From Lentilactobacillus parafarraginis DSM 18390 = JCM 14109 (GTDB lineage Bacteria; Bacillota; Bacilli; Lactobacillales; Lactobacillaceae): 64,000 bases of DNA. A program made the position numbers and the translations under genes. The stretch spans positions 1 to 64,000 of the forward strand of contig NZ_AZFZ01000004.1 of the NCBI RefSeq assembly GCF_001435895.1, given 5' to 3'. The notes beneath the pieces are model-generated. The model saw nothing but the letters and a program-made list of their open reading frames with translations, made no database searches and had not been told where the DNA came from. Numbering within the stretch: the first letter of the stretch is position 1; each line of letters begins with the position of its first letter. Below, piece after piece: positions 1 to 64,000 of this stretch.

Positions 1-1
1 T

Positions 2-541
2 AAAGTGTCCAACTTGCAGGGTTCACTTCAAATTATTAATTGGATCGTTGGGCTATTTGTTGATATCTTTCGGTCAATCCCGTTTATTATTTTGATTGTT
101 TTGATACTACCGATCACCATGAAGCTTGCCGGAACGATTATTGGTCCGGGAGCTGCATTACCGTCGCTAATTATTTCGGCATCGCCGTTTTATGCCCGGA
201 TGGTTGAGTCGTACTTTAGAGAAGTCGATGCTGGTGTGATCGAAGCCGCTGAGTCAATGGGGGCTTCGACCTGGGAAGTCATCATGAAGGTCCTGCTTCC
301 GGAAAGTAAACCGGCTCTGATCGCTGGGGCAACCGTCACGACCATTTCGCTGATTGGCTATACCGCTATGGCCGGGGCAATTGGTGCCGGTGGTTTGGGT
401 AATTTAGCTTATCAGGATGGCTTTCAGGCAAGTAACAACACCGTCACCTTAGTGGCAACGGTTATCATCTGTTTGTTTGTGTTTATTGTTCAATTTATTG
501 GGGATTGGTTCGTTAGAATAACTGATAAACGAACACGATAA
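2..541 (+). CDS. metI: Methionine ABC transporter permease (MetI), 5'-truncated by window edge
   Basis: Inner-membrane permease of the MetNIQ importer for D/L-methionine. The reading frame is open to the left edge, and the visible part (about 179 residues) lacks the N-terminal ~40 residues of the ~220-residue family, so the true start lies outside the window. The GTG at base 5 is probably internal. Family-typical features are FRSIPF near the visible start, the ATPase-contacting EAA loop (EAAESMGAS, about residues 78-86) and the GAGGLG segment near the C-terminus. Several hydrophobic helices are visible. It lies 19 bp upstream of metQ, so the two are almost certainly co-transcribed, presumably after metN outside the window. 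Identification is strong because of the paired MetQ. Confidence 0.9.
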   Translation, partial: KVSNLQGSLQIINWIVGLFVDIFRSIPFIILIVLILPITMKLAGTIIGPGAALPSLIISASPFYARMVESYFREVDAGVIEAAESMGASTWEVIMKVLLPESKPALIAGATVTTISLIGYTAMAGAIGAGGLGNLAYQDGFQASNNTVTLVATVIICLFVFIVQFIGDWFVRITDKRTR

Positions 542-560
542 TTTATTTGGAGGGTTTCGC

Positions 561-1391
561 ATGAAGAAGAAATTACTCAGCATCGTTGCGGTCTTATTCA
601 CAGCATTTTTATTAGTCGGCTGCTCGTCATCATCTAACAGTTCGAAGAAGATGACCACGATTAAAATTGGGGCATCGGCAGTCCCCCATGCTCAAATTTT
701 ACGGCACGTCGCCCCGGAGCTCAAAAAGCAGGGCGTTAACTTAAAGATCACGGTTTTCCAAGATTATGTCATGCCTAATAAGGCGTTGGCTAACGGTGAA
801 TTGGATGCCAACTACTTCCAGCACATTCCGTTTTTGGAACAGTGGAATCGGCAAAATCACGGCACACTTGTAAATGCTGGTGGCGTGCACATTGAACCAA
901 TTGCTGTCTTTTCGAAGAAGGTTAAAAAACTTCAGGATCTTAAAAAAGGGGCAACCATCATTGTCAGCAGCAACACCCCAGATTATGGGAGAATTTTGAC
1001 ACTGTTTAGAGACGCTGGCCTCATTACTATTAAGAAGGGGGTTAAGATTACCCAAGCTAACTTCAGTGATATCGCGTCAAACCCACGGCATCTAAAGTTC
1101 AAGCACAGTTACGAACCGAAATTGCTGCCAACCATCTATAAAAATGGTGAAGGCGATGCCGTTGTGATTAACGCCAACTACGCTGTTGGGGCTGGCCTTG
1201 ATCCGCGGACCCAAGCGATTGCGGTTGAAAAGCGGGATACCCCATATGTGAACATCATTGCCACTCGTAAGCAGGATAAGAACAAGCCGGCAATTAAGAA
1301 ACTTGTGAAAGTTTTGCAGTCGACAAAGACTCAGAAGTGGATTTATCATCACTATAAAGGGGCCGTTCTTCCCGAAAAGAATGTTAAGTAA
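561..1391 (+). CDS. metQ: Methionine-binding lipoprotein MetQ
   Basis: Extracellular substrate-binding lipoprotein of the methionine importer, 276 residues, the family's normal length. The N-terminus is a lipoprotein signal: KKK, a hydrophobic run, and lipobox LVGC with the lipidated Cys at residue 21, followed by a Ser-rich linker. The mature part begins IKIGASAVPHAQIL and contains FQDYVMPNKAL and DANYFQH, typical of the NlpA/MetQ family. The start is fixed by GGAGGG at about 549-554. It follows metI by 19 bp and ends just before a terminator, so it is the last gene of the operon. Methionine itself is the family's usual ligand; close paralogues can prefer D-Met or dipeptides, and the sequence alone does not separate these. 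Confidence 0.92.
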   Translation: MKKKLLSIVAVLFTAFLLVGCSSSSNSSKKMTTIKIGASAVPHAQILRHVAPELKKQGVNLKITVFQDYVMPNKALANGELDANYFQHIPFLEQWNRQNHGTLVNAGGVHIEPIAVFSKKVKKLQDLKKGATIIVSSNTPDYGRILTLFRDAGLITIKKGVKITQANFSDIASNPRHLKFKHSYEPKLLPTIYKNGEGDAVVINANYAVGAGLDPRTQAIAVEKRDTPYVNIIATRKQDKNKPAIKKLVKVLQSTKTQKWIYHHYKGAVLPEKNVK

Positions 1392-1407
1392 ATCCTATTA
1401 AATTAAG

Positions 1408-1470
1408 AACTTCCGCTTTATACTAAGGGTAACGGTTAACGTGACGCTTGGTATAAGGGGGAAGTTTTTT
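1408..1470 (+). terminator. Terminator of met operon, overlapping the next gene's ribosome binding site
   Basis: A 20-bp imperfect stem pairs 1408-1427 with 1447-1466 (one mismatch position and a few G-U pairs), followed by TTTTTT at 1465-1470. The 3' arm contains GGGGGAAG, which is the only good ribosome binding site for the TTG start at 1469. A -10-like TATACT lies inside the 5' arm at 1419-1424. The hairpin can therefore both end metQ transcription and hide the ribosome binding site of any read-through transcript. Confidence 0.8.
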
Positions 1471-2338
1471 GGAAGAAAAAAATGTATTTCATGTTAATGG
1501 CTACATCGGATTAGTGATCGCCCTGGCACTTTTGATTTGCGGGGGGTATCTTCTCTGGATCGGCAGTCAGACAAGCGCAATGAGTTGGATTATTTTTGGG
1601 GCAATTATTATTATCCTCGACCTGCTATTTGCCAGTTCATTGACCATTATTCAGCCGAACGAGGCCAAAGTCATGACCTTCTTCGGAAACTATATTGGCA
1701 CCATTCGGACGCCGGGTCTATTTATGACGGTGCCCCTTACTAGCAAGCAAACGATTTCGTTGCGGGTGCGGAACTTTAATAGTCAGATTATCAAGGTAAA
1801 TGACTCAAAGGGAAACCCGGTGGAAATTGCCGCGGTCATCGTGTACAAAGTCATTGATTCGGCCAAGGCTATTTTCAACGTTGAGGACTACGAACAATTT
1901 GTTGAGATCCAAAGTGAGTCGGCAATTCGCCACATTGCCAGTCAGTATCCCTATGACAGCTTTGATGAGAAGACTGACACGTTGACGCTTCGAGGGAATT
2001 CAACCGAGGTTTCTGAAGCGTTAAAGGCTGAATTGCAGGAGCGGTTAAAAGTTGCTGGGCTGACGATCATGGAAACTCGCCTAACCCATTTGGCTTATGC
2101 TACTGAGATTGCCAGCGCAATGCTTCAACGTCAGCAAGCGACGGCGATTCTGTCAGCCAGAAAAATTATTGTTCAGGGAGCCGTTGAGATATCTAAAGAA
2201 GCTGTTCAGCAGCTTCAAAAGGATATTAGCATTGAAATTCCCGATGAAAAGAAGATTCAAATGATTAATAACGTACTCGTTTCAATTATTACCGAGCGGG
2301 GGACGCAAAACGTGATTAATACGGATACGCTGAACTAG
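1469..2338 (+). CDS. SPFH/band-7 domain membrane protein
   Basis: A 289-residue slipin/stomatin-type protein. Two N-terminal hydrophobic helices (about residues 11-31 and 36-58) anchor it. The SPFH domain follows, recognisable from IIQPNEAKVMTFFGNYIGT and GLFMTVPLT, then VEIAAVIVYKV and the ALKAELQERLKVAGLTI stretch. A short helical C-terminal part follows (IASAMLQRQQATAILSARK), as in scaffold proteins of membrane microdomains. The TTG start at 1469 is chosen because GGGGGAAG lies 5 bp upstream; no ATG is better placed. It is monocistronic, between the met terminator and its own terminator at 2396. Partners and cellular role are unknown; a membrane-organising or stress function is the family inference. 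Confidence 0.82.
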   Translation: MEEKNVFHVNGYIGLVIALALLICGGYLLWIGSQTSAMSWIIFGAIIIILDLLFASSLTIIQPNEAKVMTFFGNYIGTIRTPGLFMTVPLTSKQTISLRVRNFNSQIIKVNDSKGNPVEIAAVIVYKVIDSAKAIFNVEDYEQFVEIQSESAIRHIASQYPYDSFDEKTDTLTLRGNSTEVSEALKAELQERLKVAGLTIMETRLTHLAYATEIASAMLQRQQATAILSARKIIVQGAVEISKEAVQQLQKDISIEIPDEKKIQMINNVLVSIITERGTQNVINTDTLN

Positions 2339-2395
2339 CCTGATGAAGGGCTCAGCGATGGGTCATCCAACTTAATCCAGATGTCAATAAACCAA

Positions 2396-2430
2396 ACGCC
2401 AATTCCAAGTAAGGGATTGGCGTCTTTTTG
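2396..2430 (+). terminator. Rho-independent terminator after SPFH gene
   Basis: Stem ACGCCAATTCC (2396-2406) pairs with GGGATTGGCGT (2413-2423) around a 6-nt loop, followed by CTTTTTG. Confidence 0.88.
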
Positions 2431-2478
2431 TGCGCGCCTTTGGCCTAAATTTGGCTTGCAATTTATGCCAGTTTTTGA

Positions 2479-2507
2479 TTGACAATTTGGTTGGTTGCAT
2501 ATATAGT
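2479..2507 (+). promoter_or_regulatory. Sigma-A promoter of the ABC transporter operon
   Basis: The -35 is TTGACA (2479-2484), followed by a 17-bp spacer and -10 TATAGT (2502-2507). The first ATG with AGGAGG is at 2545, giving a leader of about 30 nt. TTGGTT (2487-2492) and AACCAA (2525-2530) form a widely spaced inverted pair across the start region that could be an operator, but this is weak. Confidence 0.8.
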
Positions 2508-2544
2508 TAGTCACATAAGTAATGAACCAATACAGGAGGACACT

Positions 2545-3297
2545 ATGACTGAAGAAATCGTTAAAACACAAAATTTGAGAAAAATCTATGACCAACATTC
2601 CGAGAAGCCGTACGAAGCCTTGAAGGGTATCAGCTTTACCGTTGACAAGGGCGATTTCGTTGGGATCATGGGTGCTTCCGGATCCGGGAAGACCACGTTG
2701 TTGAATATTCTGGCAACGCTTGATAAGCCAACCAGTGGCACCGTTGAAATTGATGGCAATGATGTGACTGACCTAACGCCCAACCAGATGTCGGATTTTC
2801 GCTCTAAAAAACTTGGTTTTATTTTCCAAGACTTTAATTTACTAGAAACCTTGACCGCTTCTGAAAATATCGCCCTGCCATTGTCTCTTCAAAATACGCA
2901 ATCGAGTACCATTGAGCCCCGAGTTCAACAGGCGGCGGCGACCCTCGGAATCGCGGATTTATTAAGTAAGTACCCAACGCAATTATCAGGGGGCCAAAAG
3001 CAGCGGGTTGCCGCTGCTCGGGCATTAGTTTCCAATCCTTCGATTATTTTTGGTGATGAACCAACCGGGGCGCTTGATTCAACGAACGCCCGGGAGCTCT
3101 TAGAGACGCTTACCCATATCAATGAGCAAGGTGTTTCGGTGCTGCTGGTAACCCATGACCCGTTCTCAGCCAGCTTCTGTAAACGAATTATGTTTATTAA
3201 GGATGGCAAAATCGGTGATGAAATTCAAGCTGGTAATCGAAGCCGAAACGAGTTCTATCAGGAAATCCTTGAAAAATTAGGAACCTTTGAACAGTAA
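2545..3297 (+). CDS. BceA-type antimicrobial-peptide ABC transporter ATP-binding protein
   Basis: ATPase subunit (250 residues) of a BceAB/MacB-like transporter. Walker A is GASGSGKTT, the Q-loop is FQDFNLL, the signature is LSGGQKQR, Walker B is IIFGDEPTGALD and the switch His is in VTHDP. The start at 2545 is set by AGGAGG at 2534-2539; an upstream in-frame extension would run through the promoter. It is followed 25 bp later by the matching FtsX-type permease. Such pairs resist or sense cell-wall-active peptides such as bacitracin-type compounds. Unlike the classic arrangement, no BceRS two-component system is adjacent. The specific substrate cannot be read from the sequence. Confidence 0.88.
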   Translation: MTEEIVKTQNLRKIYDQHSEKPYEALKGISFTVDKGDFVGIMGASGSGKTTLLNILATLDKPTSGTVEIDGNDVTDLTPNQMSDFRSKKLGFIFQDFNLLETLTASENIALPLSLQNTQSSTIEPRVQQAAATLGIADLLSKYPTQLSGGQKQRVAAARALVSNPSIIFGDEPTGALDSTNARELLETLTHINEQGVSVLLVTHDPFSASFCKRIMFIKDGKIGDEIQAGNRSRNEFYQEILEKLGTFEQ

Positions 3298-3322
3298 TCA
3301 CAGCGTTAAAAGGAGAGAGATT

Positions 3323-5143
3323 ATGTTATTCAAGATTTCATTGTCGGGGGTCAAAGCCCGTTGGAAAGATTACCTGGTTTTATTTTCTGGGATGATCATG
3401 GCCTCAGCCATTTTTTACATGTTTGAAGCCATCGCCCTCAATAACAAGTTTGTGTTATCGACGACGGTTGGCCAAAATGCCAAGGCGGTGTTTGTCTTTG
3501 GCTCAATTTTATTAGTCATGATTACCCTTGTGTACGTGTTCTACGCCAATAATTTTTTGATGAGCATGCGAAAACATGATTATGGCTTGTTCATGATGCT
3601 GGGTGCTAAATCAAAGAAGATTAGTTCTCTAATAACGTTGGAAACACTGGTTGTCGGGCTCATTTCAACGGTTGTCGGGACGATTGTGGGGGTCGGCCTG
3701 ACACAGCTTGTGAGTGGGGTCCTGGTCAATTCCTTGGCAATTCCGCTGAAGTACTTCACGCCATTTTATCTGCCGGCCGTGTGGACAACGCTGTTGCTAT
3801 TCATGGTATTATTCGTGATCGCGGGCTTTATGAACGCACGCACGTTCATCAAGACGCCTGCGCTTCAGCTTCTCCGTTCTGAAAGTCTGAGCGATTGGAA
3901 GCAACCGAAGACCAGCCGATTAGTTATTCAAGCAATTCTGGGAATCGTGTTATTAGCTGTTGGCTACTACGCCATGTATGATATTCGGCATTTATTAGTT
4001 ACGGCGATCCCAATTGGACTTATTACCATTGTATTTGGAACCTATTTTGTTTTCAATTCGTTCTTTGTCATGCTGCTCCAGTGGCTGCAAAGATCGTCAT
4101 TCAACCAGAAGGGAATCAATAGCTTTACGATTGCTCAGCTGAAGTTTCGAATTTCAGATTACACAAAAATTTTATCGGTTGTGTCCTTGCTGTTCGCACT
4201 GGCTCTAGGCGCAATTACGGTTGGTGTTGGTTTTCAAAACGATATCCCTGAACTGGCCAACGGGTCAAACGCTTACGCCATTGTGAACACGAATCCGTCA
4301 TCTAAAATGACTAAATTGATTGATCAAGTTGACGGCAAAACCGTTTCAAATTATCAACAAAAGATTGCTGGCAAAACGGTTTATTATCGAATTGATCAGT
4401 TTAAAGAAAAGCCCATTTTTTACTCATCCTTTGTCATGAAGGGAAAGGATGCCGGAACTGCTAAGGTTGAAAAGAGTTCAACCACCCAGCTGGCCAACCC
4501 TAATTCCGAAGCTAACCGGCAGTTTAAGATGCTTCAGAACCCGACGATTCAAGGACTTAGAGTTCGATTTGTGAGTGATGCCACATTTAATCAGCTTGGC
4601 CAGTCAACCAATCAATTACAATTAGTTCGGGTACACGATTTGAACGGTCAGTACCACGCCCTTAAAGCTGTTCATGCCCAACAGAAGGCTGAAATGGGCG
4701 CCCAAGCAGAAGCCCTTGGCGAATCTTTCATCACATATACGACAATGAAGAGCATGTTTGCCAGCATGGAATTCATGGGTATCTTTTTAGGAATTGCCTT
4801 TCTGGCCATGCTTGCCAGCTGCTTGATGTTTAAGATCCTTAGTGGTGCTGACAGCGACAAGATTCGTTTTGAAATGCTTAATAAAATTGGCACAAGAAAA
4901 CAGACTCTGCGAAAATCCATCCGCCTTCAAATCTTGGGATTATTCGGATTACCAGCCATCTTAGGCCTGATTGACGTTGCTTTTGGCCTGCAAATGTTCA
5001 TCCGTTCGGGGTTGCTGTACCATGCCTATGGCACATTTGCCTATTCCGCAATTGGATTTGTCGTGTTATATTTGATTTACTTTGGGATTACGGTTTTGAT
5101 TTATCAAAAAATTGTTATTCCCGAAACAAGTACCGAGAAATAA
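3323..5143 (+). CDS. BceB-type ABC transporter permease (FtsX family)
   Basis: A 606-residue membrane protein with an N-terminal helix, two groups of hydrophobic helices, and a large polar stretch (about residues 310-490) before the last three helices. This matches the BceB layout, where the extracellular domain binds the peptide or its lipid II-cycle target. FMMLGAKSKKISSLI is the typical FtsX cytoplasmic turn. The start is ATG 3323, with AGGAGAG at 3311-3317; the TTG 36 bp upstream overlaps bceA and lacks a ribosome binding site. It lies directly after its ATPase and 26 bp before a GntR regulator gene, which suggests a common transcript. Confidence 0.86.
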   Translation: MLFKISLSGVKARWKDYLVLFSGMIMASAIFYMFEAIALNNKFVLSTTVGQNAKAVFVFGSILLVMITLVYVFYANNFLMSMRKHDYGLFMMLGAKSKKISSLITLETLVVGLISTVVGTIVGVGLTQLVSGVLVNSLAIPLKYFTPFYLPAVWTTLLLFMVLFVIAGFMNARTFIKTPALQLLRSESLSDWKQPKTSRLVIQAILGIVLLAVGYYAMYDIRHLLVTAIPIGLITIVFGTYFVFNSFFVMLLQWLQRSSFNQKGINSFTIAQLKFRISDYTKILSVVSLLFALALGAITVGVGFQNDIPELANGSNAYAIVNTNPSSKMTKLIDQVDGKTVSNYQQKIAGKTVYYRIDQFKEKPIFYSSFVMKGKDAGTAKVEKSSTTQLANPNSEANRQFKMLQNPTIQGLRVRFVSDATFNQLGQSTNQLQLVRVHDLNGQYHALKAVHAQQKAEMGAQAEALGESFITYTTMKSMFASMEFMGIFLGIAFLAMLASCLMFKILSGADSDKIRFEMLNKIGTRKQTLRKSIRLQILGLFGLPAILGLIDVAFGLQMFIRSGLLYHAYGTFAYSAIGFVVLYLIYFGITVLIYQKIVIPETSTEK

Positions 5144-5169
5144 TGACGAGAATGGTGGCGTGGTGATTT

Positions 5170-5538
5170 ATGCAATTTCAATTTAACAGTTCTGAGCCAA
5201 TTTACCGCCAAATCGCCGAGCAAATTGAAGATGCAATTGCTTCAAACGGGTTCGAAGAGGGCACCCAGATTCCGTCAACCAACGAAATTTCCAAAGAATT
5301 TCACATTAATCCGGCAACCGTCCTAAAGGGCATGAATATCGTTTCTGCCAAGAATTTGATTGAAAAGCGGCGGGGATTAGGAATGTTTGTGGCGCCGGGA
5401 GCGCGTGAACGGATTCTGAATGAAAAACGGGATCACTTTTTTGAACAATTTGTTGTTGGCTTGGTTAAAGAAGCCCGCAATTTAAATATTTCTGAAGCAG
5501 AATTACTGGAATTGATAAAGCGAGGTTACGAGCGATGA
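5170..5538 (+). CDS. GntR-family transcriptional regulator, YtrA subfamily
   Basis: A short GntR protein of 122 residues with an N-terminal winged helix (PIYRQIAEQIEDAIASNGF, then IPSTNEISKEFHINPATV and the wing around EKRRGLGMFV) and only a ~45-residue helical tail in place of a ligand domain. That layout defines the YtrA subfamily, which is nearly always encoded beside ABC transporters and represses them until cell-wall stress. Here it overlaps the next ABC ATPase gene by 4 bp (ATGA). It probably represses this operon. The effector is unknown, and only a weak inverted pair is visible as a possible operator at the 2479 promoter. No strong AGGAGG precedes the ATG. Confidence 0.9.
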   Translation: MQFQFNSSEPIYRQIAEQIEDAIASNGFEEGTQIPSTNEISKEFHINPATVLKGMNIVSAKNLIEKRRGLGMFVAPGARERILNEKRDHFFEQFVVGLVKEARNLNISEAELLELIKRGYER

Positions 5539-6413
5539 GTATGTTGGAGGTCAGTCATGTATCAAAATCATTTGGGTCAAAAAATGTCCTTCAAGATGTC
5601 ACGATCACGTTTGACGAAGGTAAAATCTACGGTCTCCTGGGTCGTAACGGGGCGGGGAAAAGTACCTTACTGAACATTATGACGAACCGCACGTTTGCCG
5701 ATAGTGGCGAAGTCAAGATTGACTCTGAAAACATCAATGATAATGATGCCAAATTAGGGCTCATGTTTTTAATGAGTGAAGTCAATCTGTATTCAAACGG
5801 CAGCACCCTTGACCAAATTATTGCGGATACCGAGATGATGTATGGTAGTTTTGACCATCAATTGGCAAAGCGGTTGGCAACCAAGTTTGAACTTGATATG
5901 GCAACTAAGTTCGGTAAATTATCGACCGGTTATAACTCAATTTTTAAACTCATATTGGCCCTCTGCGTGCCGGTGAAGTTTGTTTTACTGGATGAACCGG
6001 TTCTTGGGCTGGACGCTAATCATCGAGAAATGTTTTACTCCGAACTCATCGATTCGTTTACAAACAATCCGCGGACATTTATCATTTCAACGCATCTCAT
6101 TGAAGAAGTTGCCAACCTCATTAGCGACGTGATTGTCTTGGACGAAGGTCGAATTATGCTGGACCAACCCGTCGAAGAAGTGCTGGCCAAAACCCATTCG
6201 GTGGTCGGCCCCCAACGGGATGTTGACGCTTATACAAAGGGGCTGAATGTCATTGGCCACGATGATATGGGCAACATTCGGGTAAATTACGTTTACGGAG
6301 AATTAGATGATCGGCGACTGCCAGATACGGTCCAACTGTCGAATTTTGATTTGCAAAAGCTCTTCATTTTTCTGACGAATCAGTTTGAAGGGAGTCGGCA
6401 TTATGAAAACTAA
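5535..6413 (+). CDS. ABC transporter ATP-binding protein (YtrB-like)
   Basis: ATPase of 292 residues. Walker A is GRNGAGKST (about residues 37-45) and Walker B is FVLLDEPVLGLD. The signature is the degenerate LSTGYNS in place of LSGGQ, typical of the ATPases paired with YtrA regulators. A C-terminal extension of about 80 residues follows the nucleotide domain. It starts in a 4-bp ATGA overlap with the regulator; ATG 5541 is an alternative start two codons downstream. It overlaps the permease gene behind it. Function in export or sensing during envelope stress is inferred from context only. Confidence 0.86.
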   Translation: MSMLEVSHVSKSFGSKNVLQDVTITFDEGKIYGLLGRNGAGKSTLLNIMTNRTFADSGEVKIDSENINDNDAKLGLMFLMSEVNLYSNGSTLDQIIADTEMMYGSFDHQLAKRLATKFELDMATKFGKLSTGYNSIFKLILALCVPVKFVLLDEPVLGLDANHREMFYSELIDSFTNNPRTFIISTHLIEEVANLISDVIVLDEGRIMLDQPVEEVLAKTHSVVGPQRDVDAYTKGLNVIGHDDMGNIRVNYVYGELDDRRLPDTVQLSNFDLQKLFIFLTNQFEGSRHYEN

Positions 6414-7176
6414 GCAGGTCACGAAGTATCTTTTCAGAAGACAGATTATTATTCTCGGCGAAATGTATTTAGTCACCTTTGTGACCATTTACCTATTACC
6501 ATTTCTCTTATCGCTAATAACCGGAACGTTGGGCAGCTACTCGTTTACCAATATTCTTAAGAATTCGCCAATTAGTGGGTTCTTTGGGTTCTTTATGTTT
6601 GTGCTGGCAGCGTTATCGTACGAAAACTTTAAATTTCTCATCCAAAACGGCATTTCGCGCACGACATTTTTTGAAGCTCAAATTTCAGTTTATGGCATAT
6701 TTGTCTTGATCGGCAATTCAGTTAACCTGCTGTATAACTACGCGATCTATGTGCCAATGACCCACCGAATGAGTTTTAACTTATTTATGAGTGGTTATCG
6801 GTACTTCTTCTCAAACGGCGGGGTAACCGTTTTGATGAACTTTATTTTCAGTGCGCTGATATTGGCGATGTTTACTTTAATGGGCATGACAATTGGCAGC
6901 TTTCTGTCCTTATTTTCAAAAACAATGCAGCGCGTTCTTTTGGTGGCGGTCCCCATTGTGGGCGGCGTTACCCTGATGTATGTGGTGGGCGCGATTAGTA
7001 ACGCTGCCTTTCGCTACACCTGGATAGAGAATTTTACCAAGTTCATTTTAGGATACACCAGTCAATCAGGGGTCTATAATCCATTCCCAGTGATGGTGAC
7101 CATGTTTATTTTGAGCGCCGTGATGCTATTCATTGTAAAATATCTGTTTTCCAAAAAGCAACTTAAACGCGAGTAG
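6403..7176 (+). CDS. ABC transporter permease partner of the YtrB-like ATPase
   Basis: Integral membrane protein of 257 residues with about six hydrophobic helices (roughly residues 18-40, 52-74, 96-118, 148-175, 185-207 and 230-250) and no recognised enzymatic motif. The start at 6403 overlaps the ATPase stop by 11 bp, with GAAGGGAG just upstream; this tight coupling and its size identify it as the permease of that ATPase. It is the last gene of the five-gene cluster, followed by a terminator at 7187. Confidence 0.78.
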   Translation: MKTKQVTKYLFRRQIIILGEMYLVTFVTIYLLPFLLSLITGTLGSYSFTNILKNSPISGFFGFFMFVLAALSYENFKFLIQNGISRTTFFEAQISVYGIFVLIGNSVNLLYNYAIYVPMTHRMSFNLFMSGYRYFFSNGGVTVLMNFIFSALILAMFTLMGMTIGSFLSLFSKTMQRVLLVAVPIVGGVTLMYVVGAISNAAFRYTWIENFTKFILGYTSQSGVYNPFPVMVTMFILSAVMLFIVKYLFSKKQLKRE

Positions 7177-7186
7177 GTTCGTCAAC

Positions 7187-7226
7187 AAAAGCCCGAAGCT
7201 GGTTTGTCCCGGTTTCGGACTTTTCA
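7187..7226 (+). terminator. Terminator of the five-gene ABC operon
   Basis: AAAAGCCCGAAGC (7187-7199) pairs with GTTTCGGACTTTT (7212-7224), including G-U pairs, with a short T-run at the end of the 3' arm. Confidence 0.75.
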
Positions 7227-7299
7227 TGTCAATTTGGATGATATTATGATGGCAAATATCAATTTGGTTGCTAAAAATATTTATTATCTGACGCTTTGA

Positions 7300-7308
7300 T
7301 GTTATACT
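7300..7308 (+). promoter_or_regulatory. Extended -10 promoter of ddl
   Basis: TGTTATACT is an extended -10 (TG at 7300-7301, TATACT at 7303-7308) with no good -35. It lies about 38 bp before the ddl ATG. Confidence 0.6.
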
Positions 7309-7345
7309 TAAGTTTCTGAAATATATACGAATAGGATGGGAAATC

Positions 7346-8476
7346 ATGGAAAATCATAAAAAAGTTCATGTTGGCCTAATATTTGGTGGGAATTCTTCGG
7401 AACACGACGTGTCGAAGCGTTCTGCTCACAATATTTTTGATGCAATGGATAAGGATAAGTATGACGTTAGCTTATTTTTAGTGACAAAAGACGGCTATTT
7501 CTTAGGCACAAAAGCATCAACTCGGGTTTTTGACGGCGAACCCGAAGATGATGTTGCGCGCCAGGAAATTGCCAAGCTTGATAAGGCTAATCCACTCGCA
7601 CCCGTTCTCAATTTAGGGGAGGATGCGAATATTGACGTCTTTTTCCCAATCATTCACGGGAATTTAGGCGAAGACGGCACGATTCAAGGGCTTCTGCGAC
7701 TGCTCGGTAAACCATACGTTGGCAGCGGGGTACTCGGATCCGCAATGTCGTTTGACAAGGACATTACCAAGAAGATTTTGAAGCTGGCTGGGGTTGCCAC
7801 AACCCGCTATGAACTTCTGACGCCGTTAACGGTTGAACGGTATAGCTATCAATCACTAAGCGAAGAACTTGGCAGCACATTATTCGTGAAGCCTGCAAAT
7901 CAGGGCTCCTCGGTCGGTATTCACAAGGTTGAAAATGCCGAGGAATACAGCGAAGCCATTCGGGACGCGTTCCGGTATGACAGTAAGGTGTTGGTAGAAG
8001 AAGCGATTGAGGGGCCGGAAGAATTGGAAATTTCGGTTTTGGGCAATAACCATCCAATTGCCTCTAAGGTTGGGGCAATCAAAGTCCCGGCAACGGATGC
8101 TTTTTACACTTACGACAATAAATTTGTAGACGCCAGCCAAGTTAAATTTGATGTTCCCGTTGACATTTCTGAGGATCTCGCTCAGAAATTAACTAAGATG
8201 GCCCTGGATTCGTATCGCGCCCTTGGGTTAAAGGGAATGGCGAGAATTGACTTCTTGGTGTCACAAGCGGAAACGCCTTATGTGAGTGAGGTCAATACGC
8301 TGCCTGGGTTTACCAATATTAGTTTATACCCGCAGCTTTTCGCAGCGTCCGGTATTTCATACAGCGATCTGATTGACCGCTTGATTTTGCTGGCCAACGA
8401 AGAGCATGAGCGCCAGTCAAAGATTTTGTATGACTTCAAACCGTTGCCACCAAAGGACCAAAATGTTAACAATTAA
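7346..8476 (+). CDS. ddl: D-alanine--D-alanine/D-lactate ligase
   Basis: ATP-grasp ligase of 376 residues that makes the terminal dipeptide or depsipeptide of peptidoglycan precursors. N-terminal motif GLIFGGNSSEHDVS, ATP-grasp elements FVKPANQGSSVGIHKV and EAIEGPEELEISVLG, and C-terminal MARIDFLV and EVNTLPGFT are all present. In the omega loop, FYTYDNKF places Phe260 where D-Ala-D-Ala ligases have Tyr (Tyr216 of E. coli DdlB). Phe here is the established mark of ligases that prefer D-lactate, as in Leuconostoc mesenteroides and many lactobacilli, and goes with intrinsic vancomycin resistance. The start is supported by GGATGGG upstream. It is probably monocistronic. Confidence 0.95.
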   Translation: MENHKKVHVGLIFGGNSSEHDVSKRSAHNIFDAMDKDKYDVSLFLVTKDGYFLGTKASTRVFDGEPEDDVARQEIAKLDKANPLAPVLNLGEDANIDVFFPIIHGNLGEDGTIQGLLRLLGKPYVGSGVLGSAMSFDKDITKKILKLAGVATTRYELLTPLTVERYSYQSLSEELGSTLFVKPANQGSSVGIHKVENAEEYSEAIRDAFRYDSKVLVEEAIEGPEELEISVLGNNHPIASKVGAIKVPATDAFYTYDNKFVDASQVKFDVPVDISEDLAQKLTKMALDSYRALGLKGMARIDFLVSQAETPYVSEVNTLPGFTNISLYPQLFAASGISYSDLIDRLILLANEEHERQSKILYDFKPLPPKDQNVNN

Positions 8477-8492
8477 GTACCGTTAAATAATG

Positions 8493-8533
8493 ACCGCAGC
8501 CAACTTTTTGCTAAGTTTGCTTCGGTTTTTTTG
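8493..8533 (+). terminator. Probable terminator of ddl
   Basis: ACCGCAGCCAAC (8493-8504) pairs imperfectly with GTTTGCTTCGGT (8515-8526), with two mismatches, followed by a run of eight T. An ATG at 8490 sits just before the hairpin and is therefore unlikely to be a real start. Confidence 0.6.
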
Positions 8534-8546
8534 TGAGGTGAGTTCA

Positions 8547-10058
8547 GTGCATCGACGCGTCTATCAAAATTTTGAATTTCAATTACTATGTTTTACTGCG
8601 AGTTTAGCAATTTTAAAGTGGTGGATGATGGCGTCGCTAAGACCCGTGGCGGTGGCAATTTCATCATTACTTGTGTGGGGATTAATGGGATTGATGATTC
8701 AAACCACACTTTCTAAAGGACCCGGAAGAGGGCTTAGGGGTAAACCCCGAGCTCGGATCGTCTTCTTCGTGAATATGGCGGGGTTAGGAATTGCCCTGTT
8801 GCCATTTGGCTTCTTTGGCCTCAGCAGCTACATCAAAACAGCCATTCCATTAACCGGGAACCAGTTTACGTGGTTGACAATCAATCGATTTTGGTTGATC
8901 GGCTGGGGCGGACTCGTTTTTCTGATCTATGTGGTTGGGGCACTGGTCTTTCGGCGGGTGAACGGCCACCTATTCGCCTTGACGACGGATCATCCGTTAA
9001 CCGCCTTTAAAGCCGTTCTTCATGAATTTACCATTCGTGACCTCGGGTTCTCAATTGTTCAGGTTGTTTTGGCTGCGGTCTGTATCATCGGGATCGTCGC
9101 AATTGGGGCACTGGTATCTTACGTATGGCCAAGTCAATTAACTTTGGCGATTGTTGCTGGGGTAATCAATACCCTGGTACCGTTGCTGGAGATTCTGGTG
9201 GTTATTCGGCTGTTTGGAGATTTTCCAAATGGCTTGCGAATAACAAAGGCTCAGTTTGGGCCATTGCTTGGTTTGCTTGTATTGGTCATGGCAGTTGGTG
9301 CTTTGACGCCCCAATATCGGCCGGCGTCCAGACCACAAATCATTATTGTTCACAGAGGGGTTATTAATGGAGACGATCAGCCGAATACGATTGCCGCTCT
9401 GAAAAAGAATGCGAACCGCCACTTTGCCTACGTTGAAATGGACATTCAGGAAACGGCTGATCACCAGTTCATCTGTGCGCATGACGATACCGTCTCGATT
9501 CCCGGCAGGGGCAGGGTTGAAATTGACCGATTGTCACTGAAAACGATTCGGCGGTACCATCACGTTGAGCTTTTTAAAGAATATTTGTATATAGCAAATA
9601 GAATCAAGCAGCCAATTATCGTTGAACTCAAAATTACGAATCACTCAGATCCACTAATGGGTTCCCGGTTTGCTTCACAGTTTGGTAGGGATATGGTCAA
9701 ACAGCCAAACATGGTGCATTCCGTGGGCTATAAAGAGCTTCGGCAAATTAAGGACCGGGTACCGGCAATCAAAGTTGGTCTGGTAACGATGCTGAATTTT
9801 GCCGATATTGCCCGATACAAGGTTGACTTTTACACCTTACAACACATTACGCTCACGCCGTTTCTGTTACGGTCAATTCCGCAATCCCGACCCGTGTACG
9901 CATGGACGGACAATCGGGTTGTAACGATGAAACGGTTGCAGTTAATGGGCATTGATGGCCAAGTAACCGATCAGGCAACGAAACTTCACCTGTTAAGGCG
10001 AGCTGGTCCTCATGACTATTTTCTTTTGGTTTTCAATTTTTTGATCACTTATTTATAA
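8547..10058 (+). CDS. Membrane-anchored glycerophosphodiester phosphodiesterase
   Basis: A 503-residue protein. Residues ~1-255 contain about six to seven hydrophobic helices, and residues ~265-500 form a GDPD TIM barrel. Catalytic motifs are IIIVHRGV, VEMDIQETADHQFICAHDD (the His-Arg, Glu-x-Asp and HD elements) and a Lys in IIVELKIT. It would hydrolyse glycerophosphodiesters or glycerophosphate polymers such as teichoic-acid fragments at the membrane. The start is GTG 8547, with GAGGTGAG 5 bp upstream; an upstream ATG (8490) would run through the ddl terminator. The domain layout matches Firmicutes proteins with an N-terminal membrane domain of unknown role. Confidence 0.86.
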   Translation: MHRRVYQNFEFQLLCFTASLAILKWWMMASLRPVAVAISSLLVWGLMGLMIQTTLSKGPGRGLRGKPRARIVFFVNMAGLGIALLPFGFFGLSSYIKTAIPLTGNQFTWLTINRFWLIGWGGLVFLIYVVGALVFRRVNGHLFALTTDHPLTAFKAVLHEFTIRDLGFSIVQVVLAAVCIIGIVAIGALVSYVWPSQLTLAIVAGVINTLVPLLEILVVIRLFGDFPNGLRITKAQFGPLLGLLVLVMAVGALTPQYRPASRPQIIIVHRGVINGDDQPNTIAALKKNANRHFAYVEMDIQETADHQFICAHDDTVSIPGRGRVEIDRLSLKTIRRYHHVELFKEYLYIANRIKQPIIVELKITNHSDPLMGSRFASQFGRDMVKQPNMVHSVGYKELRQIKDRVPAIKVGLVTMLNFADIARYKVDFYTLQHITLTPFLLRSIPQSRPVYAWTDNRVVTMKRLQLMGIDGQVTDQATKLHLLRRAGPHDYFLLVFNFLITYL

Positions 10059-10089
10059 CTTTACGTATATCTCCTTTGGAGGTGTCAAA

Positions 10090-10632
10090 ATGACAATAAG
10101 ATGTGGGTGGGCGACTAAAAGCCCCGAATTAATGACTTATCATGATACGCGGTGGGGAAAACCCACCCGAGAGGTTCAAGAGCTATTTACCGCGATGTGT
10201 CTCGAAATTATGCAGGCTGGCTTAACGTTTCAGACCGTTTTGAAGTTTGAAGATGGCATGAACCAAGTGTTTCATCATTTTTCGATCAAGTATCTGGCGG
10301 AATTAGACGACCAGTCACTTGACAAGTTTTGTCAGGACAAGCGCGTGATTAGAAACCGGGCCAAAATTGCGGCGATCATCACCAATGCGAAGGTAGTTGC
10401 CAATCAACCGGCCCGATTCGTTGATCAAACCTGGGCGCCGGTCCACTACGTTACTTTGGATCACATGTTGACCCAACCAGCCCAGCCGGAAAATTACCAA
10501 ACGTTCATCAGTCCATTTGTAAAATCGTTTAAGTCCATGGGCTTGAAACGAATGGGCCCAATTACCACATACAGCTACCTTCAGGCCGTCGGGGTCATTA
10601 ACGACCATCTGCTAGATTGTGAATTTAGATAA
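10090..10632 (+). CDS. tag: DNA-3-methyladenine glycosylase I
   Basis: Base-excision repair enzyme removing 3-methyladenine, 180 residues. The N-terminal RCGW and YHDTRWG, the catalytic-region Glu in EIMQAGLTFQTVL and the C-terminal NDHLLDC match Tag. Its zinc is bound by the N-terminal Cys and His and the C-terminal His and Cys, all of which are present. GGAGGTG precedes the ATG. It is separated from the gene in front by 31 bp and might share its transcript. Confidence 0.94.
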   Translation: MTIRCGWATKSPELMTYHDTRWGKPTREVQELFTAMCLEIMQAGLTFQTVLKFEDGMNQVFHHFSIKYLAELDDQSLDKFCQDKRVIRNRAKIAAIITNAKVVANQPARFVDQTWAPVHYVTLDHMLTQPAQPENYQTFISPFVKSFKSMGLKRMGPITTYSYLQAVGVINDHLLDCEFR

Positions 10633-10745
10633 TTATTGATCAAAAATTGAATGGTGTGGCCAGGGCGTGACGCACATTAACAACAAAATGATCCATCACA
10701 TTGTCAATTCCATGCGTGAAATGAGAGTAGAAGGGAATTATTTAA

Positions 10746-11654
10746 ATGGCTACTAAGATAACGGGATCAGCGATTCGAGCTGCCCGCAAACAAAAGGGGT
10801 TATCTCAAATTCAGTTGGCAGACGGAATTTGTACCCAGGCAACCATTAGCATGATTGAAAATCGCGATAATTGTCCAAGCTTTGAGATTCTCAACCAAAT
10901 TTGTCAGCGCTTGGAAATTAAGCTGACTGACGTCTCCCATAACCCACGATATGGGGATAAACTATTTTCATACATCGAAGAAGACATGCGCCGGCATCTC
11001 TATATTCAGGCGCAGCAACGAATTGGTAAGGTTAATTTTGATAAACTGGATAACCGATTTGCTGAGGGGAAGTATTACTGTTATAAAGGGTTTGTCAAAT
11101 TATACATTGATGACGATCTTGATGAGGCGATCTATCATTTTAATTGGATGCTAACCCAATATAAATGTGAGAGTCTCCGCTTTTATCACGCTTGGTCAAA
11201 TTTGGGACTCGGATTAGCCTATCAGAAGTTCGAAAAACCTAAACGGGCCTTGAGGTACATTGAACAGAGCATTCAAATTTTAGATCAGATCAAACATGAT
11301 AATCATGATATTTGCGCCGTTACGGACTTGTATATTGATATCATTGCCACGTTTTTGGAACTTAACCATTTTGATCGGGCCCGACAGCTTTGTACGGCAA
11401 TTCTGAACCGGTTGACGGCTGACGACTGCCTGTATAAGGTTGACGTTTTAGAAGAACTCGAATCCCGCTGCCTGTACGCTCAGGGCAAAATTGTTGAAGC
11501 AACTATGAAACAGTTCACGGCAATGTTTGTTGCTGAACTGCGAGGAAATCAAACCCTCTGCAACAAAATTAAGGATAAGAGTCAGGCCCACATCATTCAA
11601 TTGGTTAAACAAGAGCTGAACAAAATTGATGGCCGGCAAACCCTCAGTATTTAG
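10746..11654 (+). CDS. XRE-type regulator with TPR-like C-terminal domain (RRNPP/PlcR-like)
   Basis: A 302-residue protein. Residues ~8-63 are an HTH of the XRE family (IRAARKQKGLSQIQLADGIC, then QATISMIENRDNCPSFEIL). The remainder is all-helical and degenerate-TPR-like: YKGFVKLYIDDDLDEAIYHF, then AWSNLGLGLAYQKFEKPKRA and ATFLELNHFDRARQLC show the repeated A/G-Y-A/F spacing. This layout is that of PlcR, Rgg and related peptide-responsive regulators. No secreted signal-peptide gene is visible on either side, so it may answer a peptide encoded elsewhere or act without one. GAAGGGAAT precedes the ATG. A bidirectional terminator follows. Confidence 0.82.
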   Translation: MATKITGSAIRAARKQKGLSQIQLADGICTQATISMIENRDNCPSFEILNQICQRLEIKLTDVSHNPRYGDKLFSYIEEDMRRHLYIQAQQRIGKVNFDKLDNRFAEGKYYCYKGFVKLYIDDDLDEAIYHFNWMLTQYKCESLRFYHAWSNLGLGLAYQKFEKPKRALRYIEQSIQILDQIKHDNHDICAVTDLYIDIIATFLELNHFDRARQLCTAILNRLTADDCLYKVDVLEELESRCLYAQGKIVEATMKQFTAMFVAELRGNQTLCNKIKDKSQAHIIQLVKQELNKIDGRQTLSI

Positions 11655-11700
11655 CCCTCAGGATTGGTGATCCTTGGTTTTAAAAGTTAATCGGCGACAC

Positions 11701-11745
11701 AAAAAAGAAGTTTCTGACAACAAAATTGTCGAAAACTTCTTTTTG
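11701..11745. terminator. Bidirectional terminator between convergent genes
   Basis: A long hairpin pairs AAAAGAAGTTT with AAACTTCTTTT, with an inner GACAA/TTGTC helix. It has A- and T-runs on the two sides, so it can serve the plus-strand regulator and the minus-strand stress gene. Confidence 0.85.
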
Positions 11746-11772
11746 TTATGGAATAGTGATCAAATTTTATAA

Positions 11773-12255
11773 CTAGCCGACCCGTTTGCTTGGATTCTTG
11801 GCTGGTTTGTTATCCAAATCAGTTCTGACAACCAAGACATCACAGATCGCAGTTCGGGTAACATATTCAGTTACTGACCCAATTAGAAGGCGCTCGACGG
11901 CGTTTAAACCAGTTGCCCCAATCATAATCAAATCAACGTTCAGATTTCTGGGAACATCTCGAGCGATGACCGTTTTTGGAGCCCCGTATTCAATCGAATA
12001 GTCAACGTCGGATAATCCTGCTTTTTTAGCTTCCTCAATGTATTTATCCAGGGTCTCTTTTGCAGTATCGGTAACCTGTTCGACCATCGATGTGTCAAAA
12101 CTGGAAATGTTCTGGAAAGCCCGTGTATCGACAACGTGAAGCAAGTGAAGAGATGCGTGATTTCGAATTGCAACTGCCACGCCCTTTTTAAAGGCTAGTT
12201 CAGCTTCGTAAGAGCCATCAACAGGAACCAGAATCTGATTATATTGTTGTATCAT
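11773..12255 (-). CDS. Universal stress protein (UspA family)
   Basis: A 160-residue single Usp domain. It has the N-terminal ILVPVDGSYEAELAF, central HLLHVVD and the ATP-binding signature GATGLNAVERLLIGSVTEYV (G-2x-G-9x-G(S/T) pattern), which suggests an ATP-binding subtype. The ATG at 12255 (minus strand) has AGAGGTGG about 7 bp upstream; a GTG three codons earlier overlaps that site and is rejected. It may be monocistronic, since a 71-bp gap separates it from the upstream membrane protein gene. The role in stress survival is a family inference. Confidence 0.9.
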   Translation of the reverse strand: MIQQYNQILVPVDGSYEAELAFKKGVAVAIRNHASLHLLHVVDTRAFQNISSFDTSMVEQVTDTAKETLDKYIEEAKKAGLSDVDYSIEYGAPKTVIARDVPRNLNVDLIMIGATGLNAVERLLIGSVTEYVTRTAICDVLVVRTDLDNKPAKNPSKRVG

Positions 12256-12326
12256 TGTGCCCACCTCTTATTCATCTTTATAACTCAATTGTACGTTATT
12301 TCACGATAAAAACAAAATATTAAATA

Positions 12327-12632
12327 TTAAGAATCGTGACGATGCGTGATAATGTTTAAAATTACGAATTCTAAAATTAGGCCGCCAAACGTCGCGCCGA
12401 CTAGAAATACCAGAACGAGAATCATATTTCCAAGAATCATTGCCAGGACCCCAATCAGTCCCAGAATGATGAACATAATGCCGCCACTTTTCGCCGCACC
12501 TGATAGGCGGGCATTTTTGGCGACCTCAATTTCAAACATGGTTTTATGCAGGTGGGATAGAAGGTAGTATGCAATGAAGAAAGCAATGATGACCGCAATT
12601 GCCACCAGTAAATTAATTAACAAGGTTTTCAC
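12327..12632 (-). CDS. Small membrane protein, function unknown
   Basis: A 101-residue protein with three hydrophobic segments (about residues 4-26, 51-69 and 71-94) separated by a polar stretch (HKTMFEIEVAKNARLSGAAKS). No known family was recognised. The GTG at 12632 overlaps the TTGGAG ribosome binding site. A TTG three codons later (12623) has that site at the ideal 8-bp distance and is probably the true start, giving 98 residues. It lies 8 bp behind rarA on the same strand, so it may be translated from the rarA transcript. Confidence 0.7.
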   Translation of the reverse strand: MKTLLINLLVAIAVIIAFFIAYYLLSHLHKTMFEIEVAKNARLSGAAKSGGIMFIILGLIGVLAMILGNMILVLVFLVGATFGGLILEFVILNIITHRHDS

Positions 12633-12640
12633 TCCAATTT

Positions 12641-13915
12641 TTAGTGTCCGGCAGAATGTCTTAGACGTAAATATTGTTCTTTAAGGGCCGTTTCGATTTT
12701 GCCGTTGTCCTTAGGATGGTAATATTGCACATTTTTGATTTTATCTGGCAGGTATTGTTGCTTCACCCAGTCATTTTTAAAGTCGTGGGGGTACTGATAG
12801 TCCACACCGTGTCCCAGCTTGCTGGCACCTTTGTAATGGGCATCCTTGAGGTATTGAGGAATGTCACCGTAGTTTCCCGCCTTAACGTCACTAAGCGCCG
12901 CATCAATCGCGGTCATTGCCGAGTTCGACTTTGGGCTCAGACACAGTTCAATAATGGCGTTGGCCAAGGGAATGCGCCCCTCCGGTAATCCTAATTGTTT
13001 GGCCGCGTTCACAGCCATCACGGTGCGCTCACAGGCAGCTGGATTGGCCAGGCCAACGTCTTCATAGGCAATGACCAACAGACGGCGAATCAGCGACACC
13101 AGATCGCCTGACTCGATGATGCGACTGGCATAATGGAGCGCGGCATCGGCATCTGATCCGCGAATTGATTTTTGAAAGGCTGAAATGACGTCGTAGTGGG
13201 CATCACCATCTTTATCCGCGCTCAATGACTTTCGCTGGAGACACTCCTCGATAACGGGAAGGGTGACTTCAATTTTGTCCTTGGCATTCTTGGGAGTCGA
13301 TTTTACCGCAAGTTCAAGACCGTTGAGGGCACTTCTTAAGTCACCATTGGTCGCGGTTGCCAGAAAATCCATGGCATCGGCTTTTAGATCGACTGGATAG
13401 GTTCCCAAGCCGCGTTTGTCATCCGCCAATGCGCGCTTTACGGCTGCCTTAATGTCGCTTCCTGAAAGGGGATGAACCTCAAAAATCTGGGTTCGGCTGC
13501 GAATCGCGGGATTAATATTGATATACGGATTCTCAGTCGTTGCGCCGATCAAAATAATGGTTCCCTTTTCCAGTAGTGGCAATAAGAAATCCTGCTTGGT
13601 CTTATCAAGACGGTGAATCTCATCTAGTAAGAGGACAACCGTGCCACTCATTTTTGCTTCCTCAGCAACAATTTGAAGATCCTTTTTAGTGTCGGTCGCC
13701 GCGTTCAAAACGCGAAATGCATACTTTGTTGAACCGGCAATTGCGCTGGCAATACTTGTTTTGCCGGTGCCGGGTGGCCCATATAGAATCATTGAGGATA
13801 ACATTTTTGCCTGAACCATCCGGTTGATAATTTTTCCGGGGCCCACCAAGTCTTGCTGACCAACAACTTCTTCAATTTTGGTGGGCCGCATTCGATAAGC
13901 CAATGGCTGCTGCAT
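12641..13915 (-). CDS. rarA: Replication-associated recombination protein A
   Basis: AAA+ ATPase of 424 residues acting at stalled replication forks (RarA/MgsA, related to clamp loaders). It starts with LAYRMRPTKIEEVVGQQDLVG. Walker A is GPPGTGKTS, Walker B is VLLLDEIHRLD, sensor 1 is GATTENPY, and the C-terminal oligomerisation part includes RLLVIAYEDVGLANP. Length is normal. AAAGGAGC lies just upstream on the minus strand. The first of two or three minus-strand genes, it is separated from rpsD by that gene's terminator. Confidence 0.95.
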   Translation of the reverse strand: MQQPLAYRMRPTKIEEVVGQQDLVGPGKIINRMVQAKMLSSMILYGPPGTGKTSIASAIAGSTKYAFRVLNAATDTKKDLQIVAEEAKMSGTVVLLLDEIHRLDKTKQDFLLPLLEKGTIILIGATTENPYININPAIRSRTQIFEVHPLSGSDIKAAVKRALADDKRGLGTYPVDLKADAMDFLATATNGDLRSALNGLELAVKSTPKNAKDKIEVTLPVIEECLQRKSLSADKDGDAHYDVISAFQKSIRGSDADAALHYASRIIESGDLVSLIRRLLVIAYEDVGLANPAACERTVMAVNAAKQLGLPEGRIPLANAIIELCLSPKSNSAMTAIDAALSDVKAGNYGDIPQYLKDAHYKGASKLGHGVDYQYPHDFKNDWVKQQYLPDKIKNVQYYHPKDNGKIETALKEQYLRLRHSAGH

Positions 13916-14066
13916 GCTTAAAGCTCCTTTCGTTTAGGCGGTTTGGATCGGCTGATAAATCAGCGAAACCATCTTGAATATTATATCATTTCGGATAACG
14001 AAATTCAGATGGCTGCCGAACCCCCAAGGGTGTTAGATCCCTCTGATTTGGGGGCATTCACGCATG

Positions 14067-14098
14067 AAAAAAAGAACGTCTCGCTTTCGCAAAACGTC
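14067..14098 (-). terminator. Terminator of rpsD
   Basis: On the minus strand ACGTTTTGC pairs with GCGAGACGT around a GAAA tetraloop, followed by TCTTTTTTT. Confidence 0.9.
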
Positions 14099-14116
14099 CT
14101 TGATTGGGAAAATGAA

Positions 14117-14728
14117 TTAACCCAACTTGTTGTAGTATTCAACAATTAGTGATTCGTCGATATCGGCATCGAGTTCTTCACGTTGTGGAAGACGAACTAA
14201 TGACCCTTCAAGTTTATCGGCATCAAAGCTAACGTATTGGGGACGACCCACAACGGCTTCAACGGCATCCTTGATAACTTGAATGTCCTTTGACTTCTCA
14301 CGAACTGAGATAACTTGGCCTGGTTCAACTTCGTATGAAGGAATATCCACGCGCTTGCCATCAACGGTGATGTGACCATGGTTAACCAGCTGACGAGCTT
14401 GACGACGAGTAGTCGCTAATCCCAAACGGTAAACCATGTTATCAAGACGACGTTCGAGTAAGATCATGAAGTTAACACCATGCTTACCTTCACGGATTTT
14501 ACCGGCACGAACGAACAAGTTTGAAAATTGACGTTCGGTCAATCCGTACATGTAACGAAGCTTTTGCTTTTCCTTTAATTGCAATCCATATTCAGAAAGC
14601 TTTTGCCGACGACCCTGGCCATGATCACCAGGAGCGTAAGGGCGACGTGATAATTCCTTACCGGTACCTGAAAGTGAGATACCTAAACGACGTGAAATTC
14701 TCCAACTTGGACCTGTATATCTAGACAT
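14117..14728 (-). CDS. rpsD: 30S ribosomal protein S4
   Basis: Primary 16S rRNA-binding protein of the small subunit, 203 residues, the normal length. It starts [20 protein letters not shown]. The S4 RNA-binding fold ([29 protein letters not shown]) is in the middle and the C-terminus ends VEYYNKLG. It lacks the N-terminal zinc Cys motif, as in many lactobacilli. GGAGGA precedes the ATG. It stands alone with its own promoter, a structured leader of about 175 nt and a terminator, as in Bacillus, where S4 represses its own synthesis. Confidence 0.98.
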
Positions 14729-14905
14729 AAAAAATCCTCCAATTATTTTTTGGAGTAAAATAAAGCCATTGCAGGTTTAGTATTCGTGCATGTTGCTTTG
14801 CTCTTTCGCTCAAGCAGCCGAATTGAGTTACTTGCAGAACCCAGGATCAGGCAACAACATGTTGACGAGCTTACCGCCTACTGCTGCGTTATTTTACACA
14901 AACTA
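14729..14905 (-). promoter_or_regulatory. Candidate S4 autoregulatory leader of rpsD
   Basis: A non-coding 5' region of about 175 nt lies between the mapped -10 and the rpsD ATG. It has several short self-complementary stretches (for example GCTGCTTGAGCG...GAGCAAAGCAAC on the minus strand). Firmicutes rpsD genes typically carry an S4-binding leader; assignment here rests on position and length rather than on a matched consensus. Confidence 0.55.
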
Positions 14906-14906
14906 C

Positions 14907-14935
14907 AGTGTACAAAGAATTTCGCCATTAGTCAA
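14907..14935 (-). promoter_or_regulatory. Promoter of rpsD
   Basis: On the minus strand: TTGACT (14935-14930), a 17-bp spacer, and TACACT (14912-14907). The -35 overlaps the stop codon of the upstream methionine sulfoxide reductase gene. Confidence 0.75.
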
Positions 14936-15386
14936 TGTGTTTGATAAAGATATCCACAAACTGGCTTAATTTGGCTTCGTCCTTTTCTGAGAAACGGTCT
15001 AAAACGGGGGAATCAATGTCCAAAACCCCGATTGGTTGATTATCCTTATAGATGGGGATGACCAATTCAGATTTAGAAGCAGCGTCACAAGCAATGTGGC
15101 CGGCAAACTTGTGAACGTCGGCAACCCGCACTGCCCGTTTTTCAGAAAACGCGGTCCCACAAACACCGTTTCCGGGTTTAATGTGCATACAAGCAACGTT
15201 TCCTTGGAACGGACCAAGAATTAATTCGTTATTTTTGGAGTTGTAGCGATAAAAGCCCACCCAATTTATTTGGTCAAGACTGACATTCAGTAAAGCCGCA
15301 GCGTTAGCCATGTTGGCAACCATGTCAGTTTCATCCTGCAGTAAAGCATCCAGTTGTTGATTGACCAAATCGGTTACATTTTGCAT
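14928..15386 (-). CDS. msrC: Free methionine-(R)-sulfoxide reductase, GAF domain
   Basis: A 152-residue GAF-domain enzyme reducing free methionine-R-sulfoxide. The three family cysteines are all present: ACMHIKPGNG, GVCGTAF and HIACDAAS, matching the catalytic set of E. coli fRMsr (YebR). INWVGFYRY and VIPIYKDNQPIGVLDIDS are also typical. The catalytic motif separates it from plain ligand-sensing GAF proteins. Same strand as rpsD, which starts its transcript at the end of this gene. The start is ATG 15386 with a GAGGAAAT-like site upstream. Confidence 0.9.
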   Translation of the reverse strand: MQNVTDLVNQQLDALLQDETDMVANMANAAALLNVSLDQINWVGFYRYNSKNNELILGPFQGNVACMHIKPGNGVCGTAFSEKRAVRVADVHKFAGHIACDAASKSELVIPIYKDNQPIGVLDIDSPVLDRFSEKDEAKLSQFVDIFIKHID

Positions 15387-15433
15387 AAATTTATTTCCTC
15401 ACTTAAAAATAGTCTGGTGAAACGTTGCTACTA

Positions 15434-15442
15434 TGATATAAT
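15434..15442 (+). promoter_or_regulatory. Extended -10 promoter of ezrA
   Basis: TGATATAAT is a perfect TATAAT (15437-15442) with TG one base upstream and no strong -35. The ezrA ATG lies about 120 bp downstream. Confidence 0.65.
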
Positions 15443-15563
15443 TCAGTTTAGAGCACCTTAATGATAATCATGAATACATAATAAAGTGTTTGGGGCATTT
15501 TTGCTAGCGTCATGTGTTTTTGATGCACATGTTAATATCTTTATTTCTGAAGGATGGGATCGA

Positions 15564-17303
15564 ATGTTTACTTTGCTAATCATTATTGTAGTGGTAGTTG
15601 GGGCCTGCTACCTGGGGTTTGTATTTTATCAACGGCGAACGATTAAGATGGCAACCGACGTCTATGAGAATAAAAAGAAACTCACTCAAATCCCTTTGGA
15701 TGACGAATTTGCATTAGCCAAGAAGATGAATTTGAGCGGCGAATCGAAGAAAAAGTACGGCCAACTATACAATAAGTACCAGCACTATCAAAATCAGATG
15801 TTACCGGATATTGATAGTCAAATCAAGACCGTTAAGGAAGACGGCAAGGGAATTAACTTTATTAAGACCCGCAAAGACTGGCAGACAGCGAATCAAACCA
15901 TTAAGGATGCCGATGCAACCCTGAAAGAAATTCAGGCCGGCTTGGCACAAATGTATGATTTAAATAAGCAGCATCACCTTGCAGTTTCCGAGCTTGAGAA
16001 AAAGTATAAACGGCTGCGAGAAGATATTTTGAATGAAAATGCCTCATTTGGGCCCAGTATTGATGGCCTGGAGAAAATGCTTGCCGATATTGAAGGAACG
16101 TTCGATGAGTTTACCAAACTTACGAATAGTGGGGATCCCAGCGCTGCCGACGAAGTCTTGAACGATTTGAATGCGTCAACCAGCAAACTTGAAGATTACA
16201 TGAAGCGAATTCCGAAGCTGTTTGCTTCGCTTAACAAGGAATTTGATGCGCAACTCGACGAGATTCAAACCGGCTATGACGAACTGAAGAAAAAGGGGTA
16301 TAACTTTCCTGACGACCACTTTGCGACCGATTTGAAGAAAATTCACGATCAAATCGCAGCTAACCGGGTTGAGTTGAAGAATCTCAAAGTGCAAACTGTT
16401 GAAACCAATAATCAAAAGATTGAGGATGCCATTGACAAGTTGTACGCGGCCATGGACACCGAACTTCAAGCCCGGACCCACGTTGAGAAAAATACCGACG
16501 TGATAGGAAAGTATGTGGCTCATGTTCGCCGCCAAAACGATGACTTGACGCAGCGGTTAAAGCGGCTGAACAAAGCTTACATTCTGAACCATCAGGAAAT
16601 TGAGAATAATCATCAGTTTGATCGTCAGATTAAAACCCTTGAAAAACAGTTTGCTTCCCAAAAGGCGGCTATGGAAGATGCAACCGCGGTCTATTCCCAG
16701 ATTAATGCGACTCAGCAGAAAATGCTGACGGCTTTGGCGGAAATTGAAAACGGGCAGAAAGATTTATTTGAAGCGATCATTGATTTACCAGAAAAGGAAA
16801 AGAATGCCCGCAATGCCCTCACCAAATTTGATTTGGACATGCGAAACAAACGGCGCCGTATCGACAATCAAAATCTTCCGGGGCTTCCGGATTCTTATCA
16901 GGATAGTTTTACCGCGGTTATGCGGGAAATCACGCATCTTGAAGATGACCTGGGCAAGGAAAAAATTAATATTGATGACATTAGTAAACAGGTCATTATT
17001 ATTCAGTCGGACATGGATACGTTGAATGATCAGACGGATCAGCTTTTGGACAACGCTAACCTTGCGGAACAAACCATTCAGTATGCCAACCGGTTTATTA
17101 GCTCCAACCCAGAAATTGCCTCTGCCAGTTCGAAGGCTCAGACCTGCTTTGAAAAGCAGTTTGATTATGCACAAAGTCTTGAGATTATCTCAAGCGCGTT
17201 GGAAAACCAGTCCTCCGGAATTTTTGACAAAATTAAGGATGACTACTTTAAAGCCAAGAAACGGGTGACTGCCAAACCCAAGCAAGACGAAGGGCAGTCA
17301 TAG
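15564..17303 (+). CDS. ezrA: Septation ring formation regulator EzrA
   Basis: A 579-residue membrane-tethered regulator of FtsZ ring assembly. One N-terminal transmembrane helix (TLLIIIVVVVGACYLGFVF, about residues 3-21) is followed by an almost entirely helical, spectrin-like cytoplasmic part with long coiled-coil stretches. It has the family length. An upstream in-frame extension to 15486 exists, but ATG 15564 has AAGGATGGG in front and puts the membrane helix at the very N-terminus, as in known EzrA. The placement before a cysteine desulfurase/thiI pair is common in Lactobacillales and Bacillus. Confidence 0.95.
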   Translation: MFTLLIIIVVVVGACYLGFVFYQRRTIKMATDVYENKKKLTQIPLDDEFALAKKMNLSGESKKKYGQLYNKYQHYQNQMLPDIDSQIKTVKEDGKGINFIKTRKDWQTANQTIKDADATLKEIQAGLAQMYDLNKQHHLAVSELEKKYKRLREDILNENASFGPSIDGLEKMLADIEGTFDEFTKLTNSGDPSAADEVLNDLNASTSKLEDYMKRIPKLFASLNKEFDAQLDEIQTGYDELKKKGYNFPDDHFATDLKKIHDQIAANRVELKNLKVQTVETNNQKIEDAIDKLYAAMDTELQARTHVEKNTDVIGKYVAHVRRQNDDLTQRLKRLNKAYILNHQEIENNHQFDRQIKTLEKQFASQKAAMEDATAVYSQINATQQKMLTALAEIENGQKDLFEAIIDLPEKEKNARNALTKFDLDMRNKRRRIDNQNLPGLPDSYQDSFTAVMREITHLEDDLGKEKINIDDISKQVIIIQSDMDTLNDQTDQLLDNANLAEQTIQYANRFISSNPEIASASSKAQTCFEKQFDYAQSLEIISSALENQSSGIFDKIKDDYFKAKKRVTAKPKQDEGQS

Positions 17304-17346
17304 AACTTCAAGCCTGTTTAACGTTTAATTGAATAGGGGACCTTTC

Positions 17347-17386
17347 ACGGGACGTTATGAGCTGATCGCTTGTAACGTCCCGTTTA
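17347..17386 (+). terminator. Hairpin after ezrA
   Basis: ACGGGACGTTA (17347-17357) pairs perfectly with TAACGTCCCGT (17373-17383). The T-run that follows is short (TTT), so it may end transcription only partly. Confidence 0.6.
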
Positions 17387-17414
17387 ATGACCAATTTTTA
17401 AAGCGCCGCATGAC

Positions 17415-17443
17415 TTGTGATGCAGGGCGTTTGGGTGTATCAT
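17415..17443 (+). promoter_or_regulatory. Promoter of cysteine desulfurase-thiI operon
   Basis: TTGTGA (17415-17420), 17-bp spacer, TATCAT (17438-17443). It lies about 55 bp before the desulfurase ATG. Confidence 0.55.
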
Positions 17444-17498
17444 CGTGGAAGTTATATTTGTTGGAGTCGAACCAATAAATAAGAGAAGAAGGTTTCAA

Positions 17499-18644
17499 AT
17501 GATTTATTTTGATAACAGTGCGACAACCCAAATATTACCTGGAGTTCTCGACACGTACAATAAAGTCAGTCAGCAAATTTGGGGTAACCCGTCAAGTCTT
17601 CATAACTTTGGCGAGCAGGCATTCAATTTGCTGGAACAATCACGTAAGCAGATTGCTGATTTGTTACACGTGCACGCTGATGAAATTTACTTTACGAGCG
17701 GGGGAACTGAAGGCGACAATTGGGTGATTAAGGGAACCGCAATTGAGAAACGGGAATATGGTAAGCATTTAATTACAACTTCCGTCGAACATGCAGCTGT
17801 CCGCAATTCAATGGAACAGTTGAAACGCCTTGGCTATGAGATTACCTATTTGCCTGTCGATGACCAGGGCCGCATCTCAGTGGCCGATTTAAAAGCCGCA
17901 ATTCGCCCGGATACAACGTTGGTTTCAATTATGGCGGTCAATAATGAAATTGGAACGATTCAGCCGATTAAAGAGGCTGCTGAGCTCCTAAAAGGTTATC
18001 CGAAGATTCACTTCCATATTGATGCCGTTCAAGGATTAGGCAAGGGTATTCAAGACCTGATCTTTAACGATCGGGTCGATTTTGTGGCCTTTTCTGGCCA
18101 TAAATTTCACGCTCCTCGCGGGACCGGTTTTATTTATGGTCGGCGAGGGCGGCGAATTGCCCCATTGATGAATGGCGGTGGTCAGGAAAAAAATCAACGT
18201 TCCGGAACCGAAAACCTTCCTGGAATTGCTGCGATGGCTAAGGCGATTCGGCTTGTATTGGACAAAGAGCCGGCTGCCATTAGTGAAGAATGCCAGATTA
18301 AACAGCTGATTATTGACCACATCGCCCAGTTTGATAAAGTCGTGATTTTTTCAAAAAACGATGCGACATTTGCCCCCCATATTCTCTGCTTCGCCATTAA
18401 AGGGGTTCGTGGGGAAACGATTGTTCATGCTTTTGAAAAGTATCACATCTACATTTCAACCACCAGTGCTTGTTCCTCCAAGGATCACGATGAAGCGGGG
18501 ACGCTCAATGCAATGAAGGTTCCAGAAAACATTGCGACCAGCGCAGTACGAATTTCATTGGGCGACCAGAATACGCTTGATGAAGCCAAAGAATTCATTA
18601 AAGTATTTGATCAATTGTATGAAGAATTTGACAAATTAAGTTAG
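17499..18644 (+). CDS. Cysteine desulfurase (NifS/IscS-like) partnering ThiI
   Basis: PLP enzyme of 381 residues that takes sulfur from cysteine as a protein persulfide. The PLP lysine is Lys202 in [10 protein letters not shown], and the catalytic Cys is Cys325 in [12 protein letters not shown]. The N-terminus is [10 protein letters not shown]. The start is ATG 17499 after AGAAGAAGG; an extension to GTG 17445 is unlikely. It lies 8 bp before thiI. In Bacillus the equivalent NifZ is dedicated to ThiI for 4-thiouridine in tRNA, and the same job is inferred here. General Fe-S supply would normally be by a SUF system elsewhere. Confidence 0.93.
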
Positions 18645-18652
18645 GAGTAATT

Positions 18653-19870
18653 ATGCACTATACCGAAATTATGGTTCGCTATGGCGAACTTTCAACAAAG
18701 GGAAAGAACCGGCAGGACTTTATTCGCCAGCTTGGCCGTAATGTTCGTGCGGTTCTCCACCAGTTTCCGGCGGTCAAAGTCCATGCACAGCGGGATCGAC
18801 TGCATGTCTCACTGAACGGTGAGGATGACAAACGCGTCATTAAGGCCCTCCAGGGGGTCTTTGGGATTGAAACGCTCTATCCATCGATTCGAGTTGAAAA
18901 GGATATGGCGACTATCAAAAAGACCGCGCTGGAAATGGCAACGGAACAATATCATGACGGTGATACATTCAAGATTAATACGCGACGTCAGGATAAACAT
19001 TTCGAATATCACACTAACCAGATTAATAATATGCTGGGCGACTACGTGTTGGAAGGCGTCCCGGGCATTACCGTGGACGTCAAACACCCAGACATCGCAA
19101 TCCGAGTAGAAATTCGGATGAACGGCGCATTCTTATCTTCTGAAACCATTCATGGTGCTGGCGGCCTGCCCGTCGGTACTGGTGGTCGGGCCACAATGAT
19201 GCTTTCCGGGGGAATTGATTCGCCGGTTGCCACCTACCTGGCCATGAAGCGTGGCGTTAAAATTGACATGATTCATTTCTATAGTCCGCCTTACACCAGT
19301 GAACAGGCCCTTAACAAAGCCAAGCAGTTGACGTCAGTTTTGGCACAGTATTCCGGTAATATTCAGTTTATTCAAGTGCCGTTTACAGAAATTCAGGAAA
19401 CCATTAAAGAAAAGGTTCCTGAAGGGTATTTGATGACCATTCAACGGCGGATGATGTTACGAATCGCCGCTCAGATTACCGAGAGTCGCCACTGTGGCGG
19501 TGTCTTTACCGGTGAAGCGTTGGGGCAAGTTGCTTCCCAGACCCTCGAGAGTATGCGGGCGATCAATGATGTAACAACGATGCCTGTACTGCGGCCGTTG
19601 GTTTCAATGGATAAAACCGAAATTATTAAAATTTCAAAGGATATTGCAACCTACGATTTATCGATTTTGCCTTACGAAGATTGCTGTACGATTTTTACGC
19701 CGCCAGCACCAAAGACACGGCCAAACCTCGAACGATCACGCCAGTTTGAAGGCTATATTGATGTTGAGGGATTGATGAAAAAGGCGATTGATCACATTCA
19801 AATCACCGATATTAAGCCAGGCGAGGATTTCTTGAATCAAGACGTTGATGCCTTTGCCGAGTTACTTTAA
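18653..19870 (+). CDS. thiI: tRNA 4-thiouridine sulfurtransferase ThiI
   Basis: A 405-residue enzyme that adenylates U8 of tRNA and inserts sulfur. It has an N-terminal ferredoxin-like and THUMP part (residues ~1-165) and a PP-loop ATPase part with [11 protein letters not shown]. It ends soon after DIKPGEDF, so the C-terminal rhodanese domain found in E. coli is missing, as in Bacillus. The sulfur must then come from the adjacent desulfurase by way of a Cys in the ThiI core. GGAG precedes the ATG. Same operon as the desulfurase. Confidence 0.96.
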
Positions 19871-19883
19871 TTTAGTTGATTAC

Positions 19884-19912
19884 TTGCTTAAAGTTGCGGA
19901 TTAGGCTACATT
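19884..19912 (+). promoter_or_regulatory. Promoter of tpx
   Basis: TTGCTT (19884-19889), 17-bp spacer, TACATT (19907-19912), about 40 bp before the tpx ATG. Confidence 0.65.
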
Positions 19913-19954
19913 ATTTATAAGCCTAACTGACTCAATCACCAAGGGAGTGTTTGT

Positions 19955-20464
19955 ATGCAAGTCACTATCAATGGTAAAGATGAAAAATTATTCGGAAATC
20001 CTCCGGAAGTCGGTGAACAGCTACCGAAGTTTAAGCTGGAAGATGCCGATGGTTCCAAGGTTAAAACGGCTGACATTGTTGGCCACATTACATTAATTTC
20101 CACGGTTCCGGACATTGATACACCAGTGTGTTCAGTAGAAACCCGTAAGTTTAACCAGCAGGCAGATAAGTACCCGGATGCTAACTTTCTCACAATTTCC
20201 AACAATACCCTTGAACAGCAGAAAGATTGGTGTGCCGCTCAAGGTGTTTCGAATTTGAAATTGTTGTCGGACGAAAGCCTCTCGTTTGGGTATGCCATGA
20301 AATTGTATATGCCAAACTTTGGTGCCTTGGCGCGAACAATTTTTATTGTTGACGCAACCGGGAAAATTGTTTATCGCCAAATTGTTCCCGAGATAACTGA
20401 TGAACCCGATTATGCGGATGCGCTGGCTGCATTGGAAAAGTTGGCAAAGCGTGTTGACGATTAG
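19955..20464 (+). CDS. tpx: Thiol peroxidase (atypical 2-Cys peroxiredoxin)
   Basis: Reduces hydroperoxides with electrons from thioredoxin; 169 residues. The peroxidatic Cys59 is in DTPVCSVETRKFN and the resolving Cys93 in KDWCAAQGV, the Tpx arrangement. LSDESLSFGYAMKL replaces the common FG-YGV segment. GGGAG precedes the ATG. It stands alone with its own promoter, and its last codons contain the -35 of the valS leader. A thioredoxin gene that could feed it is at 60651. Confidence 0.95.
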   Translation: MQVTINGKDEKLFGNPPEVGEQLPKFKLEDADGSKVKTADIVGHITLISTVPDIDTPVCSVETRKFNQQADKYPDANFLTISNNTLEQQKDWCAAQGVSNLKLLSDESLSFGYAMKLYMPNFGALARTIFIVDATGKIVYRQIVPEITDEPDYADALAALEKLAKRVDD

Positions 20465-20482
20465 TCAATTCTTGAGTAAGAT
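20454..20482 (+). promoter_or_regulatory. Promoter of the valS T-box transcript
   Basis: TTGACG (20454-20459, inside the end of tpx), 17-bp spacer, TAAGAT (20477-20482). The same two hexamers and spacing occur before the T-box at 29 kb. Confidence 0.75.
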
Positions 20483-20489
20483 TAGAATT

Positions 20490-20728
20490 ACGTTAAAGCA
20501 TTGATCAAGAGAGTAGGCTGCTGATCTGTTTCAGAAAGAGAATGGTAAATGGAAAATTCTCACAGATGGTTGTTCGAAAGTAACTTGAGAGCTGTTCATT
20601 CGATTTACGAAGAGAATGAGCCGGTACTATCTGACCGTTATCAGGATACTGAGTGGGGCTCATTGCCCAATTTAGGTGGTACCGCGAACACTTCGTCCTA
20701 ATATTTTTTTAGGACGGAGTGTTTTTAT
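20490..20728 (+). promoter_or_regulatory. T-box leader (Val) controlling valS
   Basis: A tRNA-sensing leader. The conserved T-box bulge TGGTACCGCG is at 20677-20686. The lower stem I helix TCAAG/CTTGA is visible, with the loop-E half AGTA on the 5' side and GAA on the 3' side. The specifier codon just before CTTGA reads GTA (20580-20582), a Val codon that agrees with valS downstream. The terminator pairs ACACTTCGTCCTAA (20688-20701) with TTAGGACGGAGTGT (20709-20722), then T-run. Uncharged tRNA-Val should favour read-through. Together with the promoter this fills the 294-bp gap before valS. Confidence 0.93.
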
Positions 20729-20758
20729 TTACATAAAGAGATGGGAAGGAGAATTGCA

Positions 20759-23443
20759 ATGTCAGAAAAAGAGACCAACGCATCAACAACTGATGCTGAC
20801 ATGTCAACAAAGTATGACCCAACGGCCGTTGAAAACGGTCGGTATAATGAATGGCTGGATGAGGGGGTATTTCGCCCAAGCGGCGATAAGAAAGCAAAGC
20901 CGTTTTCGATTGTTTTGCCACCGCCCAACGTTACCGGGAAACTTCATTTAGGTCATGCTTGGGATACCACCCTACAGGATATGATTATTCGAAAGAAGCG
21001 AATGGAAGGCTATGATACGCTTTGGCTGCCAGGGATGGACCACGCAGGAATTGCCACCCAGGCGAAAGTCGAAGCCAAGTTACGAAAACAAGGGATTTCC
21101 CGCTACGATTTAGGTCGCGAAAAGTTCATTGAAAAAGTTTGGGAATGGAAAGATGACTTTGCCGCAACAATTAAGGAGCAATGGGCAAAACTTGGGCTTT
21201 CCCTGGACTATGAACGTGAACGATTTACCCTTGATAAAGGGTTGTCGAAGGCCGTTCGTCGGGTTTTCGTTGACCTTTATAACAAAGGCTTAATTTACCG
21301 GGACGAATACATTATCAACTGGGATCCCCAAGCCCGGACGGCGCTGTCTGATATTGAAGTGATTCATAAGGATGACAAGGGGGCATTCTATCACGTTAAG
21401 TACCCATTTACCGACGGGACTACTTTTAACGGGAAAGATTACATTGAGATCGCAACGACCCGTCCCGAAACGATGATGGGTGATACCGCGGTTGCCGTTA
21501 ATCCTAGCGATGAACGTTATAAATCGATTGTTGGTAAGAAGATTCGCGTCCCATTGGTAAATCGTGAGGTCCCAATTATTGCCGACCAGTACGTTGATCC
21601 CGATTTTGGAACGGGGATGGTGAAGATCACTCCCGCCCATGATCCAAATGACTTTAAAGTGGGTAATCGCCATAATCTGGAACGGATTAACACCATGAAC
21701 GAGGACGCCACCATGAACGAAAAGGCTGGCAAGTACCAGGGAATGGACCGTTTCGAAGCCCGAAAAGCAATGGTGAAGGATCTTGAAGATGAAGGTTTGA
21801 TGTTGAGTATTGATCCGATCGTCCATTCGGTTGGCCATTCGGAAAGAACCGGGGTTCAGGTTGAAGCGCGGCTATCAACGCAGTGGTTTGTGAAAATGAA
21901 GCCCCTGGCTGAACAGGCGATTAAAAACCAGTCGACTGACGATAAAGTTAATTTCTTCCCGCCGCGGTTCGAAGAAACCTTTACGCAGTGGATGGAAAAC
22001 GTTCACGATTGGGTGATTTCCCGTCAACTTTGGTGGGGTCATCAAATTCCTGCTTGGTACAACAAAAAAACCGGCGAAACCTACGTTGGGATGGACGCTC
22101 CTAAGGATGCCGAAAATTGGGAACAGGATCCTGACGTCTTGGATACCTGGTTCTCATCTGCCCTGTGGCCATTCTCAACGATGGGTTGGCCTGATGATAC
22201 CGATGATATGAAGCGTTACTTCCCAACTGATACGCTGGTTACGGGATATGATATTATCTTCTTCTGGGTTTCCCGGATGATTTTTCAAAGTCTTGAGTTT
22301 ACCCATCGACGACCATTCAAGGATGTGTTGCTCCATGGATTAATTCGGGATTCGCAAGGCCGAAAGATGTCGAAGTCTTTGGGTAACGGGATTGATCCAA
22401 TGGACGTTATTGATAAATATGGCGCCGATGCTTTACGGTGGTTCTTGTCCGTTGGGGGGACTCCTGGACAAGATTTGAAGTTCAGTTATGACAAAATGGA
22501 CTCTGCCTGGAATTTTATTAATAAGATTTGGAACGCCAGTCGTTACGTTATTATGAACCTTGACGGAATTAGTAAACCGGAATTGCCGGATTCGTCAGAA
22601 TGGCAGTTATCCGATAAATGGATTCTTAGCCGGTTAAACGCAACCATTGCCCATGTTTCCGAATTATTTGACAAATACAACTTTGGTGAGGCTGACCGAA
22701 CCTTATACGACTTCATCTGGAATGACTTCTGTGACTGGTATATTGAAATGAGCAAGGAAGCCTTGACGGGTGACGATGAAAAGCTCAAGCAAAACACCAA
22801 AAATATCCTGGCCTATGTTTTGGATAAGACATTGCGTCTGTTACAGCCAATCATGCCGTTCGTAACGGAATACATCTGGCAAAAGATGCCCCACGAAGGC
22901 CAATCCCTTGTAACCGCGGAGTATCCAACGGCTGATAAGCGTTTCTCAGATCCAACTTCGGAACACGAAATGCAGTCCCTGATTGACTTGATTAAGGCCG
23001 TCAGAAACATTCGAAACGAGGCAAACGCGCCGCTGTCGTCTCCAATTGACATGTTGGTACAGACGGATAACGATACTTTGAAATCAATTTTCGAAACGAA
23101 TCGTGACTACATCGATCGCTTCTGCCACACGCAGGAATTAACGATTGACCGTAAAGTGACCGCACCTAAATTATCAATGTCGGCTGTGATTACTGATGCA
23201 ACAATCTACGTTCCGTTAGCAGAACTGGTTGATTTGAATGAGGAAAAAGCCCGTGTTCAAAAGGACGTTGATAAGTTTACCGCTGAAGTTGCGCGTTCCA
23301 CTAAGAAATTGGCTAATACAAGGTTTGTTGAAAATGCACCGGATGCTGTCGTTAACGAAGAAAAGCAGAAACAGGCTGATTATCAATCAAAGCTTGACGC
23401 TGCTAAGGATCGTTTAACCCAGATCATCAATGAACTGTCATAA
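20759..23443 (+). CDS. valS: Valyl-tRNA synthetase
   Basis: Class I synthetase of 894 residues. The HIGH element is in [16 protein letters not shown] and the KMSKS element in [10 protein letters not shown]. The CP1 editing domain contains [13 protein letters not shown], and the C-terminal helical coiled-coil arm ([19 protein letters not shown]) ends the protein. The start ATG 20759 has AAGGAG 7 bp upstream; an upstream in-frame start at 20741 lacks one. Controlled by the T-box in front. Confidence 0.98.
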
Positions 23444-23520
23444 ACGATACGAATAAGCGAGGGGGGCCCAAGCAGTGAAACGACTGCGAGCGGCGCCCTT
23501 GTTTTGTGAGGAGAAAATTC

Positions 23521-24861
23521 ATGATTGATACGTATACTCAAGCACTTGATTTTATTCATGGGCGAACAAAATTTAAAAAAATTCCAACGCTAAAGCGCAT
23601 GCGCCGGTTTCTCGATGAGTTGGGTGCGCCGGATAAGCGGGTCAGGGCAATCCACATTGCTGGAACCAACGGTAAGGGGTCGACACTTGCGTTTTTACGG
23701 AATATTCTCCAACAAGATGGCTTGACCGTTGGCAGTTTTACTTCCCCGTTTCTCATTCGGTTCAATGAACGGATTAGTGTGAACGGGGTACCGATTTCTG
23801 ACGCTGACATTACCCGGCTCGCTCAGCAGGTCTACCCGATCGTCGTTAAGCTTGATGATGAGTTGGCGGAGGGCGGACCGACAGAATTTGAAATCATCAC
23901 CGCGATGATGTTTTCATATTTTTCTGAAGGTCATGCTGATATTGTGCTGATTGAGGTTGGTCTGGGCGGCCTTCTGGACTCCACGAATGTGATCATTCCC
24001 AAGGTATCAGTGATTACGACGATCGGTTGGGATCACATGCATATTTTGGGCGATACCCTGCCCAAAATTGCTTACCAAAAGGCCGGAATCATCAAGGATC
24101 GGGTGCCGGTCGTGGTTGGGAAAATTCCGACTGAACCGCTTGCCGTTATCAAACACGTGGCGGAAGTTAAGCACAGTCCGATTGATATTTTAGGAACTGA
24201 TTTTCACGTGACCGATACAGGTGTGACGGGTTGGCATCAGGGGTTCACGTTTTCGGCGGCCAAGTTTCCAAAAATTAGTTTGCAGACCAGCTTAATCGGC
24301 GACTACCAAACAGATAACGCGGCCGTTGCAATTCAGGCCTACCGGGTCTATTGTCAAAATCAGGATCTCCCGGTTAACCAAGAGAGTATCCAGCGGGGAA
24401 TTTCGCAAACCAAGTGGGCCGGACGATTTGAAAAAATTAGTGAGCATCCCACGGTGGTGATTGATGGGGCCCACAATATTTCTGCCGTTGATGAGGTTGT
24501 GAAGCTCCTTGATTCGGATTTTCATGACAAGAAGATTACCATTTTGATGGGGATTTTGGCGGACAAACAGGCTGACAAAATGGTTGAAAAAATGGCCACC
24601 GTTCCCAACGTCTCGATCGTTTTGACCCGATTTTCCGGTCCTGGGAAGCGGGCTGCCGCAGATCCGAAGAAATTGGAAAAAATTGTTGATTCTAAGACTG
24701 GTAACGGGACCGTTACGGCGGTGTTCTCCGATTGGCAGCGCGCAACCGATACGGTTTATGGGCAGCTTAGCAGTGACGGAATCCTGCTAATTACCGGATC
24801 ATTATATTTCATATCTGATGTTCGAAAGTATTTATTATCGAAATCTGCCAATTGCAAATAA
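23521..24861 (+). CDS. folC: Folylpolyglutamate/dihydrofolate synthase
   Basis: Mur-ligase-family enzyme of 446 residues adding glutamate to folates. The N-terminal part has the P-loop AGTNGKGST and SFTSPFLIRFNERISVNG. Further features are VLIEVGLGGLLDSTN, ITTIGWDHMHILG, and the C-terminal domain with DGAHNISAV. The start ATG 23521 follows GAGGAG; GTG 23506 overlaps that site. It is 77 bp behind valS, the usual valS-folC order of Firmicutes, and probably shares its transcript. Confidence 0.95.
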   Translation: MIDTYTQALDFIHGRTKFKKIPTLKRMRRFLDELGAPDKRVRAIHIAGTNGKGSTLAFLRNILQQDGLTVGSFTSPFLIRFNERISVNGVPISDADITRLAQQVYPIVVKLDDELAEGGPTEFEIITAMMFSYFSEGHADIVLIEVGLGGLLDSTNVIIPKVSVITTIGWDHMHILGDTLPKIAYQKAGIIKDRVPVVVGKIPTEPLAVIKHVAEVKHSPIDILGTDFHVTDTGVTGWHQGFTFSAAKFPKISLQTSLIGDYQTDNAAVAIQAYRVYCQNQDLPVNQESIQRGISQTKWAGRFEKISEHPTVVIDGAHNISAVDEVVKLLDSDFHDKKITILMGILADKQADKMVEKMATVPNVSIVLTRFSGPGKRAAADPKKLEKIVDSKTGNGTVTAVFSDWQRATDTVYGQLSSDGILLITGSLYFISDVRKYLLSKSANCK

Positions 24862-24914
24862 TCTCTTAAATCCTGGTTTCATTCTTTGGATTTGGTTCAT
24901 TTTTGCGTGCGTTA

Positions 24915-24923
24915 TGATATACT
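24915..24923 (+). promoter_or_regulatory. Extended -10 promoter of mre operon
   Basis: TGATATACT (TG 24915-24916, TATACT 24918-24923) with a weak TTCATT about 16 bp upstream. Confidence 0.6.
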
Positions 24924-25006
24924 TATTTCGTTAAACAATAATTAATCTATCAATAACACCAATAAGTAAAATTAACAAAGACTATGACAATGAAAGGATG
25001 GATAAC

Positions 25007-26014
25007 GTGTTCGGACTTGGGGATAAAAACATAGGTATTGACCTTGGTACAGCAAACACAATCGTTTATGTTGAAGGAAAGGGGATTGTGCTTCGTGAGC
25101 CATCGGTTGTTGCCAAGAGTACAAAAAGCGGCGAGGTGATTGCTGTTGGTGAAGAAGCCCGGGCAATGATTGGCCGCACACCGGCAAGCATTAATGCCGT
25201 TCGGCCGATGAAAGATGGCGTTATCGCGGACTACGACACCACTGTCGCAATGATGAAATATTTTATCCAGAAGGCACTGGGTCATTCATCCGGCAAACCA
25301 TATGTTATGGTTTGCGTTCCAACTGGTATCACCGCCGTTGAGAAGCGCGCGGTGATTGACGCGACGCGTGTTGCGGGTGCCCGTGACGCTTATGTCATTG
25401 AGGAGCCCTTTGCTGCGGCAATTGGTGCCGGCCTGCCCGTTATGGATCCGACCGGTAGTATGGTTGTTGATATTGGTGGTGGTACCACCGATGTCGCAAC
25501 CATTTCATTGGGCGGCATCGTGTCTAGCCGTTCGGTTCGAATGGCTGGTGATAAGCTTAACGAGGCGATTGCCCAGTACATTCGCCAAAAATACAATCTG
25601 TTGATTGGCGAGCGAACGGCTGAAGAACTCAAGATTCAAATTGGTTCCGCTTCTGCAAAGGCGGCCAAGGATATTGAAGCCGTTCCCGTCCGTGGCCGCG
25701 ATTTGGTAACCGGTTTACCCACAACCATTCAGGCGACTGGGACCGATGTCAATAATGCGATTAACGAGTCAGTGATGGAAATCATCTCAACAATCAAAGA
25801 AACCTTGGAAGAGACGTCACCGGAAATTGCTGCTGACGTTATTGACCATGGAATTGTCCTCACCGGTGGCGGTGCGCTCCTGCGTAACATCACTGATGTG
25901 ATTGCTGAAGCTACTCAAGTGCCGGTTTCAATTGCGGCCGATCCGCTGGACTGTGTCGCTATCGGGACTGGTGAATCATTGAAGAGCATTAGTGTCATGA
26001 AAAAGAAGCAATAA
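25007..26014 (+). CDS. mreB: Rod shape-determining actin homologue MreB
   Basis: Bacterial actin of 335 residues that directs lateral wall synthesis. Phosphate loop 1 is GIDLGTANT, phosphate loop 2 is [11 protein letters not shown], and the adenosine motif is [12 protein letters not shown]. The GTG 25007 is chosen over ATG 24998 because AAAGGA lies about 8 bp in front of it and the product then begins MFGLG, the normal MreB start. First gene of mreBCD, with minCD directly behind. Confidence 0.97.
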
Positions 26015-26107
26015 TTTATCATCAATAAATAAATTAGAATCACCATATCTAAAATTGGCGTTGCATGCGCTGTTTTTTAGGTATTTATGAAACGGATGGA
26101 GGCAATT

Positions 26108-26956
26108 ATGCAAAAATTTTTCTCCAGTCGAAAGCTTGTTATTGTGATTGTCTGCTTGATCATTAGTTTTGGCTTAATGTCCGTCTCGGTTGCGTTTCGA
26201 AATAATCGGAACACACCGCCACTGGTTCAACAATTTGGCAACGACATCGTGGGATTTGGTGATCGAATTGTTGCGATTCCAATGAATGGTGTTCAACATG
26301 GATTTGCTTCGATTCATAATCTATTGAATACTTATCAGGAGAATCAGAAACTAAAGTCAAAGGTTGATCAGCTTGCACAAACACAGGTTAAAGATCAAGT
26401 TTTGGAACGAGAAAACAAACAACTGAAACGCCAGCTTAACGTTGGCAGTACCTTGACTGGGTACGAAAAGATCAACGCAGCCGTGATTACTCGGACACCG
26501 TCTTCTTGGGCGAGTCAGGTTGTTATTAATAAGGGCCAGGCTGCCGGGGTCAAAAAGAATATGCCGGTGATTGCTGGTCCGGGCCTCATTGGGACAGTTG
26601 CCGAAGTCAACAAAACTAACAGTAAAGTTGTCTTAATTTCAAATACTGCTGAAAATTCCAATCGATTTGCCATTCAAATTATCGGGGCGGGTTCTAAGGT
26701 TGTTAACGGCGTGATCACGTCTTATGATTCCCAAAGTAATCGTATCGTGATGGGCAATATTACGTCCAAGGCTAAGCTTTCCAAAGGTGATCGGGTCACC
26801 ACCAGCGGTTTAGGCGGCGTGATTCCTAAGGGGATCTATGTCGGAACTGTTTCAAAGATTGCCGAAGATGACTATGGTTTAGCGAAGAAAGTATACATTA
26901 AACCCGCAGCTAACTTAAACGATATTGAGGTCGTTTCAGTTGCTGTTCGGAATTGA
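26108..26956 (+). CDS. mreC: Rod shape-determining protein MreC
   Basis: Bitopic membrane protein of 282 residues linking MreB filaments with the wall machinery. It has an N-terminal cytoplasmic FFSSRK, one membrane helix (LVIVIVCLIISFGLMSVSVAF), a coiled coil (about residues 75-115), and two extracellular beta domains with GQAAGVKKNMPVIAGPGLIG and GDRVTTSGLGGVIPKGI. The start ATG 26108 has GGAGG 5 bp upstream. The 93-bp gap after mreB shows no terminator. Confidence 0.96.
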   Translation: MQKFFSSRKLVIVIVCLIISFGLMSVSVAFRNNRNTPPLVQQFGNDIVGFGDRIVAIPMNGVQHGFASIHNLLNTYQENQKLKSKVDQLAQTQVKDQVLERENKQLKRQLNVGSTLTGYEKINAAVITRTPSSWASQVVINKGQAAGVKKNMPVIAGPGLIGTVAEVNKTNSKVVLISNTAENSNRFAIQIIGAGSKVVNGVITSYDSQSNRIVMGNITSKAKLSKGDRVTTSGLGGVIPKGIYVGTVSKIAEDDYGLAKKVYIKPAANLNDIEVVSVAVRN

Positions 26957-26971
26957 TTGGGGGTTGTTCAG

Positions 26972-27496
26972 TTGAAACGAAGAATTCCTATCGCCTTTAT
27001 ATTTGTCATCGGTGAGTTCATTGCCTTTTTTCTGGATGGCTCACTTAGCCAAATTCTTTCTGGGACTCTCTATCGCTATCCCAATTCGTTGGTACCGTCA
27101 TTAACCCTGATGTGGTTAATTTTGGCGGTTTTTTTCGGGGACAGCAAGAAGCTTCACATCACAATGTGGTCGGCAATCATTGGGTTTATCTTTGACATGT
27201 ACTACACCGGGTTACTCGGCGTCTATGTCTTTATCTTCCCATTAGTGATCTACCTCTGCCAGACAGTCTACCAAATGCTGCCGCCAAATTTTATGAGCGG
27301 TTTTTTGGTTTACTTCTTGGGCATCACGGTGTGGGTCAGCCTTGGATTTGTGGCAAACAGCTTTATTGGCCAAACTTCTGATTCAGTTGCGCAGTTTATG
27401 GTCAATACGTTGGCGCCTACATTAGCCATTAACCTGGTTTTTATGGCATTGGCATACTTTCCAATTGAACCATTGTATCGAAGTCATAGGCAGTAA
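26972..27496 (+). CDS. mreD: Rod shape-determining protein MreD
   Basis: Membrane protein of 174 residues with five or six hydrophobic helices. It contains the family-typical YPNSLVPSLTLMWLIL and GFIFDMYYTGLLGVYVFIFPL. The TTG at 26972 is preceded by GGGGG at an 8-bp distance and gives MKRRIPIAF; the TTG at 26957 overlaps the ribosome binding site. It follows mreC by 15 bp. Confidence 0.92.
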   Translation: MKRRIPIAFIFVIGEFIAFFLDGSLSQILSGTLYRYPNSLVPSLTLMWLILAVFFGDSKKLHITMWSAIIGFIFDMYYTGLLGVYVFIFPLVIYLCQTVYQMLPPNFMSGFLVYFLGITVWVSLGFVANSFIGQTSDSVAQFMVNTLAPTLAINLVFMALAYFPIEPLYRSHRQ

Positions 27497-27512
27497 AGAA
27501 GGGGCGTAAAAC

Positions 27513-28196
27513 ATGCATGATGCAGCTGTGTTGAAGGGCACAAATGATGGGTATGAAATCATCTTGGATGATCAGTCGGATTTAGGTGAGGCACTCGCTG
27601 GGTTACGACGATTGCTTGAAAACTTAAGGGACCAGGCGGCCTCCGGAATATCACAAGCTATCTCGTTTGATATTCAAACCGGTCGACGCCTATTAGCGGC
27701 CGAGGATCGTTCGAAAATTGAAACCATCTTCTCAGATTTCAGTTCATTTTCCGTTCATAAGGTTACTTCAGATGTTATTACGAAAGAAGAATCTAATCGA
27801 ATCCTTGAACAAGAAAGCGTCCATGTGATTGATCAAATTATTCGTAATGGGCAAGAAATTCACATTCAGGGTGACGTATTGTTTTTAGGCAAAATTCATG
27901 AGGGTGGAAAACTCTTTGTTGGGGGCAATATTTATGTTCTCGGTGACGTTCATGGTATCATTCAAGCGGGGTATCCCGATCTTGAGGATAAGATGATTAT
28001 CGGGGATGTACATAATGCGCAGCAGGTCAGAATTGGTGAACAGTATGAAATTTTGGACGATACAAATACCAAAATTTCTGAAAACACCGTTGTTTATGTC
28101 AATGACCTCCACGTACTTGATTATGGTAAGGTCGAAAGTCTCAAACAAATCAACCCGAAATTCTTCAATCGGATAGGAGGAGTCATCAATGGGTAA
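27513..28196 (+). CDS. minC: Septum site-determining protein MinC
   Basis: FtsZ-assembly inhibitor of 227 residues. The C-terminal beta-helix domain is clear: GQEIHIQGDVLFLGKIHEGGKL, GGNIYVLGDVHGIIQAGYP and the closing repeats. The N-terminal domain is more diverged. It overlaps minD by 8 bp. No minE is present, as expected for Gram-positives, where DivIVA/MinJ-type proteins position MinCD. Confidence 0.93.
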   Translation: MHDAAVLKGTNDGYEIILDDQSDLGEALAGLRRLLENLRDQAASGISQAISFDIQTGRRLLAAEDRSKIETIFSDFSSFSVHKVTSDVITKEESNRILEQESVHVIDQIIRNGQEIHIQGDVLFLGKIHEGGKLFVGGNIYVLGDVHGIIQAGYPDLEDKMIIGDVHNAQQVRIGEQYEILDDTNTKISENTVVYVNDLHVLDYGKVESLKQINPKFFNRIGGVING

Positions 28197-28995
28197 GGCA
28201 TACGTTATCACGTCAGGAAAGGGCGGGGTTGGAAAAACAACCTCCTCTGCAAATATCGGGACGGCACTTGCCATGCTTGGTAAAAAAGTTTGTTTAATGG
28301 ATCTCGATATTGGTCTGCGTAATTTGGACGTTGTTTTGGGATTAGATAACCGAATTATGTATGACATTGTTGACGTTGCTACTGGCCGGGCCAAGCTTGC
28401 CCAGGCGCTTGTGAAGGACAAGCGGTTCGATGATCTGTTATACTTGTTACCAGCCGCTCAGAATACCGATAAAACGGCTCTGAATGAGGAACAAGTTGTT
28501 CAAATTGTGAATGAACTCAAGCCGGATTTTGACTATGTGTTGATTGACTGTCCTGCCGGGATTGAACAGGGATTTATGAATGCGATTGCTGGCGCTGATA
28601 GTGCCATTATTGTAACGACGCCCGAAATTTCAGCTGTTCGGGATGCTGATCGGGTTGTCGGCCTTTTGGAACAACATCCGTTAACCGAAGAGCCTCACCT
28701 GATTATTAATCGAATTCGCACCCATATGATGAAGGACGGTTCCGTGATGGATGTGGATGAAATTACGCACCATTTGGGAGTTGAATTGCTGGGAATCGTT
28801 TTTGATGATGATGCGGTCATCACGACTTCAAACAAGGGTGAACCGATTGTCCTGCAAGCTGAAAATCCTGCTGGTCAGGGCTATCGCGATATTGCCAGAA
28901 GACTCGAAGGAGAATCTGTTCCCCTCATGGAGATGAAGGATGAGGTTCATCCGTCATTTTGGCAAAAAGTAACGAACTGGTTTAAAAAGGGATAA
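28189..28995 (+). CDS. minD: Septum site-determining ATPase MinD
   Basis: Deviant-Walker ATPase of 268 residues that recruits MinC to the membrane. The P-loop is SGKGGVGKTTSSANIG with the signature Lys, followed by VCLMDLDIGLRNLDVVLGL and DYVLIDCPAGIEQGF. The C-terminal amphipathic helix (SFWQKVTNWFKKG) is the membrane-targeting sequence. GGAGGAG lies just before the ATG, inside minC. Confidence 0.97.
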   Translation: MGKAYVITSGKGGVGKTTSSANIGTALAMLGKKVCLMDLDIGLRNLDVVLGLDNRIMYDIVDVATGRAKLAQALVKDKRFDDLLYLLPAAQNTDKTALNEEQVVQIVNELKPDFDYVLIDCPAGIEQGFMNAIAGADSAIIVTTPEISAVRDADRVVGLLEQHPLTEEPHLIINRIRTHMMKDGSVMDVDEITHHLGVELLGIVFDDDAVITTSNKGEPIVLQAENPAGQGYRDIARRLEGESVPLMEMKDEVHPSFWQKVTNWFKKG

Positions 28996-29001
28996 AACTG
29001 C

Positions 29002-29030
29002 TTGACGGATTGATAAATTCCGATTAAGAT
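29002..29030 (+). promoter_or_regulatory. Promoter of the tandem T-box transcript
   Basis: TTGACG (29002-29007), 17-bp spacer, TAAGAT (29025-29030), 7 bp after minD. The hexamers are identical to those before the valS T-box. Confidence 0.75.
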
Positions 29031-29054
29031 GATTTTATAATTAAAAACAGATTA

Positions 29055-29318
29055 AAAGACTTTGATCAGAACCGCGTTTTCATTCAATTTACAGAGAGTT
29101 CACGATGGTGTGAAGTGAACAATGGTTGTTAATGCGTCACGTCTGGGAGTCATTCTCTTGAACTGAGTAGGGAGAAGCGGTGAGCACGTTATTGCTGAAG
29201 TTTAGTTTTCTAAACTCGTTGAGACTCTCTGTATGAGCAGAGGGTAAAGCTGAGGTGGAACCGCGAATAAAATCGTCCTCTTAGATCATTTTGATGATCT
29301 AGGAGGCTTTTTATTTTC
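29055..29318 (+). promoter_or_regulatory. T-box leader, first unit, probable His specifier
   Basis: The complete unit has stem I helices GACT/AGTC (29058-29061/29148-29151) and CAGA/TCTG (29067-29070/29142-29145) and an apical hairpin around 29098-29120. The codon just before the TCTG helix, in the position occupied by GTA in the valS leader, is CAC (29138-29140), a His codon. A stem III region with CGTTAT follows, then the T-box bulge TGGAACCGCG (29256-29265). The terminator pairs CCTCTTAGATCAT (29277-29289) with ATGATCTAGGAGG (29294-29306), then T-run. Hand folding makes the codon assignment moderate, whereas the T-box itself is certain. Confidence 0.85.
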
Positions 29319-29438
29319 TACCGACGATGGTGAGAAAGCTAAACTTCGTGAGGCAGCGGGCGTGAGCTTGTTGCGAAGTGAGGTGGAACCGCGAAAACTA
29401 TCGTCCTCTTGAGTGTTTAAACTCAAGGGGATTTTTTT
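29319..29438 (+). promoter_or_regulatory. Second, partial T-box unit (antiterminator and terminator only)
   Basis: A second T-box bulge TGGAACCGCG (29384-29393) with its own terminator, CCTCTTGAGT (29405-29414) pairing ACTCAAGGGG (29421-29430) and T-run 29432-29438. Only about 65 nt separate it from the first terminator, too short for a stem I. One imperfect stem (CTTCG...CGAAG, 29344-29378) sits in front, resembling a stem III. With the first unit it fills the 458-bp gap between minD and the transporter. Confidence 0.85.
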
Positions 29439-29453
29439 ATGGAGGGATGTCAA

Positions 29454-30098
29454 ATGATTCAATATATTATGCAAATTTTACCAGCGCTTTTAGCGGGAAC
29501 CAAAATGACCTTATCAATTTTCTTTTGGACGTTGATATGTTCGATTCCGTTGGGAGCCATTCTGGCACTGGGGTTGGTTAGTAACTTTAAACCCCTCGTG
29601 TGGGTCCTGAACGTTTACGACTGGTTGATGCGGGGGACGCCGTTACTACTGCAGCTCATTTTCGTCTTCTATGGGCTGCCAGTTATCGGAATCATTTTTC
29701 AGCGTTACGATGCTGCCATGGTTGCATTTATTCTAAATTATACGGCTTACTTTGCTGAAATTTTTCGCGGTGGTTTTCAATCCGTACCACGTGGCCAGTT
29801 TGAAAGTGCGCGGGTACTGCGGTTAACCTATGGCCAAACCATTCGAAAGATTGTGATTCCCCAAGTTTTCAAGATTGTTTTGCCATCAATTGGAAACGAA
29901 GTGATTAATCTGGTGAAGGATTCTTCATTGGTTTATGTCATCGGCCTTGGCGATCTGCTACGAGCCGGTAACGTCGCAACTGCTCGGGATGTTTCGTTAG
30001 TGCCGCTTGTCCTTGTTGGGATTATCTACTTGGCACTAACCGCTGTCTGCACGATTGTCTTGAAGATGATTGAGAAACGTTCGAATGTTTGGCGATAG
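29454..30098 (+). CDS. Amino-acid ABC transporter permease (probable histidine)
   Basis: A 214-residue HisM/GlnP-family permease with five hydrophobic helices. The EAA-type loop is FESARVLRLTYGQTIRKIVIPQ and the N-terminal motif is LIRGTPLL-like (WLMRGTPLLLQL). The start ATG 29454 follows GGAGGG at 29441-29446; the ATG at 29439 overlaps the terminator and ribosome binding site. First of three genes; the substrate is suggested as His from the T-box specifier, not from the protein itself. Confidence 0.88.
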   Translation: MIQYIMQILPALLAGTKMTLSIFFWTLICSIPLGAILALGLVSNFKPLVWVLNVYDWLMRGTPLLLQLIFVFYGLPVIGIIFQRYDAAMVAFILNYTAYFAEIFRGGFQSVPRGQFESARVLRLTYGQTIRKIVIPQVFKIVLPSIGNEVINLVKDSSLVYVIGLGDLLRAGNVATARDVSLVPLVLVGIIYLALTAVCTIVLKMIEKRSNVWR

Positions 30099-30110
30099 GA
30101 GGGAATTGAA

Positions 30111-30746
30111 ATGTTAGAGATAAAGGGACTTACTAAAAAATTTGGCAGTAAAACCGTCATCAACGATTTTTCGATGACCGTCGCCGATAATGAAATTATG
30201 GCAATTGTTGGCCCGTCTGGTGCCGGAAAGACCACGCTTTTGCGTTGTATCACCGGCCTTGAACGGGTAAACGCCGGAGCTTTCTATTGGAACGGGAAAC
30301 AATTCGACCCGGTGAATCCGGATAAAAACGACACCATTATCGGCGTTGTTTTCCAGGATTACCAACTTTTTCCGAACTTAACCGTGATGGGTAACATTAC
30401 ACTGGCACCAACGTTAGTTAAAAAGCTGGGGGCTGATGAGGTGGAAAAGACCGCGACCGCGTTACTGGAGCGACTGGGGTTGGGCGGCAAAGAAAATCTC
30501 TATCCCTACCAACTTTCTGGTGGTCAGAAGCAGCGGGTGGCAATTGTGCGTGCGCTGGCAATGAATCCGAAAATTTTGTGTTATGACGAACCAACATCGG
30601 CTTTGGATCCGGCTCTGCGCGACGAGGTTGCCCAAATTATCCTGGATCTAAAGAAGCAGAAAATGACCCAGATTGTTGTGACTCATGATATGGATTTTGC
30701 TAAGAACGTCGCCGATGAAATTCAACAAGTTGAACAAATTCAGTAG
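30111..30746 (+). CDS. Amino-acid ABC transporter ATP-binding protein
   Basis: A 211-residue ATPase: Walker A GPSGAGKTT, Q-loop FQDYQLF, signature LSGGQKQR, Walker B ILCYDEPTSALD, switch His in VTHDM. It is about 30 residues shorter than GlnQ/HisP because it stops soon after the H-loop (NVADEIQQVEQIQ). No frameshift is visible, and short forms are known in lactobacilli. AGGAGGG precedes the ATG, and the permease and binding protein flank it at 12 and 14 bp. Confidence 0.9.
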   Translation: MLEIKGLTKKFGSKTVINDFSMTVADNEIMAIVGPSGAGKTTLLRCITGLERVNAGAFYWNGKQFDPVNPDKNDTIIGVVFQDYQLFPNLTVMGNITLAPTLVKKLGADEVEKTATALLERLGLGGKENLYPYQLSGGQKQRVAIVRALAMNPKILCYDEPTSALDPALRDEVAQIILDLKKQKMTQIVVTHDMDFAKNVADEIQQVEQIQ

Positions 30747-30760
30747 AAAGAAGGGCTAGC

Positions 30761-31612
30761 ATGCAAAAAGCATTAAAAAAGGCACCATTCATAGTTGCAA
30801 TCTTTTTGCTGGTGATCGTTCTTTCAGGCTGTCGGTTTGAATCACGGCATAAATTGGAAACCAATCCGGACACTTGGTCAATCATTTCGAAACAAAAAAA
30901 GGTTGTCATTGGTTTGGATGATAGTTTTGTGCCAATGGGATTCGAAACGAAGAGCGGAAAAATTGTGGGATACGACGTTGATTTGGCCAAGGCCGTTTTC
31001 AAACAATATGGCATCAAAGTTGACTTTCAGCCGATTGACTGGTCAATGAACGTGACTGAATTGCGAAATGGCACCATTGATCTAATTTGGAATGGCTTTT
31101 CAATGAATCCTGAGCGGGCCAAGAAGGTTACCTTCAGTGAACCGTATCTCACAAACAAGCAGGTACTCGTTACCAAAAAGAAAAACCACATTTATAATTT
31201 TGCTGATATGACCGGTAAGGTTGCCGGTGTCCAGGCCGGATCTGCGGGGGCAATGGACATTGATTCGAAGCCTAAACTGCTCAAAGATCGGATTAAAGAT
31301 CACAGCCCAATTCTTTATGATTCCTTCACCGAAGCCTTTATTGATTTGAATTCGAACCGGATTCAGGGCCTGCTCATTGATAGTATTTACGCTGGGTATT
31401 ACATTGGCCACCAGAAGAATCGGGCAACGTATCGAAGCGTTCCCAGCCAATTTCCTAAGGAACAGTATGGCGTGGGGATGCGAAAGGGTGATACCGAATT
31501 GAAGCACAAGGTTGATGCCGGGTTGAACCGGCTGGCTAAGAATGGTCAATTAGCTAAAATCAATCAGAAATGGTTTGGGACAAACGCGTATAGTCCACTG
31601 ATGACTAAATGA
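30761..31612 (+). CDS. Amino-acid ABC transporter substrate-binding lipoprotein
   Basis: A 283-residue extracellular binding protein of the SBP_bac_3 family. It has a lipoprotein signal (basic start, hydrophobic run, lipobox VLSGC), then VIGLDDSFVPMGFETKSGKIVGYDVDLAKAV, NGTIDLIWNGFSMNPERAKKV-type segments and a C-terminal LNRLAKNGQLAKINQKWFG. These residues define polar amino-acid binders. Histidine is proposed from the T-box. Third gene of the operon, followed by a strong terminator. Confidence 0.9.
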   Translation: MQKALKKAPFIVAIFLLVIVLSGCRFESRHKLETNPDTWSIISKQKKVVIGLDDSFVPMGFETKSGKIVGYDVDLAKAVFKQYGIKVDFQPIDWSMNVTELRNGTIDLIWNGFSMNPERAKKVTFSEPYLTNKQVLVTKKKNHIYNFADMTGKVAGVQAGSAGAMDIDSKPKLLKDRIKDHSPILYDSFTEAFIDLNSNRIQGLLIDSIYAGYYIGHQKNRATYRSVPSQFPKEQYGVGMRKGDTELKHKVDAGLNRLAKNGQLAKINQKWFGTNAYSPLMTK

Positions 31613-31654
31613 TTTTGATTGCTAACTGCAAGGCCGTTCGCCGAAATGCTTAAG

Positions 31655-31697
31655 GAGTTTGAACAAATCTGATAAAATTTGTTCAAACTCTTTTTGG
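31655..31697 (+). terminator. Terminator of the amino-acid ABC operon
   Basis: A perfect 14-bp stem GAGTTTGAACAAAT (31655-31668) / ATTTGTTCAAACTC (31677-31690), followed by TTTTT. Confidence 0.95.
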
Positions 31698-31764
31698 TTT
31701 AATATTGAGATTTTATCCAAATTACTTTAAGATGAAAATTGTGACAAATTGAGGAGGAACATGA

Positions 31765-33045
31765 GTGAATAGTCAAATTGTACGTGGTGTTCAAGTTAAA
31801 ACCATTCAAACCGATCAATTTAAAAATAATACGATTATCATCAACTTTAGCATTCCCAGCCATTATGCCAATTTTCCCAAACTGGCATTGCTGGCGGATT
31901 TGTTGGAAAACGCTTCAAATAAGTATCCGGGCGAATTACTTGTATCCCGAAAATTGTCAGAATTATACGGGGCTAGTTATGGTGTAACGGTTTTGCGATA
32001 CGGTGATCAGCATACCTTACGGGTTCGGCTTACGCTTCCTGATGATCAATATGTATCCGGTAATCCTGATCTCATGGCCCAGGGGTTTGCGTTTTTAAAA
32101 GAAATGATTGAGAATCCGTTTCAACGCGACGGCGCTTTTGATGCGGATTATTTTCGGATTCATCAAACTAATTTAAGTCATTACTTAGCATCCATTCCTG
32201 ATAACAAGGAGTTTTATGCAACCCTGAAGCTTCAGGCGTTATACTACGGGAAGGATCGGGATCATGGCAGTTATTTGCTAGGGGACGCTGAGAACATTAA
32301 TGCATTGGATCCCAAGGGGTTGTTTTCGTTCTATCAAACATTTATGGCCCAGGCAAGAATCGTGATTTTGGTCGCCGGCAAAATTGATTCCCAATCAGTC
32401 CTGACGCTTGCTCGGCAGTTTTCGTTTTCAAATCAGCCCCGGCAAACTGAATTAGGCTTATTTGTTAAAGCCCGCGAATCTGACATGGTTGTGACCGGTC
32501 GCGACCAGTTTGCCGGTTCCCAGTCGATATTAGAGTTGGGCTATCGGCTCCCGATTTATTTTGGGAGTGATCAGTACTTTGCCGCGATGGTGTTTGACCA
32601 ACTATTTGGGGTATCAACGAGATCGTTGTTATTTACAAATGTTCGGGAAAAAGCATCGCTTGCCTACGATATTCATAGTAGCTATAATTCCCTGGCAGGG
32701 ATGCTGACGGTTCAGGCTGGAATTGATCCGCAAAATTTGGAAAAGGTTTCAAAGACGATCGCTGAGCAATTGCACCAGGCGGTTGGCGGGCACTATTCTG
32801 ATGACTTATTAGCAGGGGTTAAACGATCAATGATTGACCAGCATCGGTCTCAATCCGATTACTTGGCAACGGTTGTTGAACGCCGTTATTTTGCGGAAAT
32901 TTCTGGGATTGACATCAGCGATGAGCAGTGGGAAGATTCGGTTAATCAGATTAGTAAAGCCGATATTTCCAAGGTTGCTGACCAGGTGGACATCCAAGCT
33001 GAATACGTACTGGAAAGTCAGGAGGCCGCTGATGAAGACGATTGA
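31765..33045 (+). CDS. ymfF: M16-family peptidase-like protein YmfF (no zinc motif)
   Basis: A 426-residue protein of the insulinase/processing-peptidase fold. The region that should carry HxxEH reads LLADLLENASNKYPG, so the zinc site is absent and this is likely the non-catalytic partner of YmfH. C-terminal half features (RSLLFTNVREKASLAYDIHSS) fit M16. The start is GTG 31765, with GAGGAGG 7 bp upstream; the ATG at 31761 runs into TAG after three codons. It overlaps ymfH by 14 bp. Confidence 0.88.
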   Translation: MNSQIVRGVQVKTIQTDQFKNNTIIINFSIPSHYANFPKLALLADLLENASNKYPGELLVSRKLSELYGASYGVTVLRYGDQHTLRVRLTLPDDQYVSGNPDLMAQGFAFLKEMIENPFQRDGAFDADYFRIHQTNLSHYLASIPDNKEFYATLKLQALYYGKDRDHGSYLLGDAENINALDPKGLFSFYQTFMAQARIVILVAGKIDSQSVLTLARQFSFSNQPRQTELGLFVKARESDMVVTGRDQFAGSQSILELGYRLPIYFGSDQYFAAMVFDQLFGVSTRSLLFTNVREKASLAYDIHSSYNSLAGMLTVQAGIDPQNLEKVSKTIAEQLHQAVGGHYSDDLLAGVKRSMIDQHRSQSDYLATVVERRYFAEISGIDISDEQWEDSVNQISKADISKVADQVDIQAEYVLESQEAADEDD

Positions 33046-34312
33046 GTATCACCAATTTGGTGAACAATTATTTGTGGAAAAGTTGGCAAACGGGCTGACG
33101 GTTTATTTGCAACCCAAACGCGGATTTCATAAAACAATTGCGACGCTTGGGGTTAACTATGGTTCGGTGGACAGTCAATTTAATCTCGCTGGCAAGTTAA
33201 TTTCTCAACCGGCTGGGATCGCTCATTTTCTTGAACACAAAATGTTCGATAAGAAAGATTACGATGTTTTCGAGCTGTTTAATCAAACCGGGGCTTCGGC
33301 GAATGCTTATACAAGCTTTACCAATACAAATTACTTATTTTCAACCGCTGGTAATCTCAAAAAGAATTTGATGATTCTATTAGACTTCGTCCAAATTCCT
33401 TATTTCACGGAAGAAAAGGTGACCCGGGAGAAGGGCATTATCGATCAAGAGATTAATATGTATCGGAATGATGCTGGTAACCGAATTTATTTCCAGACGG
33501 TTGCCGACCTTTACCCCAATTCACCGCTGGCACTGGATATTGCTGGATCCGTTGACTCGGTTTCTCAAATCACGCTTGCGGATGTTCAAACCGCCTACCA
33601 GACGTTTTATCGACCTGAGAACATGGCACTTTTTATTACTGGAAACCTTGATCCCATCGAAACGCTAGACTGGATTAAGGAAAACCAGAAACAAAAGCCG
33701 GCAGCTTCACCAATTGACGTTACCCGCCATGTGCCGATTCCTGCAGCGGCTCGCGAAGCAATCCATCAACATTCCATGCAGATTACCCGGCCCAAAGTTG
33801 CCGTTGGTATTCGGGGTGATGACGTGGTGCCAACGGGAAGAGCTGGGGTTAAATATGAAATGGCGATTTCAATGATGCTCGACCTGTTCTTTAGTGAAAC
33901 GGCGGCTACCTATGATGATTTATACCAGGACGGCGTGATCGACGATTCGTTCTCTTGGGAATTTGAAAATGAGCGGGCATTTCACTTTGCGTTACTAAGC
34001 GCCGATTCTGACAATCCTGATGAGTTTATCACTAAAATTCATCAGGTGATTGATCAAATTCCTGAAAAGCTTCCAAAATTGACCGCCGCTTTTGAGTTAC
34101 AGAAACGGGAACTCTATGGAAACTATATTGAAATGATGGATTCTCAAGAGGCAATTAGTGGCCAATTTAACGGGTTTCTTGGTGAACCGGTGACAATCTA
34201 TGACGAAGTCGACATTCTAAATCGCCTTAGCTTAGAAGACGTATTGCGGATAACCGAAACTTTTTTGAAATCAAGCACGATTCAGTCAGAAATAATTCGT
34301 GCAAAAGCGTAA
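33032..34312 (+). CDS. ymfH: M16-family zinc peptidase YmfH
   Basis: A 426-residue member of the M16 family with the inverted zinc motif HFLEH in GIAHFLEHKMFDKKDYDVFE, followed by ASANAYTSFTNTNYLF and the downstream Glu in KGIIDQEINMYRND. The start ATG 33032 lies inside ymfF, with CAGGAGG 5 bp upstream. It probably forms a heterodimer with YmfF. The substrate is unknown. The linkage to rodZ and pgsA is conserved in Firmicutes. Confidence 0.92.
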   Translation: MKTIEYHQFGEQLFVEKLANGLTVYLQPKRGFHKTIATLGVNYGSVDSQFNLAGKLISQPAGIAHFLEHKMFDKKDYDVFELFNQTGASANAYTSFTNTNYLFSTAGNLKKNLMILLDFVQIPYFTEEKVTREKGIIDQEINMYRNDAGNRIYFQTVADLYPNSPLALDIAGSVDSVSQITLADVQTAYQTFYRPENMALFITGNLDPIETLDWIKENQKQKPAASPIDVTRHVPIPAAAREAIHQHSMQITRPKVAVGIRGDDVVPTGRAGVKYEMAISMMLDLFFSETAATYDDLYQDGVIDDSFSWEFENERAFHFALLSADSDNPDEFITKIHQVIDQIPEKLPKLTAAFELQKRELYGNYIEMMDSQEAISGQFNGFLGEPVTIYDEVDILNRLSLEDVLRITETFLKSSTIQSEIIRAKA

Positions 34313-34348
34313 CTTATGGATTACTTAAATTAACGTTGTGAGTTCATA

Positions 34349-34357
34349 TGATATACT
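34349..34357 (+). promoter_or_regulatory. Extended -10 promoter before rodZ
   Basis: TGATATACT (TG 34349-34350, TATACT 34352-34357) with a partial TTAACG 16 bp upstream. It is nearly the same core as the mreB promoter. Confidence 0.55.
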
Positions 34358-34395
34358 TAAAACGATGATTAATTAACTTTAATGGAGAAATGAGA

Positions 34396-35460
34396 ATGAA
34401 CGACGAAAAAGATAACTTAACAATTGGTAAAAAATTACATGATGCCCGGGTTGCCAAGGGATATACCCTTGACGATCTTCAAAAAAACACAAAGATTCAG
34501 AAACGTTACCTGATTGCGATTGAAGATAATGACTTTGATTCACTTCCTGGTGAGTTCTATGTCCGCGCGTTTGTTAAACAGTACGCGGATTCGGTTGGCC
34601 TTAATGGCAGTGAACTGTTAGCCCAATTTGAAACGAAGTTACCGGATACTGAGGACCCCGAATACGTTAATCGGGTGAACAGCGATAATCCCAAGACACG
34701 TTCTGCCCAGCGCCAAGTTGACCAGCGAAATGAAAAAATTCGCCGTTACATCTCAATTGCGTCGGTTTCAGTCGTTGTTTTGATCATCTTGATTGCCATT
34801 TGGGTTGCGGCAGCCCACAGTTCGCGTGATACTGCCAAAACCCAAATTGAAACCAGCAAGGTGTCGGTTTCTAATAACACGAAATCCAGTCCGAGTGCGG
34901 CCAGCTCATCTGCCAAGAAGGCCAAAAAGACGCCCGCAAAATCTAAAAAACTGGCTTTTAAGAAGTTAACCGAATCAGGCAGTAACGTGACCTATCAAGT
35001 AACGGGGGCCTCCAAGAAGCCAAGTATTAAGATTGTTACAACTGGTTCGGGCAGCGCCTGGTCGTCAGTTGCTGCTAATGGATCAACGCTTTGGCAGGCA
35101 GCATTAGCCGGTGGCAAGTCGCACACGGTGGCATTGCCAAGTGGGGTGACAACGGCGACAATTAATACTGGGAATGCGCCGCAAACTGCTATTTACGTTG
35201 CTGGTAAGCGATTGAAATTATCCGATCCGACTGACGGCAGTTCTAATCAGGTACGGGTCATTACCCTTCAGTTTGGTAAATCTGGCGCTTCAAGTGCTTC
35301 AAGCACTAGTTCAAGCACCACAACTTCAACTTCCGGAACGACCGGGACCACCGGAACAACTGGGTCAACCGGTTCGACCGGTTCGGCCACTGGGAACACT
35401 GGGGCGGCAACTTCTACGACTAATGGTAATACCACTGGGACAACGAACGGCTCGTACTAG
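34396..35460 (+). CDS. rodZ: RodZ-like cytoskeletal membrane protein (YmfM)
   Basis: A 354-residue protein. An HTH domain (about residues 6-70: IGKKLHDARVAKGYTLDDL, then YLIAIEDNDFDSLPGEFYVRAFVKQYA) is the MreB-binding module of RodZ. A basic stretch and one membrane helix (YISIASVSVVVLIILIAIWV, about 115-137), a Ser/Lys-rich linker, and an extracellular DUF4115-like beta domain (~190-295) follow. The last ~60 residues are Ser/Thr/Gly low complexity with TGTTGTTG- and STGS-type repeats. The start ATG 34396 has GGAG at 8 bp; ATG 34390 is too close. Confidence 0.9.
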   Translation: MNDEKDNLTIGKKLHDARVAKGYTLDDLQKNTKIQKRYLIAIEDNDFDSLPGEFYVRAFVKQYADSVGLNGSELLAQFETKLPDTEDPEYVNRVNSDNPKTRSAQRQVDQRNEKIRRYISIASVSVVVLIILIAIWVAAAHSSRDTAKTQIETSKVSVSNNTKSSPSAASSSAKKAKKTPAKSKKLAFKKLTESGSNVTYQVTGASKKPSIKIVTTGSGSAWSSVAANGSTLWQAALAGGKSHTVALPSGVTTATINTGNAPQTAIYVAGKRLKLSDPTDGSSNQVRVITLQFGKSGASSASSTSSSTTTSTSGTTGTTGTTGSTGSTGSATGNTGAATSTTNGNTTGTTNGSY

Positions 35461-35481
35461 TAAACATGTTGGAGGATACAG

Positions 35482-36063
35482 ATGAACTTACCTAATAAAC
35501 TGACCCTATTTCGAATTATCTTAATTCCGTTCTTTATTTTGATTGTGGCTGCCCCGATTTTATCGGGAAGCGTGACAATTGCTGGAACGGTGATTAGTAA
35601 CACACGCTGGGTGGCAACCTTAATTTTTATTGTGGCTTCGCTCACCGATTTTCTTGATGGTCAAATTGCTCGCAGACGGCATTTAGTCACCAATTTTGGC
35701 AAATTTGCCGACCCAATGGCCGATAAGATGCTGGTCATGACGGCTTTTATTTTCCTGGTGAGTCTCAATGACGCCCCGGCATGGGTCATTGTAATTATTG
35801 TTTGCCGCGAACTTGCCGTCACCGGCCTTCGATTAATTGTCGTTGAGAACGATGGCAAAGTGGTTGCGGCAGCGTGGCCGGGAAAAATCAAGACGACCAC
35901 CCAGATGTTGGCGATTATTTTCTTGTTGCTCAACAATGTGTTATTTGCCGCGATTAATTTCCCATTTGCCCAGTTGATGTTGTATATTTGTCTGTTCTTT
36001 ACAATTTATTCGGGAATTGATTACTTCGTCCAGAACCGATCAGTTTTTGCGGATTCATTCTAG
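35482..36063 (+). CDS. pgsA: CDP-diacylglycerol--glycerol-3-phosphate 3-phosphatidyltransferase
   Basis: Makes phosphatidylglycerophosphate, the first committed step to phosphatidylglycerol. 193 residues with about five membrane helices. The CDP-alcohol phosphotransferase motif DG-2x-AR-8x-G-3x-D-3x-D is complete, beginning at DFLDGQIARR and ending FADPMADK. GGAGG precedes the ATG. It follows rodZ by 21 bp. Confidence 0.96.
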   Translation: MNLPNKLTLFRIILIPFFILIVAAPILSGSVTIAGTVISNTRWVATLIFIVASLTDFLDGQIARRRHLVTNFGKFADPMADKMLVMTAFIFLVSLNDAPAWVIVIIVCRELAVTGLRLIVVENDGKVVAAAWPGKIKTTTQMLAIIFLLLNNVLFAAINFPFAQLMLYICLFFTIYSGIDYFVQNRSVFADSF

Positions 36064-36135
36064 AAGATTAGTGAAGGCTAGGGGATTTTTAACAATTTAA
36101 GCGGGGCCGCGTATGCAACCCCCCACAATATTTTA

Positions 36136-36174
36136 AAGAGGTTGGGCAGAGATTATCTTTTGCTCAGCCTCTTG
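36136..36174 (+). other. Hairpin between pgsA and cinA, possible weak terminator
   Basis: AAGAGGTTGGGC pairs with GCTCAGCCTCTT (G-U pairs included) around a 14-nt loop. No T-run follows, so termination is doubtful. The 190-bp gap holds nothing else clear apart from TTGACG near 36211, which could be the -35 of a cinA promoter. Confidence 0.5.
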
Positions 36175-36254
36175 TCGTTCACATGATAAGATTGTTTGTG
36201 ATAAAAGATTTGACGCGTTAAGTTCGTATATTAGTACTGAAGGGAGCAAATAAG

Positions 36255-36734
36255 ATGTCATTAGAACAAGAGTTAGTTGATCAATTGCTGGCTAAGCACA
36301 TCACCGTTACTGCCGCCGAGAGTCTGACTGCAGGGATGTTTCAAAGTACCCTTGGTAATGTTTCCGGGGTTTCAGCTGTCTTCGAAGGCGGCTTTGTAAC
36401 CTATTCAGACGCGGTTAAGGAACAGCTGCTTGCGATTCCCCATGATGTGATTGAAGTCAACACGGTTGTGAGTGAGCCGGTTGCAATCTGGATGGCTGAT
36501 CAAGCCCGCAGAATCATGAAAAAGGATCTGGCGGTTTCCTTTACGGGAGTTGCCGGCCCTGACGCGCTTGAAGGCAATCCAGTTGGGACGGTTTGGATTG
36601 GTTTGGCTTATGGTTCCCAAGTGACCTACGCAAACAAGTTCCAGTTCCCTGGCGCACGCAACGACATCCGTGAAGCGGCCGTTCAAGCAGGATTAAAAAT
36701 GGCACTTGATGCTGTGACGAAGGTCAGAAAATAA
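36255..36734 (+). CDS. CinA C-terminal domain protein (PncC-type NMN deamidase)
   Basis: A 159-residue protein equal to the C-terminal domain of CinA alone: TAAESLTAGMFQSTLGNVSGVS, FEGGFVTYSDAVK, VSFTGVAGPDALEGNPVGTVWIG. This domain deamidates nicotinamide mononucleotide (PncC). The N-terminal MoCF/COG1058 half that most Firmicutes have in front of recA is absent, and no remnant is visible in the 190 bp upstream. AAGGGAG precedes the ATG. Although cinA and recA are often co-transcribed, here a hairpin/LexA box separates them. Confidence 0.92.
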   Translation: MSLEQELVDQLLAKHITVTAAESLTAGMFQSTLGNVSGVSAVFEGGFVTYSDAVKEQLLAIPHDVIEVNTVVSEPVAIWMADQARRIMKKDLAVSFTGVAGPDALEGNPVGTVWIGLAYGSQVTYANKFQFPGARNDIREAAVQAGLKMALDAVTKVRK

Positions 36735-36736
36735 TT

Positions 36737-36750
36737 CGAACTTTTGTTCG
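36737..36750 (+). promoter_or_regulatory. lexA box: LexA (DinR) box upstream of recA
   Basis: CGAACTTTTGTTCG matches the Firmicutes DinR consensus CGAAC-N4-GTTCG exactly. It lies 3 bp after the cinA stop and just before the recA -35, so LexA would block recA. The same bases form a 5-bp hairpin followed by CTTTTTTG, which looks like a small terminator for cinA. Confidence 0.9.
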
Positions 36751-36758
36751 CTTTTTTG

Positions 36759-36787
36759 TTGCTTTTTACCAGATTTGTTTGTATAGT
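36759..36787 (+). promoter_or_regulatory. Promoter of recA
   Basis: TTGCTT (36759-36764), 17-bp spacer, TATAGT (36782-36787), directly after the LexA box. Confidence 0.75.
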
Positions 36788-36829
36788 GAATTAGTAATCT
36801 TTTCAGTTTAGAAAAGTGGGAGGAATTTC

Positions 36830-37957
36830 ATGGCTGACCAAAGAAAAGTTGCCTTGGACAAGGCATTAAAAAGTATTGAAAAGGAATTCGGAAAGGGTTC
36901 GATTATGCGCATGGGCGACAAGGCCGATACGCAAATTTCAACAATTCCTTCAGGCTCGCTTGCCTTAGACGAGGCTTTAGGAGTTGGGGGCTATCCACGT
37001 GGAAGAATCGTGGAAGTCTACGGACCAGAAAGTTCTGGGAAAACGACGGTTGCCCTCCATGCGGTCGCTGAAGTTCAAAAGCGCGGGGGCACGGCTGCCT
37101 ATATCGATGCCGAAAACGCATTGGATCCCGTTTATGCCACGCATTTAGGGGTTAACATTGACGATTTGCTGTTGTCACAACCGGATACCGGTGAACAGGG
37201 GCTTCAAATTGCGGATGCATTGGTTACCAGTGGCGCCATTGATATGGTGGTCATTGATTCCGTTGCCGCATTGGTTCCCCGTGCCGAAATTGAAGGAGAA
37301 ATGGGCGATACCCACGTTGGGCTGCAAGCCCGGTTAATGTCTCAGGCCCTTCGGAAATTGTCCGGGACCATCAATAAGACTAAGACCATTGCAATTTTTA
37401 TTAACCAGATTCGTGAAAAGGTTGGCGTGATGTTTGGGAACCCTGAAGTGACGCCTGGTGGTCGGGCATTGAAGTTTTACGCGACTATCCGGTTGGAGGT
37501 TCGGCGGGCCGAACAGATTAAGGATGGCACCAACATCATTGGTAATCGGGTTCGCATTAAGGTTGTTAAGAATAAGGTTGCGCCACCATTTAAGCGGGCT
37601 GAAGTTGATATCATGTACGGGAAAGGGATTTCCCAGTCCGGGGAATTAGTTGATATGGCTGTTGAAAAAGATATTATCAACAAATCCGGATCATGGTATT
37701 CCTATGGCGAAGAACGAATTGGTCAGGGCCGTGAAAACGCGAAGGCTTACTTGGAAGAACATGCAGATGTTTATCAAGAAGTGGCTAAAAAGGTTCGCGA
37801 TGCCTATGGAATTCCTGAAGATGGGGCGGCAACTAACGAGGAAGAAAGCAGCAAAGATAAAAAGGCTGATTCTACCGACAAAAAGGCCGCCGAAAAGGAT
37901 AACGACAAGGCTAAATCAAAGGCCATCGATAATATTGATTTAAATATTGGTAAATAG
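36830..37957 (+). CDS. recA: Recombinase RecA
   Basis: A 375-residue strand-exchange recombinase and LexA co-protease. It has an N-terminal polymerisation helix, Walker [21 protein letters not shown] (Walker B), the L2 loop region [17 protein letters not shown], and an acidic/Lys-rich C-tail ([20 protein letters not shown]). GGGAGG precedes the ATG. Single gene with a perfect LexA box and its own terminator. Confidence 0.99.
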
Positions 37958-37977
37958 GTTCATGAGTCACCAATGAG

Positions 37978-38020
37978 CGAATGAAACGGCGGGTGTAACG
38001 GTCGAATCATTCGTTTTTTT
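37978..38020 (+). terminator. Terminator of recA
   Basis: CGAATGA (37978-37984) pairs with TCATTCG (38007-38013), followed by seven T. Confidence 0.8.
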
Positions 38021-38127
38021 GTTGATTAAACAAGCAAATAACCATTAGACTGGCGTTAGGAGCATGGAAAAAATTCAAGTTAGGATGTCGACAATTAATT
38101 GCTATATGCAAATGGTTGCTGGACCCT

Positions 38128-38202
38128 AAATAAGATGATTGACACTTTGGCTAACAAACATTAAAATTAAGGTTGTGTCAATAATCAAATAACATCTTAT
38201 TT
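38128..38202 (+). promoter_or_regulatory. rny promoter enclosed by nested inverted repeats
   Basis: A strong promoter, TTGACA (38139-38144), 17-bp spacer, TAAAAT (38162-38167), lies between two pairs of inverted arms. AAATAAGATG (38128-38137) pairs with CATCTTATTT (38193-38202), and TTGACAC (38139-38145) pairs with GTGTCAA (38175-38181). The arms could bind a dimeric regulator or form a cruciform. The remaining 38021-38127 holds only a 21-codon ORF of doubtful reality. Confidence 0.75.
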
Positions 38203-38252
38203 AATTTGTGTTACAAAATAATCATTATTTATGATGATTTGGAGGTGAAGCC

Positions 38253-39836
38253 ATGAGTATGGCTGGGGTAATCCTCGCAATCATCGCTATTATTGTTGTT
38301 GGTTTTGTTGGTTTTTTTAGTTATTTAATCGGGAAATCTACACAGAAGAAAATCCAGACCGCTAAACTTGAAACTGCAAAGGGTTCCGCAACGTCCATTT
38401 TGGCCGAGGCAAAAAAGAAAGCCGAGACACTCGTTAAGGAATCAACTTTAGCTGCTCAAGAAAAGAATCACCGCTACCGTTCAAAAATTGAAAAAGAATT
38501 AAAACAACGGCGAGTGGAGATTCAAAAGCAGGAAGATCGACTGTTACAGCGAGAAGAAGCTCTTGATCGCAAGGATAGTACCTTTGAGCGACGCGAAAAT
38601 AGTTTGAACCGCAAGGAGCAAAAGATTAATCGCGAACAACAGAATTTAGAGTCGCAACAAGAAAAAGCAAACTCACTTATTGCCAAACGGCAAGCCGAAG
38701 TTGAACGGGTTGCGGGTTTCACTCAGGATGAAGCCCGGGATCAAATTTTAAAGGAAACTGGTGACCAGCTAGCTGAAGAAAAGGCTCGAATGGTCAAAGA
38801 AAGTTATTACCAAGCTCAGGCAGAAGCTGACAAGAACGCGAAAAACTTAATTGTTGAAGCAATTCAACAAAGTTCAGCGGATATTGTATCTGAAACGACA
38901 GTATCAGTTGTCAGTCTTCCTAATGACGACATGAAGGGCCGGATCATTGGTCGTGAAGGTCGAAATATCAGAACGTTTGAAACCCTGACCGGGATTGATT
39001 TAATCATTGATGATACGCCGGAAGCGGTTGTTTTAAGCGGATTTGATCCTATTCGCCGGGAAGTTGCCAAGATGACATTGGAAAAGTTAATTAAGGACGG
39101 TCGGATTCATCCAGCTCGGATTGAAGAGATGGTTGATAAAAGTCGTAAGGAACTTGACGAACGGATCCAGGAGATTGGCGAAGAAACGTTATTTGATCTG
39201 GGCATTCACTCAATGAGTCCTGAGATGATTAAACTCGTTGGGCGAATGAACTTTAAGATTTATCAGGGGCAGAATTTGCTTGCCCATTCAACTGAAGTTG
39301 CAAAACTTGCCGGAGCATTTGCTTCGGAATTAGGTGAGGATGTTACATTAGCTAAGCGCGCAGGATTATTACACGATATCGGAAAAGCTGTTAACAATGG
39401 CGTTGTCCAGGGTTCTCATGTTCAAGTGGGGGTTGACCTTGCTAAGAAATATCATGAGAGTCCAGTGGTAATTGACACAATTCAAGGTTATGAAGATGGC
39501 CATCAACCCGAGTATATTATTGCCGAGTTGGTTGTTGTTGCTGAAAAGATCGCCGAATCTCGTCCCGGGGCTCACAGTGAGTCGCTCGAGAGTTTCGTGC
39601 ATCGGCTTGATAGCCTGGAAAAAATTACTGACAGTTTTGACGAAGTTCAAAAGAGTTACGCAATTCAAGCTGGACGGGAAATCCGTGTGATTGCAAAACC
39701 CGATGACATTACTGACACGCAGGCGATAGTGCTTGCTAGAAGGATTAAGCAAAAGATTGAAACTGAGATGAAGTACCCTGGTCATATTAAAGTGACAGTG
39801 ATCAGAGAAGTTCGTTCAGTTGAATATGCAAAGTAA
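38253..39836 (+). CDS. rny: Ribonuclease Y
   Basis: Membrane-bound endoribonuclease starting mRNA decay, 527 residues. It has an N-terminal membrane helix (about residues 5-25), a long charged coiled coil (~35-210), a KH domain ([19 protein letters not shown]), then an HD domain with [16 protein letters not shown] precedes ATG 38253; a second ATG two codons later is less well spaced. Own promoter and terminator. Confidence 0.98.
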
Positions 39837-39864
39837 AAGATCAGACGTTCTGGTCTTTTTTCTT
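39836..39864 (+). terminator. Terminator of rny
   Basis: AAAGATCAGA pairs with TTCTGGTCTTT around a short loop, followed by TTTTCTTTT. Confidence 0.85.
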
Positions 39865-39923
39865 TTATAATAGATCGTGTTAACATTATTTGAATAGAAA
39901 ATTAGAAAGTGTAGGGCAGTTTG

Positions 39924-40724
39924 ATGCGAATTCTTTTTATTGGTGACGTTGTTGGCGATAAAGGCGTTTCGATGATTCAACATTATTTACCGGTGATTAA
40001 GCAGGAGGTTCGGCCTCAGGTCACCATTGTTAATGGCGAAAATGCGACGGCAATGGGACGGGGCATTACGCAATCAATTTATAAGAAACTTATGGGTGAC
40101 GGTGTCGACGTTGTGACGCTTGGTAATCACGCTTGGAGTAATCGGGAAATTCTGGATTTCATTGATGATGCCAATCGGTTGATTCGGCCCTATAACTTTC
40201 CTAAGAACGTCACTCCCGGTAAGGGTTATACGTTGGTTAATGTGAATGGTAAGCAACTAGCCGTCCTTAATTTTCAGGGGCGGGTATTTATGGATAATCT
40301 AGATGATCCGTTTTCCTTGGCCGAATCCTTAGTTACCGAATTGCGGCAGAAGACCAACTGCATTTTCATGGATTTTCATGCCGAGGCAACCAGTGAAAAA
40401 TTGGCAATGGCAAGATTCTTGGATGGAAAGGTTTCGGCGGTCGTTGGCACGCACACCCACGTCCAGACCAACGACCCCAGAATCCTTCCGCAAAAAACGG
40501 CCTTCCTGACCGATGTTGGGATGACTGGTCCGGCTGATGGCATGTTGGGGATGAAACCCGAGAGTGTCATTTCCCGGTTTATCAATCAGCGGCCCGCCAG
40601 GTTTGAAGTCCTAGAAACTGGACGCGGCGTGCTATCCGGGTGCGTCATCGATATCGATGACAAGACGGGTCACGCCACTGCGATTAAAACGATCAAATAC
40701 CTGGATGATCAGGCTCGCGGTTAA
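39924..40724 (+). CDS. ymdB: YmdB-type metallophosphoesterase
   Basis: A 266-residue dinuclear-metal phosphoesterase. Metal and active-site motifs are FIGDVVGDKG, VNGENA, TLGNHAW, MDFHAEATSEK and VGTHTHVQT, matching Bacillus YmdB, which acts on 2',3'-cyclic nucleotides. ATG 39924 has AGGGCAG upstream; the TTG just before it is less likely. The rny-ymdB adjacency is conserved, and in Bacillus YmdB interacts functionally with RNase Y. Confidence 0.94.
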   Translation: MRILFIGDVVGDKGVSMIQHYLPVIKQEVRPQVTIVNGENATAMGRGITQSIYKKLMGDGVDVVTLGNHAWSNREILDFIDDANRLIRPYNFPKNVTPGKGYTLVNVNGKQLAVLNFQGRVFMDNLDDPFSLAESLVTELRQKTNCIFMDFHAEATSEKLAMARFLDGKVSAVVGTHTHVQTNDPRILPQKTAFLTDVGMTGPADGMLGMKPESVISRFINQRPARFEVLETGRGVLSGCVIDIDDKTGHATAIKTIKYLDDQARG

Positions 40725-40787
40725 ACTCGTTAAGCACGGTGATCCAGAAATTGAAACAAGTTCATGATCTTTAAGGAGCGTTAGGTT

Positions 40788-43409
40788 TTGGCAAAAAAAG
40801 AAGCAACCCCAATGATGGTTCAATATCAAAAAATTAAAGATCAATATCCGGATGCCTTTTTATTCTATCGGCTCGGTGATTTTTACGAGATGTTTAATGA
40901 CGACGCGATTAAGGGGTCTCAGTTATTGGAACTGACGCTCACCAATCGTTCCCGGAACCCGGAAAACCCGGTGCCCATGTGTGGGGTTCCCCACAAGGCG
41001 GTTCAGAATTACATTGATATCTTGGTGGATCAGGGATACAAGGTTGCCATTTGTGAACAGATGGAGGATCCGCGGCTTACCAAAGGGATGGTTAAGCGTG
41101 AGGTTATTCAGCTGGTAACGCCGGGCACGCAGATTGATGTTGGGACCCAAAATGCAAAGAGCAATAATTATCTGACGGCCATTAATTATGATTCAAACCA
41201 AGCAGCTTTTGGCTTTTCGTATGCCGATCTGTCGACGGGAGAACTGAAGGTTGCTGAATTAAGTACGTCTGCCGAGTTAATTAATGAGTTGGTTTCACTG
41301 CAGACCAAGGAGGCGGTTGTTTCCGGGGATTTACCAAATTCTGTTCGCGAAACCGTCGAAAAACTGGGGATTCTGATTTCTCATCAGCCCTCGCTGCCCG
41401 TTAATTCTTCAGAAAGCTATCTATCCCAGGACGTCACCAGCCCGCTTTTAAAGCAGGTTGTTAAATTAATGCTGGATTATATCCAATCGACCCAAAAACG
41501 CAGCCTGCAGCATTTGAAGCGGGCTGTCGTCTATGAACCGTCCGACTTCTTGGAACTGGATCATAATTCACAGTATAATCTCGAGCTAACCCGAAATATT
41601 CGCACCGGCAAAAAGGCCGGAACGCTTCTTTGGCTGCTTGACCAGACCAAGACGGCTATGGGCGGTCGTAAGCTTAAACAGTGGATTGAACGGCCGTTGG
41701 TTAACCGAACGAGGATCGAAGAGCGCCATAATGCCGTCGGGGTCCTGTTAGATCACTATTATGAACGAAATCAGCTACAAGATGAATTAATCAAGGTTTA
41801 TGATTTGGAAAGATTGGCCGGACGAATTGCTTTTGGCAGTGTCAACGGCCGGGATCTGATTCAACTCAAGACGTCTTTAAAGCAGGTCCCAAAGATCAAA
41901 TACATCCTTGAGCAAATTGCTGACAAGAGTTTTAAGGACATGTTGGATAATTTGGTGCCCTTGGACGACGTTGTGGCGACCATTGAAAATGCGATTGTTG
42001 AGCAGCCGCCCATTTCAGTGACTGACGGTGGGGTCATCAAGGATGGCTTTGACGATCGGTTGGATAAGTATCGGGATGCAACAAAGAATGGTCAGAAGTG
42101 GCTGGCTGATTTGGAAGCAAAGGAACGTAAAGTGACCGGGGTTAATAACCTGAAAGTTGGGTTTAACCACGTTTTTGGATACTACATCGAGGTAACCAAA
42201 ACAAATTTGGACAAAATTCCAGCTGACCGTTATCAGCGTAAACAGACGTTGGCGAATGCCGAACGATTTTCGACTCCCGAACTGAAAGAAAAAGAGGCGT
42301 TGATTCTTGAAGCTCAGGAACAGAGCAAGGTACTGGAATACCAACTGTTTGTGAAGGTTCGCGATCAGATCAAAGCTTCAATTAAGCAAATTCAGGCCTT
42401 GGCTGACGCAGTCGCTTCCGTTGATGTCCTGCAGAGTTTTGCAAGCGTCAGTGAAGAGTACCGGTTTGTCAAACCTAAGTTAACAACCCAGCATAAAATT
42501 GCCATTAAAGACGGCCGTCATCCGGTTGTTGAAAAGGTATTGGGCCATCAGCAATATGTTCCCAACGATGTTGACATGGGAAGCGATACCAGTGTGTTAT
42601 TGATCACGGGTCCGAATATGTCTGGAAAGAGCACTTACATGCGGCAAGTGGCGTTAGGCGTTATCATGAACCAAATGGGATGCTTCGTGCCGGCAAAATC
42701 CGCAACCTTACCAGTATTTGACAAGATTTTTACCCGAATTGGTGCTGCCGATGACCTGATTTCCGGCCAAAGTACTTTCATGGTAGAAATGAAAGAGGCT
42801 AATGATGCGATTGAAAATGCCACGCCAAATAGTTTGATTTTATTTGACGAAATTGGTCGGGGGACCGCAACTTACGATGGGATGGCACTGGCCCAGGCAA
42901 TTATTGAGTATGTGCATAACAATATTGGTGCCAAGACGCTGTTTTCGACCCACTATCATGAGTTGACGAGTTTGGATGAGACGTTGAATCGGCTACAAAA
43001 CGTTCACGTCGGGGCCACCGAATCTAATGGTGAATTGGTGTTTCTTCATAAAATTCAACCGGGCCCCGCTGATAAATCATATGGCATTCACGTTGCCAAG
43101 CTTGCCGGCTTACCGAATGGGTTGCTTAACCGCGCGAATCAAATATTAACTGGTCTTGAGAAGAAGGAAGCTCATGGCAAGCCGGGGAATCCGGCGACTC
43201 AACCAGCCGAGGCGCGTGAGTCATCGAAATCTGGCCATGAGTCCGCGGCCAACACTGAAGAGCAAATTTCACTATTTCCGCTTGAAAAGGTTGATGATAA
43301 TCAGGCTGAAGTTGTGAGTCAGTTAAAAAATTTGGATTTAATGTCAAAGACCCCCATGCAGATTATGAATCAGGTATATAAGTGGCAGCAGAAGATGAAC
43401 AGGGAGTAG
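40788..43409 (+). CDS. mutS: DNA mismatch recognition ATPase MutS
   Basis: An 873-residue mismatch sensor. The mismatch-binding domain has the Phe-x-Glu motif in [11 protein letters not shown]. The ATPase has [27 protein letters not shown] and STHYHEL. The C-terminus ends with a helix-turn-helix dimerisation region and the tail needed for tetramers. The TTG start at 40788 has AAGGAG 9 bp upstream, and no better ATG exists. First of the mutSL-ruvAB-queA-tgt-yajC series. Confidence 0.98.
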
Positions 43410-43418
43410 GTGGTTAAT

Positions 43419-45362
43419 TTGAAACAAATTCATGAATTGCCGCCAATCCTCGCCAACCAAATATCGGCTGGTGAGGTCGTTGAGCGACCAGCTTCCGTTG
43501 TAAAGGAACTCGTTGAAAACGCCATCGATGCGCATAGTACCCAGGTCGATGTGACCGTTGAGAATGCCGGCCTTAAGTTGATCAAAGTGGTTGATGACGG
43601 CGACGGCATTGATGCGGATCAGGTTCAAACCGCATTTTTACGTCACGCGACTAGCAAAATTACAGAGCAGCGGGATCTTTTCCGGGTGCGAACGCTGGGA
43701 TTTCGTGGTGAGGCACTGCCAAGTATTAGTTCGGTGGCCGACGTGGTATTGAAAACGTCAACCGGCGCGATGGGGACGGAAGTCACTTATAAGGGCGGCA
43801 AATTTGTGTCCCAGAGTGCGTCTGAATCGCGTAAGGGAACCACGGTCGAAGTCCGTTCGTTATTTTACAATACCCCAGCGCGGTTAAAATATCTGAGTTC
43901 ACCAAATACGGAATTAGCCAAAATTTCCGACATTGTCAATCGGCTGGCACTGAGTCATCCAGAGGTCGCGTTTTCATTTACCAGCAACGGCCGGGAGCTG
44001 TTAAGAACCTCCGGCCGGGGCGACTTACTGCAGGTTTTAGGGGCAATTTACGGCGTCAAAACGGTCTCAAAAATGGTCCCGATTCAGTCTGAAGAGCCTG
44101 ATTTGGCAATTAATGGATTTGTCAGTCTTCCCGAGCTGACGCGGGCAAGCAGAAACTACATTTCGTTGATTTTGAACGGCCGGTTTGTTAGAAATTATCC
44201 GCTGACCAGGGCGGTTATTGATGGGTACGGGTCCAAACTCATGATTGGGCGTTTCCCAATTGCCGTCATTAACATTAAGCTGGATCCGGCGCTTGTTGAC
44301 GTCAACGTTCATCCGACCAAGCAGGAGGTTCGAATCAGCGAAGAGCCTAAACTTGGGCATATGATTTCCAACGCGATTCGCCAAATGCTGGCGACTAAGC
44401 AGTTGATTCCAGACGCCACCCGTGACTTTAAGAAACCAGTTTCCAGCCGTTCCAATGATTATCCTTCAGAATCACCCGCGATTAGTGCCCAGCCGCAAGG
44501 GCAGCCTTTATTTGAGGTGCCTTCTGAGACTGAGGGTTCGAATCTGGCGGATGATGATCCAATCGTTATCAAGCAAAGAGACGATCTGAACGGTCCCCGA
44601 GTCGCTAAATGGGATCGTCTGTTAGCAGAGGAGCCGACTTCAGTTCCTATTTTTGGTGAGACGGGATTCCGGCTGGCCGATGATTCCAATCCGGCAAAAG
44701 CTGCCGAAATTCAATCTCAGCCAGAGCAGCAAGATCTGGTTGGGGAATCCGGTTTTCCAAATCTTCGCTATATTGGTCAGATTCACGGGACCTATTTAGT
44801 TGCCGAAACCCCTGAAAATATGTATCTGGTGGATCAACATGCCGCTCAGGAACGGATTAACTATGAGCACTATCGAAAAGCGATTGGTGAAGTTAGTGAC
44901 GATCAGCAAAAACTGTTGGTGCCAATCGTTTTAGATTACACCACCAGTGATTTTTTACTTATTATGGAAAAACTGCCCCTGCTTCAAAAGCTTGGGATTC
45001 ACCTTGAACAGTTTGGCCAAAATAGCTTCATTGTTCGGGAACACCCAATGTGGTTTAAGGCCGGGCAAGAAGAGGCGACCATCAAAGAAATGATTGACTG
45101 GATTCTTAACGACCATAAGATTTCGGTTGCCGCCTTTCGTGAAAAAACGGCCATCATGATGAGCTGTAAGCGCGCAATTAAGGCCAATCATCATCTTGAT
45201 AGTCGACAGGCAAGTGCTTTGCTGGCTCGACTGCCCGAATGTGAGAATCCCTATAATTGTCCCCATGGCCGGCCCGTGCTGGTGAAGTTTACAAATGAAG
45301 ATATTGAAAAGATGTTCAAACGCATCCAGGATCCTCACCGTACGGATGAAGAAATTATTTAA
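43419..45362 (+). CDS. mutL: DNA mismatch repair endonuclease MutL
   Basis: A 647-residue GHKL ATPase: [38 protein letters not shown]. The C-terminal domain has the endonuclease motif [12 protein letters not shown] and the zinc elements [10 protein letters not shown] and CPHGRP, so strand nicking by MutL is expected, as in organisms lacking MutH. The middle linker is long and variable. TTG 43419 has AGGTGG 5 bp upstream and gives MKQIHEL; GTG 43410 overlaps that site. Confidence 0.97.
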
Positions 45363-45389
45363 AATATCCTCGAGCGTCACGGAAACTTA

Positions 45390-45426
45390 TGATACAATTT
45401 ATAAGTTATTAGCAAACATACGTTTT
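45390..45426 (+). promoter_or_regulatory. ruvA promoter with weak LexA-like box
   Basis: The extended -10 TGATACAAT is at 45390-45398. Fifteen bases downstream, CAAACATACGTTTT (45413-45426) resembles the LexA consensus CGAAC-N4-GTTCG with three mismatches. Bacillus ruvAB is LexA-controlled, which makes the weak match worth listing. Confidence 0.45.
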
Positions 45427-45443
45427 AGTGAAGAGGAAATTGA

Positions 45444-46043
45444 ATGTACGAATTTTTTGAAGGTCAAATTGTTGATATAACGCCCGCGTCGATTGTTTTA
45501 CTGGTAAATGGGGTTGGCTACTTGATTTACACTGCCGATCCTTATCGATTCAAGGTGGACACTAAAAAAACCGTTCGCGTTTATGTGTACCAAGCCGTTA
45601 GCGATTCGGCAATTTTGCTGTACGGATTTTACGATGCTGATGATAAAAAGATTTTTCAGAAACTTCTGGCAGTATCCGGCATCGGTCCGAAAAGCGCCCT
45701 GGCAATTTTGGCGGGTAATGATCGGAGTGGGTTGATCAATGCCATCAATAATCGAGACGTCAAATTCTTGACGAAGTTCCCCGGTGTTGGTAAAAAGACC
45801 GCCCAACAAATTATTTTGGATCTTCAGGGCAAGGTGGGGGATTTCACGACTGATCCATCCAAGAAAGCGCCTGATGTCGCGGTTGGCACGACCTCAAATG
45901 AATTGGCGGACGCCATGTCCGCACTGGAAGCGCTCGGTTATTCCACCAAGCAGATTACCAGCATTCAGGCTGATTTAGAAGCGAAGACCGGTTTAACGAC
46001 CGATGAATACCTGAGTCTTGGCCTTAAGCTATTAATGCATTAG
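45444..46043 (+). CDS. ruvA: Holliday junction DNA helicase subunit RuvA
   Basis: A 199-residue junction-binding protein: OB-fold N-terminus ([22 protein letters not shown]), two HhH motifs ([13 protein letters not shown] and [13 protein letters not shown]), and the mobile RuvB-contacting C-terminal domain. GAGGAAATTG precedes the ATG. It lies 12 bp before ruvB. Confidence 0.98.
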
Positions 46044-46054
46044 GGGGTGAAAAA

Positions 46055-47074
46055 TTGGAAAAAGACGATCGGATTGTTTCCCCTGAGAACGAGAATGACG
46101 ATGAAGATAAAATTGAAAAGTCCCTTCGGCCGCAAACGTTGGCCGATTACATCGGGCAAAGTGACGTTAAGAACGAACTGAAAGTTTACATCCAAGCCGC
46201 TAAACAGCGTGAGGAATCCCTGGATCACGTTCTGTTGTATGGCCCACCAGGCCTTGGGAAAACGACGCTTGCGATGGTCGTTGCCAATGAAATGGGGGTT
46301 AATATTCGAACGACCAGCGGACCGGCAATTGATAAACCGGGCGATCTCTTGTCACTGTTAAACGAATTGAATCCTGGAGACGTTCTGTTTATTGATGAAA
46401 TTCACCGGCTCCCCAAAGTTGTTGAGGAAATGTTATATTCCGCGATGGAAGACTTCTTTGTTGATATCATCGTCGGTCAGGGATCGGACTCCCATCCGGT
46501 TCACTTTCCCCTTCCGCCATTTACCCTAATTGGTGCCACAACGCAGGCGGGGATGCTTTCGGCACCGTTGCGTGATCGATTTGGCATCGTTGAGCATATG
46601 AATTACTACCAAGTGATTGATTTGGAACAGATTGTTCAGCGAACTGCCGGAATCTTTCAAATTCCGATTTTGAAGTCCGGAGCTCATGAAATTGCTTTGC
46701 GTTCCCGGGGGACTCCTCGGGTCGCCAACCGGCTTTTGAAGCGAATTCGTGATTTTGCCCAGGTAGCCGATAAATCCAGCATTGATTTGGACATTGTCCG
46801 TTACGCCCTTGAAAAGCTCAAGGTTGACGATTTGGGGCTTGACGCGACCGATATTAAACTATTACGGACAATGATCGAATACTATGACGGAGGTCCGGTG
46901 GGATTAAAAACTTTAGCAGCTAATATTGGTGAGGAAACTGACACAATTGCCGAAATGTATGAGCCGTACCTCCTTCAAATCGGGCTCATCAAGCGGACTG
47001 CCCGGGGCCGTAAAGTAACCCCCAAGGGCTATGCGCATCTGCATTACCCTAGCAGCCCCAGCAACCTCGTATGA
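46055..47074 (+). CDS. ruvB: Holliday junction branch-migration ATPase RuvB
   Basis: A 339-residue AAA+ motor: [12 protein letters not shown], Walker [10 protein letters not shown], Walker [11 protein letters not shown], sensor [18 protein letters not shown], and the C-terminal winged helix with [10 protein letters not shown]. The TTG start at 46055 has GGGGGTG 5 bp upstream. Its stop overlaps the ATG at 47071, showing tight coupling to queA. Confidence 0.99.
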
Positions 47075-47088
47075 AAGGAAACTTAACG

Positions 47089-49289
<2,201 letters not shown>

Positions 49290-49350
49290 CTATGGACGGT
49301 TTACAAGTTATTTGGTAAAGTATTCCTATGGAAAGTGTGGGTGAAAAATA

Positions 49351-49770
49351 TTGAACAGTTCTGTTTACTCGATCTTAATGATTGTTGTTTTGTTTGCGTT
49401 GATGTATTTCTTGATGATTCGTCCTCAAAGAAAGCAACAGCAAAAGCGGCAGGAACAACTTTCAAAAGTTAAGCAAGGCGATCAGGTCGTTACGATCGGT
49501 CGGCTGCACGGCGTTGTTGACGAAATTAACGAAGCCGATAAAACCGTTACGCTTGATTGTGATGGGATTTACTTGGTCTTTGATTTGAGTGCCATTGCTC
49601 AGGTAAAGCAACCTGCAGTTACCGCTGCAGCAACAGCTACCAACAACAATGCGACTAATGAACAACCAGCTGATGATGCAAAAACCGATAAGCCGGCCGA
49701 TGCTGATTCAGATCAGACGACTCAAAAGTCTGATAATTCAGATAGTGATTCAAAGTCCGAAGACAAGTAA
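49351..49770 (+). CDS. yajC: Preprotein translocase accessory subunit YajC
   Basis: A 139-residue bitopic protein of the Sec translocon. It has one N-terminal helix (YSILMIVVLFALMYFLMI) followed directly by RPQRKQQQKRQE, the family signature, then a small beta domain (VVTIGRLHGVVDEI). The C-terminal ~55 residues are an Asn/Ala/Asp/Ser-rich tail longer than in most homologues. TTG start, with GTGGGTGA upstream. Conserved position after tgt. Confidence 0.95.
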   Translation: MNSSVYSILMIVVLFALMYFLMIRPQRKQQQKRQEQLSKVKQGDQVVTIGRLHGVVDEINEADKTVTLDCDGIYLVFDLSAIAQVKQPAVTAAATATNNNATNEQPADDAKTDKPADADSDQTTQKSDNSDSDSKSEDK

Positions 49771-49771
49771 C

Positions 49772-49819
49772 AAAAATGGGTTGGGGACAGAACAATGTTT
49801 TGCGCCAACCATTTTTTTC
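49772..49819 (+). terminator. Terminator after yajC
   Basis: AAAATGGGTTGG pairs with CCAACCATTTT (one bulged G) around a ~20-nt loop, followed by TTTTTTT. It ends the mutS-yajC series. Confidence 0.82.
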
Positions 49820-49828
49820 GAGTAAAAA

Positions 49829-49842
49829 AGAACATACGTTTG
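49829..49842 (+). promoter_or_regulatory. LexA-like box upstream of dinB
   Basis: AGAACATACGTTTG matches CGAAC-N4-GTTCG except at two positions, and its ATAC centre is common in known DinR boxes. It lies 26 bp before the dinB ATG. Confidence 0.65.
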
Positions 49843-49867
49843 AAGGCCCATAAGTGAGATGAGATAG

Positions 49868-50968
49868 ATGGCAAAAGATGATCGACATATTATTCATATT
49901 GATATGGATGCTTTTTATGCCTCCATTGAAGAACGAGAAGATCCCTCACTGAAAACGAAGCCCCTCATTGTTGCGAAGGATCCCCGCAAGACTGGTGGTC
50001 GTGGGGTGGTATCAACGGCTAACTATGTTGCCAGAAAATATGGGGTCCACTCAGCAATGAGTTCTTCAAAGGCGCTTGAACTCTGTCCCAAGGCGGTTTT
50101 TCGGTTTTCTGGGTTTGAACTTTATCGGGCAGTTTCCCAAAAAATCCACGACATCTTTCATGAGTATACCGATAAAGTGGAATCGGTTGCTTTAGATGAG
50201 GCCTACCTTGACATCACCGACAATAAGCGGCATATTTCCGATTCAATTCAGGTGGGGCGAATGATCCAAGCGGAGATCTTAAAGCAAACTAAATTAACGT
50301 GTTCTGTCGGCGTTTCGTATAACAAATTTCTTGCCAAGGAAGCTTCCGATTACGCCAAGCCGTTTGGGTTAACCGTGATTGAACCTAAGGATGCGATTGA
50401 GTTTTTAAAACGGCTGCCCATTGAGAAATTTCGGGGCGTTGGTAAAAAAACCGTCCCAAAGATGCATGACCTCGGAATTAATGACGGGGCAGATTTAATT
50501 CAATGGTCCCAGATGGATCTTATTAAGCATTTTGGCAAATTTGGATATGTCCTATATGAACGAGCGCGGGGAATTGATAAGCGACCGGTTGAATATGCTC
50601 GGGTTCGAAAATCCGTTGGTAAAGAAAGAACTTTTGGCCCGGAGCTGGAGAATCAGTCCCAGGTTGATGACCAGTTAAAGCATATTGCCGAAATGGTGGC
50701 TGCGGAAATGCAGCAAAAGAAAAAGCATGGCAAAACGCTGGTCCTAAAGATTCGTTATCGCGATTTTTCGACTTTCACCAAACGGATTAGTTTGGATAAT
50801 TACATCCACAACAACCCTTCTGACTACTATGAACTCGCAAGTGAACTACTAACGGAAATGCCGGATATTGGCGCTGGGGTCCGGTTACTTGGGATCACAT
50901 TAACTAATTTGGCAGATTTGAATTATGAAAATATCGTTCTCAATTTATTTGCCGATCCCAAGCGGTGA
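49868..50968 (+). CDS. dinB: DNA polymerase IV
   Basis: Y-family translesion polymerase of 366 residues. The catalytic acids are in [13 protein letters not shown] and [12 protein letters not shown]. The finger motif is [18 protein letters not shown], the thumb HhH is [12 protein letters not shown], and the little-finger domain begins at [12 protein letters not shown]. No clear clamp-binding QLxLF is at the very end, though ENIVLNLF resembles one. The LexA-like box in front suggests SOS control. Confidence 0.97.
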
Positions 50969-51046
50969 TTTAAAAGCTGTTGTTTATTACTTTAAGTAGT
51001 TAGTGTATACTGAAGTGTTCAACAAAGAATAGTGGGGTAATAAGAC

Positions 51047-51994
51047 ATGTCGATTCAAACCGAAATATTAACGAAAATCAAGCAATATAACACCATCATC
51101 ATCCATCGCCACAAGCGGCCGGATCCCGATGCCATTGGCTCGCAGATGGGCCTGGCATCGATTTTGAAGGCGTCCTTTCCTGGAAAGACAATTTTATGCG
51201 CTGGAAAGAATTTTGACAGTTTCAAGTGGCTAGGGACTGCTGACGATATTAGTGACGATCAGTATAAAGACGCGTTAGTGATTGTTGTCGACACGGCCAA
51301 TCAACCACGAGTCGATGATGATCGTTACACGAAGGGCAAGGCGCTCATTAAAATTGACCACCACCCAAACGATGATCAGTTTGGCGACTTGATGTGGGTC
51401 ATGCCTGAAGCATCAAGCACTTCGGAGCTGATTTTTGATTTCTTTGATATGTTTCGTTGTGAATTGACGCTTCCTGACGATGGGGCCCGCGTACTCTATG
51501 CCGGGATTGTTGGTGATACGGGCCGATTTATGTATCCATCCACGTCCGCGCACACCTTTGAAGTTGCGGCAAAACTTGCAGACTTCAACTTTTCACCCAG
51601 TGATGTGAACCAAAAAGAGGACGAAATTGACCTGCCTTTGGCGAGGTTATCCGCTTACGCGTATGAGAATCTTCAAATTCTGGACAGCGGCGCAGCGTAT
51701 TTGGTATTGTCTAATAAGGTTCTTGAACCATTTAAACTCGGCGATGAAAGCACAGCGTCGATTGTGCCGCTTCCCGGACGCATCAAGGAAGTCGTTTCCT
51801 GGGCAATCTTTGTTGAGCAAAAGGAAGGCGACTATCGGATTCGGTTGCGCTCCAAGGGGCCGGCAATTAACGAATTGGCCAAACAATATGGTGGTGGCGG
51901 TCATCCACTGGCCAGTGGCGCCGTCGTGGATAATGAGGATCAAATTAAAACGTTTATCCATGATTTGGATAACCTGGTGAAGAATAGCAAATAG
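51047..51994 (+). CDS. DHH/DHHA1 phosphoesterase, NrnA-like
   Basis: A 315-residue bifunctional oligoribonuclease/pAp-phosphatase type enzyme. The N-terminal DHH domain carries HRHKRPDPDAIGSQ, VVDTANQPRVDD and the defining DHH in IKIDHHPNDD, and the DHHA1 domain ends with GGGGHPLASGAVV. It degrades 2-5 nt RNA products and possibly cyclic-dinucleotide breakdown products. It lies 8 bp before cshB, so RNA-turnover functions are linked. Confidence 0.93.
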   Translation: MSIQTEILTKIKQYNTIIIHRHKRPDPDAIGSQMGLASILKASFPGKTILCAGKNFDSFKWLGTADDISDDQYKDALVIVVDTANQPRVDDDRYTKGKALIKIDHHPNDDQFGDLMWVMPEASSTSELIFDFFDMFRCELTLPDDGARVLYAGIVGDTGRFMYPSTSAHTFEVAAKLADFNFSPSDVNQKEDEIDLPLARLSAYAYENLQILDSGAAYLVLSNKVLEPFKLGDESTASIVPLPGRIKEVVSWAIFVEQKEGDYRIRLRSKGPAINELAKQYGGGGHPLASGAVVDNEDQIKTFIHDLDNLVKNSK

Positions 51995-52002
51995 GAGATT
52001 TT

Positions 52003-53364
52003 ATGACACAATTTTCAGATTTTGGGTTAAAACCCTTTATTTTACAAGCGCTTGACGCGTTGAAGTTTACGGAACCGACTGCTGTCCAGGAAAAACTGAT
52101 TCCAGTGATCATGCGGCATCGGGATGTTGTTGGGCAGTCAGCAACCGGCAGCGGAAAGACCCATGCCTTTCTGTTACCGATTTTTAATCAATTGGACCCC
52201 AGCAACGAATCAGTTCAAGCGGTCATCACAACTCCCAGTCGAGAACTGGCCTATCAAATTCTGGATGCCGCAAAACAAATTGCCAAATTTAGCCCAGATC
52301 AAATAACAATTGGCAGTTACGTTGGCGGAACTGATAAGAAACGCCAAGAGGACCGTTTGAAAAAGGAGCAGCCCCAACTCATTGTCGGCACTCCTGGGCG
52401 GATTTGGGATCTAATTAAAAATGGCGGTCTAGATGTGCATACTGCTTCACAATTAGTGATTGATGAAGCGGATATGACCCTGGACATGGGCTTTTTGGAC
52501 GTCGTTGATCACATCGCTGCCAGTTTTGGAAAAGACGTTCAGATGATGGTCTTTTCAGCCACTATTCCACAGAAAATCACGGTGTTCTTAAAAAAGTATA
52601 TGGATAATCCGGTAATCGAAGAAATTCCGGTGTCTTCAATTATCAGCCCAACGATTGATAACTGGCTGATTTCAACCAAGGGTCAGGACAAAAATCAATT
52701 GATCTACCGGCTTTTAACGGTTGGTGAACCTTACCTTGTGTTGATTTTCGCCAACACGCGAAAGCGAGTCGAAGAACTGACCGACTATTTACGCGGACAG
52801 GGACTGAAGGTTGCCATGGTTCATGGTGGCATCAAGCCTCGTGAGCGGAAACAAATTATGAAGCGAATTAAGAATCTCGACTTTCAGTTTGTGGTTGCGA
52901 CCGATTTGGCTGCACGAGGAATTGATATCGAGGGTGTTTCCCACGTGATTAATGACGATATTCCGACAGAGGATTTGGAATTCTTCATTCACCGGGTGGG
53001 GCGAACCGGCCGGAACGGGATGCCGGGGACTTCGATTACGCTGTACTCGCCGGACGAAGAACAAGAGGTTGAAGAACTCGAAAAGATGGGGATTCATTTT
53101 AAACCCAAAGCTTACAAAAATCATGAAATTATTGATACGTATGATCGTAATCGGCGGGCGACCCATCATAAAAAACGTGAAAAGCTTGACCCAACCATGA
53201 TCGGGTTGATTAAGAAGAAAAAGAAGCACGTTAAGCCCGGCTATAAACGGCAAATTAAGATGTCAATTGCCCGCAAGGAAGAAATGGATCGTCGTGTTTC
53301 ACAACGGGAGCAATCACGGGCCAAACGCAAACAGCGGAAGCAAAGCTCGAATCGTTACAAGTAA
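52003..53364 (+). CDS. cshB: DEAD-box RNA helicase CshB
   Basis: A 453-residue ATP-dependent RNA helicase. The motifs are Q (FTEPTAVQEKLIP), I (SATGSGKTHAF), Ia (TPSREL), Ib (TPGR), II (VIDEADMTLDMGF), III (FSATI), V (VATDLAARGID), VI (HRVGRTGR). It has a basic C-tail (KKKHVKPGYKRQ and RAKRKQRKQSSNRYK). The tail and overall length identify the CshB type rather than CshA. GGAG precedes the ATG. Confidence 0.94.
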   Translation: MTQFSDFGLKPFILQALDALKFTEPTAVQEKLIPVIMRHRDVVGQSATGSGKTHAFLLPIFNQLDPSNESVQAVITTPSRELAYQILDAAKQIAKFSPDQITIGSYVGGTDKKRQEDRLKKEQPQLIVGTPGRIWDLIKNGGLDVHTASQLVIDEADMTLDMGFLDVVDHIAASFGKDVQMMVFSATIPQKITVFLKKYMDNPVIEEIPVSSIISPTIDNWLISTKGQDKNQLIYRLLTVGEPYLVLIFANTRKRVEELTDYLRGQGLKVAMVHGGIKPRERKQIMKRIKNLDFQFVVATDLAARGIDIEGVSHVINDDIPTEDLEFFIHRVGRTGRNGMPGTSITLYSPDEEQEVEELEKMGIHFKPKAYKNHEIIDTYDRNRRATHHKKREKLDPTMIGLIKKKKKHVKPGYKRQIKMSIARKEEMDRRVSQREQSRAKRKQRKQSSNRYK

Positions 53365-53371
53365 AATTCGA

Positions 53372-53400
53372 TTGACATCATTTTCACAAAAAAGTATACT
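53372..53400 (+). promoter_or_regulatory. Promoter of the alaS T-box transcript
   Basis: TTGACA (53372-53377), 17-bp spacer, TATACT (53395-53400), immediately after cshB. Confidence 0.88.
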
Positions 53401-53404
53401 TTGA

Positions 53405-53610
53405 ATGGTTTAAGAATATGTCAGGTCCTGCTACTTTTCAGAAACGTTTTGGTTGATGTGAAAAACGATTTAGTTTACCTGATGCTCTCTTAACACACAA
53501 TTAAACACAAACCTGATGAATCAGGATAAAGTGGTTACGATTTAGCATCGTTGCAATCAGAGTGGTACCGCGCCAATCGGCGTCTCTGTTAGCAACGGTG
53601 CTTTATTTTG
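53405..53610 (+). promoter_or_regulatory. T-box leader (Ala) controlling alaS
   Basis: The T-box bulge TGGTACCGCG is at 53563-53572. Stem I has a lower helix GTTTAAG/CTTAAC and an upper helix TCAGGT/ACCTGA, with the specifier loop between them. The 3' loop strand contains GCT (53484-53486), an Ala codon that fits alaS. The terminator pairs 53544-53562 with 53584-53602 (three mismatches), then TTTATTTT. Confidence 0.92.
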
Positions 53611-53631
53611 GTCGAAGGAGAAGATTACGAT

Positions 53632-56274
53632 ATGAAGAATTTAAGTAGTGGTCAAATCAGACAGATGTTTTTGGACTTTTTCCATGAAAAGGGCCACACA
53701 ATTGAACCAAGCGCATCATTGATTCCAGTGGATGATCCCACGTTGCTGTGGATCAACTCTGGGGTTGCCACGATGAAGAAGTATTTCGATGGCTCCGTTG
53801 TGCCCAAGAATCCAAGAATGACCAGCTCGCAGAAGAGTATTCGCACAAATGATATTGAAAATGTCGGTAAAACCCCGCGGCACCATACCTTATTTGAAAT
53901 GCTGGGAAACTTTTCGGTTGGCGATTACTTCAAAAAAGAGGCCATTACCTGGGCCTTTGAATTATTAACATCCCCAAAATGGTTTGGTTGGGATAAGGAT
54001 AAGCTTTATATGACGGTTTACCCTAAGGACACCGATGCGAAAAAATATTGGGAAAAAGTTGGCGTGGCACCTGATCATATCATTGAGATTGAGGATAATT
54101 TCTGGGATATTGGTCAGGGGCCTTCAGGTCCGGATTCTGAAATCTTTTACGATCGTGGGGCAGACTTTGACGAATTAGCACCTGACGATCCCGAAAACTA
54201 TCCTGGTGGTGAAAATGATCGCTGGCTTGAAGTTTGGAACATTGTTTTTTCTCAATTCAACCATACCCCTGAAGATACTTATGAACCCCTCCCTCGGAAG
54301 AACATTGATACGGGGATGGGACTGGAACGGGTCGTTTCAATTTTTCAACACGCCCGAACGAACTTTGAAACCGACCTGTTTTTACCCATGATTCGCAAGA
54401 CCGAAGAATTTTCGGACAACAAAAAATACGGCGTCGATAAACAAACCGATGTGGCGTTCAGAATTATCGCTGACCACGCCCGGGCAATTACCGTGGCAAT
54501 TGGTGATGGCGCTTTGCCGTCAAATGTTGGCCGGGGCTATGTTATTCGTCGTTTGATTCGTCGGGCTATCGTTAATGGTCAACGACTTGGAATTAAATCA
54601 GCATTCCTTTACAAATTGGCGCCCGTAGTTGGGGAGACATTGAAATCGCATTATCCCGAAGTTTTGGCCCAGCGGGATTACATTGAAAAGGTGATCCACT
54701 CAGAAGAGGATCGGTTCAACGAAACATTAACCGATGGATTGAAATTGCTAAATAACGTGATCGCTGATGCAAAAACGAATCACAGCAACCAAATTGATGG
54801 GCCGACCGCTTTCAAGCTTTATGATACCTATGGGTTTCCATTCGAGTTAACGGGGGAAGAAGCTGCCGAAGCTGGATTAACCGTCGACAAGCAAGGCTTT
54901 GAAGTTGAAATGCAGAAGCAAAAAGACCGGGCTCGAAACGCCCGCAGCAGTGCCAAATCAATGGGTGTGCAACGGGACTTACTTGTGAAGGTTAAGGATG
55001 CCAGCGACTACGTGGGTTATGATACGTTGGACGTAAAAGATGCCAAACTGATTGACATTGTTGACGATGAAAAATTGGTTGATGAATCAAAATCAGACAC
55101 CGTTGAACTCATCTTTGATAAAACACCGTTCTATGCTGAAATGGGTGGCCAGGTTGCCGATCGGGGCGTCATTTTGGACGATAACGATGAGAAGGTTGCT
55201 GACGTCATCGACGTGCAGCATGCTCCAAATGGTCAAAACCTTCACACCGTTAAAACCCAAGAACCTTTGATTAAGGGCCAACAGTATCATTTAATTGTGG
55301 ATCGCTTATTTCACAGTCGGGTTGAAAAAAATCATACGGCCACTCATTTGCTTGACCAGTCCTTGAGAAATATTTTGGGCGGTCATACCCAACAAGCAGG
55401 TTCATTAGTTGAGCCAAACTATTTGCGATTTGATTTCAATCATTTTGGTCAAGTGACTGACGAAGATTTACAAAAGGTTGAAGATTTAGTAAACAAACAA
55501 ATCTTTAATGAAATTGATGTTAAAACGGTTGTGACTGATCCAAAGACTGGTAAGAAAATGGGGGCCATTGCCCTGTTTAGTGAGAAATACGGCGACAAAG
55601 TTCGGGTGGTTTCCATTGGGGACTTCTCCGTTGAATTTTGTGGTGGGACCCATGTTGCCAACACTCGGGATATTGGTCTGTTTAAGATTGTTTCTGAATC
55701 TGGGGTTGGTGCCGGGGTTCGGCGAATTGAGGCCGTAACCTCAAAAGAAGCATTTAGACTCTTAAATAATCAATCTAATGAATTAAAGCAAATCTCGCGG
55801 AGCCTGAAAGTGACCCAGCTTAAGGATGTTCCAACCCGGGTCAGCCAGCTTCAAGATGACATTAAGACTCTTGAGACCAAGCAGTCGTCTCTGGAAGCCA
55901 AACTTGCCGGTAAGCAAGCCGAAGATGTCTTTAATGCCAAGCAGACTGTTGGACAATACACGATCATTACGGGTATTATCAAGGAAGCCGGAATGCAACA
56001 GCTTCGTCAGCTTGCTGACACGTGGCGGGCCAAAAAATTGTCAGATGTTTTGGTTCTCGGTACCGGTAGCGGTCAGAAGGCAAACCTGATCGTGGCAGTC
56101 ACTGATGATCAGGTGAAGAATGGCATCAAAGCTGGCGATTTGATCAAATCAATTGCCGGTAATATCAAAGGTGGCGGTGGCGGCCGACCAAACATGGCCC
56201 AAGCTGGCGGTAAAGATCCAGCTGGTTTAGATTCCGCTATGAAGGCCGCGGTTGCGTGGTTAGGAAATAAGTAA
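53632..56274 (+). CDS. alaS: Alanyl-tRNA synthetase
   Basis: Class II synthetase of 880 residues. The catalytic core has SSGQIRQMFLDFFHEKGH, DPTLLWINSGV and RPNP-like elements. The editing domain carries HTATHLLDQ and the zinc Cys-x3-His in FCGGTHVANT. The C-Ala domain ends with GGGGGRPNMAQAGG. ATG 53632 gives the normal MKNLSS start, with AAGGAG about 11 bp upstream. Controlled by the T-box. Confidence 0.98.
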   Translation: MKNLSSGQIRQMFLDFFHEKGHTIEPSASLIPVDDPTLLWINSGVATMKKYFDGSVVPKNPRMTSSQKSIRTNDIENVGKTPRHHTLFEMLGNFSVGDYFKKEAITWAFELLTSPKWFGWDKDKLYMTVYPKDTDAKKYWEKVGVAPDHIIEIEDNFWDIGQGPSGPDSEIFYDRGADFDELAPDDPENYPGGENDRWLEVWNIVFSQFNHTPEDTYEPLPRKNIDTGMGLERVVSIFQHARTNFETDLFLPMIRKTEEFSDNKKYGVDKQTDVAFRIIADHARAITVAIGDGALPSNVGRGYVIRRLIRRAIVNGQRLGIKSAFLYKLAPVVGETLKSHYPEVLAQRDYIEKVIHSEEDRFNETLTDGLKLLNNVIADAKTNHSNQIDGPTAFKLYDTYGFPFELTGEEAAEAGLTVDKQGFEVEMQKQKDRARNARSSAKSMGVQRDLLVKVKDASDYVGYDTLDVKDAKLIDIVDDEKLVDESKSDTVELIFDKTPFYAEMGGQVADRGVILDDNDEKVADVIDVQHAPNGQNLHTVKTQEPLIKGQQYHLIVDRLFHSRVEKNHTATHLLDQSLRNILGGHTQQAGSLVEPNYLRFDFNHFGQVTDEDLQKVEDLVNKQIFNEIDVKTVVTDPKTGKKMGAIALFSEKYGDKVRVVSIGDFSVEFCGGTHVANTRDIGLFKIVSESGVGAGVRRIEAVTSKEAFRLLNNQSNELKQISRSLKVTQLKDVPTRVSQLQDDIKTLETKQSSLEAKLAGKQAEDVFNAKQTVGQYTIITGIIKEAGMQQLRQLADTWRAKKLSDVLVLGTGSGQKANLIVAVTDDQVKNGIKAGDLIKSIAGNIKGGGGGRPNMAQAGGKDPAGLDSAMKAAVAWLGNK

Positions 56275-56382
56275 TTATTACATCGCCATTACATGTCGGT
56301 TACATTGGCTGTGTTGATTGTAGTTTCAACGATAATCAGTTAAAATTAGTACAAATGACCTGAAGTCATAGAGGTGAATTGT

Positions 56383-56664
56383 ATGAGTTCGTTAGATAAA
56401 ACCATGTTTTTCAATTTCAATGAAGACCAGCCTAAAGATGTGCGGGATACTTTATTGACGGTGTACAAAGCATTGGAAGAAAAGGGTTATAATCCATATA
56501 ATCAAATTGTTGGCTATTTAATATCCGGTGATCCGGCTTACATTCCACGTAATCTAGATGCCCGCAATTTGATTAGAAGACATGAGCGTGATGAAATTAT
56601 TGAAGAACTGGTTCGGTTCTATCTTGATAATCATCCGAATGACTCAAAAAAAGGTGAAAAATGA
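56383..56664 (+). CDS. ireB: IreB family regulatory phosphoprotein (UPF0297)
   Basis: A 93-residue protein: [48 protein letters not shown], with the family's near-invariant core. In Enterococcus faecalis IreB is a substrate of the IreK Ser/Thr kinase and regulates cephalosporin resistance and MurAA turnover. The start ATG 56383 has GAGGTG 6 bp upstream. It overlaps ruvX by 4 bp, giving the conserved alaS-ireB-ruvX-yrzB order. Confidence 0.95.
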
Positions 56665-57095
56665 GATTAATGGGATTAGATGTCGGCTCTAAAACTGTGG
56701 GGGTTGCGGTCAGTGATGCGATTGGCTGGACTTCACAAGGAGTCGAGATTATTCGAATCAATGAAGATGATCAGGAGTTTGGTCTTGATCGGGTTGCCGA
56801 ACTGGTGGATAAGTACCAGGTTGACGGCTTTGTTGTCGGGCTGCCAAAGAATATGAACAATTCTCTTGGCCCGCGGGCAGAAGCATCCCAGCAATATGGG
56901 CAGCGGCTTGAAAAGCAATTTGATCTTCCTGTGGATTTTGAAGATGAACGACTAACCACCGTTGAAGCTCAGCGAATGTTGACTGAGGAAGCCGATATTT
57001 CGAGACGCAAGCGTAAGAAAGTCATTGATAAATTAGCTGCAGGTCTAATATTGCAGAATTATTTAGACCGCAAGGGAAAACTAACTAGAATATGA
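56661..57095 (+). CDS. ruvX: Putative pre-16S rRNA nuclease / Holliday junction resolvase (YqgF, RuvX)
   Basis: RNase H-fold nuclease of 144 residues. The acidic active-site residues are in [15 protein letters not shown], the Glu and the DERLTT motif, and the final Asp in [17 protein letters not shown]. coli YqgF trims pre-16S rRNA; junction cleavage is the older proposal. It starts in an ATGA overlap with ireB. Confidence 0.95.
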
Positions 57096-57107
57096 GGTAT
57101 GCAAAAT

Positions 57108-57434
57108 ATGGCAGAAGATCCAACACAACAAACAATTACATTAGTCGACGAAAACGGCGACGAAACTTTGTATGACGTTTTTTTTACATTTAAGTCCGAG
57201 GACTTTGATCGGTCATATATTTTAATTTATCCAGCTGGTAAAAAAGATGATGATGAGGTTGAAATCCAAGCCTATGCCCTTCCGGCAGGTGATGATCCTA
57301 GTGATCCTCAAGGCGGCGAATTGCAACCAATTCAAACTGATAAGGAATGGGATATGATCGAGTCCGTTTTGAATACGTTCTTGGGTAAAGATGGCGATCA
57401 AAACGATCAGGCTCAAGACGATGATCAGAAATAA
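57108..57434 (+). CDS. yrzB: DUF1292 protein YrzB (UPF0473)
   Basis: A small acidic protein (108 residues) of unknown function with the family core ITLVDENGDETLYDVFFTF, YILIYPAG and EVEIQAYAL. It ends with an Asp/Gln-rich tail (DGDQNDQAQDDDQK). ATG 57108 is preferred to ATG 57099 because GAGGT is 9 bp upstream of the former and directly touches the latter. Conserved neighbour of ruvX. Confidence 0.93.
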   Translation: MAEDPTQQTITLVDENGDETLYDVFFTFKSEDFDRSYILIYPAGKKDDDEVEIQAYALPAGDDPSDPQGGELQPIQTDKEWDMIESVLNTFLGKDGDQNDQAQDDDQK

Positions 57435-57464
57435 TCTCGTTTTGGCTAATGGATAATTTATGAA

Positions 57465-57507
57465 GGGATTGAGTGCAAAGCTTCAGGTTTTGACTCAGTC
57501 CTTTTTG
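57465..57507 (+). terminator. Terminator after yrzB
   Basis: GGATTGAGT (57466-57474) pairs with ACTCAGTCC (57493-57501), followed by TTTTTG. It closes the alaS-yrzB operon. Confidence 0.88.
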
Positions 57508-57534
57508 ATTGAATGATTTTTGGGATGTGATTTA

Positions 57535-57816
57535 ATGACAAACGATGATAAGAGAAGATTTAAGACGACAATTGCCGGTAAGACATACGTTTTAATCGGA
57601 AAGGGGACTGATGAGCGTCTGCAGGCCGTTTCAGACCTTTTAAATACGCAATTGGCCCAATTAAAGAAGGCAATGCCAAACGTCTCTAACGAGCAGCTGG
57701 CGGTTTTGATGGCCTTTAATGCCATTTCAAAGCAGTTCGAACTCCAGGATCAATTGACGGCCAGAAATGATAAGCAGCCGGCTGTTAAGCAGTCCGGTGG
57801 GGATCGTGATTTTTAA
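57535..57816 (+). CDS. zapA: Cell division protein ZapA
   Basis: FtsZ-ring-stabilising protein of 93 residues. The beta strands KTTIAGKTYVLIGKGT are followed by a helical dimerisation part (QAVSDLLNTQLAQLKKAMPNV, then QLAVLMAFNAISKQFELQDQL). ATG 57535 or TTG 57520 could start it; the former gives the normal length. Only a weak GGGATGTGA lies upstream. It usually heads zapA-cvpA-mutS2, but no cvpA follows here. Confidence 0.88.
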   Translation: MTNDDKRRFKTTIAGKTYVLIGKGTDERLQAVSDLLNTQLAQLKKAMPNVSNEQLAVLMAFNAISKQFELQDQLTARNDKQPAVKQSGGDRDF

Positions 57817-57829
57817 CCTGAGATAATTT

Positions 57830-57995
57830 AACGGGCGTGACGGATTTGCGCCAATGAACGCTGAGATGCGTTGTGGCTGCCAAATGAGATCCCAACGATA
57901 ATGACACCAGTTTGTAAACCATTTGAGTGTCACTGCCAGCAACCCTAGCTGAACGTTCATGGTTTGGCTGGTGGGTAGATCCTGCGATGTTTTTG
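57830..57995. other. Strongly structured intergenic region between zapA and mutS2
   Basis: The 323-bp gap has no convincing ORF. CCAATGAACG (57851-57860) can pair with CGTTCATGG (57954-57962), enclosing GTTG-GGC (57870-57877) with GCC-CAAC (57935-57943) and TGACAC (57902-57907) with GTGTCA (57927-57932). This makes a nested hairpin of about 110 nt that could be a small RNA or the remnant of a structured leader. Strand and transcription are not known. The remaining 58000-58139 shows only the mutS2 ribosome binding site. Confidence 0.5.
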
Positions 57996-58139
57996 ATTGG
58001 GCCTTTTTAGTTTAGGCACAAGTTGATCATCACTGGCAATCCACATTCAATGACGGCTTGCCCGTTATTGGGCCAGTTGTTGGCGAGATAGGCGCGTTTG
58101 CTAGCCACGTACTGCGATAAATTCAAACGAGGAAGGTAT

Positions 58140-60506
58140 ATGAACGAAAAAGTATTAGATACACTTGAATATAATAAAATTAAAGATCAGTTAGCCGGTT
58201 TTTTGACCACGGATCGGGGCCACGAAATTGTTCAGAATCTTCAGCCAAGTGGTGATTATGCGGTTGTTGACCAGCAGCTGAAGGAAACTGCCGATGGTGC
58301 CGATATCGTCAGGTTGGCTGGTGAGATCCCAATTCCCAAGCTCACCGAAATATCCCCATACATGAAGCGGTTGAAAATTGAAAATGCCGCGTTAAGCGGG
58401 ACCGAGTTAGCCCACATCACCAAATTACTGCGAGCAGTCAAAACGGTTAGCCAGTTTTTTGAAGATTTTAAGAACGAAGAGGTTACCCTCCGAACCGTTC
58501 CTAAGACCGTTGCCAAGCTCACACTAATGCCGGACATCACAACCCGGATGGTTCAATCGATCGATGATGATGGCCGCGTATTGGATAGTGCGTCATCCCA
58601 ACTAAGAGCGATTCGACGGACGATTGAACAGACGCAAAGCAACATCCGCACACGAATGGGTAAATACCTGAAGGGTTCTGAATCAAAGTATCTTAGTGAG
58701 CCAATTATTACCGTTCGTGATGAACGGTTTGTGCTGCCAATTCGAGCGGAGTATAAGTCTCACTTTGGTGGGATTGTGCATGACCAGAGTGCGTCTGGGC
58801 AGACGTTGTACGTTGAACCCAGTAACGTGGTTGAAATGAATAATCAATTAAGACGGGATCAACTGGCGGAGCGGACGGAACAACGGCGAATTCTGGCTGA
58901 ATTGACGGAAATGATCCGTCCTTATCGCCAAGAATTGCTGGAAAATATGAACTTGGTTGGCCAATTAGACTTTGTTAACGCAAAGGCCAAGTATGCCCAT
59001 CAATCGGGCGCGGTGCTTCCAAAGATTTCCACGGAAAACGTTGTGAACCTTCGCCATGCTCGTCACCCCCTAATCGCCAAAGAAAAGGTCGTTCCTAATG
59101 ACATTAAAATCGGTGCTGACTACCAAACCATTATCGTCACCGGCCCGAATACCGGTGGGAAAACGATCACGATTAAGACCGTTGGTTTACTGCAGCTGAT
59201 GGGCCAATCGGGGCTGTTTATCACTGCCGATGAGGAAAGTCAGATTGGGGTGTTTGACGATGTCTTCGCTGACATTGGTGATGACCAGTCGATTGAGGCA
59301 AATTTAAGTACCTTTTCATCACATATGGACAATATCATTGCCATTATGAAGCAACTGAGCGATAAGAGCCTGGTGCTGTTGGATGAGTTGGGTGCCGGAA
59401 CCGACCCCAAGGAAGGCGCGGCGCTTGCGATGGCGATCATCGATGCCATTCATCGAAGTGGCTGTGAGATGATTGCGACAACTCACTATCCCGAGTTAAA
59501 GGCCTTTGCCTATAATCGCCCCGGGATTATTAACGCTTCAATGGAATTTGACGTTGAAACGTTGCGGCCCACCTATCGGCTTTTGCTAGGAATTCCCGGC
59601 CAAAGTAACGCGTTAAACATTGCCAGTCGGTTGGGAATGCCGGAACAGATTGTCCAACAGGCGAAGTCGTTTACCGATTCTGAGAATCAGGATATTAATA
59701 ATATGATTGCCGAGCTGACTTCCCAGACTAAGCGGGCTCATGATGAGGCCGACAAACTGGCTACTGAGTTATCGGAAGCCACTAAGCTGCATGCCGATCT
59801 TCAAAAACGATTCGATCAGTATCAAAATCAGAAAGACCGGCTTCAAGAGCAGGCCCGTGAGCAGGCCAATGAAATTGTTGAAAAGGCCAAGCACAATGCT
59901 GATAAGATTATTGCCGACCTTCACCGAAAGCAACGTCAGGTCGGAAAAACGACCGTTAAGGAAAATGAGCTGATCGATGCCAAGGGCGCGTTGAATCAGC
60001 TTGAGGTTGCCCCAAGTCTAAAGCGTAACAAAGTGCTTAAAAAAGAAAAGGCCAAGCACAACTTTAAAGCTGGCGACGAGGTCTTGGTTAAATCCTATGG
60101 GCAACAGGGAACGCTGATTCGGCAAGAAAAAAATGGCTTGTGGGACGTCCAGTTAGGTATCCTCAAGATGCAAATTGATGAAGCAGATCTGGAAAAGGTC
60201 GGCAAACAGGCCCAACCCAAGGCGAAGTATCAAACGCACGTTTCGCGGACCCGTTCAACTGGGATGTCACCAACCCTGGATTTACGGGGGCATCGTTATG
60301 AAGAGGCCATGTATGAGCTGGATCGATACGTCGATTCTGCGCTGCTGGCCGGCTATCCGACCATCACGATTATTCATGGTAAGGGAACCGGGGCCCTTCG
60401 AAAGGGTGTCACCGACTATTTGAAACGCAATTCACGGGTCAAAAGTTTTGGCTACTCGGCACCCAATGCAGGTGGCGACGGGTCGACGGTTGTTCAATTC
60501 AAATAA
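58140..60506 (+). CDS. mutS2: MutS2 (RqcU) endonuclease-ATPase
   Basis: A 788-residue MutS paralogue without the mismatch-binding domain. The ATPase has TGPNTGGKTITIKT, VLLDELGAGTDPKEG and TTHYPEL. A long coiled coil (about residues 525-620), a KOW-like segment (AGDEVLVKSYGQQGTLI) and the C-terminal Smr nuclease domain (LDLRGHRYEEAM, IHGKGTGALRKG) follow. In Bacillus this protein splits collided ribosomes; suppression of recombination is the older proposal. AGGAAGG precedes ATG 58140. Confidence 0.97.
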   Translation: MNEKVLDTLEYNKIKDQLAGFLTTDRGHEIVQNLQPSGDYAVVDQQLKETADGADIVRLAGEIPIPKLTEISPYMKRLKIENAALSGTELAHITKLLRAVKTVSQFFEDFKNEEVTLRTVPKTVAKLTLMPDITTRMVQSIDDDGRVLDSASSQLRAIRRTIEQTQSNIRTRMGKYLKGSESKYLSEPIITVRDERFVLPIRAEYKSHFGGIVHDQSASGQTLYVEPSNVVEMNNQLRRDQLAERTEQRRILAELTEMIRPYRQELLENMNLVGQLDFVNAKAKYAHQSGAVLPKISTENVVNLRHARHPLIAKEKVVPNDIKIGADYQTIIVTGPNTGGKTITIKTVGLLQLMGQSGLFITADEESQIGVFDDVFADIGDDQSIEANLSTFSSHMDNIIAIMKQLSDKSLVLLDELGAGTDPKEGAALAMAIIDAIHRSGCEMIATTHYPELKAFAYNRPGIINASMEFDVETLRPTYRLLLGIPGQSNALNIASRLGMPEQIVQQAKSFTDSENQDINNMIAELTSQTKRAHDEADKLATELSEATKLHADLQKRFDQYQNQKDRLQEQAREQANEIVEKAKHNADKIIADLHRKQRQVGKTTVKENELIDAKGALNQLEVAPSLKRNKVLKKEKAKHNFKAGDEVLVKSYGQQGTLIRQEKNGLWDVQLGILKMQIDEADLEKVGKQAQPKAKYQTHVSRTRSTGMSPTLDLRGHRYEEAMYELDRYVDSALLAGYPTITIIHGKGTGALRKGVTDYLKRNSRVKSFGYSAPNAGGDGSTVVQFK

Positions 60507-60592
60507 GTGATTTTATTTAATTAATATTTGCTTTATAATGGAGCGCAAAGCGGATACTAAGGTTATAAGCGGTTGAGTGGCATTCATTTTGT

Positions 60593-60620
60593 TTGCATTT
60601 TACTATATAATTGTTAGTAT
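60593..60620 (+). promoter_or_regulatory. Promoter of trxA
   Basis: TTGCAT (60593-60598), 16-bp spacer, TAGTAT (60615-60620), 30 bp before the ATG. Confidence 0.6.
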
Positions 60621-60650
60621 AAGACTATTGAAAGAATAGGAGTGTTTGGT

Positions 60651-60962
60651 ATGGTAAAAGAAACAACAGATCAAACTTTTGAAAATGATACCTCAAAGGG
60701 TGTTACATTAACTGATTTTTGGGCAACTTGGTGTGGCCCCTGCCGCATGCAGTCACCAGTTGTTGAAGAACTGGCCGAAGAAATGAACGACGTGACGTTT
60801 AACAAGATGGACGTGGACAAAAATCCTAATACGGCATCTAAATTCGGCATTATGAGTATTCCGACCCTTCTAATTAAGAAGGACGGCAAGGTTGTCGACA
60901 CGGTTGTTGGCTACCACCCAAAGGAACAACTTAAAAAGGTATTGGCTCAGTACACTGACTAA
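60651..60962 (+). CDS. trxA: Thioredoxin
   Basis: A 103-residue redox carrier with the active site ATWCGPCRMQSP (Cys28 and Cys31) and the cis-Pro in MSIPTLLI. ATG 60651 has AGGAG 8 bp upstream; GTG 60642 overlaps that site. It can reduce Tpx (19955) and other thiol enzymes. Its own promoter and a strong terminator make it monocistronic. Confidence 0.97.
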   Translation: MVKETTDQTFENDTSKGVTLTDFWATWCGPCRMQSPVVEELAEEMNDVTFNKMDVDKNPNTASKFGIMSIPTLLIKKDGKVVDTVVGYHPKEQLKKVLAQYTD

Positions 60963-60976
60963 TATTAAATTCACTT

Positions 60977-61020
60977 AAAAGGTCTCTCAAAGCCGTTTGT
61001 TGGCTTTAAGAGACCTTTTT
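60977..61020. terminator. Bidirectional terminator between trxA and yslB
   Basis: An 18-bp stem pairs 60977-60994 with 61002-61019 around GTTTGTT with one mismatch. It has A- and T-runs on the two sides and serves both convergent genes. Confidence 0.93.
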
Positions 61021-61049
61021 GTCAGCTTATTTTCTTTAATTTCCCGAAA

Positions 61050-61574
61050 TTAATGGTCACTGTCCAAATCTTCTGGTTGGTCAGGATCTGAATGGGCGAT
61101 CGTGAACATTTTGTCACTTTCTTGATCATCGACCGGTTTATCTTTTCCAAGATAGGTACTGATTAAAACAATGCCCTTAGCGGGGGTGGTTTTGGTAATT
61201 TCTGCCTCGGCAACTTGGTTGAGAATGTACTGGCAGCTTTGCGCGATGAAACCCGTTTCTAGATAAAAGTCGGGATCGTCAAAAAGATCCAAGCGATTTT
61301 TAACGATTGGCCCGCTTAATTCCCAATTAAGCTGCTGGCCGCTTTTTTTAAGCAGGTTAAGCTTACCCAGCTTGAACTGATCAAAAAAGGCGATTAAATC
61401 ATCGTACGTTGCGAGACGGTGATTGCGGGCAAGGTGCTTTCCCGCCCAATATGAAATATCATGATTATCGCTGCCAAGAATGCTTGGTAAAAGGTCATCC
61501 CGGATGAGTTCCTGGCCCAGTAAATCGGCCATATGAGGATCGTTAATAATTGTTGTGTAAGCTTCGTTATCCAT
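61050..61574 (-). CDS. yslB: YslB-type DUF2507 protein
   Basis: A 174-residue protein of unknown function. The N-terminal LLPSILGSDNHDISYWAGKHLAR and the C-terminal YLETGFIAQSCQYILNQVAEAEI match the DUF2507/YslB family, related to V4R-like small-molecule-binding folds. A family-unlike acidic tail (DPDQPEDLDSDH) ends it. GGAG precedes the ATG on the minus strand. It lies near murI as in Bacillus, but in the opposite direction to its neighbours. Confidence 0.85.
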   Translation of the reverse strand: MDNEAYTTIINDPHMADLLGQELIRDDLLPSILGSDNHDISYWAGKHLARNHRLATYDDLIAFFDQFKLGKLNLLKKSGQQLNWELSGPIVKNRLDLFDDPDFYLETGFIAQSCQYILNQVAEAEITKTTPAKGIVLISTYLGKDKPVDDQESDKMFTIAHSDPDQPEDLDSDH

Positions 61575-61703
61575 TTTTTAATCTCCATCAATGCAAATTG
61601 TCATTAATATATTATACAATAGTATTTACAAATCTGGTTTGTTTGTCAAATATCGCAATAAATAATTAAGCGATGGGGACGGACGAAAAAGGAGGGAATT
61701 GAT

Positions 61704-62516
61704 ATGGATAATCGACCGATTGGGGTTATGGATTCTGGTGTCGGTGGTCTAACAGTTCTCAAAGAAATCATTAAAAGTTTACCGAATGAATCTTATATTT
61801 TTATTGGTGATCAGGCCAATCTGCCGTATGGTCAAAAGCGCCCGGAACTTGTCCGGCAGCTAACCGAACGGATTGCGAATTACTTGGTTGCTCAGGATGT
61901 CAAATTATTTGTGATTGCTTGCAACACGGCAACCGCCGCGGCACTTGACTATCTGCGACAGCGATTGCCAATTCCGGTGATTGGTGTCATCCAGCCTGGT
62001 GCTGAAAGTGCGGCTCGACAATCAAAAACCCATCGAGTAGGCGTGATTGCAACGAATGGGACGGTTCAGTCAGGAAATTACCAGCGGATTATTAAACAGA
62101 GCCTCACTGATGCGACCGTTTATTCATTGGGGTGCCCAGACTTTGTGACGATGGTGGAACATGGCGACGCTGGTAAGGCTGAGACCCAGAAACGCGTCAC
62201 TCAACAGTTAGCTTATTTTTCTGACAAATCTATTGACAGTTTAGTGTTGGGTTGCACCCATTTTCCGGTGCTTCAGCGAGAAATCCAACGGGCATTACCC
62301 AAAGGTGTCCGATTAATTGACCCCGGCATTTCAACCGCGCAACATATTGTTGATTATCTCAGTCAGCATGACCAACTTCGAGAAGCCGAGGCTGGCAAGC
62401 CAGTTAGACAATTTTTCACAACTGGAGAGCCGGCAGAGTTTGCCCGGGTGGCCGATCAATTGCTAAAGCGCCAAATTCATGCGGATCATCTCAATTTAGG
62501 AAAGGCGGATGTTTGA
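61704..62516 (+). CDS. murI: Glutamate racemase
   Basis: Supplies D-glutamate for peptidoglycan, 270 residues. The two catalytic cysteines are Cys73 in VIACNTATAA and Cys184 in LGCTHFPVL. The N-terminus has IGVMDSGVGGLTVLKEI. GGAGGG precedes the ATG. It overlaps rdgB by 4 bp (TTGA), and rdgB overlaps the next gene, making a coupled three-gene string. Confidence 0.98.
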   Translation: MDNRPIGVMDSGVGGLTVLKEIIKSLPNESYIFIGDQANLPYGQKRPELVRQLTERIANYLVAQDVKLFVIACNTATAAALDYLRQRLPIPVIGVIQPGAESAARQSKTHRVGVIATNGTVQSGNYQRIIKQSLTDATVYSLGCPDFVTMVEHGDAGKAETQKRVTQQLAYFSDKSIDSLVLGCTHFPVLQREIQRALPKGVRLIDPGISTAQHIVDYLSQHDQLREAEAGKPVRQFFTTGEPAEFARVADQLLKRQIHADHLNLGKADV

Positions 62517-63118
62517 TAGTGGAAAAGCCAAAGGTAATTGTGATTGCCTCAAAGAATGCCAACAAAATTAAGGAATTTGAGGAGGCATTTCAGGGGACTG
62601 GCATTCAAGTTGAATCGCTCAAGTCTTTTAATAACGTTCCTGATGTTGCCGAAACCGGGACGACCTTTGAAGAAAACGCCATGCTCAAGGCGTCTAAGAT
62701 GAGTGCCTTTACGAAGCTGCCGGTTATTTCCGACGATTCTGGATTGGTTGTGCCCGCATTGAATGGTCAGCCCGGGGTTCACTCTGCAAGATACGCTGGG
62801 GATCACGATGACGACGCTAATAATGCAAAACTTCTTAAAGAAATGGAAAACAAGTCTGATCGGGATGCCTATTTTGAGTCCGTTCTGATATATTTAACAC
62901 CTGAGGGAGATAAGGTCGTTGCCAGCGGGCGGGTGAATGGTCAAATTTTACGGGCCAAACGCGGCAGCAACAACTTCGGCTATGACCCGTTGTTCTATGT
63001 TCCCAGTCATCAAATGACCTTAGCAGAAATGACCACCCACGATAAGAATGAAATCAGTCATCGTGGCCGGGCCATTCGGAGCTTAATTTCAAAATTAAGG
63101 GAGCGGTGGAACTCGTGA
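62513..63118 (+). CDS. rdgB: XTP/dITP (non-canonical purine NTP) pyrophosphatase
   Basis: House-cleaning enzyme hydrolysing XTP and dITP, 201 residues. VIASKNANKIKEFEEAF, ETGTTFEENAMLKA, SDDSGLVVPALNGQPGVHSARYAG and GSNNFGYDPLF are the RdgB/HAM1 motifs. TTG 62513 is preferred to GTG 62519 because AAAGG is 7 bp upstream of it. Confidence 0.95.
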   Translation: MIVEKPKVIVIASKNANKIKEFEEAFQGTGIQVESLKSFNNVPDVAETGTTFEENAMLKASKMSAFTKLPVISDDSGLVVPALNGQPGVHSARYAGDHDDDANNAKLLKEMENKSDRDAYFESVLIYLTPEGDKVVASGRVNGQILRAKRGSNNFGYDPLFYVPSHQMTLAEMTTHDKNEISHRGRAIRSLISKLRERWNS

Positions 63119-63624
63119 AAATCCTGGTGGTAAGTGACAGTCACGGCGACCGGCAAATTATTGCCGATCTGCTTTCCCGGTACGTCGATGACGTGACGGC
63201 GTTTTGTCATTGTGGCGACTCGGAATTACCAATGAATGATCCGCTGGCCGCTAAAATGACGATCGTGAAGGGAAACATGGACACCGCGCCGTTTCCAAAC
63301 GACGAACTGGTAGTAATGGGTGGCAGGCGGCTCTTGGTCACGCACGGCCATCTTCAACAGGTTAATCAGGGTCTGTTGAATTTGGAGCTGTTTGCAAAGA
63401 GTCGAAATGCCAACGTGGTGATGTTCGGCCACACCCATCAGTTGGGCGTGACAATGGATCAGGGAATTCTATTCATTAATCCTGGTAGCATCTCGCAACC
63501 AAGGGGTCAATATGCCGCAATTGGCGGTACGTATGCCATTTTGACCATTGATGGTGACCATTATGGGGTTGACTACTATAATCGTCAGTTTCAACCAGTT
63601 GATCAGTTACGATTTCGTTTCTGA
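63115..63624 (+). CDS. YfcE/MJ0936-type metallophosphoesterase
   Basis: A 169-residue calcineurin-like phosphoesterase: KILVVSDSHGD, CHCGDSE, VKGNMD, VTHGH and FGHTHQLG carry the two-metal ligands. Homologous to Bacillus YsnB, and the racE-ysnA-ysnB order is the same. The physiological substrate is unknown. GTG 63115 overlaps the rdgB stop, with AAGGGAGC 10 bp upstream. Confidence 0.92.
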   Translation: MKILVVSDSHGDRQIIADLLSRYVDDVTAFCHCGDSELPMNDPLAAKMTIVKGNMDTAPFPNDELVVMGGRRLLVTHGHLQQVNQGLLNLELFAKSRNANVVMFGHTHQLGVTMDQGILFINPGSISQPRGQYAAIGGTYAILTIDGDHYGVDYYNRQFQPVDQLRFRF

Positions 63625-63653
63625 ACTGATTTGAAAGGAAGGCTAATAACGTA

Positions 63654-64000
63654 ATGATTGATAAGCCGATTGAAGCGGTTATGCGCCAAAGCGATCGGGA
63701 TATTGTGATTCCCTCGGATTTAGTGGCAACCGTTAACGAAAATAATAATCTTCAGCACGCTTTCTTGGTGCTCACCAAGGTCCGATACGCAAAGATTCCG
63801 GTGGTCGATAATGATAATCATTTAAAGGGACTAATTTCTTTGCCAATGATTACCGAACAGATGCTTCAGGATACTGGGATTACCACGCGCAATCTTGATC
63901 GAATGAAGATCAAGCAGGTCATGCAAAAGGACGTGCCATTTGTTTATGACCGGGAAAATTTGGAAGTGATTTTACGGCACCTTGTCGATGAAAACTTTGT
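63654..64000 (+). CDS. CBS-domain protein, DarB/CbpB-like, 3'-truncated by window edge
   Basis: The first 115 codons of a CBS-pair protein. It begins MIDKPIEAVMRQSDRD; the first CBS unit has NNNLQHAFLVLTKVRYAKIPVV and HLKGLISLPMITEQ, and the second begins at IKQVMQKDVPFV. It is close in layout to Bacillus DarB (YkuL) and Listeria CbpB, which bind c-di-AMP and regulate the (p)ppGpp synthetase Rel. AAGGAAGG precedes ATG 63654. c-di-AMP binding here is a family inference. Confidence 0.85.
   Translation, partial: MIDKPIEAVMRQSDRDIVIPSDLVATVNENNNLQHAFLVLTKVRYAKIPVVDNDNHLKGLISLPMITEQMLQDTGITTRNLDRMKIKQVMQKDVPFVYDRENLEVILRHLVDENF

Follow-up and report, generated by a model that had tools for sequence, protein, structure and literature searches.

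A candidate nested, strand-sharing T-box in which a single histidine decoder may serve two serial switches

Background

A T-box leader that carries two antiterminators and two terminators but only one stem I raises a simple question: what does the second switch read? Such a leader lies at 29053-29438 on the forward strand of the window (the whole stretch of 64,000 nucleotides analysed here, from Lentilactobacillus parafarraginis). It is located directly 5' of an operon which, on the same strand, encodes an amino-acid ABC permease (29454-30098), an ABC ATPase (30111-30746) and a substrate-binding lipoprotein (30761-31612). The initial annotation, made from the letters alone, suggested that the second unit could be a double lock on the same tRNA, a means of sharpening the response, or a degenerate copy.

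That both units precede an amino-acid ABC operon is borne out by the ORFs and by a family search, in which all three proteins match ABC families for polar amino acids. Among the matches listed (for the ATPase, the best 25 of 186 families), no cut-off of a one-substrate equivalog was passed. The nearest named relative of the permease, from Lentilactobacillus, is 93% identical. The operon is predicted to encode a histidine transporter, with a hisY-like permease; PMC9413887 places T-boxes upstream of 77 hisYZX operons in Lactobacillales. Translation of the permease more likely begins at ATG 29454 than at the ORF-caller start (29439) because a GGAGGG (29441-29446) precedes the former while the latter directly abuts the second T-run.

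Results

Two units, one stem I

Unit 1 is a full T-box, identified by Rfam at 29053-29283 with 97.3 bits (gathering score 93). The Rfam alignment places stem I, the decoder, at approximately 29053-29152, its specifier CAC (His) at 29138-29140, stem II with an AGTA S-turn at approximately 29150-29177 and the stem IIA/B pseudoknot at 29177-29196. The pseudoknot includes an F-box-like CGTTA (29187-29191), and its IIB pairing is a reading by eye. Stem III (29224-29245, from the fold) is followed by antiterminator 1 (29251-29280, from the Rfam alignment), whose T-box bulge TGGAACC (29256-29262) carries the UGG complementary to the CCA end of tRNA. Terminator 1 (29277-29317) comprises a hairpin at 29277-29306 and a U tract.

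Unit 2 consists of a second stem III (29353-29374, from the fold, capped by a GUGA tetraloop at 29362-29365), antiterminator 2 (29380-29408) with a T-box bulge TGGAACC at 29384-29390, and terminator 2 (29403-29438, a hairpin at 29403-29432 with its U tract). Antiterminator 2 was delimited as a repeat of unit 1 and from a local Rfam match. The string TGGAACCGCG occurs in the leader at both 29256 and 29384, and over 32 nt the segments 29251-29282 and 29379-29410, spaced by 128, share 91% identity. Between 28950 and 29480 a terminator scan lists two T-run hairpins, 29277-29306 and 29403-29432, both on the forward strand, where shuffled sequences give a mean of 0.3. The two T-box bulges, each with its own terminator and T-run, are therefore confirmed as first annotated.

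It also holds that only the first unit has room for stem I. Unit 2 has no space for a stem I with a specifier, and two complete T-boxes, each with its own stem I, were not found: the two motifs are only 102-131 nt apart across the 79 aligned rows described below. The proposed check, an Rfam search of each unit, succeeds for unit 1 and leaves unit 2 under the gathering score: 10.5 bits (E 6.3) in a search of 471 nt, and at best 24.8 bits (E 0.0005), as a truncated match, when 29300-29470 is searched alone. In the full-window output Rfam displays the leader as one T-box and misses unit 2. Matches of unit 2 to PyrR, NsiR1 and other Rfam families lie far under the gathering score and were attributed to chance.

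According to PMC7583486, stem III is an integral and indispensable part of the sensing domain, and the purines that flank the discriminator take the form RRRxG-stem III-AA. Stem III of unit 2 is flanked by GAG (5') and GAA (3'); RRRxG is present letter for letter in neither unit of the window.

Conservation among related loci

The related loci are the best 80 of 382 permease relatives from one scan, a sample biased to close relatives. Two T-box motifs lie upstream of the permease in 78 of them, the exceptions being L059 (one motif) and L108 (none). With 78 of 80 loci carrying both motifs, the second unit is not a product of chance, and the initial view of partial duplications as uncommon is not borne out for this leader among the loci examined. 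These 78 loci and the window make up the 79 rows, of which 70 are distinct after 9 duplicates are dropped.

Every one of the 79 rows has T-run hairpins at both terminator sites (median -23.5 kcal/mol for terminator 1 and -20.9 kcal/mol for terminator 2). The CCTC/CCCC string that belongs to the 3' arm of the antiterminator is likewise present in each unit of all 79. The specifier CAC was located in the same context by regular expression in 78 of the 79 rows and by eye in the last (L102).

For unit 2, stem III ends in a GNRA tetraloop, mostly GUGA, in 79/79 rows; in unit 1 such a tetraloop is present in 60/79. The conserved loop of unit 2 (29362-29365 in the window; L031-L110) suggests a tertiary docking partner. 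In L059 (Secundilactobacillus oryzae; permease at 2501) there is one discriminator, with a stem III loop, TGTGAA, that resembles unit 2. This locus can be read as an outer T-box devoid of the insert, which would fit a loss of the inner platform.

The last base of UGGN is A in unit 1 (29256-29259) in 75/79 rows, including the window. In unit 2 (29384-29387) it varies: A in 38, C in 27, T in 9 and G in 5 of the 79 rows. The tRNA-His of the same genome (L113:375-448, reverse strand) has C73 together with an encoded G-1, so that N = A mismatches C73. The G-1:C73 pair of tRNA-His may make this base irrelevant.

A long-range helix between the decoder and unit 2

Directly 3' of the IIA/B pseudoknot lies a strand, S (29197-29211), which forms an inverted repeat with a strand in the linker of unit 2, S'2 (29333-29347); the two match at 93% of 15 nt. 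The first part of S can also pair locally with S'1 (29210-29217), forming a small hairpin in unit 1. S together with the loop of this hairpin pairs with S'2. S'2 is thus not merely a copy of S'1, because pairing in S:S'2 also involves the hairpin loop, and this loop is missing from S'1. This argument is weaker for the Levilactobacillus rows, where S, loop and S'1 are near-palindromic and S'2 resembles S'1.

In one ungapped register, 11 or 12 of 12 pairs form in 67 of the 79 rows and 8-10 in the other 12, the fewest (8 of 12) being found in L082 and L085. We compared each S with its own S'2 and with those of other rows, using a fixed register and the 70 distinct rows. Own partners pair at 11.80 of 13 positions compared with 8.09 for partners from other genera. 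At positions 6-13, the corresponding values are 6.81 of 8 for the own partner, 5.42 for the same genus with a different S and 3.23 for another genus. The observed sum was reached in 0/5000 permutations, both globally and within genus. In register, 85% of positions 6-13 are paired; with the strands slid against each other the figure is 31-48%.

On a permease tree of the 79 rows, we counted 40 double changes from one pair to another at these eight positions, compared with 2, 4, 5, 9, 12 and 13 in the slid registers. The same eight positions show 49 losses of pairing, 15 gains and 13 other double changes. A second tool, applied to the 70 rows as aligned by MAFFT, finds 94.1% of cells paired (28-54% slid) and a covariation score of 0.420, where shuffles have a mean of 0.158 and 0/500 score as high. 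With this alignment, pairs changed on both sides show no excess over shuffles (343 of 500). S is misaligned in four of its rows (L033, L035, L038 and L039), which were left in. Duplexes from long windows chosen independently of an anchor caught terminator arms and were excluded from the statistics. An absence of covariance support for unit 2, which the initial annotation named as its refutation, is true only of the full-length Rfam model; covariation within the leader is strong.

The energetics favour the long helix. For the window, the predictions are -20.2 kcal/mol for the S:S'2 duplex and -5.8 kcal/mol for the local S:S'1 hairpin; the hairpin is present in minimum-energy folds of early stretches of the leader. 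The corresponding medians over all rows are -14.9 and -6.6, and in 79/79 the duplex is the stronger of the two, with its loop cost not counted. Once the linker is present the ensemble probability of S:S'2 is 0.95-1.0, also when the 3' arm of terminator 1 is blocked. The antiterminator 1 helix, A1, is weak in these folds: its probability is 0.25 as long as terminator 1 has yet to be made, and 0.02 when the terminator 1 3' arm is blocked. The folds leave out tRNA, pseudoknots and kinetics.

Distribution in the genome and the phylum

The genome contains 47 T-box matches. The exact tandem pattern, with a spacer of 91-121 nt, occurs only in this leader, and a pattern with 85-115 nt retrieves nothing in the genome because the spacer here is 116 nt. 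Among the 30 of these 47 matches that were examined as loci, a second motif lies 45-160 nt away in L011 and L027; that in L027 was rejected, being on the opposite strand in a stretch with no visible T-box context. The window itself includes two other matches: a single full T-box at 20492-20703 (117.1 bits; specifier GUA (Val) by our own reading of the alignment) and a weaker one at 53402-53590 (58.5 bits, under the gathering score).

At the level of the order, a pattern with a gap of 83-113 nt matches 39/295 genomes. We examined 30 of these matches as loci and found a relative of the permease in 29; the remaining one, L141, also lacks T-box context and looks like chance. The same pattern matches 10/299 genomes of the class: seven from one family, f14, one (L125) also found in the order search, and two (L152 and L153) that have no T-box context and were rejected. 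Within f14, a shorter gap (65-95) matches 18/41 genomes. For the phylum, a gap of 75-105 combined with a longer second motif matches 23/348 genomes at 26 places, 24 of which have a CGTTA F-box-like string upstream. As a control, reversed patterns matched one genome in the class search and one in the phylum search.

Half-units elsewhere in the phylum are also found upstream of aromatic amino-acid genes. Ten downstream proteins from the phylum and f14 sets were compared with Pfam. They are three DAHP synthases, a chorismate mutase, an anthranilate synthase I-type protein, a TrpX-like binding protein (under the NCBIfam cut-off), two sodium symporters, an AMP-binding enzyme and a glycosyl transferase family 3 protein.

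In the f14 loci (L145-L151, L154-L171) it is stem III itself that provides the shared strand, with its 5' arm and its loop. The specifiers read at six of them are UUC (Phe) in five and UAC (Tyr) in L154, and the three f14 downstream proteins examined are DAHP synthase or chorismate mutase. Among the phylum-level half-units (L172-L197) a hairpin of the type GGTATCGG/CCCGTACC often provides the exchanged strand, and this hairpin may represent a structural motif that recurs.

The preference for the own partner is similar in these sets. Own-partner duplexes were stronger than permuted ones (0/5000) for the Lactobacillaceae His set (70 rows), the order-level His set (26), the phylum-level set (19) and f14 (25). 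The own strand is the single best partner, with ties counted against it, in 17/70, 12/26, 6/19 and 5/25 rows, respectively. The tree control covers the Lactobacillaceae His set only. The test uses 44 of the 51 f14 and phylum-level rows: L168, L185 and L194 have no exact CGTTA, and in L172, L176, L179 and L184 the regular expression found no strand pair, so that these neither support nor refute the pairing. In at least L174 the distal strand was misplaced by the regular expression, and this row was left in.

Discussion

One decoder, two checks

The computation yields two discriminators, both conserved, and a covarying helix, S:S'2. If this helix forms, it joins the decoder to the second discriminator and holds the first in its loop. 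We consider it probable that the leader is a nested, strand-sharing T-box, in which a single histidine decoder serves two serial switches. The structural part of the proposed double lock on one tRNA is thereby well supported: the covarying helix, which had not been seen in the initial annotation, rejoins the decoder to discriminator 2.

The following sequence of events can be proposed. The decoder (stem I with CAC, stem II and the IIA/B pseudoknot) would capture tRNA-His. While only unit 1 has been transcribed, S would fold on S'1 and the decoder would offer the end of the tRNA to discriminator 1, where an uncharged tRNA at stem III and antiterminator 1 would block terminator 1. As the polymerase passes, S'2 would emerge and take S into the longer helix, looping out discriminator 1. 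Stem III and antiterminator 2 would then be placed with respect to the decoder as those of unit 1 had been, and the decoder could test the tRNA 3' end again, now with terminator 2 at stake. Checking one tRNA twice in series would reduce leakage and steepen the response; the sharpening suggested in the initial annotation would follow from such a pair of gates. We infer that the tRNA binds at unit 2 and that S passes from S'1 to S'2 during transcription; the same tRNA may stay bound throughout, the second check acting as proofreading.

The alternative that survives best, although we regard it as unlikely, is that S:S'2 has another purpose (for example, dismantling unit 1 after readthrough, or mRNA protection) and that terminator 2 is an attenuator of fixed strength that is not read by tRNA. 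The variable UGGN base of unit 2 would be compatible with this. It would not account for the retention by unit 2 of a T-box bulge and of a stem III with an invariant GNRA loop, nor for the equally invariant CCTC/CCCC antiterminator string, all of them needless in a plain terminator. In addition, no local 5' arm for the stem III of unit 2 is visible in the linker of the f14 leader L154; only the unit 1 strand could supply one.

It is much less probable that discriminator 2 acts alone, any uncharged tRNA binding the UGGN of antiterminator 2 independently of the decoder. Unit 2 does possess its own stem III and antiterminator, but specificity for the amino acid would be lost and the covarying helix left unexplained. 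Finally, that unit 2 is a degenerate copy, the remnant of a once complete tandem T-box, agrees with its missing stem I and its low Rfam score but is contradicted by its retention in 78/80 loci, by terminator hairpins at both sites in all rows and by the covarying long-range pairing, and can hardly be credited.

A broader interpretation of the nested, strand-sharing arrangement is a strand-exchange riboswitch, in which a helix switch hands a tRNA-bound decoder from one aminoacylation-sensing platform to another as a kinetic proofreading of starvation, and which recurs in Firmicutes. For us the arguments for and against this are evenly balanced. If it is true, the recurring design has two kinds of hand-over strand: a hairpin after IIA/B (the His and phylum-level leaders) and the 5' arm of stem III (f14).

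Riboswitch architectures are usually described as having one sensor per platform. One sensor serving two platforms would provide a steeper or proofread response at no cost of a second sensor, and the purpose of serial terminators would become directly testable by compensatory mutations. Second gates can go unnoticed with models based on stem I, RF00230 among them, as in the present leader, which Rfam calls a single T-box.

Comparison with known systems

In 2008, Vitreschak and colleagues reportedly described a structural class of T-boxes, new at the time, in which the terminator-antiterminator elements are duplicated. Its members are reported to have, as here, one sensor with stem I followed by two modules. 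On that definition the present leader probably belongs to the class and would be a mechanistic variant of it; the present analysis shows the long-range helix together with its covariation and the nested arrangement. We found no description of a shared strand in the open literature searched, which did not include the most relevant papers, and a prior description is possible.

Tandem T-boxes (the trp and thrS leaders in PMC12452182 and the leaders of some Enterococcus His transporters in PMC9413887) resemble the present case in having serial terminators for one amino acid, and a sharper response has been proposed for them. The tandems described in PMC12452182 consist of two or more complete units of sensor plus platform, whereas here there is one stem I. 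PMC9413887 describes mostly a single T-box per region, with tandem riboswitches in five Enterococcus species, which may be full tandems or half-units. Pseudo-cooperative tandem riboswitches (PMC9481103) also place serial transcription gates under one ligand; those in the accessible part of that paper have an aptamer for each platform, and a type with one aptamer and two platforms was not found there. Compared with the canonical transcriptional T-box (RF00230), all of whose parts are present in unit 1, the leader described here has a second discriminator joined by S:S'2.
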